Shown here in pieces: positions 1 to 47,324 of a DNA stretch of 47,324 nucleotides (positions are counted from its first letter, which is position 1; every line of letters begins with the position of its first letter). Position numbers and translations under genes: made by a program. Source of the DNA: Acidobacteriota bacterium (lineage in GTDB: Bacteria > Acidobacteriota > Vicinamibacteria > Vicinamibacterales > Vicinamibacteraceae); contig JADLFL010000039.1 of assembly GCA_020845575.1 (NCBI GenBank), positions 1 to 47,324 of the forward strand, in the 5' to 3' direction. The notes beneath the pieces were generated by a model. It made no database searches. It saw only the letters and a program-made list of their open reading frames with translations, and was not told the origin of the DNA.

Positions 1-1148
1 CGCACGGGATCGCTGCGCTCGCGCGCCTTGGCGAACGTCACACGACCGCCCTTGGTCGTGAGCTCGTACGCCGGCTCGTTCGCATACCAGTACTGCCCGC
101 CCACGCTCATCGAGACGCCTCGCCGGAAGAGCGACGGCTCCTCGATGTTGGCGCGGAAGCCACGATCGAGCGACGACCACCGGAACGTGGTCTGCGCCGT
201 CCGCGCGCCGCCGAAGAAGTTCAGGTGTCGCAACGTGGTCGTGATGCGCGCCTTCTCCTCGCTGCCGTACCCGGGCGTGATCGACAGCCGCCGCGGCTTC
301 GCCTGCGTCAGCACGACTTCCACCGGCACGGGTGCACCCACTGGACCGCTCGTGTCGGCGTTGACTGACACGAACTGGAAGATCTCCCGGTTGTACAGAC
401 GACGCTGCGTATCGGCCACACGACTGATGCGGAACTGCTGCCCCTCCTTCATGCCGAGCAGCGACTTCACGCGGCCGTCGCTCACGCGCTCGTTGCCGCG
501 CACCGTGATGCGGCCGAACGTCGAGGCCGGCCCCGGCTCCGCGATGACAAACAGCGACACGTGGCCTGGTGCGGAGCTCTCGCCCTCGAGGACGTGGACG
601 TTCGCGTACGCGTACCCGCGCTCCTGCAAGACCGCGAGCGTGGCCGTGCGCGTCGTCCGCACGTCACCCTGCACGCGGCGCCGGCCCGCGGCCAGCGTCA
701 CGCGCTGCTGCACGGCCTCCTGATCCGCCGGTGAAAGGACGTCGAACCCGTAGGTCTGGACCGAGTCGATGATGACCGGCGCGCCCTGCTCGACGTGGAT
801 TGTGATGTCCACCGCCTTCGCACGCTCGTCGCGCTCGATGTCGACCGACGTGACGCGCGCGTGCGGCCACCCGTTGTCCGAGAGGAACGCGATGATGCGG
901 TAGAGGTCCGACTGGAGCTGACGCGCATCGAAGTAGCGATCGCGGCCGAGGAAGGGCAGCATCCCTCCGCTCTTGCGCGTGGCCAGCACGCCGGTGATTT
1001 GCGACGCGTCAAGTCCTGAGACACCGAGGATGTCGAGTTTACGCACCTCGAGCCGGCGATCGGCGGGCGTCTCGGCGACGGTCTGGGCCTGGGCGGGCGG
1101 AGTCCAGAGGGTGAAGGCGAGCCACAGGCCCAGCACACAGGTCCCCAT
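1..1148 (-). CDS. BamA/TamA-family outer-membrane protein with POTRA domains (3' part missing)
   Basis: Read leftward from an ATG at 1148, the frame is open to the window edge (382 codons), so only the N-terminal part is present. It starts with a signal peptide (hydrophobic VLGLWLAFTLW followed by PPAQAQT). POTRA-like repeats follow: VRKLDILGVSGLDASQI, then IIDSVQTYGFDVLSPADQEA, then FGRITVRGNERVSDGRVKS, each a beta-alpha-alpha-beta-beta type module. The sequence then enters what looks like the start of the barrel (RLSITPGYGSEEKARITTT, NFFGGARTAQTTFRW). BamA-family proteins fold beta-barrel proteins into the outer membrane; TamA and related Omp85 proteins do similar jobs. BamA normally has five POTRA domains and TamA three. 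About three to four fit here, so I lean to a TamA-like or divergent Omp85 protein rather than the essential BamA. The start is chosen because the signal peptide begins there; no strong ribosome site is visible. Confidence 0.8.
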   Translation of the reverse strand, partial: MGTCVLGLWLAFTLWTPPAQAQTVAETPADRRLEVRKLDILGVSGLDASQITGVLATRKSGGMLPFLGRDRYFDARQLQSDLYRIIAFLSDNGWPHARVTSVDIERDERAKAVDITIHVEQGAPVIIDSVQTYGFDVLSPADQEAVQQRVTLAAGRRRVQGDVRTTRTATLAVLQERGYAYANVHVLEGESSAPGHVSLFVIAEPGPASTFGRITVRGNERVSDGRVKSLLGMKEGQQFRISRVADTQRRLYNREIFQFVSVNADTSGPVGAPVPVEVVLTQAKPRRLSITPGYGSEEKARITTTLRHLNFFGGARTAQTTFRWSSLDRGFRANIEEPSLFRRGVSMSVGGQYWYANEPAYELTTKGGRVTFAKARERSDPV

Positions 1149-1220
1149 GCGTCGTGGCGTCACTCCCTCCATCTTGCCTGCGTTTGTGGCCGGCCGACAA
1201 CGTCAGCCTGGAACGAGAAC

Positions 1221-1242
1221 GGGGCGTCCTGACGGACGCCCC
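1221..1242 (-). terminator. hairpin downstream of the KGG gene
   Basis: A perfect 9-bp stem, GGGGCGTCC paired with GGACGCCCC, with a 4-base loop lies 34 bases past the stop of the leftward KGG gene. The bases after it in the leftward direction (GTTCTCGTTCC) are only mildly T-rich, so it is a weak intrinsic terminator or an mRNA 3'-end stabiliser. Confidence 0.6.
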
Positions 1243-1276
1243 GTGTCGATGCGATCGGCCGGAGCGACCCGCGCAA

Positions 1277-1516
1277 CTACTCTGTCGGTGCCCCTTCGGG
1301 CAGGCGGCCACGGCCGCCACGGCTCGCACGGCCGCCCTTCTGGCCCGCCGCGCGCGCCTCGACCGACGTCCATTCATGCGCGGTGCCCTTCATGTGGGCC
1401 GCACGACCGCCCTTGCTCGCGATCTCGCGCTGCTTCTCCGGTGACATGGACGCGAACCCACGACGCTCCTTGCGGCGCGGCTCAATCTGCTGGGGCATGT
1501 TCATTTCGTTGCTCAT
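1277..1516 (-). CDS. KGG-motif (stress-induced) small protein
   Basis: A 79-residue, highly basic protein. It carries two KGG repeats typical of the Con-10/GsiB-like stress family: GFASMSPEKQREIASKGGRA and, after a short link, EARAAGQKGGRASRGG. Such proteins are small, hydrophilic and glycine-rich and accumulate under desiccation, heat or starvation; no enzymatic role is known. The frame is open further upstream, but the start at 1516 is preferred because AGGGAGG lies 7 bases before it in the leader (1523-1529 on the opposite strand) and because the family begins close to this point. A GC hairpin follows the gene. Expression is probably strong, given one of the best ribosome sites in the window. 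Confidence 0.85.
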   Translation of the reverse strand: MSNEMNMPQQIEPRRKERRGFASMSPEKQREIASKGGRAAHMKGTAHEWTSVEARAAGQKGGRASRGGRGRLPEGAPTE

Positions 1517-1675
1517 GGTGTCGCCTCCCTTTCCTGCCCCCGGGTAGTTACAACAAGCGTGCCAGCACCCGCCCACATGCCAGGTCGAAATCGGGGACAA
1601 ACCACGCGCTTCCGGAGCCTGCCGAGTCTGCCGATACAGCCGGCTCATCCATGTCGCGAAACCCAACAGTAATTC

Positions 1676-3088
1676 TTACACCGGCGTCTGCTTTTGCTCA
1701 GGTAACCCACGCGGCACCAACAACGCCGTGCCGAGCGCGACGATCGAAATCACGGCGCCAAACACGAACGCCCTGTGAAGCCCCTCGGCCAGCGCGGCGG
1801 GCGAATTCCCGCCTGACGCCGCCGACGCCGCGACGACGGCTCCCATCGCGGCCACGCCGATCGCGCCGCCGATGCTGCGTGTGAACTGACTGAGCGACGT
1901 CGCCACGCCAAGACGCTCGCGTACGACGGCGCTCTGCACCGCCAGCATCAGCGACAGCATTGTCATGCCCATGCCGATACCCATCAGTCCCAGGTAGCCC
2001 TGCATCACGAGCAGTCCGCTCGACGGCTGCAGCGCGGCCAGGCCAACGAAGCCGAGCGACACGCACACGAGTCCACCGACGATGAAGGAACGGAAGCCGA
2101 CGCGCGGCAGCATCCGCCCCGTGACGATGGACATGCCGACCCAGCCAAGGAGCAGCGGCGTGAGCACGCTGCCGGCTTCGCGCGCCGACCGCCCGAGCGC
2201 CGACTGCACGTACAGCGGCACGAACGCGAGCGCGCCGAAGATGGCCAGGCCCAGCAGCGTCCCCGTACATGTCGTCGTCGCGACCATGCGATCGCCGAGC
2301 AGCGACAGCGGCAGGATCGGGTGTGCCGTACGACGTTCGAGCGCGACGAACACGATGGCGAGCACGACCGCCACCGCGTACAACGCCTTCACGACACCGG
2401 GCGACAGCGATGCGTCGGGCACGCCCGTCTGCGTGAGCGCCAGCATCAGCGCCGTCACGGTACCCATCAGCACGCCGGCCCCCACGTAGTCCACATCACC
2501 ACGGCCCTGGCCGAGTTTGTCGATGAGGTACTTCCCCACCAGGATCGCGGGGATGAGACCGAACGGGAGGTTGATGAAGAAGATCAGCCGCCACGAGACG
2601 CTCTCGGTGAGGATCGCGCCGATGAGCGGACCCGCGATCGACGACACGCCCCACACGCCGGCGAAGAGCGCCTGCGCGCGCGCGCGCTCCGCGAGCGTGT
2701 ACATGTCGCCGATGATCACCATGCCGATCGGCAGCAGTCCCCCTGCGCCGATGCCCTGCACCGTCCTGAACGCGATGAGTTGCGTCATCGACGTGGAGAC
2801 ACCGCTCAGCAGCGAGCCGAGAAGGAACAGGGCGAGCGCCACGAGGTAGGGCCGCCGCCGGCCGTGGACGTCAGCGATGCGCCCCCACACCGGCGTCGTC
2901 ACGGTGGACGTCAGCATGTAGCCCGAGAACACCCAGCTGTAGTGATTGAGACCGCCGAATTGCGCCACAACGGTCGGCATCGCCGTGGCGACAATGGTCG
3001 CTTCCATCGCGGCAAGGAAGCTCCCGCCCAGGATGCCCAGTGTGACGAGGGCCCGGTGCGACGAGCGGAGACGGTCGAAGAAGGACAT
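1676..3088 (-). CDS. MFS multidrug efflux transporter, DHA2 (EmrB/QacA-like) family
   Basis: A 470-residue membrane protein with about 14 hydrophobic segments, as expected for drug:proton antiporters of the DHA2 family. The first helix carries GILGGSFLAAMEATIVATAM, which matches the family's D/E-x-TIV-type helix 1. The loop between helices 2 and 3 has the MFS motif GRIADVHGRRRPY. The following helices carry FRTVQGIGAGGLLPIG and AGPLIGAILTESVSWRLIFF, the antiporter motif C region and the W-R-x-F-F-I-N-L-P signature. No membrane-fusion partner (EmrA) or regulator is adjacent. The start MSFFDRL at 3088 is preferred to an in-frame ATG at 3115, because that ATG overlaps the start codon of the divergent YggX gene and adds only a short polar tail. 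Substrate cannot be inferred. Confidence 0.88.
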   Translation of the reverse strand: MSFFDRLRSSHRALVTLGILGGSFLAAMEATIVATAMPTVVAQFGGLNHYSWVFSGYMLTSTVTTPVWGRIADVHGRRRPYLVALALFLLGSLLSGVSTSMTQLIAFRTVQGIGAGGLLPIGMVIIGDMYTLAERARAQALFAGVWGVSSIAGPLIGAILTESVSWRLIFFINLPFGLIPAILVGKYLIDKLGQGRGDVDYVGAGVLMGTVTALMLALTQTGVPDASLSPGVVKALYAVAVVLAIVFVALERRTAHPILPLSLLGDRMVATTTCTGTLLGLAIFGALAFVPLYVQSALGRSAREAGSVLTPLLLGWVGMSIVTGRMLPRVGFRSFIVGGLVCVSLGFVGLAALQPSSGLLVMQGYLGLMGIGMGMTMLSLMLAVQSAVVRERLGVATSLSQFTRSIGGAIGVAAMGAVVAASAASGGNSPAALAEGLHRAFVFGAVISIVALGTALLVPRGLPEQKQTPV

Positions 3089-3100
3089 GGATGGCTCTGG

Positions 3101-3106
3101 TACGAT
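3101..3106 (+). promoter_or_regulatory. candidate -10 box of the YggX gene
   Basis: TACGAT ends 7 bases before the ATG at 3114, with no Shine-Dalgarno sequence between. A transcript started from it would have almost no leader. Confidence 0.4.
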
Positions 3107-3113
3107 CGTCCGC

Positions 3114-3383
3114 ATGCGTACGGTTCACTGCGTGAAACTGGGACGGGAACTCCCGGGATTGGATGAAGCCCCGTGGCCCGGAGCACTGGGCCAGCGCATC
3201 TACGATAGCGTGTCTCAGGAAGCCTGGGACATGTGGGAAGAGCGCATGAAGATGATCCTCAACGAGTACCGGCTCATGCCCTGGCAGAAGGACGCGCAGG
3301 ATCTCGTGGCCAAACACATGGAGGAGTACTTCTTCGGCGAGAGCGGCGCCCTGCCGCCCGGCTACACGCCCGCCTCGTCCTGA
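3114..3383 (+). CDS. Fe(2+)-trafficking / oxidative damage protection protein, YggX family
   Basis: Eighty-nine residues, the usual length of the family (about 90). The order of conserved features fits YggX: RTVHCVKLGREL at the start with the single conserved Cys at residue 5, LGQRIYDSVSQEAWDMWEER in the middle, and a C-terminus with ...EYFFGES...PPGYTPASS. YggX proteins are cytosolic, protect iron-sulfur clusters from oxidants and are proposed to handle labile iron. The ATG lies in a palindromic GCATGC, so the opposite-strand efflux gene has a possible ATG on the same bases. Its last 22 bases overlap the end of the convergent ATP-grasp gene. Confidence 0.9.
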   Translation: MRTVHCVKLGRELPGLDEAPWPGALGQRIYDSVSQEAWDMWEERMKMILNEYRLMPWQKDAQDLVAKHMEEYFFGESGALPPGYTPASS

Positions 3384-4507
3384 CGCGCGACGAGGTGGCC
3401 GGCTGCGCCGATGTGGCGCGCGGCGTCACGGAGCGTCATCACGACGTCGTCGGGCCGCGCGGCTTCCGCATGCACGACGCACGTCGAACCGGCCACGCAC
3501 GCATCGGTTACGCCGGGTATGGTCCCGACGGTCGCCAGCCGTGTCGGGGCCTCCGCGTCGCCAGGCATGGCGACTGTCAGCACGCCGCGTGCGACGCCCT
3601 GGTGTCCGTAGCCATCGAGCTGGCGTCCGAGCGCGTGCGCGACGAGCACGTCCTCGAGACCGCAGCGCGCACCGTCTGGAGCGACGATGGGAATCGCCCG
3701 CGCGAGTGCACCATCGCCGGCCACCGGCCAGACGTCGAGCACAACGATGTCGTCATCGTCCACGCGGCACGCGGCGTGGATGGGACCGTGATGCAGGCCG
3801 AGCGTCAACGCCGCGCGCGCGATGTGCCCCGCGACGACGTGCTGCCGTGCAGGCTTCAACGGCGCGGGCGTCACGTGGATCGCAGCGTCGACATCGGCCG
3901 TCGACGCCACCGCTGATGGGGCAGCGACGTCGAACGCTTCCAAGAGCGCGAACACGCGCAGCGCGCCCTGCTCCAGTACGCCGAGCAGTTCGAATCCACG
4001 CCCCGGCGCGATCGCCTCGACGAGGAGGATGTCGCCGACGCCCGTCGTACGGTCGCCGCTCTGCTCGCGCGCGTCCATCAACGCATCCCACGACGCGACG
4101 CGCACCGGCCGACCGACCCACGCCGCCGCCGGCGCGACACGACACGGGAACCGCACGCGCGTGAGGCGCTCGAGATCGTCGTCTCCATGCGCGCGCACGC
4201 CGACGAACCAGGGAACTGGCAGCCCTGCGGCGAGCAGCCTGCCTCGCGAGAGGAGTCGATCTGTCGCGACGCGCACACCGTCGGAGCGATGCCATGGCAA
4301 CCCGCGCGCCTCCGCAACACGTGCCGCGAACACGGCTCCCTGCGCATCGGCGGCAAGCACGCCGTCGATCGGCACACCCTCCGGTAGCGCGCGACAGTCG
4401 TCCGCGTTCGTCGCCACGCGCAGATCGACTCCAGCCCGCCGCGCCGCATGCCTGAAGGCATCGACGTCGGATCCCGAACGCGCGGTACAGAGCAGCAACG
4501 TAGGCAC
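3362..4507 (-). CDS. ATP-grasp-family protein, apparently degenerate
   Basis: A 381-residue protein with a GTG start at 4507. The N-terminal lobe reads like ATP-grasp amino-acid ligases of the carnosine-synthase/BacD type: VDGVLAADAQGAVFAARVAE, then RLLAAGLPVPWF. The C-terminal half keeps LLVEAIAPGRGFELLGVL and GLHHGPIHAACRVDDDDIV. Key positions differ from active members. The usual DK before the linker is DR (VATDRLL). The nucleotide-binding lysine in the V-K-P strand is absent (FPCRVAPAAAWVG) and the glycine-rich loop after it is altered. The metal-binding E-V-x-x-R strand reads VLDVWPVAGDGAL. I infer loss of, or a strong change in, ligase activity. The gene converges on YggX with a 22-bp overlap, and a heptamer-repeat element lies just upstream. 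The open frame continues upstream through that element, but there the translation is repeat-derived. Confidence 0.65.
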   Translation of the reverse strand: MPTLLLCTARSGSDVDAFRHAARRAGVDLRVATNADDCRALPEGVPIDGVLAADAQGAVFAARVAEARGLPWHRSDGVRVATDRLLSRGRLLAAGLPVPWFVGVRAHGDDDLERLTRVRFPCRVAPAAAWVGRPVRVASWDALMDAREQSGDRTTGVGDILLVEAIAPGRGFELLGVLEQGALRVFALLEAFDVAAPSAVASTADVDAAIHVTPAPLKPARQHVVAGHIARAALTLGLHHGPIHAACRVDDDDIVVLDVWPVAGDGALARAIPIVAPDGARCGLEDVLVAHALGRQLDGYGHQGVARGVLTVAMPGDAEAPTRLATVGTIPGVTDACVAGSTCVVHAEAARPDDVVMTLRDAARHIGAAGHLVARQDEAGV

Positions 4508-4554
4508 GACACATGATGCCTGCCGTCGCGCCTTCGGCGCCACGGCTCGAGCGT

Positions 4555-4671
4555 CGGCAACCGGCAACCGGCAACCGCGCCGGAACCCTGGCTTCGCCTG
4601 GCCGCGTTCACACCACGACGGTAGGGCCGGCTCTCCGAGCCCGGCTACCGGTTGCCGGTTGCCGGTTGCCG
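4555..4671. repeat. miniature element with 23-bp heptamer terminal inverted repeats
   Basis: Three CGGCAAC units (4555-4575) face three GGTTGCC units (4650-4670). The outer ends form a perfect 23-bp inverted repeat, 4555-4577 against 4649-4671. The 71-base core holds an imperfect palindrome, GTAGGG...GGCTAC, at 4621-4648. The element fills most of the gap between the divergent ATP-grasp and epimerase genes. Compare 45505-45630 and 21160-21242. Confidence 0.8.
4621..4648. repeat. GTAGGG-type palindrome in the element core
   Basis: An imperfect hairpin reading GTAGGGCCGGCTC, TCC, GAGCCCGGCTAC. Related palindromes occur at 23908-23938, 40245-40272, 44466-44499 and 45552-45567. Confidence 0.65.
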
Positions 4672-4677
4672 GGACGA

Positions 4678-4683
4678 TACAAT
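4678..4683 (+). promoter_or_regulatory. candidate -10 box of the epimerase gene
   Basis: TACAAT is followed by TCCCCCC and then the GTG at 4691, a 7-base gap. There is no Shine-Dalgarno sequence. TTGCCG hexamers of the heptamer array lie immediately upstream and could act as a poor -35. Confidence 0.5.
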
Positions 4684-4690
4684 TCCCCCC

Positions 4691-5767
4691 GTGTCTGTGG
4701 CTTCCCACACCCCTGTGCCGGCCGACGCGCCACGCGTACTCGTCACCGGCGGCGCCGGCTTCCTCGGCATCAACCTCGTTCGCTACCTGCACGCCCGCGG
4801 CTATGCGGTGACGTCGCTCGACCTCGAGCCGTTCACCTACCCCGACATGAGGCCACTCATTCGCGAGGTTCGCGGCGACATCCGCACGCGTACCGACGTC
4901 GACACGGCGCTCGAGGGCTGTCGCCACGTGGTGCACTGCGCGGCCGCCCTGCCGCTCTATTCGCCCGAAGACATTCACACGACCGACGTCGTCGGCACGC
5001 GGATCATGCTGGAGCATGCGCAGCGCCACGGCGTCGAGCGGTTCGTGCACATCTCGTCCACGGCCGTGTACGGCATCCCCGATCACCATCCGCTGCTCGA
5101 GACCGACAGGCTGCACGGCGTGGGGCCGTATGGCATCGCGAAGGTGGAGGCCGAGCAGGTGGCCGAGGAGTTCCGTGCGGCGGGAATGGTGGTGCCGGTA
5201 CTCCGGCCCAAGTCGTTCATCGGCCCGGAGCGCCTCGGCGTGTTCGCGCTGCTCTACGACTGGGCGCTCGACAAGCGCAACTTCCCGATGATCGGCAACG
5301 GCCGCAACAGGTATCAGCTGCTCGACGTCGAGGATCTGTGCGAGGCGATCCTGCGCTGTCTGCAGATGCCCGTCGCGGCCGTCAACGACACGTTCAACAT
5401 CGGCGCGAAGGAGTTCCTCACGATGCGCGAGGACTACCAGGTCGTGCTCGATCGCGCCGGCTTCGGCAAGCGCATCGTCGGCTTCCCCGCCGCACCCGCG
5501 ATCTGGGGGCTCAGGTTCCTCGAAGCCCTCGGCGTGTCGCCGCTCTACAAGTGGGTGTACGAGACGGCATCGAAGGATTCGTTCGTCTCGATCGAAAAGG
5601 CCGAACGCCAGCTGGAACTCACGCCGCGGTTCTCCAACCGCGACGCCCTGCTGCGCAACTTCGAGTGGTACATCGCCCACCGCGACCAGTTCGCGCAAGC
5701 CTCGGGCATCTCCCACCGCGTCCCGTGGAAGCAGGGCGCGATCGGCCTGCTGAAGCGCTTCTTCTGA
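4691..5767 (+). CDS. NAD-dependent epimerase/dehydratase (extended SDR)
   Basis: A 358-residue extended short-chain dehydrogenase, probably acting on a nucleotide sugar, a steroid-like substrate or a similar compound. The Rossmann motif VTGGAGFLGINLVRYL lies near residues 16-31, DLEP ends the second strand, and the catalytic set is HISSTAVYG (Ser) with YGIAK (Tyr and Lys). The C-terminal part (YKWVYETASKDSFVSIEKA, then RNFEWYIAHRD) is typical of the substrate-binding domain. The start is a GTG at 4691; another in-frame GTG follows two codons later. No ribosome site is present, but a TACAAT box lies 7 bases upstream, which fits a leaderless mRNA. It stands alone next to a heptamer-repeat element, so context gives no substrate. 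Confidence 0.85.
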   Translation: MSVASHTPVPADAPRVLVTGGAGFLGINLVRYLHARGYAVTSLDLEPFTYPDMRPLIREVRGDIRTRTDVDTALEGCRHVVHCAAALPLYSPEDIHTTDVVGTRIMLEHAQRHGVERFVHISSTAVYGIPDHHPLLETDRLHGVGPYGIAKVEAEQVAEEFRAAGMVVPVLRPKSFIGPERLGVFALLYDWALDKRNFPMIGNGRNRYQLLDVEDLCEAILRCLQMPVAAVNDTFNIGAKEFLTMREDYQVVLDRAGFGKRIVGFPAAPAIWGLRFLEALGVSPLYKWVYETASKDSFVSIEKAERQLELTPRFSNRDALLRNFEWYIAHRDQFAQASGISHRVPWKQGAIGLLKRFF

Positions 5768-5780
5768 ACCACAGGTGTAG

Positions 5781-5801
5781 CCGCCGGACTTTGTCCGGCG
5801 G
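5781..5801. terminator. hairpin between convergent epimerase and receptor genes
   Basis: A 9-bp perfect stem (CCGCCGGAC / GTCCGGCGG) with a TTT loop begins 13 bases after the epimerase stop. No T-run follows on either side, so it could act as an mRNA end stabiliser for both convergent genes. Confidence 0.45.
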
Positions 5802-5838
5802 GCGGGGACCACTGACTGCTCGGTGTGGTGTGTCCGGT

Positions 5839-5866
5839 GTAGGGGCCGGGCAAGCCCCGCCCGCCC
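5839..5866. repeat. degenerate GGGGCCGGGC palindrome
   Basis: GTAGGGGCCGGGCAAGCCCC followed by GCCCGCCC resembles the perfect palindromes at 23954-24021, but its right arm is damaged. Confidence 0.5.
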
Positions 5867-5874
5867 TGATCCGT

Positions 5875-8800
5875 CTAGAACAGATACCGCACCGACACCT
5901 GCATCTGGCGTGCCGTGCCGAGGCCGACGGTGCGATTCAGCGGGCCAAGCATGTAGCCGAACGTGCCGGCCTGCGCATCGGTGAACGGCTGGCCGATCGT
6001 ACCGGCCGGCAGCGTGGCAGCGGGACTCTCGTAGTTCAGCGCATTGGTCACGTTGAAGACTTCGAGCCTCACCTGCAGACCCTGGCTGCCGCTGAAGCGG
6101 ACGTCCTTGCTCGTCATCAGATCGAGCTGCCAGAATCCGGGCCCACGCAGGTAGTTGCGCGGGAGATTGCCGAACGTGCCTGGCATCGGCGCAGCGAACG
6201 CGGCGGGGTTGAGCCAGCGCACGCCGTCCTTCAGATACGGATCCACGCCTGGCACCAGGTCGGGCCGCTGTGTACCACGCGTGTTGCCGCCCGGTACGTT
6301 GGTCACCGTGACGCCGTTGACCGACACCGTATCGGGCCTGTTGATGGTGACGTTGATCGGCAGGCCGCTGCGCGCGTTGACGATGCCGCCGATGCGCCAG
6401 CCGCCGGACCAGCGCCCGTCGAACGGCAGCGCGTAGACGAGTGAGCCATTGAAGGTGTGCGGGATGTCGGTCAGGTTCCTGCCGAACTCCGTGCCGTAGT
6501 CGAACGTGTTCGACGCCGTCGCGGCTTCGTTCGATCCCTGCGTCGTGCCTTCGTTGCGCGAGTACTGGTACTGCAGGCCGCCGCTCAGGCCAGACTTGAA
6601 GCGACGCGTGAGGCCGATCTGCAGCGCGTCGTAGCTCGCGCGGCCGCACCCGCTGATCGGATTGCCGTTGATGACCAGGCCGTCCACGCACCCCGACGTC
6701 TTGTAGTCGACCTGCCCCACCGACGGCACCTGCCGCTGGCGCGTCGCGATGTCGAACGTGTTGGCCACGCCGCGCAGGAACATGTCGCGGCCTTTGCTGC
6801 CTGTATAGCCGACAGTCAGGTTCACGGCGCCAGGCAATTCCTGCGACACGCTGACGCCGTATTGGATGTTGTACTCGTCAGGCCTGTGATGCGTGTACCC
6901 GCGCACGGACAGCTGGTCGCGGTAGACGGCCGGATCGACGGGATACGCGAGCCCGCCCGCCACATCGGTCGTCTGCACGCGACGACGCTCGATGAAGTTC
7001 TCGATCGGCTGGATGCGATCCTCGAACTGACCCGGGCCGTAGAACCAGCCATAGCCCGCGCGCAGGACGGTCTTGTCGGTGAGTTGATACGCCGCCGACA
7101 ACCGCGGCGCGACGTTGTTGCGGTCGGCATCGTAGAAGTTGTCCGGATCCTCGCTGAACGCGTTCTCCTCGATGAAGAATGGCCGCGCCTGGCCCCTCTT
7201 CTCCTTGACCACGGAGTAGAAGTCGTAGCGGAGTCCGAGATCGAGCGTGAGGCGATTGGTGACGCGCCAGCTGTCCTGCACGAAGCCGACCAGGTAGTAC
7301 TGCTGCGGCGTGAACACCGGCGAATCGAGCGAGACGGCGACCTGCGTGGGACGGTTGTCGATGAACTCGTTGATGCCGCCGTAGACGATCTCCGTGCTGC
7401 CGAGAAACCGGAACTGCGACTCGATGTTCCGGTACTCGCCACCCACCTTCAGCGTGTGCGCGCCGCGCACGAGCGTCATCGTGTCGCTGAGCGAGATCGA
7501 GCGCGGGTCGTACGCCTGTCCGTTGGTCGAGGCGTTGCTCGTGGCGCGGACGAGCAGGCCGCTGCGGGCAACACCCGTCGTTCCGCGTGCGTCGACGGAC
7601 GAGGAGTTGACGGTACCCGAAAGCGACACCTGCATGGCGTCATAGCCCGCGGGACCGAACGCGACCGCGTCGTATCGCGGGCGGTTGAAGCCGACCTTCA
7701 GTTCGTTCACCACGTTCGATCCGAAGAGGGACTGGTGGCTGCCGACGACGTTCATCGGCGACTGCGTGGCGCGCACGCGGCGCGGCGTCACGGTGCGGTC
7801 CGGCGTGTCCACCTCGCCGTGGCTGTAGAGCACGCGCGCGTATGCCGACTGGTTCGGCGTGAAGCGATGGTCGACGCGAGCCGAGAACGTGTGCTCACGC
7901 TGCGTGGCTTCAGTGTCGAGCGTTGCGAGCGCCAGCAGCGGATTGGCCGTCGGTGTGGTCCCGCGCGGGAAGCCGGCGAGGAGCGGGGCCACGGCCTGCG
8001 TGCGCGCCGCGTTCTGTCCCGATCCGCTGCCGACGGGCTCGCCGGCCATGATGCGGCGGATCGCCTCGTCGCTTGGTACGGCCTCGGTGAACGACAGGCC
8101 GGTCGTCTGCCGCAGGCCTTCGTAGCTGCCGAAGAAGAACGTGCGATTGCGTGCGAGCGGCCCCCCGATGGAGCCGCCGAACTGGTTGAACTCCAGCTTC
8201 TGCTTCCTGTCGTCGTACGGGCTCGCCGAGTCGAGCGCGTCGTTGCGGAGGTAGTCGAAGATCGAGCCCGTGAAGCGGTTGCCTCCGCTCTTGCTGATCA
8301 CCGTGATGTTGCCGCCGGCACCGAGCCCGCTCTCGGCGGGCGCGAGTCCGGAGTTCACGCGGAACTCGGCGATCGACTCCATCGACGTCTGCAGCCGGAA
8401 CTGCGAGCCGGTGGCGTTGAGGTAGCCGGGGCTCGCGTCCCAGACGTACGTGCCGTCGACGCCGTCGTAGTTCAGGTAGTTCTGCTGGTTCGACTTGCCG
8501 TTGAAGCGCACGCTGGCCCAGCCGCCGTTGCCGTCGCTCGTGGCACCGGTGGCCAGCGTCATCAGGTTCGCGAAGTTGCGGCCGTTCACGGGCAGATGAT
8601 CGACTTCATCGGGCGACACGTTCACGCCGAGCCTGGCGGACATGAGGTCGAGCGCGGCAGCGTCGGCCGTCACCGTGACCGTCTCGTCCACGCCCGCCAC
8701 GGCCAGTGAGAGATCGAACGGTGTGATGTCGCCGACACCGACCGTGAGCGCGCCCCGACGCGGCGCGAAGCCGTCGATCTCGGCCACGACCTCGTACGAT

Positions 8801-9036
8801 CCGGGTCCGAGGTTGGTCGCCGCGTAGCGCCCGTCGCCGTCGGTCACGACGGTGCGGGACGCGCCCGTCCGCGTGGCGGTGACGCTCACTGACACGCCTG
8901 GCAACGCGTCGCCATTGGCGTCGGTGACGCGGCCGACGATCCGTGATTCGGTCTGTTGCGCCGAGGCGGTGGTCGTCACAAGCACGACACATACGACCGC
9001 CAGCACGATGTTCTTGACTATTCGATACGCACTCAT
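5875..9036 (-). CDS. Oar-like TonB-dependent receptor with carboxypeptidase-regulatory domain
   Basis: A 1053-residue outer-membrane receptor. It has a signal peptide (IVLAVVCVVLVTTTASAQQ) and a CarboxypepD_reg/Cna-B-like beta sandwich at about 30-115 (IVGRVTDANGDALPGVSVSV, YEVVAEIDGFAPRRGALTVG). The plug follows (DHLPVNGRNFANLMTLATG, then VISKSGGNRFTGSIFDYLRN). The beta barrel ends in the aromatic VSVRYLF typical of proteins inserted by BamA. Receptors of this type take up large substrates using TonB energy; the Oar subgroup is expanded in Acidobacteria and myxobacteria and its ligands are mostly unknown. The start at 9036 is fixed by the signal peptide and by GAGGGG 7 bases upstream. It is more distant from the 35-kb and 40-kb receptors than those are from each other. 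No SusD-like partner is nearby. Confidence 0.9.
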   Translation of the reverse strand: MSAYRIVKNIVLAVVCVVLVTTTASAQQTESRIVGRVTDANGDALPGVSVSVTATRTGASRTVVTDGDGRYAATNLGPGSYEVVAEIDGFAPRRGALTVGVGDITPFDLSLAVAGVDETVTVTADAAALDLMSARLGVNVSPDEVDHLPVNGRNFANLMTLATGATSDGNGGWASVRFNGKSNQQNYLNYDGVDGTYVWDASPGYLNATGSQFRLQTSMESIAEFRVNSGLAPAESGLGAGGNITVISKSGGNRFTGSIFDYLRNDALDSASPYDDRKQKLEFNQFGGSIGGPLARNRTFFFGSYEGLRQTTGLSFTEAVPSDEAIRRIMAGEPVGSGSGQNAARTQAVAPLLAGFPRGTTPTANPLLALATLDTEATQREHTFSARVDHRFTPNQSAYARVLYSHGEVDTPDRTVTPRRVRATQSPMNVVGSHQSLFGSNVVNELKVGFNRPRYDAVAFGPAGYDAMQVSLSGTVNSSSVDARGTTGVARSGLLVRATSNASTNGQAYDPRSISLSDTMTLVRGAHTLKVGGEYRNIESQFRFLGSTEIVYGGINEFIDNRPTQVAVSLDSPVFTPQQYYLVGFVQDSWRVTNRLTLDLGLRYDFYSVVKEKRGQARPFFIEENAFSEDPDNFYDADRNNVAPRLSAAYQLTDKTVLRAGYGWFYGPGQFEDRIQPIENFIERRRVQTTDVAGGLAYPVDPAVYRDQLSVRGYTHHRPDEYNIQYGVSVSQELPGAVNLTVGYTGSKGRDMFLRGVANTFDIATRQRQVPSVGQVDYKTSGCVDGLVINGNPISGCGRASYDALQIGLTRRFKSGLSGGLQYQYSRNEGTTQGSNEAATASNTFDYGTEFGRNLTDIPHTFNGSLVYALPFDGRWSGGWRIGGIVNARSGLPINVTINRPDTVSVNGVTVTNVPGGNTRGTQRPDLVPGVDPYLKDGVRWLNPAAFAAPMPGTFGNLPRNYLRGPGFWQLDLMTSKDVRFSGSQGLQVRLEVFNVTNALNYESPAATLPAGTIGQPFTDAQAGTFGYMLGPLNRTVGLGTARQMQVSVRYLF

Positions 9037-9245
9037 GTGTTGTCCCCTCGACTCCTGCGCTCGCCGGACGTTCGCCAGCACGCGCGCGCACGCGGCCCTG
9101 CCACACGCGCCACAGACAGTTGGCGCGCTGCCTGTGACAGGCATGCGACGGATGGATGTCGAGGGAGTTAATTCGACAGGGCAATGGTGCAGAGACGTCG
9201 GGCCAGACGTCCCTGCAGACGGCGCGCCCCCTCCGTCCTCGATCC

Positions 9246-10751
9246 CTACTTGACCCCGTGCATCAGTCGGCTCAGGACTGACGACAACAGGAAGAGGACG
9301 AGGCCGGAGATGAACAGGGCCCAGAAGCCGAAGGTGTAGCCGCTCAGGGCCGACGCGGTGGTCATGCCCGTTTCGCCGCTCACGTAGCCGGCGAAGATGC
9401 CCGACAGGTTGTTGCCGATGCCCGTCGAGAGGAACCAGCCGCCCATGCCGAAGCCGACGAGCCGCACCGGGGCGAGCTTGGTGACCATCGAGAGGCCGAT
9501 CGGCGACAGGCACAGCTCACCCACCGACTGGATGACGTACACCATGAACAGCGTCCAGAACGGAATCTTGCCGGCGACGTCGACGAGCGACGACAGCGCG
9601 AACATCAGCAGCAGGAACGCCAGCCCGTTGAACAGCAGGCCGAAACTGAACTTGCGCGCGATCGACGGATTCCACGATCCGAGCCGCACCCAGATCCACG
9701 CGAGCACCGGCGCGAGCGTGATGATGGCCATCGAGTTGACGGTCTGGAACCACGCCACTGGGAACGTCCACGAGCCGAACGCCCTGTCGACGATCTTGTC
9801 GGCCAGGAACGTGAACGAACTGCCTGCCTGTTCGAAGAACATCCAGAACATCACGTTGAAGCCGAAAATCACGAGCATCGCGATCGCCTTGTCGCGCGCG
9901 ACGGGACCGTTGCGCACACCCTCTGCGAGCAGCAGCACGCACAACCCGACGAACATCGCCGTGAGCACGTACTGCAGCGCCGTGGCGCCGAGCTGCGCGA
10001 TCAGCACCCACGTCACGGGGATCGCCACCACGCAGCCGGCAGCGACAGCCGCCACGGTCCCCATCCCTTCGAGTCCGGGCAGTGGCGCGCCGATGCCTTC
10101 CAGTTGCCGGCGTCCGAACCAGAACCACACGAGGCTCACGAGCATGCCCACACCGGACGCGATGAAGACGTACTTGTACGCCGGCATGGCCGACGACCCG
10201 AACGCCTGCTCGGCCAGCCAACCCGTGAGCACCGGCGCGAGGAACGCACCGGCGTTGATGCCCATGTAGAAGATCGTGAAGCCCGAATCGCGCCGCTCGT
10301 CGCCCGGCGCGTACAACTTGCCAACCATCGTCGAGATGTTCGGCTTGAACAATCCGTTGCCGACGATGATGGTGGCCAGACCGAATTCGAAGATGCGCGC
10401 GTCGGGGACGGCGATCGCGAAGAGGCCGGCCGCCATGATCACCGCGCCCAGCAGGATGGATCGCTGATAGCCGAGGATCTTGTCGGCCACGTAGCCGCCG
10501 AAGATCGCCGCGGCGTACACGAGCGCGAGATACGCGCCGTACGTCCGACTGGCGGGCTCCTCTCCGCCGGCGCTGCCACCGTAGAACTGCGCCACGATGT
10601 AGAGCACCAGCGCCCAGCGGATGCCGTAGAACGCGAAGCGCTCCCAGAACTCCGTCATGAACAACATCCACAACGGCCGTGGATGCCCCATCAACTCGTC
10701 GAATGCCGGAACTGGTGTATCGGTGGTGGTCGAACGCGCGCCGCCGCTCAT
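9246..10751 (-). CDS. peptide MFS transporter, POT/PTR family (proton:oligopeptide symporter)
   Basis: A 501-residue inner-membrane protein with at least 12 (probably 14) helices. Helix 1 carries the POT signature EFWERFAFYG (usual form ExxERFxYY), and the helix 2-3 region reads GGYVADKILGYQRSILLG. The PTR2-family motif around helix 5 appears as GNGLFKPNISTMVGKLY followed by DSGFTIFYMGINAGAFLAP. These proteins import di- and tripeptides with protons. The start at 10751 is supported by GGAGGG 6 bases upstream. It diverges from PEP carboxylase; the 106-base gap holds both promoters. With a PIG-L enzyme and several large receptors in the window, a peptide-scavenging life style is plausible, but that link is inference. 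Confidence 0.92.
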   Translation of the reverse strand: MSGGARSTTTDTPVPAFDELMGHPRPLWMLFMTEFWERFAFYGIRWALVLYIVAQFYGGSAGGEEPASRTYGAYLALVYAAAIFGGYVADKILGYQRSILLGAVIMAAGLFAIAVPDARIFEFGLATIIVGNGLFKPNISTMVGKLYAPGDERRDSGFTIFYMGINAGAFLAPVLTGWLAEQAFGSSAMPAYKYVFIASGVGMLVSLVWFWFGRRQLEGIGAPLPGLEGMGTVAAVAAGCVVAIPVTWVLIAQLGATALQYVLTAMFVGLCVLLLAEGVRNGPVARDKAIAMLVIFGFNVMFWMFFEQAGSSFTFLADKIVDRAFGSWTFPVAWFQTVNSMAIITLAPVLAWIWVRLGSWNPSIARKFSFGLLFNGLAFLLLMFALSSLVDVAGKIPFWTLFMVYVIQSVGELCLSPIGLSMVTKLAPVRLVGFGMGGWFLSTGIGNNLSGIFAGYVSGETGMTTASALSGYTFGFWALFISGLVLFLLSSVLSRLMHGVK

Positions 10752-10845
10752 GCGGATCCCTCCGTTGCCGCCGGACGCCGGCGATGGCCCGCCATCCTGC
10801 GCGACATGGGCGACAGAAATAGCACAGGTCCCCACGCGCGCGCCC

Positions 10846-10851
10846 TAGAAT
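10846..10851 (+). promoter_or_regulatory. candidate -10 box of ppc
   Basis: TAGAAT ends 6 bases before the ATG at 10858 and no ribosome site lies between. This fits a leaderless transcript. Confidence 0.45.
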
Positions 10852-10857
10852 GAGCGG

Positions 10858-13395
10858 ATGTCAGTGGCCCCATCGCCTGCTCCCGACTCACAGGGCCCAC
10901 TCCGCCGGGACGTCCGCCTGCTGGGCGCCATCCTCGGCCACGTCATCAGGGAGCAGGAAGGGCAAGCGCTCTTCGACGCCGAGGAACGCGTCCGCCAGAC
11001 CTCCCGCGCCGGCGACACCGAAGCCGTCAAGGCGATCGTCGAGGCACTGCCTGTCGATGAACAGGGCCGCCTGGTCCGCGCGTTCTCGCTCTACTTCCAG
11101 CTCGCGAATCTAGCCGAACAGCATCATCGGATCCGGCGCCGGCGACAGTACGCCGTCGAGCGGCGCGTGGCGGCCGAATCGCTCGACGAGGCATTCCAGG
11201 AACTCGACGCGGCAGGCATCTCCGCCGGGCAGTTGCGCGACGCCGCGCGGCGCGTCTCGCTCGAGCTCGTGCTGACGGCGCATCCGACGGAAGCCACGCG
11301 CCGAACGGTGCTCACCGCGCAGCTCGAAATCAGCGAACTGCTCCACCGGCTCGACGATCCGCAGCTCTCCGAGCCCGGACGCCGCGATATCGAGGACGCG
11401 CTCGCCGAACAGATCACCACGCTCTGGCAGACAGACGAGACACGCACGAAGCGCCCGCGCGTGGTCGACGAGATCCGCCACGGCCTCTGGTTCTTCGAAC
11501 AGAGCCTCTTCGACGTGGCGCCCGCGCTCGTGGGCGACTATCGCCGGCGCATCCCCGGCGCCCCGCTGCCGCTCCGGTTCGGCAGCTGGATCGGCGGCGA
11601 TCAGGACGGCAACCCGAACGCCGGCCCCGCCACGCTGCGCGCGGCAGCCGACCGCGCGCGCGCGCTCGTGCTCGAGCGCTACACCGACGAGGTCCGCGAT
11701 CTCGCGCGCACGATGGGCGTGTCTCGCGCGCTCGTGGACGTCAACGAGGCGCTGCTGACGTCGATCGCCGCCGACCAACAGCGGCTCGCCGGCATCGGCC
11801 TCTCCGATCTCAGCGCGTCGACCGACGATGAGCCGTATCGGCGGAAGCTGTGGCTGATGTACCAGCGGCTGCGGCAGACGGCCGACGATGCGCCCGGTGG
11901 GTACGGACACGTCCACGAGTTGGTCGCCGACCTGGAGGTGATCGACGCCTCGCTGCGCGCGCACCGCGGCGAGCGCATCGCCAACGGGCGCCTCGCCGCG
12001 CTCCGTCGTCGCGTGGAGCTGTTCGGGTTCCACGTCGCGAAGCTCGATGTGCGCGTCCACGTGCGCGATCTGGTCACGCAGGTCGAACGCGTACGCGACA
12101 CCTTGCAGACGGTGGTCGAGTTGCACCGGCGGCACGGGCCAGCGGTGTGCGACACCCTGATCCTCTCGGGCACGACCGGACCAGAGCCCGTCATCGCGGC
12201 GGCGAACCTTGCGCGCGAGGCGGGACTGACGCTGTCCATCGCACCGCTCTTCGAGTCGATCGACGACCTCCAGCGCGCGGGCGCCATCGTCGAGGAACTG
12301 GCGACGTCGCCCGAGTTCGCGCCCGTGCTCGACGCGCGGCGTCGCAGGCTCGAGGTGATGGTCGGCTACTCGGACTCGGCCAAGGATGGCGGATATCTCG
12401 CCGCGCAGTGGGAGATCTATCGCGCGCAGGAAGATCTTTCGGGCGCGGCCGTGAAGCATCGCCTCGATCTCACGGTCTTCCACGGACGCGGAGGCAGCAC
12501 GGGGCGCGGCGGCGGTCCGACGCACGCGGCGATTCTCGCGCAGCCAGGAGGTCACTCGCGGGGACGACTCAAGCTCACCGAACAGGGCGAGACGATCTCG
12601 TTCAAGTACGGCCTGCCGGGTCTCGCGTACCGCAACCTCGAGGCCGCGCTGTCTGCCACGCTGCTCTCCGTGTTCCCGAACGTGGTGGGATCGAGCGCGC
12701 CGGGGATCGGGCGCGAGATCATGGCGCAGGCGGCGCGAGCGTCAGAGGACGCGTTCCGTCGCTTCGTCCATCACAACCCGTCGTTCGTGCCGTTCTTCCG
12801 CGCGTTCACGCCCGTCGACGAGCTGACGTTGCTCGAGATCGGTTCACGCCCGGCGCGCCGCCCGTCGGCAGACGCCGAGTATCTGCAGTCGCTGCGCGCG
12901 ATCCCGTGGGTGTTCTCGTGGACGCAGAACCGATCGCTGCTGCCGGCGTGGTTCGGATGCGGGAGCGGACTGGCACCGATCGTCGAGACCGCGAGCGGCC
13001 TGGACACGCTGCGTCGTCTCTATCGTGACTGGCCGTTCTTCAGATCGATCGTCGAGAACCTGGAGATGACGCTTGCCAAGTCGAGCCTGGAGATCGCGCG
13101 GTCGTATCTCGAACTCGTACCGGAGAGCGCGGATCCAGACGGCCACTTCGCGCAGATCGCCGACGAACACGCACGCACCACCGACGTCGTCCTCCGTGTG
13201 GTCGAAGCCGACCACCTGCTCGACAGACATCCCGTCGTGCAGCGCACGATCAGGCTGCGCAATCCGTACGTCAACCCGATCAACGCGATGCAGGTCGCCC
13301 TCCTGCGCGCCCACCGCGCCGGTGACGCCGACGCCAACCGCCCCCTCGTCCGCACGATCGCCGGGATCACGGCAGGGTTGCGGAACTCGGGCTGA
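10858..13395 (+). CDS. ppc: phosphoenolpyruvate carboxylase
   Basis: An 845-residue enzyme that adds bicarbonate to phosphoenolpyruvate to give oxaloacetate, replenishing the TCA cycle. Both diagnostic regions are intact: LVLTAHPTEATRRT with the catalytic His at residue 142, and FHGRGGSTGRGGGPTHAAI with His at 542. GYSDSAKDGG, the R-P-A-R-R region (IGSRPARRPSAD) and the C-terminal LRNPYVNPINAMQ ... ITAGLRNSG are also typical. It lacks the plant N-terminal phosphorylation motif and is slightly shorter than the E. coli enzyme (883 aa), as many non-proteobacterial forms are. It is monocistronic, followed by a GC palindrome and a convergent hydrolase. Confidence 0.96.
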   Translation: MSVAPSPAPDSQGPLRRDVRLLGAILGHVIREQEGQALFDAEERVRQTSRAGDTEAVKAIVEALPVDEQGRLVRAFSLYFQLANLAEQHHRIRRRRQYAVERRVAAESLDEAFQELDAAGISAGQLRDAARRVSLELVLTAHPTEATRRTVLTAQLEISELLHRLDDPQLSEPGRRDIEDALAEQITTLWQTDETRTKRPRVVDEIRHGLWFFEQSLFDVAPALVGDYRRRIPGAPLPLRFGSWIGGDQDGNPNAGPATLRAAADRARALVLERYTDEVRDLARTMGVSRALVDVNEALLTSIAADQQRLAGIGLSDLSASTDDEPYRRKLWLMYQRLRQTADDAPGGYGHVHELVADLEVIDASLRAHRGERIANGRLAALRRRVELFGFHVAKLDVRVHVRDLVTQVERVRDTLQTVVELHRRHGPAVCDTLILSGTTGPEPVIAAANLAREAGLTLSIAPLFESIDDLQRAGAIVEELATSPEFAPVLDARRRRLEVMVGYSDSAKDGGYLAAQWEIYRAQEDLSGAAVKHRLDLTVFHGRGGSTGRGGGPTHAAILAQPGGHSRGRLKLTEQGETISFKYGLPGLAYRNLEAALSATLLSVFPNVVGSSAPGIGREIMAQAARASEDAFRRFVHHNPSFVPFFRAFTPVDELTLLEIGSRPARRPSADAEYLQSLRAIPWVFSWTQNRSLLPAWFGCGSGLAPIVETASGLDTLRRLYRDWPFFRSIVENLEMTLAKSSLEIARSYLELVPESADPDGHFAQIADEHARTTDVVLRVVEADHLLDRHPVVQRTIRLRNPYVNPINAMQVALLRAHRAGDADANRPLVRTIAGITAGLRNSG

Positions 13396-13403
13396 CGGAG
13401 ATG

Positions 13404-13425
13404 CGGGCCGGGCGTGCCCGGCCCG
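13404..13425. terminator. GGGCCGGGC palindrome between convergent ppc and hydrolase
   Basis: CGGGCCGGGC, GT, GCCCGGCCCG is a perfect inverted repeat 8 bases after the ppc stop. No T-tract follows. It has the same sequence core as the repeat family at 23954-24021, so it may be one of those repeats used as a shared 3' end. Confidence 0.55.
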
Positions 13426-13438
13426 TCGTGGTTCCGGG

Positions 13439-14128
13439 CTACGCGCCGGCTGGGGCGATCAGGCGGGCGGCGAAGTGGCCGATCTCCCTGCCGGCCGCGA
13501 CGGTCCAGGCGTGGCCCCCTGCCACTTCATACGGCTCGACGGCGACGTAGCGGCCAGCCAGCATGTCGAGATCGACGCGCAACTGGGCTGCGGTGTACTG
13601 CGTGTCGTCGCGCCCGCGGCCGATGAGCACCGGCGGACACTGCGCGAACGGGCGCACGCCGAGTTCCGGCGGTACGTCGCCGCCGAAAACGGCCAATCCG
13701 TCGACGCGCCTGACGCCGAGGATCGCCGCGCGCCACGCCATCGCCACGCCCTGCGAATACCCCTGATACACCAACGCGCGCGGCTCGCCGTTCTGATGGA
13801 TGGCCTCGGTCACCGCGCTCCGCACGTAACGCAGGTTGTCCTCGATCGCGTCCTCGCGATCCTGCGACGTCATCCAGCTCGAGACGACCTGCCCGCCGCG
13901 GCCGTAGAAGCGGTGCAGCCCCTGGACACAGACGATGGTCCAGTCGTCGAGTTGCGGGATGGCTTCGAGCCGCGCCATGTGCGTGTCTGCCGATTCCGCG
14001 TACCCGTGGAAGCCGACGATCATCGGTGCGTTGCGGATCGGCCCCGACTCCGGTGACTCCGGCACACGGACGAGATAGCGGCCATGAATCGGCGTGACGA
14101 TTGCGTAGTCGCGAGGCGGCGTGGCCAT
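13439..14128 (-). CDS. alpha/beta hydrolase (esterase/phospholipase-like)
   Basis: A 229-residue cytosolic serine hydrolase of the carboxylesterase/dienelactone-hydrolase type. The strand-3 region reads PMIVGFHGYAESADTHM (oxyanion HG motif). The nucleophile elbow is GYSQG, with GRGRDDTQYT giving the probable Asp and GGHAW the His of the triad. Length fits the short bacterial carboxylesterases (about 220 aa). It has no signal peptide. It diverges from the phosphoesterase at 14157 with a 28-base gap and converges on ppc. Substrate is unknown; the SSWMTSQDREDAIEDN stretch might form part of the lid. Confidence 0.75.
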   Translation of the reverse strand: MATPPRDYAIVTPIHGRYLVRVPESPESGPIRNAPMIVGFHGYAESADTHMARLEAIPQLDDWTIVCVQGLHRFYGRGGQVVSSWMTSQDREDAIEDNLRYVRSAVTEAIHQNGEPRALVYQGYSQGVAMAWRAAILGVRRVDGLAVFGGDVPPELGVRPFAQCPPVLIGRGRDDTQYTAAQLRVDLDMLAGRYVAVEPYEVAGGHAWTVAAGREIGHFAARLIAPAGA

Positions 14129-14141
14129 GGTATCCCGTCGC

Positions 14142-14147
14142 TACAAT
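14142..14147 (+). promoter_or_regulatory. candidate -10 box of the phosphoesterase gene
   Basis: TACAAT ends 9 bases before the ATG at 14157, in the 28-base gap between two divergent genes. Confidence 0.45.
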
Positions 14148-14156
14148 TCAAGACGC

Positions 14157-14630
14157 ATGCCTACCGTCATCGGGCTGATTTCGGACACGCACGGGCTGGT
14201 GCGTGCATCGGTTGCATACGCTTTCGAGGGGGTCGCGTCGATTCTGCACGCCGGCGATGTCGGCAGCCGCGACGTCCTGATCGAGCTGACGGCCATCGCA
14301 CCGGTCCAGGCGGTGTACGGGAACGTGGACGACCAGCACATGCCCGGTCTCGAAGCGCACCGATGGCTGACCGTCGACGGCTGGCGCATTCACGTGAGCC
14401 ACGGCCACGAGCTCGGGCAACCGACGCCCGCATCAGTGCGCCATCGCTATCCGGACGCCGACATCCTGATCTTCGGCCACACCCATCGAGCACTCGTGGA
14501 GCGCGACGCCGGCGCGCTCGTCATCAACCCCGGCGCCGCCGGCCCGAAGCGATTCGACATCGTCCCGAGCGTCGCCGTGCTGACCCTATCGCCCGGTCAG
14601 GCTGACGTGCGGTTCGTGGAGCTCACCTGA
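14157..14630 (+). CDS. metallophosphoesterase, YfcE/MJ0936 family
   Basis: A 157-residue calcineurin-like phosphodiesterase with the full metal-binding set in order: ISDTHG (Asp10 and His12), HAGDVGS, YGNVDDQ, SHGHELG and FGHTHRAL. YfcE-type enzymes hydrolyse phosphodiesters with manganese and their physiological substrate is unclear. The length matches the family. The ATG at 14157 is chosen because the motif set starts right after it; an in-frame ATG at 14121 would overlap the divergent hydrolase gene. There is no ribosome site, but a TACAAT box sits 9 bases upstream. Confidence 0.88.
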   Translation: MPTVIGLISDTHGLVRASVAYAFEGVASILHAGDVGSRDVLIELTAIAPVQAVYGNVDDQHMPGLEAHRWLTVDGWRIHVSHGHELGQPTPASVRHRYPDADILIFGHTHRALVERDAGALVINPGAAGPKRFDIVPSVAVLTLSPGQADVRFVELT

Positions 14631-14703
14631 GAGGCGCCCTCACGAAGGTGAAGCCGCCGGAGCTACATCGTGACGATGCGGCAGCGCGACGTTGACTGAT
14701 TCC

Positions 14704-15468
14704 TTATCCGAACAGCGCGGCGCTGTCGATGAACCAGGCGACGTCGGCGGGATGGCGGAGGAGCAGCGACGCGGGGGCGTCGGCGATCGGAGACGACTCG
14801 CCGAGGACGCGGCGGATGGCGGGATGCTTGTCCGCGCCAGCCACAAGCACGCACACGGTGCGCGCGGCGAGGATGGTCCGCGGCGTGAACGTGACGCGCC
14901 AGGCATGCAGGGCGGGGACAAAGACGGCCGCCGCGCACGGCGCTGATTCAACGTCCGCGTCGACGAGCAGGGGCGAGCCCGGGAAGAGCGACGCCGTGTG
15001 CGCGTCGGTGCCCATGCCGAGCAGCAGCACGTCCATCGCAGGCGCCCGCCCATCCTGTCGCGCGGCCAGCGCGCTCAGCGCCTCGGCGCAGGCACGCGCC
15101 GCGTCTGCCGGATCGCGCTCGCCTTCGATGCGATGGATCTGGGCGGCAGGCACCGGCACGGCATCGAGCAGCGTCTCGCACGCCATGTGGTAGTTGCTGT
15201 CGGCATGCTCGGGCGGCACCATACGCTCGTCGCCGAACCACACGTGCACGAACGGCCAGCCGTCGAACGGCCGCGCCGCGAGCGCGCGGTGCAGCGCGGC
15301 GGGCGTGCGCCCGCCCGACAACGCCAGGTGCGCCTCGCCACGCCACGCGATCGCACTCTCGAGGATCGCCAGCACCTCGCTCGCGGCCGCCTCCGCCACC
15401 GCGTCAGGCGTCAGCGCCAGTCGAATCACCGCCCCGCGCGCCATGTCCCGACTCTCCACCGAACGCAT
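14704..15468 (-). CDS. pgl: 6-phosphogluconolactonase
   Basis: A 254-residue member of the SOL/DevB family that hydrolyses 6-phosphogluconolactone, the second step of the oxidative pentose phosphate pathway. Motifs: LALSGGRTPAALHRAL, FVHVWFGDERMVPPEHADSN and VLLLGMGTDAHTASLFPGSP. The same frame is open to 15516, where it would overlap the zwf end. I place the start at 15468, because GGAG lies 6 bases upstream and the family begins near here. It follows zwf with a 29-base gap in a pgi-zwf-pgl operon transcribed leftward. Confidence 0.92.
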   Translation of the reverse strand: MRSVESRDMARGAVIRLALTPDAVAEAAASEVLAILESAIAWRGEAHLALSGGRTPAALHRALAARPFDGWPFVHVWFGDERMVPPEHADSNYHMACETLLDAVPVPAAQIHRIEGERDPADAARACAEALSALAARQDGRAPAMDVLLLGMGTDAHTASLFPGSPLLVDADVESAPCAAAVFVPALHAWRVTFTPRTILAARTVCVLVAGADKHPAIRRVLGESSPIADAPASLLLRHPADVAWFIDSAALFG

Positions 15469-15497
15469 CTCTGCTCCGTCATTGGGCATTGGGCAGT

Positions 15498-17060
15498 TCA
15501 CGAGCCCGTCCGCCAACTCCGGCCGTCTCTCTCCAGCAACTCGTGCGCTTCGTCAGGGCCCCACGTGCCGGCGTCGTATGCGACGGGCGGCGCCTGCCTG
15601 GTCCATGCATCGAGGATGGGCATCACCGCACGCCAGCCGACTTCCGTGCTGTCGGCGCGATGGAACAGCGTCTGATCGCCGGTGAGTGCGTCGTAGAGCA
15701 GCGTCTCGTAGCCGGTCGACGGCGTACGCGCGAACGCATCCTCGTACTTGAAGTCCAACGCCACGGTCTTGAGGTCCACGGCCTGTCCGGGCACCTTCGC
15801 GTCGACGAGCAGCGTGATGCCTTCCTCGGGCTGCACGCGAATCACGAGCACGTTGCAGTGCAGCGCCCGTACGGCCGTCTCGCGAAACATCATGAACGGC
15901 GGCTGCTTGAAGTGCACCGAGATCTCCGTCACACGGCGCGCCAGGCGCTTGCCCGTCCGCAGATAGAACGGCACGCCGGCCCAGCGCCAGTTCTCCACCT
16001 GCAGGCGCATGGCCACGAACGTCTCCGTCGTTGATGCCGGCGACACCCTGGCCTCGTCCAGATAAGCGGAGACGTCACGATCGCCCATGCGTCCGGCCGC
16101 GTACTGCGCGCGCACGACATCACGGTCGACGGTCGCCGGCGTGAGCGGCGCGATCGCCTGCAGCACTTTCAACCGCTCGTCGCGTACCGCATCGGCATCG
16201 AACGAGATCGGCGGTTCCATCGCCGTGAGCGCGAGCAGCATGAACAGGTGGTTCTGCACCATGTCGCGCAGCGCACCAGCCTCGTCGTAGTACCCGCCGC
16301 GCGATCCGATGCCGTCGGACTCGGCCACGGTGATCTGCACCTGATCGACGTAGCGGCGATTCCAGATCGGCTCGAAGATGCTGTTGGCGAACCTGAAGAT
16401 CATCAGGTTCTGGACCGTCTCCTTCCCCAGGTAGTGGTCGATTCTGTAGATCTGCCGCTCGCGCATGACGGCCGAGAGCGCGCGATTGAGGGCGATGGCC
16501 GAGTCGAGATCGCGACCGAACGGCTTCTCCACGATCACGCGACGCCAGCCACCGGCAGCCTCCTCGTCGAGGAGGCCGCCCCGTCCCAACTGCGCGGCGA
16601 TCGGCGCGAACAGCTGCGGTGGCGTGGCGAGATAGAAGAGCGCGTTCGGTGCGATGCCGAACGCGGCCTGCAACGCCGTCAACCGCGCGGCGATGTCGGC
16701 ATACAGGCCCGGTGCGTCAATCTCGCCCACGACCACGTCGATACGCGCGCAAAGCCCCTCGCGCTCGTCATCCGAGAGCGGTCGATCGAGATGCTCGTTC
16801 GCCGCCGAGAGCATCTCGTCGGGCAACGCCGCAGCGGCGTCGGGTTGCCTGATGATGGCGATGAACGCGAAGGCCTCTGGCAGTGAACCCGACCGACGCA
16901 GGTTGACGAGCGCCGGTACGAGCTTGCGACGCGTGAGATCACCGGACGCGCCGAATCCGACAAACACCGCCCCGTCGACTTTCGCCGCTCCTGACTCTCC
17001 GGTGGCCGACTTTCCGGTGCCCGGCGCCCGGTGCCCGGTGCCCGATGGTTCTGTCTTCAC
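15498..17060 (-). CDS. zwf: glucose-6-phosphate dehydrogenase
   Basis: A 520-residue enzyme that oxidises glucose-6-phosphate to the lactone with NADP(+). It has the Rossmann motif VGFGASGDLTRRKLVPAL, the phosphate-binding EKPFGRDL, the active-site YRIDHYLGKETVQNL and C-terminal YETLLYDALTGDQTLFHRAD. The only credible start is a GTG at 17060 that overlaps the pgi stop codon (GTGA), so the two genes are probably translationally coupled. About 25 residues between this GTG and the Rossmann fold are low-complexity (TEPSGTGHRAPGTG...). They are encoded by four heptamer units of an intergenic-type repeat at 17016-17043. This tail is absent from ordinary family members. The frame remains open far upstream into pgi, but that part has no similarity I recognise. 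Confidence 0.94.
   Translation of the reverse strand: MKTEPSGTGHRAPGTGKSATGESGAAKVDGAVFVGFGASGDLTRRKLVPALVNLRRSGSLPEAFAFIAIIRQPDAAAALPDEMLSAANEHLDRPLSDDEREGLCARIDVVVGEIDAPGLYADIAARLTALQAAFGIAPNALFYLATPPQLFAPIAAQLGRGGLLDEEAAGGWRRVIVEKPFGRDLDSAIALNRALSAVMRERQIYRIDHYLGKETVQNLMIFRFANSIFEPIWNRRYVDQVQITVAESDGIGSRGGYYDEAGALRDMVQNHLFMLLALTAMEPPISFDADAVRDERLKVLQAIAPLTPATVDRDVVRAQYAAGRMGDRDVSAYLDEARVSPASTTETFVAMRLQVENWRWAGVPFYLRTGKRLARRVTEISVHFKQPPFMMFRETAVRALHCNVLVIRVQPEEGITLLVDAKVPGQAVDLKTVALDFKYEDAFARTPSTGYETLLYDALTGDQTLFHRADSTEVGWRAVMPILDAWTRQAPPVAYDAGTWGPDEAHELLERDGRSWRTGS
17016..17043. repeat. four in-phase GGTGCCC heptamers inside the zwf 5' end
   Basis: Units GGTGCCC, GGCGCCC, GGTGCCC, GGTGCCC run without a break from 17016 to 17043; a looser GGTGGCC lies at 17001-17007. 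This is a variant of the 7-base unit seen in the GTTGCCG arrays elsewhere. It is translated as part of the zwf N-terminus. Confidence 0.75.
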
Positions 17061-18766
17061 AGATACGCACTCTCGACGGCACCGCGCAGCGCACGCAGTC
17101 CGGCGTCGACATCCGGTCCGAGATGGACGCGCACCGCACGGCGGCCGCGTTCCTCCAGCACGCCGAGATCGCCGCGCGCCTGCGCCGCCTTCACCACGCC
17201 GAAGGTGAACGCACGACCCGGCACCGGCAGATCGACGGCATCGTCGCACGTGATCTGGAGGAAGACACCGCTGTCGGGACCGCCCTTGTAGGCCTGTCCC
17301 GTCGAGTGCAGGAAGCGAGGCCCGAAGCCGAGGCACGTCGCCGCGCCTGACTGCGCCCTGACGATCGCGCGGATCTCCTGGAGTTCGGCGATGTGGTCGA
17401 CCGTCATGTCGATGTACGCCAGCAGCGCGACGTAGTCGCCGGACTGCACGCGTCGCAGGTGCGCGGCGATCGCTTCGGCGGGCGTCGCCACGGAACCGAG
17501 CGCACGACCGTTGTCCTCGTCGGCGAAGATGGCGAGATCGGCGTCGAGGACGATCGGCGCCTCGGCCGGCAGCGTGCCCTCCTGTTCGAACGCGTCGGTG
17601 AGCGCGCGCGTCTTGATCTTGCTCGCCTCGACGTCGGGCTGATCGAACGGGTTGATGCCGAGCACCGCGCCGGCCACCGCCGTGGCGATCTCCCAGCGGA
17701 AGAACTCCTGGCCGAGGGCGTACGGATCGCGCACGTCGATGCGCACCACCGGTTGACCGGCGCGGTTCAACGCGTCGACGAACGCATCCTTGTCGGGATC
17801 CGCTTCCCCATCGAGTCGCAGATGTACGAACAGTCGATCCGCGCCGTACGACGCTGGCGCACCTTCGGGCTCGAGGTCCACCGGAATCACGGCGATGCCG
17901 TTCTTCCCTGTCGACTCGGCTACCAATTGCTCCAGCCATGCCCCGAGGGGCGCAACACCCGGCGACGCGACGATCGTGAGCTTGTCGCGACCGGCGCGCG
18001 CGGCTTCGCCGATCACCACGCCAAGCGCGACGCCGGGATTCGCCGCCGCATCGACGATATGGCAGGCGTCGGCCATCTCGGCCGCCTGATCGAGCAGTCG
18101 TGCGACGTCGATCCCCGCGAGCGCGGCGGGCACCGTGCCGAACGCAGACAGCACGGAGAAGCGTCCGCCGACCGTGGGTTCACCGAACACGATGGCGCGG
18201 AAGCCGTCGCGCTCCGCGACGCGCTGCATCTGCGATCCCGGATCGGTGATGGCCACCACGTGACGTCCGGCGTTGTCGGCGCCGACAACCTGCTTCAGTC
18301 GATCGAAGAAGTACGCGAGGAACACATTGGGTTCCAGCGTGCTGCCGGACTTGCTCGCCACGAGCACGAGCGTCGTCTTCAGGTCGACGGCCGCGTCGAA
18401 GCGTGCGACCTGCGCGGGGTCCGTCGAATCGAGCACGTGGAGACGCGGCGATCCGGGTGTCGCCGGGATGATGCGCGACACGACCTCCGGACCAAGACTC
18501 GATCCGCCCATGCCGAGCAGCAGTACGTCCGTGAATCCTTCCCGGCGGATCTCGTCGGCCAACGCGGCGCGCGCAGGCAACTCGCGACGCTGCGCGTCGA
18601 TGACGTCGAGCCACCCGAGCCACTTCTCCTCGCCGCTGCTGGTCCAGAGCGACGCGTCACGAGCCCAGAGCCGGTCCACACGCCCCTCGGCAGTCCACTG
18701 CGCGAGCGTGCGAGCGATAGCCTCGGCCAGTTGGCCGGGTTGCAGCGAAAGTGGTGAGGAAGTCAC
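17057..18766 (-). CDS. pgi: glucose-6-phosphate isomerase (transaldolase-fusion type, stand-alone)
   Basis: A 569-residue enzyme interconverting glucose-6-phosphate and fructose-6-phosphate. SIS-domain signatures are clear: LLLGMGGSSLGPEVVSRI, VASKSGSTLEPNVFLAYFFD and, near the end, LGFGPRFLHSTGQAYKGGP. The sequence type is the one commonly found as the C-terminal half of bifunctional transaldolase/glucose-6-phosphate isomerase proteins; no transaldolase domain precedes it here, since the gene upstream diverges. The start is a GTG at 18766 with a TACACT box 7 bases upstream. It is the first gene of a pgi-zwf-pgl operon and its stop overlaps the zwf start. The three products interconvert fructose-6-phosphate and glucose-6-phosphate and oxidise the latter to 6-phosphogluconate. 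Confidence 0.92.
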   Translation of the reverse strand: MTSSPLSLQPGQLAEAIARTLAQWTAEGRVDRLWARDASLWTSSGEEKWLGWLDVIDAQRRELPARAALADEIRREGFTDVLLLGMGGSSLGPEVVSRIIPATPGSPRLHVLDSTDPAQVARFDAAVDLKTTLVLVASKSGSTLEPNVFLAYFFDRLKQVVGADNAGRHVVAITDPGSQMQRVAERDGFRAIVFGEPTVGGRFSVLSAFGTVPAALAGIDVARLLDQAAEMADACHIVDAAANPGVALGVVIGEAARAGRDKLTIVASPGVAPLGAWLEQLVAESTGKNGIAVIPVDLEPEGAPASYGADRLFVHLRLDGEADPDKDAFVDALNRAGQPVVRIDVRDPYALGQEFFRWEIATAVAGAVLGINPFDQPDVEASKIKTRALTDAFEQEGTLPAEAPIVLDADLAIFADEDNGRALGSVATPAEAIAAHLRRVQSGDYVALLAYIDMTVDHIAELQEIRAIVRAQSGAATCLGFGPRFLHSTGQAYKGGPDSGVFLQITCDDAVDLPVPGRAFTFGVVKAAQARGDLGVLEERGRRAVRVHLGPDVDAGLRALRGAVESAYL

Positions 18767-18773
18767 GGCGACA

Positions 18774-18779
18774 AGTGTA
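18774..18779 (-). promoter_or_regulatory. candidate -10 box of the pgi-zwf-pgl operon
   Basis: TACACT, read leftward, ends 7 bases before the pgi GTG at 18766. Confidence 0.4.
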
Positions 18780-18795
18780 GCCTGTAGCCGCAGCC

Positions 18796-19497
18796 ATGCC
18801 TCTCGACGAGTACCGCCGCAAGCGCGACTTCACGAAGACGCCAGAGCCGAAGGGCGACACGGCCGCAAAGGCCCGGAAAGCCCCCACGCGCTTCTTCTGC
18901 GTCCAGAAGCACCTGGCCACGGCGCTGCACTACGACTTCCGCATCGAACACGACGGCGTGCTGCTGTCGTGGGCGGTCCCCAGGGGGCCGTCGCTCGCTC
19001 CCGCCACCAGGCGGCTCGCGATGCACGTCGAGGATCATCCCGTCGAGTACGGCGAGTTCGAGGGCGTCATCCCCGAGGGCTACGGCGCCGGCGTGGTGAT
19101 GCTCTGGGACGTGGGCACGTGGGAGCCCGAGTCCGATGACATCGGCGCGGCGCTGCGGAAGGGCGACCTCAAGATGCGGATCAACGGCTACAAGCTGAAG
19201 GGCTCCTGGGTGCTCGTGCGCACGCGCGGCTGGGGCGGACGCGGCCGCGGCTCGTCCGGTGGTGCAGACGATGGGCGTTCCTGGCTGCTGATCAAGCACA
19301 AGGACAAGTGGTCCGGCGCGCTCGACATCACGGAGTTCGCGCCGCTCAGCGTGAAGAGCGGCGGGTCGTTTCGCGACATCCTCGCGCAGGACGCCCCTGA
19401 CGTCTGGCTGAACAACCCGGGCGCGACAGGTGAAGCCTCGCTCGAAACGCTGGCAGACATCCTGAAGAAGCTCGACACGATCGAGCCCCCCGCCTGA
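18796..19497 (+). CDS. stand-alone LigD-type DNA 3'-phosphoesterase
   Basis: A 233-residue protein made only of the 3'-phosphoesterase domain that is otherwise the N-terminal module of DNA ligase D. Known catalytic residues of Pseudomonas LigD (His42, His48, Asp50, Arg52, His84, Tyr88) all line up here with a constant offset of three: His39, His45, Asp47 and Arg49 in QKHLATALHYDFRIE, then His81 and Tyr85 in MHVEDHPVEYGEFEG. The domain removes 3' ribonucleotides or phosphates to prepare ends for non-homologous end joining. No Ku, ligase or polymerase domain is adjacent. The C-terminal third has a Gly/Arg-rich insertion (GWGGRGRGSSGGADDGRSW). Its stop overlaps the start of the next gene (TGATG), so the two are probably translated together. 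Confidence 0.88.
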   Translation: MPLDEYRRKRDFTKTPEPKGDTAAKARKAPTRFFCVQKHLATALHYDFRIEHDGVLLSWAVPRGPSLAPATRRLAMHVEDHPVEYGEFEGVIPEGYGAGVVMLWDVGTWEPESDDIGAALRKGDLKMRINGYKLKGSWVLVRTRGWGGRGRGSSGGADDGRSWLLIKHKDKWSGALDITEFAPLSVKSGGSFRDILAQDAPDVWLNNPGATGEASLETLADILKKLDTIEPPA

Positions 19498-21158
19498 TGC
19501 GCGGCCTGTGGCGAGGCGTGGCGAGCGTCACGGTGCTCGCGGCGATGGCCTGGCTGCTGGCGCCCGCCGGCCCGCGCGACATCGCGCCGGTAGGCCGGCA
19601 ACCCGTGCTCTGGCGCGGTGCGTATCACGTGCACTCGACGGTGTCTGACGGCAGCGGCACGCCAGACGACATCGCGCTGGCGGCGCGGCAGGCCGGGCTC
19701 GACTTCGTCATCCTCACCGATCACGGCGACGGCACGCGCCAGCCCGAACCGCCACGCCTCGTTCACGACGTGCTGCTCATCGACGGCGTCGAGATCAGCA
19801 CGGACGATGGGCACTACGTGGCGCTCGACATGACCGCGGCGCCGTATCCGCTCGCGGGGGCCGGAGAGGCTGTCGCGGACGACGTGCGGCGACTCGGCGG
19901 CATCGGCATCCTCGCGCATCCGGACTCTCCGAATCCCGCGCTCAGGTGGCACAACCCGTTAGTTGATGCTGACGGATACGAATGGCTCAACGCCGACACG
20001 ATCTGGCGCACGGCGTCGATGGCACACGTCGCCGTGCGGATGCTCACGTATCCCTTCGATCGCGCGGGGTCGTTGACAGCACTTGCCGTCGATCCGGGGA
20101 CGGTGTTCGGCATGCACGACACGCCGCGGGCGCGCGTGCCGATCGCGTTGGCGGCCGTCGACGCCCATGCACGCGTCGGCTGGCGGCGCGACGAGGATCC
20201 GCGTAGCGGTGGACGGACGATCGCGAAATTCCCGTCGTACGACGCCATGTTCGGCACGGCGGGCGTGGTGGTGCCGTGGCTGGATGGCGTGCCCTCCGGA
20301 GACGCGGCGCGCGACGCGCGCGTGGTGCTCCACGCCATCCGTCATCGCCTGGCGTACTCGGCCGTGTTCAGCATGGCGCGCACGCCGTGGGTGGCGCTTG
20401 AACTGGTCGAGCCGGCCGACACCGCACTGCAGGGTTCCGACGCGCGCGGCGCGGCCACGCTCGTTGTCAGGTCCAACGCGCCTGCCGATGCGCACATCCG
20501 GGTGCGGCGCAACGGCGTCGTGATCCACGACGTGCTGCCTGCCGAATGGTCGCGCGCGCTTGCCGCCCGCGAATCGCCGGCCGTCTATCGAGCGGAGATG
20601 GTGTTGCCCGCTCGCCGTGGCTGGCCGGCGCTTCCGGTAGCGGTGAGCGCGGCGCGGGGACACAACCTTCCGCATGCGGAGGTGGTCGCCGCACCTGCGC
20701 GGCTGGTCGACGCCGGGATTCGCGCGTGGCACGTGGAGCACGACACCGCATCGGCGGCGACCGTCGAGACGACGGCCACCGGCGCACGCGCGGAGTTGCG
20801 GCTTGCCGGCGGTGCGCGCGTGAGTCAGTTCTCGGCGCTCGTCGCCGACCTCGATCCGCCGCCGGCCGGGGCAACGTCGGTGGTGCTCGAGCTGTCCACG
20901 GATGCGCCGATGCGCCTCTCGATTCAATTGCGCGAGCCCGGAACCGGCGACGGACTTCGCTGGCGGCAGTCGGCCTACCTCGATTCGACGCCGCGAACGA
21001 TCGTGCTGCCGCTCGGCACGTTCATGCCCGTGCCACCAGCACGTGGCGCACTCCCGCTCTCGCGCGTGCATGCCTTGCTGCTCGTGACCGACACCGTCAA
21101 CGCCCGCCCCGGCGACGCGCGTCGCCTCACCGTCCACGCCACGAAGTGGGGCCTATAG
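19497..21158 (+). CDS. secreted or anchored PHP-domain metallohydrolase (CehA/McbA-like)
   Basis: A 553-residue protein with an N-terminal hydrophobic segment (VASVTVLAAMAWLLAPAGP), so probably exported or anchored. The PHP fold is seen in WRGAYHVHSTVSDGSG, VILTDHGDGT, LIDGVEISTDDGHYVALD and GILAHPDSPNP, which carry the metal-binding residues of this phosphoesterase superfamily. The C-terminal half (about residues 290-553) contains beta-rich stretches, including VVLELSTDAPMRLSIQLREP and PRTIVLPLGTF, resembling a carbohydrate-binding or jelly-roll domain. Related proteins act on diverse phosphoester or amide substrates, so no reaction is claimed. Start and preceding stop overlap by one base, which ties it to the 3'-phosphoesterase gene. 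Confidence 0.75.
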   Translation: MRGLWRGVASVTVLAAMAWLLAPAGPRDIAPVGRQPVLWRGAYHVHSTVSDGSGTPDDIALAARQAGLDFVILTDHGDGTRQPEPPRLVHDVLLIDGVEISTDDGHYVALDMTAAPYPLAGAGEAVADDVRRLGGIGILAHPDSPNPALRWHNPLVDADGYEWLNADTIWRTASMAHVAVRMLTYPFDRAGSLTALAVDPGTVFGMHDTPRARVPIALAAVDAHARVGWRRDEDPRSGGRTIAKFPSYDAMFGTAGVVVPWLDGVPSGDAARDARVVLHAIRHRLAYSAVFSMARTPWVALELVEPADTALQGSDARGAATLVVRSNAPADAHIRVRRNGVVIHDVLPAEWSRALAARESPAVYRAEMVLPARRGWPALPVAVSAARGHNLPHAEVVAAPARLVDAGIRAWHVEHDTASAATVETTATGARAELRLAGGARVSQFSALVADLDPPPAGATSVVLELSTDAPMRLSIQLREPGTGDGLRWRQSAYLDSTPRTIVLPLGTFMPVPPARGALPLSRVHALLLVTDTVNARPGDARRLTVHATKWGL

Positions 21159-21159
21159 C

Positions 21160-21242
21160 CCGGCAACAGGCAACCGGTCAGGCGTAGCTCGCAGCAGGAC
21201 CGCGCGTGTCCGTCGCACCATGGCCTTGTTGCCGGTTGCCGG
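21160..21242. repeat. short heptamer inverted-repeat element upstream of the queD-like gene
   Basis: CCGGCAACAGGCAACCGG at 21160-21177 faces GTTGCCGGTTGCCGG at about 21228-21242, two units on each side around a 50-base core. It starts two bases after the PHP gene stop and ends one base before a TATGAT box. It is a smaller, less perfect version of the elements at 4555-4671 and 45505-45630. Confidence 0.65.
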
Positions 21243-21248
21243 TATGAT
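21243..21248 (+). promoter_or_regulatory. candidate -10 box of the queD-like gene
   Basis: TATGAT lies 11 bases before the ATG at 21260, directly after the last heptamer unit; the leader has no Shine-Dalgarno sequence. Confidence 0.45.
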
Positions 21249-21259
21249 CTTTTTCTGCC

Positions 21260-21697
21260 ATGGAAAAGATCATCGTCCACTCGCACTTCCACACCGGCCA
21301 TCGTCAACTCGGGTATCCGGGCAAGTGCAAATGGGTGCACGGGCACACGTGGCGCGGCACGGTGACGGTGGCGTGCGAGACGTTCCCGCGCGACGAGCTC
21401 GACATGGCGCTTGACTTCGGCGATCTCAAGGCCGTGATGCGGTTCCTCGATCACAAGATGCTCGTCACCGCGCAGGACAGCACGTTCCTGAACCCGGAGT
21501 TCTTCGAGCCCGAAGGGGTGGTGCTGCTGCAGGGCAAGGGTCCGAGCGTGGAGAACGTCGCGCTCTACATCTGGGACCACGTCGTGGCGCACGTCCGCGA
21601 GAAGTTCCCCGACCGCGGCGTCACCTACAGCGTGGAAGTCCTCATCCAGGAAACCGAGAACAACATCTTCATCGTCGAGAAGACGGTCACTGTGTAG
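21260..21697 (+). CDS. queD: 6-carboxytetrahydropterin synthase / 6-pyruvoyl-tetrahydropterin synthase family
   Basis: A 145-residue T-fold enzyme. Zinc ligands are His14 (FHTGHRQLGYPGK) and the HGH pair His27/His29; the catalytic Cys23 precedes them as CKWVHGH, four residues before the HGH. An LDHKML motif supplies the second catalytic pair, with PSVENVALYIW and VLIQETENN near the end, as in QueD. QueD converts dihydroneopterin triphosphate to 6-carboxytetrahydropterin for 7-deazaguanine (queuosine) synthesis. Stand-alone members can instead serve pterin cofactor synthesis, and no queC, queE or queF is in the window, so the symbol is the likeliest rather than certain. The last 11 bases overlap the end of the convergent receptor gene. 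Confidence 0.82.
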   Translation: MEKIIVHSHFHTGHRQLGYPGKCKWVHGHTWRGTVTVACETFPRDELDMALDFGDLKAVMRFLDHKMLVTAQDSTFLNPEFFEPEGVVLLQGKGPSVENVALYIWDHVVAHVREKFPDRGVTYSVEVLIQETENNIFIVEKTVTV

Positions 21698-23855
21698 GGG
21701 CGCCAAACCCGATGCTGATGCCGACCTGGGCCGAGATGCCTGGCATCGGATATCCCGGCCGATATGCGTAATCGGTGTCGAAGAGGTTGTCGATCGCGAC
21801 GAACACTTCGGTGTAGCGACCGCGCGACGGCCATACGTACGACGGACGCACGTTCACCACGGCGAACGCGGGGACCGTCTCAGCGTTGAGGGCGCCGATC
21901 GTGCGCGACTGCGCGAGGACGTACATCCACGCCTGCGCCTGCACGTCCGCGCTCAGACGCCAGCGGCCCCTCGTGCCGGTGACGCCGACGGCACCCGAGA
22001 TCCATGGCGCGTACGGCAGCGTCTCGAGCGTCCTGGCCTGCGTCGTCAGGCCGCCCGTCACCTGCCATGCGGCTCCAAGGCGCTGCCGGACACCCACCTC
22101 CAGGCCGCGTACCGCGTAGCCTCCGACGTTGGTGAACATCGGGAACGACACCCTTGGCGGGAAGCCGAAGACGTAGCGATTGTTGACGTGGTCCTGATAG
22201 ACCGCCACGTCGATGCTCGTGCCCGCCGCCGGCGCGAACGTCGCGCCCACTTCGCCGTGCTCCATCGTCTCGGCGCGCAGATCGCGCCATGTGGACCCGA
22301 GCGCCGGAATCAATGCCGACAGCGCTACCACGTTCTGCCCCGGATAGCTGACGCCGCGCGCGTACGACGCGCGGAGCGACAGCCCGGAGCTGTGGCGCGC
22401 GACGACGGCCGCGTGCGGCGCGGCGTCGCCGTCGAACTCCGAGTGCGTGTAGACGCGGACGCCAGCCGACGGCGTGATCGCCCACCCGGACGACAACGCG
22501 AACGTGTGATCCATCCCGACGTGCGGCGAAACGATCGTGAGCGCCTCACCGTCGAAGCGTGCGTCCTGCGCGGGCGCGATGCGGTCGAACGTCGCGTTGC
22601 CGCTGATGCGATCGACGTCGAGGCCGCCAGACACACTGCCGCCCTGCCAGAGCGCCGCCGACTCGCGCCAGCGCGCACCGGTGAGCGCGAAGCGCGTCAG
22701 CGTGTCGCCTTCGAGGTCGAGCTGATTCAACCAGTCGCCCGCGCCGCGATTGGCGTACACCTGCAGCGAACCCGTCACGCGGTCGTGCGCGTGCGCGACC
22801 CTTGCCGACGTCATCGTGCCGCGCGTCTCGTACCGGCCCGTGCGGGTCGCCGGAAAACCGATCACTCCTGGATCGCTCGCCGCGTTGTCAGCGTGCAGGA
22901 CCTGTGCGCTCGCAGACCAGTTCGCGTTCCAGCGATAGCCGACGCGTCCGAACGCGTGCGCGAGCCTGCCATCGGCCGCTTCGCGGTGCCCGTCGGATCG
23001 CGCGAAGGCCTGTGACGCCGAGACGTCCCACGGCCCGCGACGGCCCGCCAGCGACACGTGCTCGGCGAACGTGGCGAACGCGCCACCGCTCACGCGGAAG
23101 GTGCCTTCGAAGCCCTCGTCGCGCGGACGCCGCGTCACGATGTCGACGGCGGCGAACGCGTTACCGAAGGTCTGCGGCTGCGGTCCCTTGAGCACCGTGA
23201 TCTGGTCCATGCCGGCCACCGGCAGCAGGTCGAGCAGCGGATGCGTCCACACGCCCATGTAGACAGGCGCCCCGTCGATGCTCGTCGCGATCTCGCTGCC
23301 TGGTCGGCTCGTGCCCATGCCGCGGATGAACACGGCGCCGCCGTCGCCGCCGCCGAACGAACCGACGGGGTTGAAGCGGGTGATCGTCACGCCGGGCGTC
23401 CGGCGCAGCGCCGACGCGAGATCGACGGCGCCGAGGTCGTCCACCTGCGCCGACGAGACGATGGTGCGCGCGGCGCCGAAGGCGTCGACGCTCGTGCCGT
23501 CGATGAGAGGCGCCACGACCCGCACGCGCTCGTCGAGCCCCGCGATGGCGAGCACGACACGCGTGGCGGGCAGCGCCGGATCCACGTCCACGCGTGCAGG
23601 GCTGAACCGCTCGCGATCGACGGCGATCTCCCGCGGTGCCGGCGCACGGCCTGTCAGCACGAACGCGCCGTCGGCGTCGGTCGTCGTCGAGCGGCCGTCG
23701 GGCACCGGCCGCACCCGCGCCCCCGCCACGGCCGCGCCCGACGCGTCGACCACGACGCCGCGCAACACCCAGTCCTGCGCCCACGCGTGCACCGGTAGCC
23801 CCAGCGTCAGGGCCGCCAGCGCAGCGACACGCACAATCCAGAGAGTGGTCTTCAT
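21687..23855 (-). CDS. TonB-dependent receptor with N-terminal regulatory-like domain
   Basis: A 722-residue outer-membrane receptor, shorter than the Oar-like ones. It has a signal peptide (LWIVRVAALAALTLGLPVHAWAQ) and a carboxypeptidase-regulatory domain (LRGVVVDASGAAVAGARVRP). The plug is classical: VSSAQVDDLGAVDLASALRR, TPGVTITRFNPVGSF, VFIRGMGTSRPGSEIATSID, then MDQITVLKGPQPQTFGN. The barrel ends in FVAIDNLFDTDYAYRPGYP and a C-terminal strand. The plug sequence resembles siderophore or cofactor receptors more than Oar proteins. The start at 23855 is set by the signal peptide; the open frame upstream is repeat-derived. It converges on queD with an 11-base overlap. Ligand unknown. Confidence 0.87.
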   Translation of the reverse strand: MKTTLWIVRVAALAALTLGLPVHAWAQDWVLRGVVVDASGAAVAGARVRPVPDGRSTTTDADGAFVLTGRAPAPREIAVDRERFSPARVDVDPALPATRVVLAIAGLDERVRVVAPLIDGTSVDAFGAARTIVSSAQVDDLGAVDLASALRRTPGVTITRFNPVGSFGGGDGGAVFIRGMGTSRPGSEIATSIDGAPVYMGVWTHPLLDLLPVAGMDQITVLKGPQPQTFGNAFAAVDIVTRRPRDEGFEGTFRVSGGAFATFAEHVSLAGRRGPWDVSASQAFARSDGHREAADGRLAHAFGRVGYRWNANWSASAQVLHADNAASDPGVIGFPATRTGRYETRGTMTSARVAHAHDRVTGSLQVYANRGAGDWLNQLDLEGDTLTRFALTGARWRESAALWQGGSVSGGLDVDRISGNATFDRIAPAQDARFDGEALTIVSPHVGMDHTFALSSGWAITPSAGVRVYTHSEFDGDAAPHAAVVARHSSGLSLRASYARGVSYPGQNVVALSALIPALGSTWRDLRAETMEHGEVGATFAPAAGTSIDVAVYQDHVNNRYVFGFPPRVSFPMFTNVGGYAVRGLEVGVRQRLGAAWQVTGGLTTQARTLETLPYAPWISGAVGVTGTRGRWRLSADVQAQAWMYVLAQSRTIGALNAETVPAFAVVNVRPSYVWPSRGRYTEVFVAIDNLFDTDYAYRPGYPMPGISAQVGISIGFGAPTQ

Positions 23856-23907
23856 TTCAATGCTGAATGCCGAATGACGAATGACGGGTGTCATCACCGC
23901 CAGCGGT

Positions 23908-23938
23908 GCAGGGGCCGGGCTCCGAGAGCCGGCCCTAC
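23908..23938. repeat. GC palindrome, GTAGGG/CCCTAC type
   Basis: GGGGCCGGGCTC, CGA, GAGCCGGCCCTAC forms an imperfect hairpin upstream of the receptor gene at 23855. Confidence 0.6.
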
Positions 23939-23953
23939 CCACTGCGGCGAGGT

Positions 23954-24021
23954 GTAGGGGCCGGGCTTGCCCGGCCCGCTCAGGGGCGTGCGCAAACGGG
24001 CCGGGCAAGCCCGGCCCCTAC
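23954..24021. repeat. nested perfect inverted repeat (24-bp arms, each arm itself a palindrome)
   Basis: The 24 bases 23954-23977 are repeated exactly in inverted form at 23998-24021, separated by 20 bases. Each arm contains its own palindrome, GGGCCGGGC, TT or AA, GCCCGGCCC. It lies between the Trm112-like gene and the receptor gene transcribed leftward. This double-hairpin layout resembles the REP/BIME elements of other bacteria. Confidence 0.85.
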
Positions 24022-24044
24022 GCCGTTGGATGCGTTGCGCGGAT

Positions 24045-24293
24045 TCACGCCAGCGGAATCGCTTCGTCGATCAGCATCACGGGGATGTCTTCGCGCACCG
24101 GGTAGAGGTACTTGCCGTCAGCCCGGACGAGTCCTTCGGTCACCGCCTCGGTGACGGCACTGCCGCCGCGCGTCTTCACGCCGCCGGCCGAGATGCGCGT
24201 GTTCAGCAGCGCCAGCGTCTCGGCGCTGGCCAGCGTCACCGGCGTCTTGTCTTCCGGACAGACGAGGATCTCGAGCAGATCAGGGTCGACCAT
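24045..24293 (-). CDS. Trm112-like protein (UPF0434/YcaR family)
   Basis: An 82-residue protein with LLEILVCPEDKTPVTLASAE at the start and GKYLYPVREDIPVMLIDEA at the end, the two conserved blocks of bacterial Trm112-like proteins. In eukaryotes and archaea Trm112 activates methyltransferases; the bacterial role is unproven. The middle is longer than in YcaR (about 60 aa), with LNTRISAGGVKTRGGSAVTE inserted, as in other acidobacterial forms as far as I recall. Only one Cys remains of the usual zinc site, so it probably does not bind zinc. A GTG one codon upstream is an alternative start. A TAAACT box ends 6 bases before the ATG. Confidence 0.8.
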   Translation of the reverse strand: MVDPDLLEILVCPEDKTPVTLASAETLALLNTRISAGGVKTRGGSAVTEAVTEGLVRADGKYLYPVREDIPVMLIDEAIPLA

Positions 24294-24299
24294 CACGGG

Positions 24300-24305
24300 A
24301 GTTTA
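24300..24305 (-). promoter_or_regulatory. candidate -10 box of the Trm112-like gene
   Basis: TAAACT, read leftward, ends 6 bases before the ATG at 24293 in the 17-base gap after the PIG-L stop. Confidence 0.35.
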
Positions 24306-24313
24306 ACAAACAC

Positions 24314-26977
24314 CTACCTCTTCTCTCCCAGACTGATCAGGTTGGCGACGATGCGGTAGGCGCCCGGGACGCCGGCGGGGAGTTCGCGGAACCAGGAGTA
24401 CGCCGAGTAGACGTAGTGTCCTTTGCCCAGACGGGCGTAGACGAGGCCGCCCTTCTGCTCCGTGTCCCACGGGTCGTGGCTCTCGAGGAGCGGGGTGTAC
24501 TGCGCGTCGAACGTCTGGAAGCCGTAGGCGTTGCGCTCCTGCTTCCAGCCGAGGAAGTCGTCCTGCGTGATGCGGTTCGGCGTGGTGAACACCGGGTGCG
24601 TCGGCTCGAGGATGGTCACCGGCGCCTCCTCATCGGTCACGCGCGAACCGATCTCGGCCGGGAACGGCGCGAGCTTGCGCTGCGTGTACACCTCGCGCTG
24701 CTCCTGCACGATCATCGTGCCGCCCGCGCGCACGTAGTCGATCAGCCGATCGTGGTTGGCCACCAAGTCGGGCCGCACGTCCGCCGCGCGCACGCCCACC
24801 ATGATCGTGTCGTACTTCGAGAGATCGCCGGACGTGACGTCGGCCGGCGTGAGTTGCGTCACCGTCACGCCGAGACGCGCGAGACCGTCAGGCACCTCGT
24901 CACCCGTGCCCATGATGTAGCCCACCGACACCGGCGCCACGCGCACGTCGACCAGGCGCAGGTCCACGCGGGCCGGCTCGTACATGCGGTGCGTCTGGAT
25001 GTGGGGATACGCGATCGTGCGGAGCGACGAAGCGTACGGCGGGCGGCCGGCCACGGTGGCCTGCGCGGTGAGCACGTAAGCGCCTGGTTTCACGTCAGCC
25101 GGCGGCGTCACCCTGAACGCGGCCGTCGCACTCTGCCCCGCCTGCTCGACGGCGAACGTGGCGCTGCGCGGCTCCGATGACCATCCCGCCGGCAAGTGCA
25201 ACGTCACCTCACCGGACTGTGCAGCCGACGACAGGTTCTCCACCCGCACCGTCACCGGCTGCGGCGTCCTGGCGCGCGCGAGGGCCACGACATCCATGCC
25301 CGGCGACACGTGTACCGACAGCGCGGGCACGACAACGAACGGGCGGCGCAGCTCGCCGCGCACCGGATCGATGATGCGGAACTGGACGGGCACGACGATG
25401 TCGATCGACGCGCCGGCAAGCGTGAGTTGCACGCGTCCGATGGCCACGGGTGGCGCCAGCGGCGCACCCAGCGGCCCATCGTCGCGCCACACGAACACGT
25501 CACCGCGCGCTTCCGCTGCCGTCAGCGTGCGTCCGCCTGGTGGCGGCGCGAGCCAGTATGGCTGGGTGACGGCTGCGTCGGTCGCCGCCGTCACACTGAA
25601 CGATCCCTGACGGGTCGGCTCCTCGCGGAGAAAGCGCGCCATGAATCCGCGGCCACCGAACTGCGGCGCTTCGGCAAGCGACGACTGCTGCCATCCGCGC
25701 GGCAGTTCGAGCGCCACGGTGCCGACACTGGCGTCGGTGCCGTCGGGCACGAACGCGCGGACGCTCACGCTCGCAGTCGCGCCAGGCACGATCGTCTCGC
25801 TCGTCGCCAGCGCCTCGACGTACACACCCGACGCGTGCAACAGCGCGTCCTCGTACTGCCGGATCTCGTGATCGAGCAGGAACACCGCTTCGGCCTTCGC
25901 GCCGGCCGACGCCGTCAGGCCGGCAACGGCCGTACGCGCTGCACGCGCCGCGGCGAGCCCGCGTGCGAGCGTCGGGACGATGCGCGCCGGCTGGCGTACG
26001 TCGACGGTGGTCAGCGCCTCGCGCGCCGCCGCGTCCATCACCGACAACTGCGATGCGAGCGCGCCATCGGGCAGGCCCGCGAGCGTCGCGAGACCGGCGA
26101 TCGACGTATCGATCCCGTCGAACACGGAGCGCTCCTGTTCGACCTTGGGCACCACGCTCTCGACGAGGCGGAGTCCTGTCGACTGCGGACCGTGCAGCAG
26201 CGCACCGCCCATCTCCTGCGTCTTGTGCTGCGAGCGCCCCTCGGACGCGATCTGCGCATAGGTGCGTCCGAGCGCGGGATCGAACACGCCCGTCGGGATG
26301 GTGACCGTCGGCGGCTGCGGCTGGTTCGGGCCGAACCGCATGCCGACGTACAGCTTCTTCACCTGCCATGGCCGCAGGCCCGCGGCGATCTGGTCAGGGA
26401 AGCGCGCCGGATCGGCGGCCGCCTGCACGGCCAGCGGCGTCAGAAACCCCGCGAACTGGTGATTGCCGTGGCCGTCGGCCGGCGTGCCGCTGAAGCGCGA
26501 TGCCACGACGAGCGGGCGGTACGTGCGGAGGACGCGCACCATGTCGGCCAGCGGCACGTCGCGCCCGCCCCACTTCCGCTCGGTCTCGGGCATGTTCACC
26601 GTGTAGCCGAAGTCCACCACGCGCGTGAAGAACTGTTCCCCGCCATCGAGCGCGCGCGCCTGCAGCAGTTCCTCCGTGCGGATGACGCCGAGCGCCTCGT
26701 AGAACTCGGGGCCGAGCACGTTCTGCCCCCCTTCCCCGCGATTGAGGGACAGGTACGCCACGCGCGCATGGTGACCGCGCGCGAGGGTCGCGATGAGCGC
26801 GCTGTCCTCATCGTCGGGGTGCGCGCCGGTGTGGATGGCGCTCGCGGTGGTCGTGAGGCGTTCGAGCTTCTGGATGAGGCCGGCCGCGCCTTCACCGTAT
26901 GGCGAGCGCACCTGCGCGGAGAGAGAGACGAGCGAGAGCGCCAGGGCCGCCGTCACCGCGCCAACGGAAATTCGCAT
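24314..26977 (-). CDS. exported PIG-L/LmbE-family deacetylase with NEW3-like C-terminal region
   Basis: An 887-residue protein with a signal peptide (VGAVTAALALSLVSLSAQV). The PIG-L zinc site is at residues 52-58 (AHPDDED, His53 and Asp56), with LSLNRGEGGQN after it and the third ligand His173 in DGHGNHQ. PIG-L enzymes remove N-acetyl groups from sugars such as GlcNAc derivatives. Beyond about residue 300 come two beta-sandwich regions. The first contains ASVSVRAFVPDGTDASV. The second is a NEW3-type alpha-galactosidase-associated domain (VTLHLPAGWSSEPRSATFAV, then PPADVKPGAYVLTAQATVAG). A last domain resembles a class I glutamine amidotransferase-like (ThuA-like) fold (YIMGTGDEVPDGLARLGVTV, YDTIMVGVRA). 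It probably acts on sugar polymers outside the cytoplasm. The start has a TATCAT box 6 bases upstream and no ribosome site. Confidence 0.82.
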   Translation of the reverse strand: MRISVGAVTAALALSLVSLSAQVRSPYGEGAAGLIQKLERLTTTASAIHTGAHPDDEDSALIATLARGHHARVAYLSLNRGEGGQNVLGPEFYEALGVIRTEELLQARALDGGEQFFTRVVDFGYTVNMPETERKWGGRDVPLADMVRVLRTYRPLVVASRFSGTPADGHGNHQFAGFLTPLAVQAAADPARFPDQIAAGLRPWQVKKLYVGMRFGPNQPQPPTVTIPTGVFDPALGRTYAQIASEGRSQHKTQEMGGALLHGPQSTGLRLVESVVPKVEQERSVFDGIDTSIAGLATLAGLPDGALASQLSVMDAAAREALTTVDVRQPARIVPTLARGLAAARAARTAVAGLTASAGAKAEAVFLLDHEIRQYEDALLHASGVYVEALATSETIVPGATASVSVRAFVPDGTDASVGTVALELPRGWQQSSLAEAPQFGGRGFMARFLREEPTRQGSFSVTAATDAAVTQPYWLAPPPGGRTLTAAEARGDVFVWRDDGPLGAPLAPPVAIGRVQLTLAGASIDIVVPVQFRIIDPVRGELRRPFVVVPALSVHVSPGMDVVALARARTPQPVTVRVENLSSAAQSGEVTLHLPAGWSSEPRSATFAVEQAGQSATAAFRVTPPADVKPGAYVLTAQATVAGRPPYASSLRTIAYPHIQTHRMYEPARVDLRLVDVRVAPVSVGYIMGTGDEVPDGLARLGVTVTQLTPADVTSGDLSKYDTIMVGVRAADVRPDLVANHDRLIDYVRAGGTMIVQEQREVYTQRKLAPFPAEIGSRVTDEEAPVTILEPTHPVFTTPNRITQDDFLGWKQERNAYGFQTFDAQYTPLLESHDPWDTEQKGGLVYARLGKGHYVYSAYSWFRELPAGVPGAYRIVANLISLGEKR

Positions 26978-26983
26978 CCGGCG

Positions 26984-26989
26984 ATGATA
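26984..26989 (-). promoter_or_regulatory. candidate -10 box of the PIG-L gene
   Basis: TATCAT, read leftward, ends 6 bases before the ATG at 26977. It sits in the short gap after metX, so the PIG-L gene may have its own promoter within a metY-metX run. Confidence 0.4.
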
Positions 26990-27000
26990 CTGCGCGGGCG

Positions 27001-28026
27001 CTACGCTCGTTCCCTGAACGTTCGGACGGCGCGAAGGACGTCGTCCTGCTCGATGAGGAAGGCGTCGTGGCCGTGCGGCGACGTCAGCCAGACCAGGTCG
27101 CTGTTGGGCAGCCCCTCGGCCAGGGCGCGCATCTCGTGCGGGGGATAGAGGACGTCCGTGTCGATGCCGATCACGAGCGCGGGCTGCGTGATGCGCGCGA
27201 GCGCCGCCTGCACGCCGCCACGCCCGCGACCCACGTCGTGCGAATCGAGCACGTGCGTGAGCGCGACGTACGCCCGCGCATCGAACCGCTGCACCAGCCG
27301 CTCGCCATGACGATGCAGCCAGCGCGTGACGTCGGGCTGCGACGGATCCTCGCGGCTGCCGCCGAAGCGCGCTTCGAACGACAACGCGCCGCGATAGCTG
27401 ATCATGCCCATCATCCGCGCCGTCGCGAGCCCGCGCGCGGCAGGCCCGGCGGGCCACTCGGGATCGGCGAAGATCGCCTGCCGCTGCGCTTCGGCCAGCG
27501 CCACGGCCCACGGTGCGTGCACGGCCGGCGCGGCCAGCACCGCAATCGCGTCGACCATCTCCGGATACAGCAGCGCCCATTCGAGCGCCTGCATGCCGCC
27601 CATCGATCCGCCGATCGCGAGTCGCACGCGCGTCACGCCGAGCGCGGCCAGCAACCGGCGCTGCACGTGGACCACGTCACGCACCGTCACGGCCGGGGCG
27701 TCGGGCCGCGCACCGAAGACCGCATCCCATTCGGGCGTGCCGGGCCCGGACGTACCGTAGCAACTGCCGAGGACGTTGCTGCAGATCACGAAGTCGCGCT
27801 CGGGATCGAGCGCGCCGTCCGGGCCGATGAGCGCGCCCCACCAGTCGGCGACGTCAGCAGACCCGGTGAGCGCGTGACACACGAGCACCGCGTTGTCGCC
27901 GCTCGGGGCACGTGTGCCCCACGTCTGGTACGCGACGGTCACGCGCGAGAGCGTCGCGCCAGACTCCACGGTGAAGGGCGCCGGCAGCAGGAGCTGCTGG
28001 CGCCCGTTCGCCACGATCGTGCTCAC
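27001..28026 (-). CDS. metX: homoserine O-acetyltransferase (MetX family)
   Basis: A 341-residue alpha/beta hydrolase-fold acyltransferase that activates homoserine, the committed step of methionine synthesis. Family blocks: VLVCHALTGSADV, FVICSNVLGSCYGTSGP, the nucleophile GGSMGGMQALEW, ARMMGMISYRG, and the Asp/His of the triad in IGIDTDVLYPP and SPHGHDAFL. Family members use acetyl-CoA or, less often, succinyl-CoA; sequence alone does not settle which. It starts 2 bases after the metY stop, so the two form an operon read leftward. A partner enzyme acting on acetyl-homoserine favours acetyl-CoA. Confidence 0.93.
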   Translation of the reverse strand: MSTIVANGRQQLLLPAPFTVESGATLSRVTVAYQTWGTRAPSGDNAVLVCHALTGSADVADWWGALIGPDGALDPERDFVICSNVLGSCYGTSGPGTPEWDAVFGARPDAPAVTVRDVVHVQRRLLAALGVTRVRLAIGGSMGGMQALEWALLYPEMVDAIAVLAAPAVHAPWAVALAEAQRQAIFADPEWPAGPAARGLATARMMGMISYRGALSFEARFGGSREDPSQPDVTRWLHRHGERLVQRFDARAYVALTHVLDSHDVGRGRGGVQAALARITQPALVIGIDTDVLYPPHEMRALAEGLPNSDLVWLTSPHGHDAFLIEQDDVLRAVRTFRERA

Positions 28027-28028
28027 GT

Positions 28029-29342
<1,314 letters not shown>

Positions 29343-29350
29343 TCAGTATT

Positions 29351-29391
29351 TATGACGACGCTCGCGTCCGACAAGACATGCGAGCGTCATA
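29351..29391. promoter_or_regulatory. imperfect palindrome upstream of metY, possible operator or RNA hairpin
   Basis: TATGACG (29351-29357) pairs with CGTCATA (29385-29391), and CTCGC (29361-29365) with GCGAG (29380-29384), leaving a 3-base bulge and a 14-base loop. It abuts a TAAATA box for metY (29347-29352, read leftward) and lies after the histidine-kinase stop. It could be an operator for methionine control or a transcript hairpin. Confidence 0.5.
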
Positions 29392-29414
29392 GATTGAGTC
29401 CGGCAACGGGCAGC

Positions 29415-30839
29415 TCACTCCTCCCCCTGCGGCAGGCGGATCGTGAACGTCGTCTGACCGGGCTGGCTGGCAACGGTCACTGTGCCACCGTGGCGCTCGA
29501 CGATGGCGCGAACGATGGAGAGGCCGAGGCCGCTCCCCTCCCGCGTGGCGGCGCGAGAGGGATCCGCCTTGTAGAATCTGTCGAACACGTGCGGCAGGTG
29601 TTCCGGGTCGATTCCGTGTCCTGTGTCGGCCACCGACAGCGCGACGGCGTCACCATCCCTCGACGCCGTCATGGTCACGCGGCCACCATCGGGCGCGTGG
29701 CGCAACGCGTTGGCGACGAGATTGTCGACGGCCTGTTCGAGGCGGTGTGGATCACCGCAGATCTGATCGGCGGCCTCGTCCACCTTGACGTCGATTGCCA
29801 CCCCGTGCTCGGCCGCGATCGGCTCGTGCCGGTGCGCCACGTGCTGGAACAGCTTGTCTGTCGCGAACACGCCCATCTCGAAGTCGGCAACGCCGTTCTC
29901 GAGCCTGGCCACGTCGAGCAGGTCGGCCACGATCCGATCGAGGCGCCGCGTCTCTCGCGCGAGCGTGCCGAAGTATCGCGCACGCCGATCCGCATCGGCG
30001 GCGATCTCCGGCATCTGCACGGTCTCGATGAAACCGAGCATGGCCGTGAGCGGCGTCTTCAGCTCGTGAGACACGTCGGCCAGCATCTGACGGCGCAGCC
30101 TGTCTGCCGTCTTGAGCGCACGGTCGCGTTCCGCGAGTTCGTCGCCCATCCTGTTGAACGCACGCGCCACGACGGCGATCTCGTCACCGCCTTCGGCCGG
30201 CGCACGTGCCTGGAGGTCGCCCTCGCGCATGCGTTCGGCGGTCGACGCCAGCACCGACAACTTCCGCCGCGCAGGCGTGAAGATGATCCACGACGCGAGG
30301 GCGGTACCGGTCACGAGCAGCAACAGCCCCGACGGCGACACCAGTCGGGCGAGCTCGCCAAACAGCGTACGGGGCGGGAATCGGAGCACGACCAGCCCAC
30401 GCAGTTGTCCCTCGACCTGGATGGGCGCCGTGAGGAACGCCGTGTTGGTGCCGGTGGTGAGACGCTCCTCCCGCGGGGTGGGTGGGAGCATCTGTCGGGC
30501 GTGGGCCACCACGGCTTCTGGCAGCGGCGTGGGCGAGGCCGAGACGATCGTGCCGTCGCACATCACGACGTCCATGAGCGCCCAGTCGGGATGGCGCTCC
30601 GCCCTGATGCGCCTGAGGTCGCACGTGTCGGCGCGCTCGAGTTCGGCGGCACACGCGCGCGCGACGTCCATCGACACCGCGTGCGGCGCACGGCGCGGGT
30701 CGCGCGCGTCGCGCTGCGCCTTGATCGAGACGATGAATCCCTGCAGCAGCGCGATGCCGATCGCGAGCAGGACGAAGCTCACACCGATGCGCAGGTAGAG
30801 GCTGCGCCACCACGCGACGGGCTCCATGTGTGCACGCAT
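29415..30839 (-). CDS. sensor histidine kinase
   Basis: A 474-residue membrane kinase: TM1 about 17-39, periplasmic sensor about 40-168, TM2 about 169-187, HAMP about 188-240, HisKA with the phosphoacceptor His258 in LADVSHELKTPLTAM, and a HATPase_c domain (N box VDNLVANALRHA, G1 VADTGHGIDP, F/G2 FDRFYKADPSRAATREGSGL). The sensor domain has two Cys (DTCDL and VMCDG) that could form a disulfide; no ligand is predicted. It diverges from the response regulator at 30878, which is presumably its partner. It ends 75 bases before metY, read in the same direction. A start at 30827 is also possible. Confidence 0.92.
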   Translation of the reverse strand: MRAHMEPVAWWRSLYLRIGVSFVLLAIGIALLQGFIVSIKAQRDARDPRRAPHAVSMDVARACAAELERADTCDLRRIRAERHPDWALMDVVMCDGTIVSASPTPLPEAVVAHARQMLPPTPREERLTTGTNTAFLTAPIQVEGQLRGLVVLRFPPRTLFGELARLVSPSGLLLLVTGTALASWIIFTPARRKLSVLASTAERMREGDLQARAPAEGGDEIAVVARAFNRMGDELAERDRALKTADRLRRQMLADVSHELKTPLTAMLGFIETVQMPEIAADADRRARYFGTLARETRRLDRIVADLLDVARLENGVADFEMGVFATDKLFQHVAHRHEPIAAEHGVAIDVKVDEAADQICGDPHRLEQAVDNLVANALRHAPDGGRVTMTASRDGDAVALSVADTGHGIDPEHLPHVFDRFYKADPSRAATREGSGLGLSIVRAIVERHGGTVTVASQPGQTTFTIRLPQGEE

Positions 30840-30877
30840 GGTAAACCTTTGTGGCGCGCGATCCGTATGGAGTCGTG

Positions 30878-31591
30878 ATGCCAGGGACGGACGTCCGTCG
30901 GGTTCTGGTCGTGGAAGACGACGCGTCGATCCGTGATCTGCTGCAGCTGCACCTCGGCCTTGCCGGCTTCGAGGTGGAAGACGAAGCGAACGGCCGCGCC
31001 GCGCTCGATCGCGCGCGCCAGCAGCGCTTCGATCTCCTCGTGCTCGACGTGATGCTGCCCGGACTCGACGGCGTCTCCATCTGCCGGGCGCTGCGTGCGA
31101 GCGGGCCGAACGTCGATACGCCCATCCTCATGCTCACCGCGCGCGACAGCGAAGCCGACACGGTGATCGGCCTCGAGAGCGGCGCCGACGACTATCTCGC
31201 CAAATCATTCGGCGTCAGGGAGTTACAGGCACGCGTGCTCGCCGTCACACGGCGGCACGCGCGCGCCACCTCGAACGGGACCGACGCGCCGGCGATCCTG
31301 GAACTCGCACCGGGCATCACGATGGACGTGGCGCGGCGCGACGTGACGATGCACGGTGCCGCGGTCGACCTGACGCGACAGGAATTCGATCTCCTGTACC
31401 ACCTGGTCGCCAATCGCGGCATCGTGTTCAGTCGTACGCGCCTGCTCGAGACGGCGTGGTCCAACGACACGTACACCGAGCGCACGGTCGATACGGTGGT
31501 GAGCCGATTGCGCAAGAAGCTGGAGCGCGATCCGCGCGAGCCAGAGCTGATCCTGACGGCGTGGGGCGTGGGCTACAAGTTCAGCAAGTAG
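30878..31591 (+). CDS. OmpR-family response regulator with Lys-Ser in place of Lys-Pro
   Basis: A 237-residue regulator: receiver domain (about 5-120) with the acidic pocket VVEDD (residues 11-15), phosphoacceptor Asp57 in LLVLDVMLPGLDG, Thr87 in LMLTARD and Lys109. The residue after Lys109, almost always Pro in receivers, is Ser110 (DDYLAKSFGVREL; TCA at 31205-31207). A winged-helix DNA-binding domain follows (VDLTRQEFDLLYHLVANRG, RTVDTVVSRLRKKLERDP, ILTAWGVGYKF). The ATG at 30878 is chosen over upstream GTGs because GGAG sits 5 bases before it. It pairs with the divergent histidine kinase; targets are unknown. Confidence 0.93.
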   Translation: MPGTDVRRVLVVEDDASIRDLLQLHLGLAGFEVEDEANGRAALDRARQQRFDLLVLDVMLPGLDGVSICRALRASGPNVDTPILMLTARDSEADTVIGLESGADDYLAKSFGVRELQARVLAVTRRHARATSNGTDAPAILELAPGITMDVARRDVTMHGAAVDLTRQEFDLLYHLVANRGIVFSRTRLLETAWSNDTYTERTVDTVVSRLRKKLERDPREPELILTAWGVGYKFSK

Positions 31592-31803
31592 CGCGTGTCG
31601 AGCGCCCACACAGCTGCATAGCACCTGCAACACTCGCGCAACATCCGCAGCGTCGAATGGAGAAGGCAGGCCGCGGGACGCTCAGGAGACGGACGTCGCA
31701 CAGGCAGGAGGACGGATATTCCAACAGGGGTTGGGGTCAACCGACAGCAACTTCCTGCTCGTCGACACCCGATCCTGAACGTTCCCGCGGTCCGCGTGTT
31801 GTA
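31592..31803. other. 212-base convergent intergenic stretch with no recognised feature
   Basis: It lies between the response regulator and the convergent glycosyltransferase gene. I see no convincing small gene, hairpin with T-run or repeat copy in it. Confidence 0.5.
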
Positions 31804-33078
31804 TCACACCTGTCGACGTAACTGCATGGCGTCGCGGAGGGGCTGCAGCCGTCTCAGCGCGGGATTGCAGCGCTCGGCGTGCGCGAGCGACAGGCACCCG
31901 CGATCCCATTGACCGGCCCGCATCGCGGCCGTGGCATCGGCGGCGTGCCACAGGTCGTCGCGCAGAAGCGTCCTGTCGGCGCGAAGCGTGTCGACGAATC
32001 GCAGCGCACGCGCCGGATCGACCTCGACGAACCGTTCCCAGAACGGCCACGCACGCGTCTCGCTGACGAAGGCGCGTAGCGTGTCTGCAATCGACGCGAG
32101 GCGATGCACGTACGTATGCGCGTCGCGCACGACGCGCGCGCCTGTCGCCGCCATCCGCTCCCGCCCCTCCTCATCGTCCAGCAGCCGCGAGACCAGGTCG
32201 ACGATGGGCTCATCGTCGGCGATGGCCACAAGGTGTTCGCCTGGCGTGAAGAGCGTGGCGGCCTCGTCGGCGCGGTCGGTCACGACCAGACACCCGCACG
32301 CCATCGCTTCGAAGACGCGCATGTTGAGGCTCGCGCGGCCGTGCGCGCGCGTGACGTTCACCGTGAGACGCGCTCGCTGATAGACGTGCCGCAACCGATC
32401 GCGTTCCGGCACGAACCCCTTGTAGCTCTCCTCCAACGCGGCGTCGCTCGTCCAGCCCCTCCGGTCGTAGCCGTACACCGAGAGGCCGAACGGCACGAGG
32501 TGGCGCAACACGTCGCATCGCTCCGGCGTGGGCCCACCGGAGAACACGACGGGCGCGTCGCGCCGCGTACCGGCCACCGGCGGGAAGAACATCTGGTCGT
32601 TGACCGCCATCGGCAGGTACTCGGCCGCCACGCCGTAGCGGTGCAGGTCCGCCAGTGCGTGACGGTCCCAGCAGAACACGCGGATGTCGGCGGCCTGCAG
32701 GCGGTCGATGTAGGGCGCCGTCGCGGCGTCCACGGGCCGGTCGAATGGTGGGCCGAAGTCGTAGAAGAAGCACGCGACGGGTGCACGCGCCACATCGGCG
32801 AGCCGCCACGGGTCGTCAGGCAGCGCGTCGGGGAACGGCGGCAGGATGGCTTCGATGCCGTAGCTGAAGACGAGGTCCGGTTCGAACGCGCGGACCTCGT
32901 CGGTGACCCGAGCCAGTGTCGCCTGCCACGTCTCGCGCGGCGCGCCACGCAACTGCTGCGTGAGGGCGTCGAAGTCGATCCAGTGGACCACCCACCCCAG
33001 CCGGCGCGCGGCCTCCGCCAGATCGAAGGCGACGAATCGCGCGAAGCTGCGCTGGCGGATGGAGACGACGATCTTCAT
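31804..33078 (-). CDS. glycosyltransferase, CgeB/DUF3880-like
   Basis: A 424-residue protein of the GT-B type. The N-terminal half contains MKIVVSIRQRSFARFVAFDL and VFSYGIEAILPPFPDALPDD, and CWDRHALADLHRYGVAAEYL leads into the acceptor side. The C-terminal half carries the nucleotide-sugar side: VVFSGGPTPERCDVLRHLVP, ARLTVNVTRAHGRASLNMRV and FEAMACGCLVVTDRADEAAT. That last block is the E-x7-E-like signature of family 1/4 glycosyltransferases and of CgeB spore-coat proteins. The last 100 residues are helical. The start at 33078 is where the Rossmann-like strand begins. It diverges from a sugar nucleotidyltransferase/kinase pair with a 35-base gap, which hints that the three share a sugar pathway. 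Confidence 0.75.
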   Translation of the reverse strand: MKIVVSIRQRSFARFVAFDLAEAARRLGWVVHWIDFDALTQQLRGAPRETWQATLARVTDEVRAFEPDLVFSYGIEAILPPFPDALPDDPWRLADVARAPVACFFYDFGPPFDRPVDAATAPYIDRLQAADIRVFCWDRHALADLHRYGVAAEYLPMAVNDQMFFPPVAGTRRDAPVVFSGGPTPERCDVLRHLVPFGLSVYGYDRRGWTSDAALEESYKGFVPERDRLRHVYQRARLTVNVTRAHGRASLNMRVFEAMACGCLVVTDRADEAATLFTPGEHLVAIADDEPIVDLVSRLLDDEEGRERMAATGARVVRDAHTYVHRLASIADTLRAFVSETRAWPFWERFVEVDPARALRFVDTLRADRTLLRDDLWHAADATAAMRAGQWDRGCLSLAHAERCNPALRRLQPLRDAMQLRRQV

Positions 33079-33113
33079 GCCCGACCGGACCGATGTGGTG
33101 TACAACACGAAGG

Positions 33114-34037
33114 ATGCCGACGCAAGCGCCCCCCGCTCTTCTCGTCCTGGCTGCCGGCATGGGCAGCCGCTATGGCGGCCTCAAGCAACTGGACCCGATG
33201 GGTCCTCACGGCGAGACCGTGATGGACTACGCGATCTTCGATGCACTGCGCGCCGGGTTCGGCCGCGTGGTCTTCGTCATCCGCCGCGATTTCGAGGAGC
33301 CGTTTCGCCAGCAGGTGCTCTCGCGCTACGAAGGCAAGATCGACGTCGGCTACTGCTTCCAGGACATGGACGAGCTACCGGGCGGCTTCACGCGTCCCGC
33401 GGACCGCGTCAAACCGTGGGGCACCACGCACGCCATTCTCGCGGCGCGCGACGTCATCCGCGAGCCGTTCGCCGCCATCAACGCCGACGACTTCTACGGT
33501 CAGCAGTCGTACCAGGTGCTGCACGACTTCCTCGCCTCGTCCGCGCGCGAGCAGGAACCGCATCGCTATGCGATGGTCGGCTTCACGCTGCGATCCACGC
33601 TGTCGCCGCACGGCACCGTCGCTCGTGGCGTGAGCGTCACCGACGACAAGGGACACCTCGTGTCGATCCGCGAGCTCACGAAGGTGACACCCGTGGGCGA
33701 TCACGTGGAGAACCAGGACGGCAGCGACCCGCCCGAACGCCTCACGGGTGACGAGCCCGTCTCGATGAACATGTGGGGCTTCACGCCCGCGTTGTTCCCG
33801 CAGATCGAGCAGGCGTTCATCGAGTTCCTCGACGCGCACGGGCAGGAGCTCACCTCCGAGTGCTATATCCCCGCGACGGTGGACGTTCTCATCAGGAACA
33901 ATGCCTGCGTCGTCGAGGTGCTGCGCACGACGAGCCGGTGGTTCGGCGTGACGTATCGCGAAGACAAGCCCGGCGTGATGGCGGCGATGGCGGACCTGGC
34001 CGCCAGCGGCGCGTACCCGTCGCCGCTCTTCGGCTGA
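33114..34037 (+). CDS. sugar-phosphate nucleotidyltransferase
   Basis: A 307-residue protein whose first strand carries the NTP-transferase signature LLVLAAGMGSRYGGLKQLDP (residues about 10-29), with KPWGTTHAILAARDVI and FAAINADDFYGQQSYQVL providing the base- and metal-binding Asp. The C-terminus has SECYIPATVDVLIRNN, then SRWFGVTYREDKPGV. Enzymes of this kind join a sugar-1-phosphate to a nucleoside triphosphate. It is followed after 4 bases by an APH-fold sugar kinase. That pairing (anomeric kinase plus nucleotidyltransferase) is the usual shape of a salvage route from free hexosamine to UDP-sugar, as in NahK/GlmU-like or AmgK/MurU pairs. The ATG at 33114 has a TACAAC box 7 bases upstream. 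Confidence 0.82.
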   Translation: MPTQAPPALLVLAAGMGSRYGGLKQLDPMGPHGETVMDYAIFDALRAGFGRVVFVIRRDFEEPFRQQVLSRYEGKIDVGYCFQDMDELPGGFTRPADRVKPWGTTHAILAARDVIREPFAAINADDFYGQQSYQVLHDFLASSAREQEPHRYAMVGFTLRSTLSPHGTVARGVSVTDDKGHLVSIRELTKVTPVGDHVENQDGSDPPERLTGDEPVSMNMWGFTPALFPQIEQAFIEFLDAHGQELTSECYIPATVDVLIRNNACVVEVLRTTSRWFGVTYREDKPGVMAAMADLAASGAYPSPLFG

Positions 34038-34041
34038 CCTC

Positions 34042-35160
34042 GTGCTCACGCTGACGGCCGGTGATCCGGCAGCGGTCGTGCGGCGGTTCGCGATCTCCGG
34101 TACGCCGGGCTCCGTCGAGCGCTACGGCAGCGGCCATATCAACCACACGTATCTCGTCACGTTCGAGCACGCCGGCGCGACCAGGCGCTACATCCTCCAG
34201 CGCATCAACGGCCACGTGTTCCGCGAGCCGGAACGGCTGATGGAGAACGTGGCGCGCGTGCTCGACCACGCGGCGACGCGCCTGGCCGGACACCCCGACG
34301 CGGCGCGACGCGCGCTCACGCTCGTGCCCGCGCACGACGGACGCGCGTACGTCGTCGCCGACGATGGCGCGGTGTGGCGGACGTATCACTTCGTCGAGCG
34401 CAGCGCCTCGTACGACGTCGTCGAAACGCCCGCGCAGGCCCACGTGGCCGCGCGCGCGTTCGGGGCGTTCCAGGCCCTGCTCGCGGATCTGCCCGGCGAT
34501 CGCCTGCACGACACGATCGCCGACTTTCATCACACGCGGAAGCGCTTCGATGCGTTCGCCGCAGCCGTCGCCGCCGATCCGTGCAACAGGGCGCATGCGT
34601 GTCGCGACACGATCGACGAGGCTCTGGCGCACGAAGCGGATGCCGACAGGCTCCTCGACGCCGCCGCGGCCGGCGACGTACCCGAACGCGTCACGCACAA
34701 CGACACGAAGATCAACAACGTGCTGATGGACGACACCACGGGCGAGGCGCTGTGCGTGGTGGACCTCGACACGACGATGCCGGGGCTGGCGCCTGTCGAT
34801 TTCGGCGACATGGTACGCACGGCGACCAATGCCGGCGCCGAGGACGAGCCGGATCTCTCGAAGGTCGCGTCGCGGCCGGAGATGTTCGAGGCCGTCGCGC
34901 GTGGCTACCTCGCGACGGCCGGCCCGTTCCTGCAGCCGTCGGAGATCGCCTGGCTCCCCTTCGCCGGCCGGTTGCTCGCCTACGAACAGGGCCTGCGGTT
35001 CCTCGGCGATCACCTGCTCGGCGACCCGTACTACCGCATCCACCACGAGGGGCACAACCTCCAGCGCGCCCGCGCCCAGTTCGCCCTCATGCGCTCGATC
35101 GGGGCGCAGCAGGACCACTACGCGCGCATCGTCGAGCGCCTGCTGTCGGCCGGCGCCTGA
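34042..35160 (+). CDS. aminoglycoside-phosphotransferase-fold kinase, N-acetylhexosamine 1-kinase (NahK)-like
   Basis: A 372-residue protein starting at GTG 34042. Conserved kinase parts: YILQRINGHVFREPERLMEN (N-lobe), FGAFQALLADLPG, the Brenner/catalytic loop VTHNDTKINNVLMDD with Asp and Asn, and VVDLDTTMPGLAPVDFGDM for metal binding. The HNDTK-x-NNVL form is the one seen in bifidobacterial NahK, which phosphorylates GlcNAc and GalNAc at C1. It is translated 4 bases after the nucleotidyltransferase stop, so both products probably act in one pathway. An ordinary antibiotic-resistance role is unlikely given that context. Confidence 0.8.
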   Translation: MLTLTAGDPAAVVRRFAISGTPGSVERYGSGHINHTYLVTFEHAGATRRYILQRINGHVFREPERLMENVARVLDHAATRLAGHPDAARRALTLVPAHDGRAYVVADDGAVWRTYHFVERSASYDVVETPAQAHVAARAFGAFQALLADLPGDRLHDTIADFHHTRKRFDAFAAAVAADPCNRAHACRDTIDEALAHEADADRLLDAAAAGDVPERVTHNDTKINNVLMDDTTGEALCVVDLDTTMPGLAPVDFGDMVRTATNAGAEDEPDLSKVASRPEMFEAVARGYLATAGPFLQPSEIAWLPFAGRLLAYEQGLRFLGDHLLGDPYYRIHHEGHNLQRARAQFALMRSIGAQQDHYARIVERLLSAGA

Positions 35161-35168
35161 CACCACAC

Positions 35169-35200
35169 GATGGAGCGAAGGGGCTTCAATCGTGTTTCCC
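35169..35200. repeat. degenerate copy of the ATGGAGCGAAGGGGC hairpin
   Basis: The 15 bases ATGGAGCGAAGGGGC (35169-35183) recur exactly at 38691-38705. Here the right arm is damaged (TTTCCCTTCG). It lies just after the kinase gene. Confidence 0.55.
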
Positions 35201-35352
35201 TTCGATTGCTTGGATCGCTGGCATCCAATGTTCTGGAGATTCGCGCGTCTCGTCTGAATACACTACGGCCAGGCCGGGCGCCGCGAATGGCCCGGAGGTT
35301 GCAACCGACTCATGACGCTGTCGGTACCCCGCACCCCCTCGTGGAGGTGTGA

Positions 35353-38300
35353 GTGAAGGCTGTTCGAACACTCCTGACCGGCGTGCTGGCATCGATGCTG
35401 GCCGTTCTGGTCGTCCTCAGCCCGGCCAACGCCGCGGCTCAAGCGCTGTACGGTACCCTCACCGGTACCGTCGTCGATGACTCGGGTGCCGCCATTCCCG
35501 GCGCCACCGTGACGGTCGTCAATCAGGGCACGGGCCTCGAGGTGAACGCCGTCACCGACGACACCGGCTCGTACGCGATCCGCAACCTCCAGCCCGGTGC
35601 CTACACGGTGAAGGCCTCTCTCCAGGGCTTCAAGGAGTACGTGCAGACCGGGATCCCGGTGTCGCAGGGCGACGTCGTCCGTATCGTGGCGCGTCTGGAA
35701 GTGGGTGCGCTCACCGAGTCGGTGACCGTCACCACGGAGGCGGCCCTTCTCAAGACCGACAAGGCTGACGTGAGCGTCAACCTGCGGCCGGCCGAAGTGG
35801 TCAACCTCCCGCTGAACCAGTACCGCAACTACCAGGCGCTGTTGAACCTGGTGCCCGGCGCGACGCCCACCGGCGTGCAGAACGACCAGACCGACACGCC
35901 CGGTCGCGCGCTGACGACCAACGTCAACGGCACGAACCGCAACAACAACGTGACACGCGTGGACGGCGCGGCCTCCATCAACGTGTGGCTGCCCCATCAC
36001 GCCGGCTACATCGCGCCGGCCGAGACCGTCGAAACGGTGAACGTCTCCACGACGAGCTTCGATGCGTCGCAGGGCATGACGGGTGGCGCCGCGATGTCGG
36101 TGGTCACCAAGTCGGGCACGAACGAACTGAAGGGCTCGGCGTTCTACTTCCGCAACAATTCGAGCTGGAACGCACGCCAGAATTACTTCTCGGCCAACGA
36201 CAACCCGAAGGGCAGCCTCGACATCATGGGCGGCACCGTGGGCGGGCCCATCAAGAAGAACCACCTGTTCTTCTTTGGCGGCTACGAACGCAACCTCGAG
36301 AAGAACAGCAGCATCAGCACGCTCACGGTGCCGACGGCGCGGATGCGTCAGGGCGACTTCAGCGAAGTACTCGCCGTCAACCCGAACTTCAGGTTGTACG
36401 ACCCGGCCACGGGTGACGCCACGGCTGGCACCGGCCGCTCGGAGTTCGCCAACGCCATCGTCCCTGCCAACCGCATCAGCCCGATTTCCCAGGCGATCCA
36501 GGCGTTCTACCCACTGCCCAACGTGCCCGGCACCAACGGCGGGATCCAGAACAACTACGAGGTGGCCCGCTTCCCCGTGGCCGATCGACACAACTACGAC
36601 ATCAAGGTGAACTGGAACCGCAGCGCGCAGAATCAGATCTGGGGCAAGTTCTCGATGATGGACGCCAATGTCGAGTCCACGTTCTTCCTGCCCTTCGAGG
36701 ATGGACTCGTCGGCGACACGAACACGAAGATCTTCTCGTTCGGCCAGACGTACACGCTCACGCCGACCCTCATCTGGGACGCGACGTTCGGCGCCAATCG
36801 CATGGCCCAGAACGTCATCGGCCCGGACTTCGGGACCAACTACGGCCTCGACCAGTTCGGTATCCCCGGCACCAACAGCGCGGGGGCATCGGGTCCGGGT
36901 TCGGCCGATCTGCTGCGCTACTCGGGATTCCCGACGTTCAACACCGGCATGTCGACGCTCGGCAACAGCAACACGTGGACACCGGTGTGGCGTGACGAGG
37001 CCAGCTACACCTTCAGCACGAACGTGACCAAGGTGGCCGGCAAGCACGAGATTCGTGCGGGCTTCGACTTCGTCCGCCTCACGCTCGACCACTGGCAGCC
37101 CGAAGACGCCAACCCGCGCGGCAACCTGGACTTCGGCTCAGCCCTGACCGGCGCGGCCGGCTACTCGGGCAACGCCTGGAACCAGTACGCCGCGTTCCTG
37201 CTCGGTACCTCGAGCGGCTTCAGCAAGAGCATCCAGTACCAGGAGATGACGGCGCGTGAGAACCAGCTCGGGTTCTACATCAACGACCGCTGGCAGGTGA
37301 ACGACAAGCTGACGCTCAACTACGGCCTCCGCTACGAGTACTACCCGCTCATGTCGCGCGATGGACAGGGTCTGGAGTTCCTGGACCTCAATACGTTCAA
37401 CACGGTGCTCGGCGGCGTGGGGAGCAACTCGCAGGACCTCGGCATCAAGGTGAGCAAGACGCTGTTCGCCCCGCGTCTCGGCGCGGCGTATCGCCTCAAC
37501 GACGACACGGTGCTGCGCGCCGGCTTCGGCCGCACGTTCAACCCGATGCCCTGGGCGCGTCCGCTGCGCGGCTTCTACCCGTTCACGATCGCGTACTCGG
37601 CGGCCGGCAACACGGCCTTCACGCCCTACACGACCCTGGCCAACGGCCTGCCGGCGGCCCCGACGCCCGTCGGCATCGAGTCTGGCGTCACGCCACTCCC
37701 GCGCGGCGTCAGCACGCGTTGGGCCGATCCCGACAACGTCGAACGCGGCACGATCGACTCGTGGAACGTGTTTGTCGAGCGTCGCCTGCCCATGGACGTG
37801 GCGCTCGGTGTGGGCTACGTGGGTACCGCCACCAACGACGGCTTCGCCGACGTCAACGTGAACTACGCCGAGAGCGGCGGCAACGCCAACCGCCAGTACT
37901 TTGCGCAGGCCGGCAACGCCACGCTGCGCGAGTGGGGTTCGATCACGAAGGCGCGCTACCACTCGCTGCAGGTGTCGCTGAACCGTCCCTTCAAGAACGG
38001 CCTGCTCCTCAAGGGCGCGTACACGTTCTCGAAGGCGCTCAACGAGACCGACGATGACGGGTGGGCGACGCTGATGTGGAGCCAGCCTTCACAGATCGAT
38101 CGCAACTATGCGCGCGCCGGCTACGACCGTCCGCACATGCTCCAGCTCGGTTTCGTGTACGAACTGCCGTTTGCACGCGAGTCCTCGGGTGTGCTGGCCC
38201 AGGTGATCAAGAACTGGCAGATCAACGGCATCGGCTCCATCGTGTCGGGTGTGCCGTTCACGGTGGCGGGCGACAACAGCCTCCTGAACCAGCAGGCCGG

Positions 38301-38664
38301 CCAGCAGACGGCCAACGTGACCGGCGAACTGTCGGGCGGATTCGGTACGGCCGGCCCGAACGAGACCTGGTACGACGTCACGCAGTTCAGCCAGCCCGGC
38401 AACGCGTGGGGCAACTCGGGCCGGAACACGTTCCGCGGCCCGGCGAACTGGAACCTGGACTTCTCGGTCTTCCGCGCGATTCCCATCAGCCGGTATCGCC
38501 TGGAACTGCGCGCCGAGGCCAGCAACGTGTTCAACCACGCGCAGTGGGGCACGCCCGTGACGGGTATCACGGACCCCAACTTCATGCGCATCCGGTCGTT
38601 CACGTCCGGCAGCCTGGTCCGTTCGCCACGCCGCGTGCAGTTGGGCATCCGGTTCCAGTTCTAA
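35353..38664 (+). CDS. Oar-like TonB-dependent receptor, inverted paralogue A
   Basis: A 1103-residue receptor with signal peptide (TLLTGVLASMLAVLVVL...AAAQ), carboxypeptidase-regulatory domain (GTVVDDSGAAIPGATVTVVN, then LQGFKEYVQTGIPVS), plug (VNLPLNQYRNYQALLNLVPG, MSVVTKSGTNELKGSAFYFR) and a barrel ending in LGIRFQF. The GTG start at 35353 follows GGAGG by 5 bases. It is very close in sequence to the receptor at 40400-43696 along its whole length, including most of the plug (for example TDTPGRALTTNVNGTNRNNN in both). The two genes face each other across an ATPase gene. Two hairpins follow its stop, the second an intrinsic terminator. Substrate unknown; no SusD-like protein is present. Confidence 0.93.
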   Translation: MKAVRTLLTGVLASMLAVLVVLSPANAAAQALYGTLTGTVVDDSGAAIPGATVTVVNQGTGLEVNAVTDDTGSYAIRNLQPGAYTVKASLQGFKEYVQTGIPVSQGDVVRIVARLEVGALTESVTVTTEAALLKTDKADVSVNLRPAEVVNLPLNQYRNYQALLNLVPGATPTGVQNDQTDTPGRALTTNVNGTNRNNNVTRVDGAASINVWLPHHAGYIAPAETVETVNVSTTSFDASQGMTGGAAMSVVTKSGTNELKGSAFYFRNNSSWNARQNYFSANDNPKGSLDIMGGTVGGPIKKNHLFFFGGYERNLEKNSSISTLTVPTARMRQGDFSEVLAVNPNFRLYDPATGDATAGTGRSEFANAIVPANRISPISQAIQAFYPLPNVPGTNGGIQNNYEVARFPVADRHNYDIKVNWNRSAQNQIWGKFSMMDANVESTFFLPFEDGLVGDTNTKIFSFGQTYTLTPTLIWDATFGANRMAQNVIGPDFGTNYGLDQFGIPGTNSAGASGPGSADLLRYSGFPTFNTGMSTLGNSNTWTPVWRDEASYTFSTNVTKVAGKHEIRAGFDFVRLTLDHWQPEDANPRGNLDFGSALTGAAGYSGNAWNQYAAFLLGTSSGFSKSIQYQEMTARENQLGFYINDRWQVNDKLTLNYGLRYEYYPLMSRDGQGLEFLDLNTFNTVLGGVGSNSQDLGIKVSKTLFAPRLGAAYRLNDDTVLRAGFGRTFNPMPWARPLRGFYPFTIAYSAAGNTAFTPYTTLANGLPAAPTPVGIESGVTPLPRGVSTRWADPDNVERGTIDSWNVFVERRLPMDVALGVGYVGTATNDGFADVNVNYAESGGNANRQYFAQAGNATLREWGSITKARYHSLQVSLNRPFKNGLLLKGAYTFSKALNETDDDGWATLMWSQPSQIDRNYARAGYDRPHMLQLGFVYELPFARESSGVLAQVIKNWQINGIGSIVSGVPFTVAGDNSLLNQQAGQQTANVTGELSGGFGTAGPNETWYDVTQFSQPGNAWGNSGRNTFRGPANWNLDFSVFRAIPISRYRLELRAEASNVFNHAQWGTPVTGITDPNFMRIRSFTSGSLVRSPRRVQLGIRFQF

Positions 38665-38690
38665 AAACCGGGCACTGGGCACCGGAACAG

Positions 38691-38719
38691 ATGGAGCGAA
38701 GGGGCGTCAGCCCCTTCGC
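38691..38719. repeat. GCGAAGGGGC hairpin repeat after receptor A
   Basis: A perfect 10-bp stem GCGAAGGGGC / GCCCCTTCGC with loop GTCA (38696-38719), preceded by ATGGA. A degraded copy is at 35169-35200. Confidence 0.65.
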
Positions 38720-38725
38720 CCGGCA

Positions 38726-38757
38726 GCGGGCAACGGGCAACCGTTGCCCGCTTTCTT
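38726..38757 (+). terminator. intrinsic terminator made from heptamer repeats
   Basis: GCGGGCAACG (38726-38735) pairs perfectly with CGTTGCCCGC (38742-38751) around a 6-base loop and is followed by TTTCTT. The stem is built of the same GGCAAC/GTTGCC units as the inverted-repeat elements. It should end receptor A transcripts. Confidence 0.75.
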
Positions 38758-38774
38758 GTGGCGCAAGAGATTTT

Positions 38775-38797
38775 CACGAACAGGATAATCCTTCGTG
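38775..38797. promoter_or_regulatory. palindrome upstream of the ATPase gene, possible operator
   Basis: CACGAA, CA, GGAT, A, ATCC, TTCGTG is a near-perfect inverted repeat centred at about 38787, with a second GATAATC just after it at 38799-38805. The stretch 38755-38822 is AT-rich compared with everything around it. It ends 25 bases before the ATG at 38823, a good place for a repressor site. Confidence 0.55.
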
Positions 38798-38822
38798 AGA
38801 TAATCATACGAATGAAACTCCT

Positions 38823-40223
38823 ATGCGCTTCCTGAACAGACACGAGGAGCTGTCTGCCATCCGACAGCGCATCGACAGCGGCCAAGCGGAACTTCTCGTC
38901 GTCTACGGCCGCCGCCGGATCGGCAAGACCGAACTGCTCACCCATCTTGCGGCCGGCCTGCGGTCGGTCTACTACGAGGCCACGGACACCGTCGCCGCGG
39001 ACCAGCTCCACGACTTCACGGCGCAACTCGCTCAGGTGTCGGTCAGTGAACTCCTCTACCGCCAGTCCCTGACGAGTTGGGAGGCGGCGCTTGCCGCCAT
39101 CGCCGACTTCGTCGGGACGCAACGCACGTTGGTGGTCCTCGACGAGTTCCAGTACCTGGCGGCACGATCGCCTGAACTCGTCACGGTCCTGAGCCGCTGG
39201 TGGCGCACCACGGGACGTCACCTTCCTCTCGTGCTCGTCCTCGCGGGCAGCGAACTCTCCTTTTTCGAGAGCGAGGTGCTGGCCGGCAGCCTGTACGGCC
39301 GTCGCACCGGCCAGTTGAAGATCGAACCACTGACGGCGCGGCAGGCAGCGCTCTTTCATCCCTCGTACACGTCGGAGGACCGCGTGCGCACCTACGCCGT
39401 CTGCGGCGGCGTGCCCTACTACCTGGAACGGTTCGGCGACGACAGGCCGCTCGCCGAGCACCTTCTGCATGAGGTGTTCCTGCGCACGGGGCGCCTGCAC
39501 GACGAGGCCGAACTGATGCTGCGGCAGTCGGTCGCGGACCCGGCCAACCACATCGCCGTACTGCGTGCCATCGCGCACGGGCAGAACCGCAACGCCACGA
39601 TCAGCGACCGTACGCAACTCGCGCCGGCCCACGTCGCCAAGACCCTCGATGTCCTCGAGCGCCTGAAGCTGGTCGAACGCCTCCGTCCGATCACGGCCTC
39701 GGTACGCGCCAAGAAGACGGCCTACGCGATCAGCGATCAGTTCCTGCGGTTCAACTACCGCTTCGTGGAGCCCGCGCGTTCGCAGTTGCGGACACAGGCG
39801 CTGGCCGAGGCGTACCTCGACGCGCGTGTCATCCCGGAGCTGGATCACCACACATCCCTGGCGTGGGAGGACATCGCGCGCGAATACGTGCTCACGACGA
39901 TGCAGGACGTCAGTCGCGTCGGTCTCTGGTGGGGACAGGTGCCGACCGGCGATGCACGGAGGACGGAACAGCGCGAGGTCGACGTGGCCGGCGTGGACGC
40001 GCACGGCACGCTCATCGTCGCCGGCATGTGCAAGTGGACGAACGCGCCTGTGGACTTCGACGAGCTGAATCTCCTCGACCGACTGATCCCTCACATCGAT
40101 GCTCGCGCCCAGCCGGCACGCTATCTGTTCTCGCGCGCGGGCTTCGCCGCCCGTCTCGTCGACCACGCGGCGACAAATCCACGCCTGCATCTGGTAACGC
40201 CAGCGGATATCTACGCAGATTGA
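38823..40223 (+). CDS. ATPase_2/DUF234 family AAA-type ATPase
   Basis: A 466-residue protein. Walker A is at about residues 29-36 (GRRRIGKT, preceded by LLVVY) and Walker B at 103-108 (LVVLDE), followed by FQYL. A winged-helix part follows (ISDRTQLAPAHVAKTLDVLE). A C-terminal nuclease-like DUF234 region carries EQREVDVAGVD and VAGMCKW, which resemble the E-x-D and C-K elements of PD-(D/E)xK folds. The family is abundant in archaea and scattered in bacteria; some members look like mobile-element or defence ATPases, but no function is established. It lies between two inverted receptor paralogues, has its own AT-rich promoter region, and has no Shine-Dalgarno sequence. It may have been acquired. 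Confidence 0.82.
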   Translation: MRFLNRHEELSAIRQRIDSGQAELLVVYGRRRIGKTELLTHLAAGLRSVYYEATDTVAADQLHDFTAQLAQVSVSELLYRQSLTSWEAALAAIADFVGTQRTLVVLDEFQYLAARSPELVTVLSRWWRTTGRHLPLVLVLAGSELSFFESEVLAGSLYGRRTGQLKIEPLTARQAALFHPSYTSEDRVRTYAVCGGVPYYLERFGDDRPLAEHLLHEVFLRTGRLHDEAELMLRQSVADPANHIAVLRAIAHGQNRNATISDRTQLAPAHVAKTLDVLERLKLVERLRPITASVRAKKTAYAISDQFLRFNYRFVEPARSQLRTQALAEAYLDARVIPELDHHTSLAWEDIAREYVLTTMQDVSRVGLWWGQVPTGDARRTEQREVDVAGVDAHGTLIVAGMCKWTNAPVDFDELNLLDRLIPHIDARAQPARYLFSRAGFAARLVDHAATNPRLHLVTPADIYAD

Positions 40224-40244
40224 ACAAGCGCCACGCGGTCCATC

Positions 40245-40272
40245 GGGGCCGCGCTCGGAGAGCCGCCCTACC
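40245..40272. repeat. degenerate GTAGGG-type palindrome
   Basis: GGGGCCGCGCTC followed by GGAGAGCCGCCCTACC resembles the palindromes at 23908-23938 and 44466-44499 but pairs imperfectly. Confidence 0.45.
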
Positions 40273-40328
40273 TTCCCAGCGATAGGTCGGACTGACCGCG
40301 GTAGGAGGCCGTAGGGGCCTGCCTCACG

Positions 40329-40363
40329 AAAAAGCCCCGGAGAACCAGTTGGTTCCCCGGGGC
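40329..40363 (-). terminator. intrinsic terminator of receptor B
   Basis: Read leftward, a 12-bp stem with one mismatch (GCCCCGG and GAACC arms, 40334-40363, loop of four) is followed by TTTTT (40329-40333). It begins 37 bases after the receptor B stop. Confidence 0.8.
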
Positions 40364-40399
40364 AGGCCTCCCAAGCGGAGGCGTCAGACGTGCGTTCGA

Positions 40400-43300
40400 C
40401 TAGAACTGGAAGCGCGCGCCGAGCTGCACACGACGCGGTGGCCGGCCGGGATAGCCGAACGTGCGGATGCGCATGAAGTTGGGGTCCGTGAAGCCGGTGA
40501 CCGGGTTCCCCCACTGCGCGTGGTTGAACACGTTGCTGGCCTCGGCACGGAACTCCACGCGGTAGCGACCGAACGGGAACGTACGGAAGAGCGAGAAGTC
40601 CAGGTTCCAGTTCGCGGGTCCGCGGAACGCGTTGCGGCCCGAGTTGCCCCACGCGTTGCCGGGCTGGCTGAACTGCGTGATGTCGTACCAGCGGTCGTTC
40701 GGACCGGCGGTACCCACGGGCGAGAGCTCGCCCGACACATTAATCGTCTGCAGACCCGCCTGCTGGTTGAGGGCCGCGTTGTCGCCGCCGACCGTGAACG
40801 GCGAACCCGACACGATGGAGCCGATGCCGTTGATCTGCCAGTTCTTGACGATCTGCGCCAGGGCACCAGACGACTCGCGTGCGAACGGGAGTTCGTACAC
40901 GAAGCCGAGCTGGAGGATGTGCGGGCGGTCGTAGCCGGCGCGCGCATAGTTGCGCGAGAGCTGCGACTCCTGGTTCCACGACAGCGTGGCCCAGCCGTCA
41001 TCGTCGGTCTCGTTGAGCGCCTTCGAGAACGTGTAGGCGCCCTTGAGGAGCAACCCGTTCTTGAACGGCCGGTTCAACGCCACCTGCAACGAGTGATACC
41101 GGCCCTTCGTGCGGGCGCCCCACGACAGGACGTTGGCCGTGCCAGCCTGCGTGAAGTACTGGCGGTTGGCGTTGCCGCCGCTCTCGGCCCAGTTCAGGTT
41201 GCGATCCGCGTAGCCGTTGTTGGTGGCGGTGCCCACGTAGCCCACGCCGAGGGCGAGGTCCATCGGGAGGCGACGCTCGATGAAGATGTTCCACGAGTCG
41301 GTCGTGCCGCGATCGACGTTGTTCGGCTCGGCCCAGCGCATGTTGACGCCACGCGGCAGGGGCACGATACCGGTCGACGTGTCGGGCGACGGTGCGGCCG
41401 GCAGGCCGTTCGCGAGTGTCGTGAACGGCAGGTAGGGGACGTTGGTCGAGTTGCTGTACGCGATCGTGTACGGGTACCAGCCGCGCAGCGGCCGCGACCA
41501 CGGCATCGGGTTGAACGTCCGGCCGAAGCCGGCGCGCAGCACCGTGTCGTCGTTGATGCGGTAGGCCGCGCCGATACGCGGGGCGAACAGGCTCTTGCTC
41601 ACGCTGATGCCGTTGTCCTTGGGCACATTGCCGAGCCCACCCATGGACACCGTCCAGGTGTTGAGATCGAGTTGCTCGAGGCCGGCGCTCTCACGCGACA
41701 TGAGCGGGTAGTACTCGTAGCGGAGGCCGTAGTTGAGCGTCAGCTTGTCGTTCACCTGCCAGCGGTCGTTGAGGTACACGCCGAACTGGTTCTCGCGTGC
41801 TGACATCTCCATGAACTGGACGCTCTTGCCGAAGCCACTCACCCGCCCGAGGAGGAATCCGGCGTACGTGTTCCACGCGTTGGACGCGTAGCCCGTCGTG
41901 CCCGTCTGGTTGCCGAAGTCGAACGTACCGCGCGGGTTCTGATCCTCGGGCTGCCAGTGGTTGAGCTGCATGCGGATGTAGTCGAAACCCGCGCGGAACT
42001 CGTGCCGGCCGGCCACCTTCGTCACGTTGGTCGAGAAGGTGTAGCTGGCCTCCTTGCGCCACACCGGCGTCCAGGTGTTGCTGTTGCCGATGCCTTCAAG
42101 ACCGATGTTGAAGCGCGGGAAGCCCGAGTAGCGCAGCGGATCCGACGACCCGGGGCCGCTCGTGCCCGCGCTGTTGGTGCCGGGGATGCCGAATTCGGTG
42201 AGGCCGTAGTTGGTCCCGAAGTCCGGTCCGATCACGTTCTGGTCCATCTTCGAGATACCGAACGTGGCGTCCCAGATGAGCGTCGGCGTGAGCGTGTACG
42301 TCTGGCCGAAGGAGATGACCTGCTGGGTCGTGTCTCCCACCAGACCGGATTCGAAGGGCTGGAAGTAACCTTCCTCGACCTCGGCGTCCATCCGCGAGTA
42401 CTTGCCCCAAAGCTGGTTCTGAGCGCTGCGATTCCAGTTGAACTTCGTGTCGAAGTTGTGGCGGTCGGCCACCGGGAAGCGCGCGACCTCGTAGTTGTTC
42501 TGGAGGCCACCGTTGGTGCCCGGCACGTTGGGCAGTGGGTAGTTGGCCTGGATCTTCTGGGCGATCGGGCTGATCTGGTTCGCCGGAATCTGGTTATTGG
42601 CGTACACCGTGCGGCCGGCACCCGTGACAGGATCCCCCGTGTTCGGGTCGTACAGACGGAACGACGCAATGTTGGCGGCCACTTCGCTGAAGTCGCCCTG
42701 GCGCATCCGCGCCGTCGGTACCGTCAGCGTGTCGATACGGCTGTTCTTCTCGAGGTTGCGCTCGTACCCGCCGAAGAAGAACAGGGCGTTCTTCTTGATC
42801 GGGCCACCCACGGTGGCGCCCATGATGTCGAGGCTGCCCTTCGGGTTCTTGTTGGCCGAGAAGTAGTTCTGGCGCGCATTCCACTTCGAGTCGTTCCGGA
42901 AGTAGAACGCCGAACCCTTCAGTTCGTTGGTGCCCGACTTGGTCACGACCGACACCGCCGCGCCACCGGTCATGCCCTGCGACGCGTCGAAGCTGTTGGT
43001 CGAGATGTTCACCGTCTCGACCGTCTCGGCCGGGGCGATGTACGCCGCGTGGTGCGGCAGCCACACGTTGATGGAGGCAGCACCGTCGATACGCGTCACG
43101 TTGTTGTTGCGGTTCGTGCCGTTGACGTTGGTCGTCAGCGCGCGGCCCGGCGTGTCGGTCTGAGCGTTCTGCACGTTGACCGGTGTGGCACCGGGCACGA
43201 GGTTCATCAGCGCCTGGTAGTTGCGGTACTGGTTCAGCGGGAGGTTGACCACCTCGGCCGGCTTCAGGTTGACGCTCACGTCCGCCTTGTCGGTCTTGAG

Positions 43301-43696
43301 GAGGGCCGCTTCCGTGGTGACGGTCACCGATTCGGTGAGCGCACCCACTTCAAGGCGCGCCACAACGCGAACCGAGTCGTTCTGCGACACCGGAACCCCG
43401 GTCTGCACGTACTCCTTGAAGCCCTGGAGGGAGGCCCTCAGCGTGTAGGTGCCGGGCTGCAGGTTGCGGATCGCGTACGAGCCGGTCTCATCGGTGACGG
43501 CGTTCACCTCGAGGCCCGTGCCCTGGTTGACGACCGTCACGGTGGCGCCGGGAATGGCGGCGCCCGAGTCATCGACGACGGTACCAGCGATGGTGCCGTA
43601 CAGCGCTTGCGCCGACGCACTCGCCGGAACCAGCGCCAGCGCCGCCGCCAACGCGACGGCCAAGCATCTGCCTAGAAGGGTTCGAACAGGGGTCAC
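40400..43696 (-). CDS. Oar-like TonB-dependent receptor, inverted paralogue B
   Basis: A 1098-residue receptor with the same domain order as paralogue A. It has a signal peptide (RCLAVALAAALALVPASASAQ), a regulatory domain starting YGTIAGTVVDDSGAAIPG, a plug containing QYRNYQALMNLVPGATPVNV, and a barrel ending LGARFQF. Differences from A are scattered and mostly conservative, with small gaps around residues 330-380 and in the loops near 600-700. Such long receptors usually have different loops for different ligands; here the loops differ little, so the ligands may be related. The GTG start has GGAGG 6 bases upstream, as paralogue A does. The 299-base divergent promoter region upstream holds a pair of direct repeats, and a strong terminator follows. 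Confidence 0.93.
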   Translation of the reverse strand: MTPVRTLLGRCLAVALAAALALVPASASAQALYGTIAGTVVDDSGAAIPGATVTVVNQGTGLEVNAVTDETGSYAIRNLQPGTYTLRASLQGFKEYVQTGVPVSQNDSVRVVARLEVGALTESVTVTTEAALLKTDKADVSVNLKPAEVVNLPLNQYRNYQALMNLVPGATPVNVQNAQTDTPGRALTTNVNGTNRNNNVTRIDGAASINVWLPHHAAYIAPAETVETVNISTNSFDASQGMTGGAAVSVVTKSGTNELKGSAFYFRNDSKWNARQNYFSANKNPKGSLDIMGATVGGPIKKNALFFFGGYERNLEKNSRIDTLTVPTARMRQGDFSEVAANIASFRLYDPNTGDPVTGAGRTVYANNQIPANQISPIAQKIQANYPLPNVPGTNGGLQNNYEVARFPVADRHNFDTKFNWNRSAQNQLWGKYSRMDAEVEEGYFQPFESGLVGDTTQQVISFGQTYTLTPTLIWDATFGISKMDQNVIGPDFGTNYGLTEFGIPGTNSAGTSGPGSSDPLRYSGFPRFNIGLEGIGNSNTWTPVWRKEASYTFSTNVTKVAGRHEFRAGFDYIRMQLNHWQPEDQNPRGTFDFGNQTGTTGYASNAWNTYAGFLLGRVSGFGKSVQFMEMSARENQFGVYLNDRWQVNDKLTLNYGLRYEYYPLMSRESAGLEQLDLNTWTVSMGGLGNVPKDNGISVSKSLFAPRIGAAYRINDDTVLRAGFGRTFNPMPWSRPLRGWYPYTIAYSNSTNVPYLPFTTLANGLPAAPSPDTSTGIVPLPRGVNMRWAEPNNVDRGTTDSWNIFIERRLPMDLALGVGYVGTATNNGYADRNLNWAESGGNANRQYFTQAGTANVLSWGARTKGRYHSLQVALNRPFKNGLLLKGAYTFSKALNETDDDGWATLSWNQESQLSRNYARAGYDRPHILQLGFVYELPFARESSGALAQIVKNWQINGIGSIVSGSPFTVGGDNAALNQQAGLQTINVSGELSPVGTAGPNDRWYDITQFSQPGNAWGNSGRNAFRGPANWNLDFSLFRTFPFGRYRVEFRAEASNVFNHAQWGNPVTGFTDPNFMRIRTFGYPGRPPRRVQLGARFQF

Positions 43697-43995
43697 TCAC
43701 TACCTCCGAAAAATTGGGGTTAGAACAGACAGCACTGTCGCATTCTGCAACATTCGAGCCACGCTATCGCAATCCTTCTGCAACGATTCGCTGACCTGCA
43801 CAACTCCTTTACCTTGGGGTAGTTGTGGAGGGTACTCCGGGTAGTGGAAACAGGTGATGCCGCCTCTCCGCCTCAACAGCGGCCCGAATCTCCAGAGAAT
43901 TGGACCTTTGGCATTCAGAAACTTGGAGTGGACGCGAGGGACGCGTGGGCCGGCGTCCCGGCGTATAGTGGCGGGCAGGACAACTGGAGGCTCTC
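43697..43995. other. divergent intergenic region between receptor B and the DUF411 gene
   Basis: 299 bases without a recognisable gene. Besides the direct repeats it shows a TGGAGG ribosome site (43985-43990) for DUF411 and lower GC content than flanking genes. Confidence 0.6.
43743..43784. promoter_or_regulatory. pair of TTCTGCAAC direct repeats upstream of receptor B
   Basis: TTCTGCAAC occurs at 43743-43751 and 43776-43784, 33 bases apart (about three helical turns), within the divergent promoter region. It could be a tandem regulator site. Confidence 0.4.
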
Positions 43996-44457
43996 TTGAC
44001 TCGAACGTTCATCGCGCGCGTGAGTGGCGCGCTCGTGACAGCACTCACCGTGGCCGGCGTGGCCGTGACCGCGCAGACGACACCGACCCTGCCGACCGTG
44101 CTGGTCTACAAGACGCCCACGTGCGGCTGCTGCACCAAGTGGGTCGAGCACCTGCAGGCCGCCGGCTTCACCGTGGAGACGCAGCACCGCGACGACCTGA
44201 CGCCCATCCGTCAGGCCAACAAGGTGCCGGCGACCGCCACGTCGTGCCACACGGCGCTCGTGGGCTCGTACGTCGTGGAAGGCCACGTTCCGGCCGCCGA
44301 CGTGAAACGCCTGCTCGCCGAGAAGCCGAAGGTGAAGGGGATCGCCGTTCCCGGCATGCCGATCGGCTCACCCGGCATGGAAGGCGGCACGCCGCAGAAG
44401 TACAACACCCTGAGCTTCACCGAAGACGGCAAGACCAGCGTGTTCGCGAGCCATTGA
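43996..44457 (+). CDS. DUF411 metal-binding protein, exported
   Basis: A 153-residue protein with a short hydrophobic N-terminus (ARVSGALVTALTVAGVAVTAQ), a probable signal peptide. The DUF411 core has YKTPTCGCCTKWVEHL with Cys43, Cys45 and Cys46, then TSCHTALVGSYVVEGHVPAA with Cys84-His85, and IAVPGMPIGSPGMEGG. Such proteins are often found near copper-resistance genes and are thought to bind metal. No copper genes are adjacent here. The start is a TTG at 43996, preferred because TGGAGG is 5 bases upstream and no other start lies in the signal region. Confidence 0.86.
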   Translation: MTRTFIARVSGALVTALTVAGVAVTAQTTPTLPTVLVYKTPTCGCCTKWVEHLQAAGFTVETQHRDDLTPIRQANKVPATATSCHTALVGSYVVEGHVPAADVKRLLAEKPKVKGIAVPGMPIGSPGMEGGTPQKYNTLSFTEDGKTSVFASH

Positions 44458-44465
44458 GGAATGAG

Positions 44466-44499
44466 GTAGGGTCGGCCGGTCTCGGAGAGCCGGCCCTAC
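44466..44499. repeat. GTAGGG...CCCTAC palindrome between convergent genes
   Basis: GTAGGGTCGGCCGG, TCTCGGAGAG, CCGGCCCTAC forms a long imperfect hairpin 8 bases after the DUF411 stop and 5 bases before the convergent isomerase stop. It may serve as a bidirectional 3' end. Confidence 0.7.
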
Positions 44500-44504
44500 C
44501 CCCA

Positions 44505-45485
44505 CTACTGACCGTACGCGGCGCGCAGTTGGGCGATGGCCTTCGGGACGGCGGTTTCGGCCGGGGCCTTGCCTTCGAACTCCAGCGACACGTAGCCACG
44601 ATAGTTCTGCGCGGCGAGGATCGTCGCGATGCGCGCGTTGTCGATGTCGAGTGAGTACCACTCGCCGCCGCCCTCGTAGGCCTTGGCCTGCACGAAGACC
44701 GCCCTGGGCGCGATCGTCTCGAACTGCTCGTACTGGTTCTCGAGGAAGTTGCCCGTGTCGGCCAGCACGCCGAGCCACGGCGAGTTCACCGCGTTGACGA
44801 TGCGCATGAGGCCTTCGGCGGTGCGCGCCAGCCCCCAGTGGTTCTCGAGCGCGAGCAGCACGCCGAGCTTCTCGGCTGTCGGCAGCAGCTTCTCGATCGA
44901 CGAGATGCACCACTCGAAGCCCTGATCTTCGGTCACGCCGGGCAGGATCGGCTCGATACCCTTGTTGGCCATCAGGTCGTCGAACGACCTGGTCGTGTTC
45001 CACCGACCCGTGTTGAGGCGCAGGCACGGGATGCCCATCGCATGCGCGAGTTCCATGCAGTGGACCGTGTGGTCGATGTTCTTCTGGCGCTCCGCGGCGT
45101 CGGGGTACACGAAACCCTGATGGATCGACAGCGCAATGAGGTCGATGCCGTTCACGAACGCGTGCTTCTTCAACCCCTGCAGGTACGCGTTGTCCTCCCC
45201 CTTCATCTGGCGATGAAGGATGTCCACGCCTTCGACGCCGATCGACGCGGCGTGATCGATCACCTTCTCGATCGGATACGGGTCGTCCTGCGGGCGGAAG
45301 TGCCAGTACGAGTACGACGACACGCCGAACTTCACGCGACTGCCGGCCGGTCGCGCGGCAGGAGGAGCCGCAGCCTGCGTCGCAGCCTTGGCGTCGGTGC
45401 TGCCCGTGCCCTGCGTACAGGCGGACACGGCGGGAAGAGCAGCCGCCACGGCGGCGGTGGTCAGGAGATCGCGTCGGGAGAGCAT
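44505..45485 (-). CDS. Tat-exported sugar phosphate isomerase/epimerase-like lipoprotein
   Basis: A 326-residue TIM-barrel protein of the AP endonuclease 2/xylose isomerase-like superfamily. The N-terminus MLSRRDLL has a twin-arginine motif and is followed by AAALPAVSAC with a lipobox Cys at 23, so it is probably a lipoprotein exported folded. The barrel shows FGVSSYSYWHFRPQDDPYP, GVEGVDILH, IDLIALSIHQGF, GIPCLRLNTGRW, LGVLLALENHWG, WLGVLADTGNF and YVSLEFEGKAPAE; the E, D, H and E residues would bind a metal. Many similar secreted proteins occur in planctomycetes and acidobacteria and are linked to sugar catabolism. TAGAAT lies 6 bases upstream of the ATG, preceded by heptamer repeats. Confidence 0.84.
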   Translation of the reverse strand: MLSRRDLLTTAAVAAALPAVSACTQGTGSTDAKAATQAAAPPAARPAGSRVKFGVSSYSYWHFRPQDDPYPIEKVIDHAASIGVEGVDILHRQMKGEDNAYLQGLKKHAFVNGIDLIALSIHQGFVYPDAAERQKNIDHTVHCMELAHAMGIPCLRLNTGRWNTTRSFDDLMANKGIEPILPGVTEDQGFEWCISSIEKLLPTAEKLGVLLALENHWGLARTAEGLMRIVNAVNSPWLGVLADTGNFLENQYEQFETIAPRAVFVQAKAYEGGGEWYSLDIDNARIATILAAQNYRGYVSLEFEGKAPAETAVPKAIAQLRAAYGQ

Positions 45486-45491
45486 GGGGGG

Positions 45492-45497
45492 ATTCTA
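45492..45497 (-). promoter_or_regulatory. candidate -10 box of the isomerase gene
   Basis: TAGAAT, read leftward, then CCCCCC and the ATG at 45485. The same layout, TANAAT plus a C-run plus start codon, occurs at 4678-4691. The left arm of the heptamer element ends 7 bases upstream. Confidence 0.5.
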
Positions 45498-45504
45498 CAA
45501 CTGC

Positions 45505-45630
45505 CCGGCAACCGGCAACGGGCAACCGGCAACCGCTAGGACAGAACGGTTGTAGGGGCGACCCTACGAGACGTGACGTGGAAGTGGTTCCGGTCTACCC
45601 GGTTGCCGGTTGCCCGTTGCCGGTTGCCGG
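45505..45630. repeat. miniature element with perfect 31-bp heptamer terminal inverted repeats
   Basis: The 31 bases 45505-45535 (units CGGCAAC, CGGCAAC, GGGCAAC, CGGCAAC) are the exact reverse complement of 45600-45630, including the odd third unit. The 64-base core contains GTAGGG, GCGA, CCCTAC at 45552-45567. The right arm lies inside the last codons of the cysteine desulfurase gene, and the left arm abuts the isomerase promoter. No target-site duplication is obvious. Confidence 0.9.
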
Positions 45631-46763
45631 ACGACTGTATCGACGCGGGCGATCACGGCGTCGATGTCCGCGGCGCTCGTCGGGCGGCCGACGCTGATGC
45701 GGAGGTTGGTGAGGCCGGGGGCGCGGCCGATGGCGGTGAGGACGTGCGACGCTTCGCCGCTGGCGCTCGTACAGGCCGAGCTCGTCGAGACGCACACCTC
45801 GTCGCCCAGCGCCGCGAGCAGCGCATCCCCCGGGGGGCCGGCGAGACTCACGTTCAGGTTGTTGGGGAGGCGACGCTCGGGTTCCGCGATTGGGTCGGGG
45901 CCATTCAGCAGGATGGCGGGAAACGCGTCTCGGAGCGCGAGCCACAGCCGATCGCGCAGCGCACGCTGTGTCCGGCGATCGGCCTCGAGATCCTCCCTGG
46001 CCAGCACGATGGCTTCCGCGAGACCGACGATGCCGGGCACGTTGAGCGTGCCGCTGCGCAGCCCCCCCTCGTGCCCGCCGCCGTCGAGGAGCGGCGTGAG
46101 TCGACACGGCGTCCGCACGTAGAGCGCGCCCACGCCCTTCGGGCCGTACATCTTGTGCCCGCTCATCGACAGCAGATCCACCTGCATCGCCTGCACGTCC
46201 ACGGGCACCTTGCCGAACGACTGCGTCGCGTCGGTGTGCAGCAGCACGCCGCGCGCGCGGCACAGCGCGCCCAGCGCCGCGATGTCGTGGAGCACGCCGA
46301 TCTCGTTGTTGGCGTGCATCAGCGACACCAGCGCCGTGTCCGGACGCAACGCGGCTTCGACGGCTCCGACCGACAACGTCCCGTCGGCGTCGACAGGCAG
46401 AAACGTGACGTCGTATCCACCGTCGCGCAGGGCCTTGCACGCGTTGAGCACGCACTTGTGCTCGGTGGCCGCCGTGACCACGTGGCGCCCGCCCGGCGCG
46501 CACGCCGTGCCCAGCACGCCCTTGAGCGCCAAGTTGTTCGATTCGGTGGATCCCGACGTGAACACGATCTCCGATGGCGACTCGGCGTTGAGCGCCGCGG
46601 CAATCCGCTGCCTCGCCCGTTCGGTGGCCGCGCGCGCTTCCAGCCCGACGCGATGACTGGTGCTCGCCGGGTTGCCGAACACCTCCATGAAATACGGCGT
46701 CATGGCCGCGAACACGCGGGGGTCGACGGGCGTTGTCGCGTGGTAGTCGAGGTAGATGGGCAC
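45564..46763 (-). CDS. cysteine desulfurase (NifS/IscS type)
   Basis: A 399-residue PLP enzyme that takes sulfur from cysteine as a protein persulfide for iron-sulfur clusters or thiolated tRNA. The order of motifs is standard: IYLDYHATTPVDPRV, TSGSTESNNLALKG, ATEHKCVLNA (His102), LLHTDATQSFGK (Asp178), MSGHKMYGPKG (PLP Lys204) and VSTSSACTSASGE (active Cys331). The length of the C-terminal loop fits the IscS/NifS type. The GTG at 46763 is used because the family begins here. About 21 residues at the end (after VDTVV) are encoded by the inverted-repeat element, with the stop codon in its core. No iscU or similar gene is adjacent. Confidence 0.92.
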   Translation of the reverse strand: MPIYLDYHATTPVDPRVFAAMTPYFMEVFGNPASTSHRVGLEARAATERARQRIAAALNAESPSEIVFTSGSTESNNLALKGVLGTACAPGGRHVVTAATEHKCVLNACKALRDGGYDVTFLPVDADGTLSVGAVEAALRPDTALVSLMHANNEIGVLHDIAALGALCRARGVLLHTDATQSFGKVPVDVQAMQVDLLSMSGHKMYGPKGVGALYVRTPCRLTPLLDGGGHEGGLRSGTLNVPGIVGLAEAIVLAREDLEADRRTQRALRDRLWLALRDAFPAILLNGPDPIAEPERRLPNNLNVSLAGPPGDALLAALGDEVCVSTSSACTSASGEASHVLTAIGRAPGLTNLRISVGRPTSAADIDAVIARVDTVVRQPATGNRQPGRPEPLPRHVS

Positions 46764-46830
46764 GGCAAGTCCGTCTCGGATTGTCCTACACCCGTGAAGG
46801 CACGGCAAAGGCGAAGCGAGACATACGCGG

Positions 46831-47214
46831 CTACGCCACGTAGCGGCGCACCAGCCGTTCGAGCGTCTGCGCGGGGTCGTCGCACACGCCCGTGTGAGCG
46901 GGCGAGGTCTGAATCACCGTGCTGCGTGGTGCCGTCAGCCAATGAAAACGCTGGCGCGGCGGGAGCGCTCCGATCGGTCCGGCCTCGTCGCCCCCGCGAC
47001 AGACGGCCTCGAACGACGCGAGGTGGCGACAGACGATGTCGAGGTCGAGCGCCGGAGCGAACGCACCGAGGCGTGCGCGATCGACGCTGATCAGGGCCTC
47101 AAGGAACCGGTGGTCGGGGCACGACAGCACCACACCGACGTTGAGGAACTCCTCGCGGTCCACCCGGGGCACGACGCGGATCACGGCGTAGTCATACGCG
47201 TGGCCGCTGCGCAC
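46831..47214 (-). CDS. DUF3037 protein
   Basis: A 127-residue protein that fits DUF3037 well: YDYAVIRVVPRVDREEFLNV, GVVLSCPDHRFLEALI, FEAVCRGGDEAGPIGALPPR and RFHWLTAPRSTVIQTSPAHT. The family has no assigned reaction. The start is a GTG at 47214 with GGAGGAGG 6 bases upstream; the frame further upstream lacks any family similarity. It overlaps the end of the HipA-like kinase gene by 23 bases. This gene pair is a recurring one, which suggests the two products work together. Confidence 0.85.
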   Translation of the reverse strand: MRSGHAYDYAVIRVVPRVDREEFLNVGVVLSCPDHRFLEALISVDRARLGAFAPALDLDIVCRHLASFEAVCRGGDEAGPIGALPPRQRFHWLTAPRSTVIQTSPAHTGVCDDPAQTLERLVRRYVA

Positions 47215-47324
47215 GGATCGCCTCCTCCACGAATGCGCGCGCCCCTTGCACGCGTGCCAGCAGGTAGACCACATACGCGGCGCGTGCCCCCACCGGGTCG
47301 TCGCCCAGCCACGCATCAGGCACC
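47192..47324 (-). CDS. C-terminal end of a HipA-like kinase family protein (partial)
   Basis: Reading leftward from the window edge, 43 codons end in TGA at 47192-47194: VPDAWLGDDPVGARAAYVVY, then LLARVQGARAFVEEA, then RAQRPRV. The ending and the neighbouring DUF3037 gene fit the HipA-like kinase/DUF3037 gene pair. Only this tail is visible, so the identification rests on context plus this short stretch. Confidence 0.5.
   Translation of the reverse strand, partial: VPDAWLGDDPVGARAAYVVYLLARVQGARAFVEEAIRAQRPRV

Follow-up and report, generated by a model that had tools for sequence, protein, structure and literature searches.

Among described systems, the closest are heptamer repeats found in Xanthomonas and Nostoc, with the units GGGNATC and GGGGA(C/T)T (Rehm et al., 2015; PMC4692102). 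In the parts of that paper considered here, the GGGNATC repeats are polar with respect to gene edges, prefer four units, form convergent pairs in Xanthomonas and are mostly transcribed; quadruplexes were considered, and 83% of the Xcc repeats share their context in Xac. A polymerase-footprint idea for heptamers is also cited there. The TAACTGA direct repeats (MacGregor, 2015; PMC4679880) are dispersed intergenic heptamers with patchy, strain-specific occurrence. As described in the sections considered, the repeat is missing from some matching neighbours, whose gaps are shorter, and in the BOGUAY genome the repeats are mostly forward and directly upstream of start codons (one indirect set versus 169 direct sets). 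REPs and REPINs, as portrayed in excerpts of two papers (PMC3116915, PMC3733652), form extragenic, species-specific families of palindromes, many of them GTAG- or CGTC-tagged, which are tied to RAYT transposases and occur as singlets or as inverted doublets with short spacers. In the P6b stem of the Nostoc trnL intron, seven-base motifs build both sides of the stem and repeat-unit indels occur; this stem differs from the arrays reported below in being part of a group I intron, a setting that requires base pairing (PMC4476775, in part). In the literature collection searched, no paper on heptamers in Acidobacteria was found. For the heptamer repeats in distant bacteria there is no settled explanation of why the unit is seven bases, why it is intergenic and why it is polar.

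The window is the whole 47,324-nucleotide stretch of DNA that was analysed. Two facing arms are present at 45505-45630 (Table 1). Re-reading confirmed what had been noticed at this locus: the ends are exact reverse complements over 31 bases, the variant unit GGGCAAC stands third from the outside in each, and they enclose a 64-base core with a GTAGGG/CCCTAC palindrome. From the outside in, each arm reads CGGCAAC, CGGCAAC, GGGCAAC, CGGCAAC. A class-V aminotransferase reading frame, presumably cysteine-desulfurase-like, passes through the right arm and ends within the core palindrome, which contains its stop codon (45564-45566, minus strand). The left arm is directly upstream of the TAGAAT box of the TIM-barrel gene; this box, also found in the congener G004, is probably a promoter element of that gene. 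We saw no direct repeat abutting the 126-base unit (the other pairs were inspected by eye), and no named RNA family was found in the window at gathering scores. At the gap that holds the GGGCACC array, the called genes of two congeners, G001 and G002, overlap by four bases. Elsewhere in the window, two large genes in opposite directions (35353-38664 and 40400-43663), presumably TonB-receptor-like, are 82% identical in DNA sequence, and similar copies are found in the congeners.

Table 1. Heptamer arms and neighbouring features in the window.
Feature	Position	Strand	Remark
Left heptamer arm	45505..45535	+	Four units of the CGGCAAC type, the third being GGGCAAC; CCGG at outer end
Core, 64 bases	45536..45599	none	
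Palindrome GTAGGG-GCGA-CCCTAC	45552..45567	none	Inside core
Right heptamer arm	45600..45630	-	Exact reverse complement of left arm
Class-V aminotransferase reading frame	45564..46808	-	Pfam PF00266
Xylose-isomerase-like TIM-barrel gene	44505..45485	-	Other side of junction
-10-like box TAGAAT of TIM-barrel gene	45492..45497	-	7 bases outside left arm
Second pair, left arm	4555..4575	+	
Second pair, right arm	4651..4671	-	6 bases from TACAAT box
Third pair, degenerate left arm	21161..21174	+	Directly after stop codon
Third pair, right arm	21228..21241	-	1 base from TATGAT box
Sister-family GGGCACC array	17016..17043	-	In 89-base gap

A two-unit probe (up to 2 mismatches) matched 19 times in the window versus 0.93 expected. 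In the window's own genome (G000, a 4.57-Mb draft assembly, 95.8% complete), exact search with the degenerate two-unit probe gave 667 matches (354+313) versus 20 (10+10) for the reversed control, and the abundance of CGGCAAC arrays is not due to chance. Two further facing pairs are present in the window, at 4555-4671 and 21161-21241. Facing probes 15-45 bases apart gave 13 matches at 10 loci in G000 and none in 39 relatives. The single probe matched 0 to 8 times in each of four congeners (G001-G004) and 63 times in G029, a less closely related member of the order. At L155-L166 of G029 the arrays mix CGGCAAC, CGGTAAC and TGGCAAC, and L166 has a facing array pair without a core (both by eye). 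One exact 28-base arm pattern had a single match in the named genome collection, from which records very near the window may be missing; the match lies in a betaproteobacterial bin obtained from a lichen and is a run of 12 CGGCAAC units (L154:7253-7336).

Arrays were catalogued in a non-random 812-kb sample (18% of one draft genome), with gene borders from a simple home-made caller. We found 92 arrays of the SGGCANN kind. The CGGCAAC family, with the unit consensus SGGCAAC, accounts for 66 of them and a GGGCACC sister family for 21. One array is present in 43 intergenic regions and a facing pair in eight; facing doublets in the sample lie 31-136 bases apart. Only 2.2 regions with both arms were expected, and 2/2000 shuffles reached eight. 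Four units are the commonest class (27/78 strict arrays; two units in 23, three units in 19), and a few long arrays exist. The end phase was read in 63 of 79 arrays per side, 16 arrays inside clusters being omitted. At the outer end, no more than two bases precede the first full unit in 60/63, where a random phase would be near flat, and the inner end stops at CGG in 37/63 (the window's left arm stops earlier, at CG). The sister family has less sharp ends, with the inner CGG-type end in 3/14. In the 27 four-unit arms the G-initial variant occurs 0, 5, 11 and 5 times by place, a distribution as uneven in 11/5000 permutations. The exact 31-base arm is found at 15 or more other places in the genome. 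The uneven variant places, the preferred ends and the recurring exact arm therefore indicate that arms spread as ordered pieces.

The original prediction held that the two ends share an origin or are kept alike by conversion. Recurrence of the exact arm at so many other places indicates shared ancestry and not conversion. Among 17 distinct pairs, arm likeness within pairs was 0.826 versus 0.830 after re-pairing (279/500 shuffles reach it); unit numbers are equal in seven pairs and the arms identical in two. As there is no extra likeness within pairs, the mirror variant is explained by both arms copying a common form. The locus had also been described as a miniature element, and the 31-base arms do resemble the terminal inverted repeats of a MITE. 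The cores differ from those of a MITE in lacking conservation: best local scores among the 17 cores were as for shuffled cores. Given unrelated cores and mostly solitary arrays, this is not a MITE family, and the window unit is not a classical miniature transposon. In a genome search, 40 of 504 first-look candidates were scored; among the matches listed only one crosses the core (C44:6527-6654, a 72% alignment over the whole arm-core-arm). An origin of single arms as decayed pairs is likewise not supported: in the 38/43 single-arm regions tested, no relics of a second arm were found beyond the reversed controls.

Of the 66 catalogued CGGCAAC arrays, 63 were placed and three, which have no called gene on both sides, were left unplaced. 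Fifty-nine of the 63 are intergenic, and 51 of these 59 point inward, the distance from the 5' side of the CGGCAAC strand to its gene being smaller than that from the 3' side to the gene opposite. Single arrays alone are also polar (36/42, p 2.8e-6; one of the 43 was omitted with both distances nearly equal). The GGGCACC arrays show weaker polarity (12/17). Opposite-strand neighbour arrays within 200 bases are facing in ten cases and back-to-back in none, and CGGCAAC and GGGCACC arrays within 60 bases of each other have the same direction in 11 cases and the opposite direction in none (6 loci). A stop codon is located within 12 nt of the outer end in 19/23 strict arms and of the inner end in 1/35; in the wider catalogue the outer end is near a stop codon in 22/24. 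Start-facing arms close to a gene are on its non-coding strand. A -10-like box is present 0-12 nt outside the outer end in 15/35 start-facing arms tested (of 36), compared with a mean of 2.9 and a maximum of 9 in shuffled flanks and with 0 on the inner side. We rejected the arms as -35 boxes, their distance to the -10-like boxes not being near 17 (by eye). One single arm (G000:C16:99657-99684) is found upstream of the gene for Ku, which matches at C16:99786-100322.

The CGGCAAC arrays share with the GGGNATC repeats, so far as these are described in the parts of PMC4692102 considered, a tandem heptamer organization that is mainly intergenic, the preference for four units, the edge polarity and the convergent pairs. 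The original prediction knew of no named MITE or REP family with heptamer-tandem ends of this kind; a close relative with paired heptamer arrays has been published. In contrast to the GGGNATC repeats as described in those parts, the CGGCAAC unit lacks a GGG tract, the arm ends show a preferred phase, and several other heptamer families coexist and differ between congeners; the unit is SGGCAAC, not GGGNATC or GGGGAYT. The proposal made for the GGGNATC repeats, that they are G-quadruplex elements, is extremely improbable for the arms here. The geometry and the four-unit preference match (PMC4692102, in part), but four GGG or CCC tracts occur in none of 78 arrays, so the present layout cannot be explained by three-layer quadruplexes. 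CGGCAAC, having the same geometry without GGG tracts, separates the layout from three-layer quadruplex formation. The TAACTGA repeats, judged by the same sections of PMC4679880, resemble the CGGCAAC arrays in their dispersal and patchiness and differ from them in the unit and in the forward placement upstream of starts, which was not observed for the CGGCAAC arms.

Single-arm polarity, same-direction stacking, facing pairs, preferred ends, unrelated cores and the lack of target duplication at the window unit are best fitted by the copying of ready-made arms onto DNA 3' ends left free at junctions between genes. We put this forward tentatively, as one possible reading in which the copying step is inferred. 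A broken or gapped junction would offer one or two 3' ends, and an existing arm, as the most abundant template in the cell, could be copied onto each. With extension by copying from a 3' end, the array would read from the gene edge inward. One extended end would give a single arm and two would give a facing pair; the core may be due to gap filling or later insertion, and slippage would then alter the unit number. Ku is present in 5/5 genus genomes; this demonstrates no more than the presence of an end-joining protein and is compatible with end-copying without being specific to it. Several points weigh against end-copying. No enzyme, intermediate or break was seen, and a transposase with a target preference could also account for the outer phase. 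If cores were copied from elsewhere, some should match their source; none of the 17 matched another core, and among the genome matches listed only the 72% alignment given above crosses the window core. The less sharp ends and weaker polarity of the GGGCACC family are also unfavourable, as are the dependence of gene borders on the home-made caller and the G029 L156 array, which seems to read GTTGCC after the stop codon, opposite to the polarity rule (by eye). Two reverse-transcriptase domain matches (PF00078) were found in G000 (L116 and L117, on C67 and C35). In the reading frames of their loci nothing connects either to the arms, and a dedicated reverse transcriptase was discarded as a candidate.

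Nearly as likely as end-copying, and still doubtful, is a REP-like mobile arm: an arm of about 31 bases would be moved as single-stranded DNA by an unrecognised transposase and inserted near gene edges, the pairs being REPIN-like doublets. The mostly fixed arm ends, the ordered dispersal of arms, their presence or absence across species and the spacing of the facing doublets are all consistent with this, and REPs are likewise described in single and paired forms (PMC3116915, PMC3733652, both in part). However, a Y1 transposase (PF01797) had no match in G000, at 95.8% completeness, where 5/14 control genomes match; the RAYT acting in trans that had been suggested for this locus was therefore dropped. 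The arm ends carry neither a GTAG nor a CGTC tag (the GTAG palindrome is in the window core, not in the arms), the spacer is not conserved, and the singles show no sign of decay from pairs. The genome also has many heptamer families with only the period in common.

The same gene pair flanks the window junction in all four congeners. G003 and G004 have a short junction without the 126-base unit, and in both the aminotransferase stop codon seems to overlap the -10-like box (by eye). The whole unit is thus present or absent, in agreement with the original prediction. That prediction had also named, as marks of a plain tandem repeat, single arrays in unrelated surroundings together with gradual tract growth; the former were found (43 regions), and at this junction the whole unit is absent in G003 and G004. 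The joined flanks score 65 in alignment versus 43 for the occupied site in G004, and 49 versus 46, a small gain, in G003. G003 has CGGCAGT at the site. G001 and G002 have other heptamers at the junction, of the CTCAGGT and GTTAGGC types, and GGCCTTS.

On three contigs, 13/23 CGGCAAC junctions have an ortholog in at least one congener. CGGCAAC is found in 0/28 of these orthologous junctions in the four congeners and another heptamer run in 9/28; this is unlike the shared context of most Xcc repeats in Xac (PMC4692102, in part). At 6/19 orthologous junctions without a heptamer run, the gap in the congener exceeds that in G000 (G002 at C44 j10, C44 j29 and C20 j34; G004 at C44 j29; G001 at C44 j48 and C44 j87). 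Insertion into a short gap is therefore not shown everywhere, which counts against end-copying, as does the weak junction re-use by other heptamers in congeners. Fisher p values for such re-use were 0.21 (G001), 0.04 (G002) and 0.58 (G004); with any heptamer run and G000 gaps of at least 60, they were 0.43 (G001) and 0.016 (G002). Same-junction re-use between species is not significant in G001 and G004 and borderline in G002, and a preference for the same junctions across species is uncertain.

Transcribed, the window pair is predicted to fold at -94.1 kcal/mol versus -51.9 kcal/mol in shuffles (z -10); for the two remaining pairs of the window, z is -5.9 and -2.5. These values suit a selected structure, with arms kept for a DNA or RNA role at gene borders, for example by forming a long stem that terminates transcription or protects the ends of transcripts. 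Such a role would agree with arms adjoining stop codons and -10-like boxes, and the published GGGNATC repeats are mostly transcribed (PMC4692102, in part). As an explanation of the family it is unlikely: 43/51 regions have a single array unable to form a stem, congeners lack CGGCAAC at the same junctions, and the units turn over between species. An RNA stem function is possible for the pairs, as judged from the predicted folding, and not for the majority of arms, which are single.

Period seven dominates between genes in this genus. Intergenic period-7 runs in the samples number 97 in G000, 70 in G001, 69 in G002 and 19 in G004; the next best of periods 5-12 give 4, 14, 8 and 2, and period 7 inside genes gives 10, 5, 7 and 1, respectively. 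In G003, no period-7 run was found in the 6.4-kb piece. This dominance would suit in-place slippage of a 7-base seed, with the mirror arm made by fold-back template switching. The few long arrays, the CGGCAGT in G003 and the polymerase-footprint idea (cited in PMC4692102, in part) are in line with it as well. Slippage does not predict the inward polarity of singles, the ordered dispersed arms with their end phase, or a likeness between mirror arms that does not exceed the likeness between unrelated ones. It is improbable and disfavoured as the origin of the arms, and likely as the cause of unit-number changes. The heptamer units differ widely between species, and per-family polarity in the congeners is strong in some families and absent in others (e.g., 9/11 and 3/6). 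A broader proposal, which we consider quite unlikely, is that the genus has a sequence-blind seven-base ruler: an enzyme would add heptamer arrays of almost any sequence, telomerase-like, to DNA 3' ends at junctions. Spacers would be rebuilt in each species from a private heptamer vocabulary, reading inward from genes; the Xanthomonas and Nostoc repeats would come from the same process, with quadruplexes as a side effect. With different heptamers in its species and some readable empty junctions, this one genus makes heptamer origin testable by comparing close strains.

Two other dispersed repeats were noticed in the intergenic regions of G000 (e.g., window 4629-4639). A palindrome around GGCTCTCCGAG is present in 17/395 regions, and a hairpin around CCCTGGCCTCC in 15/395. 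Some of these repeats share intergenic regions with heptamers.
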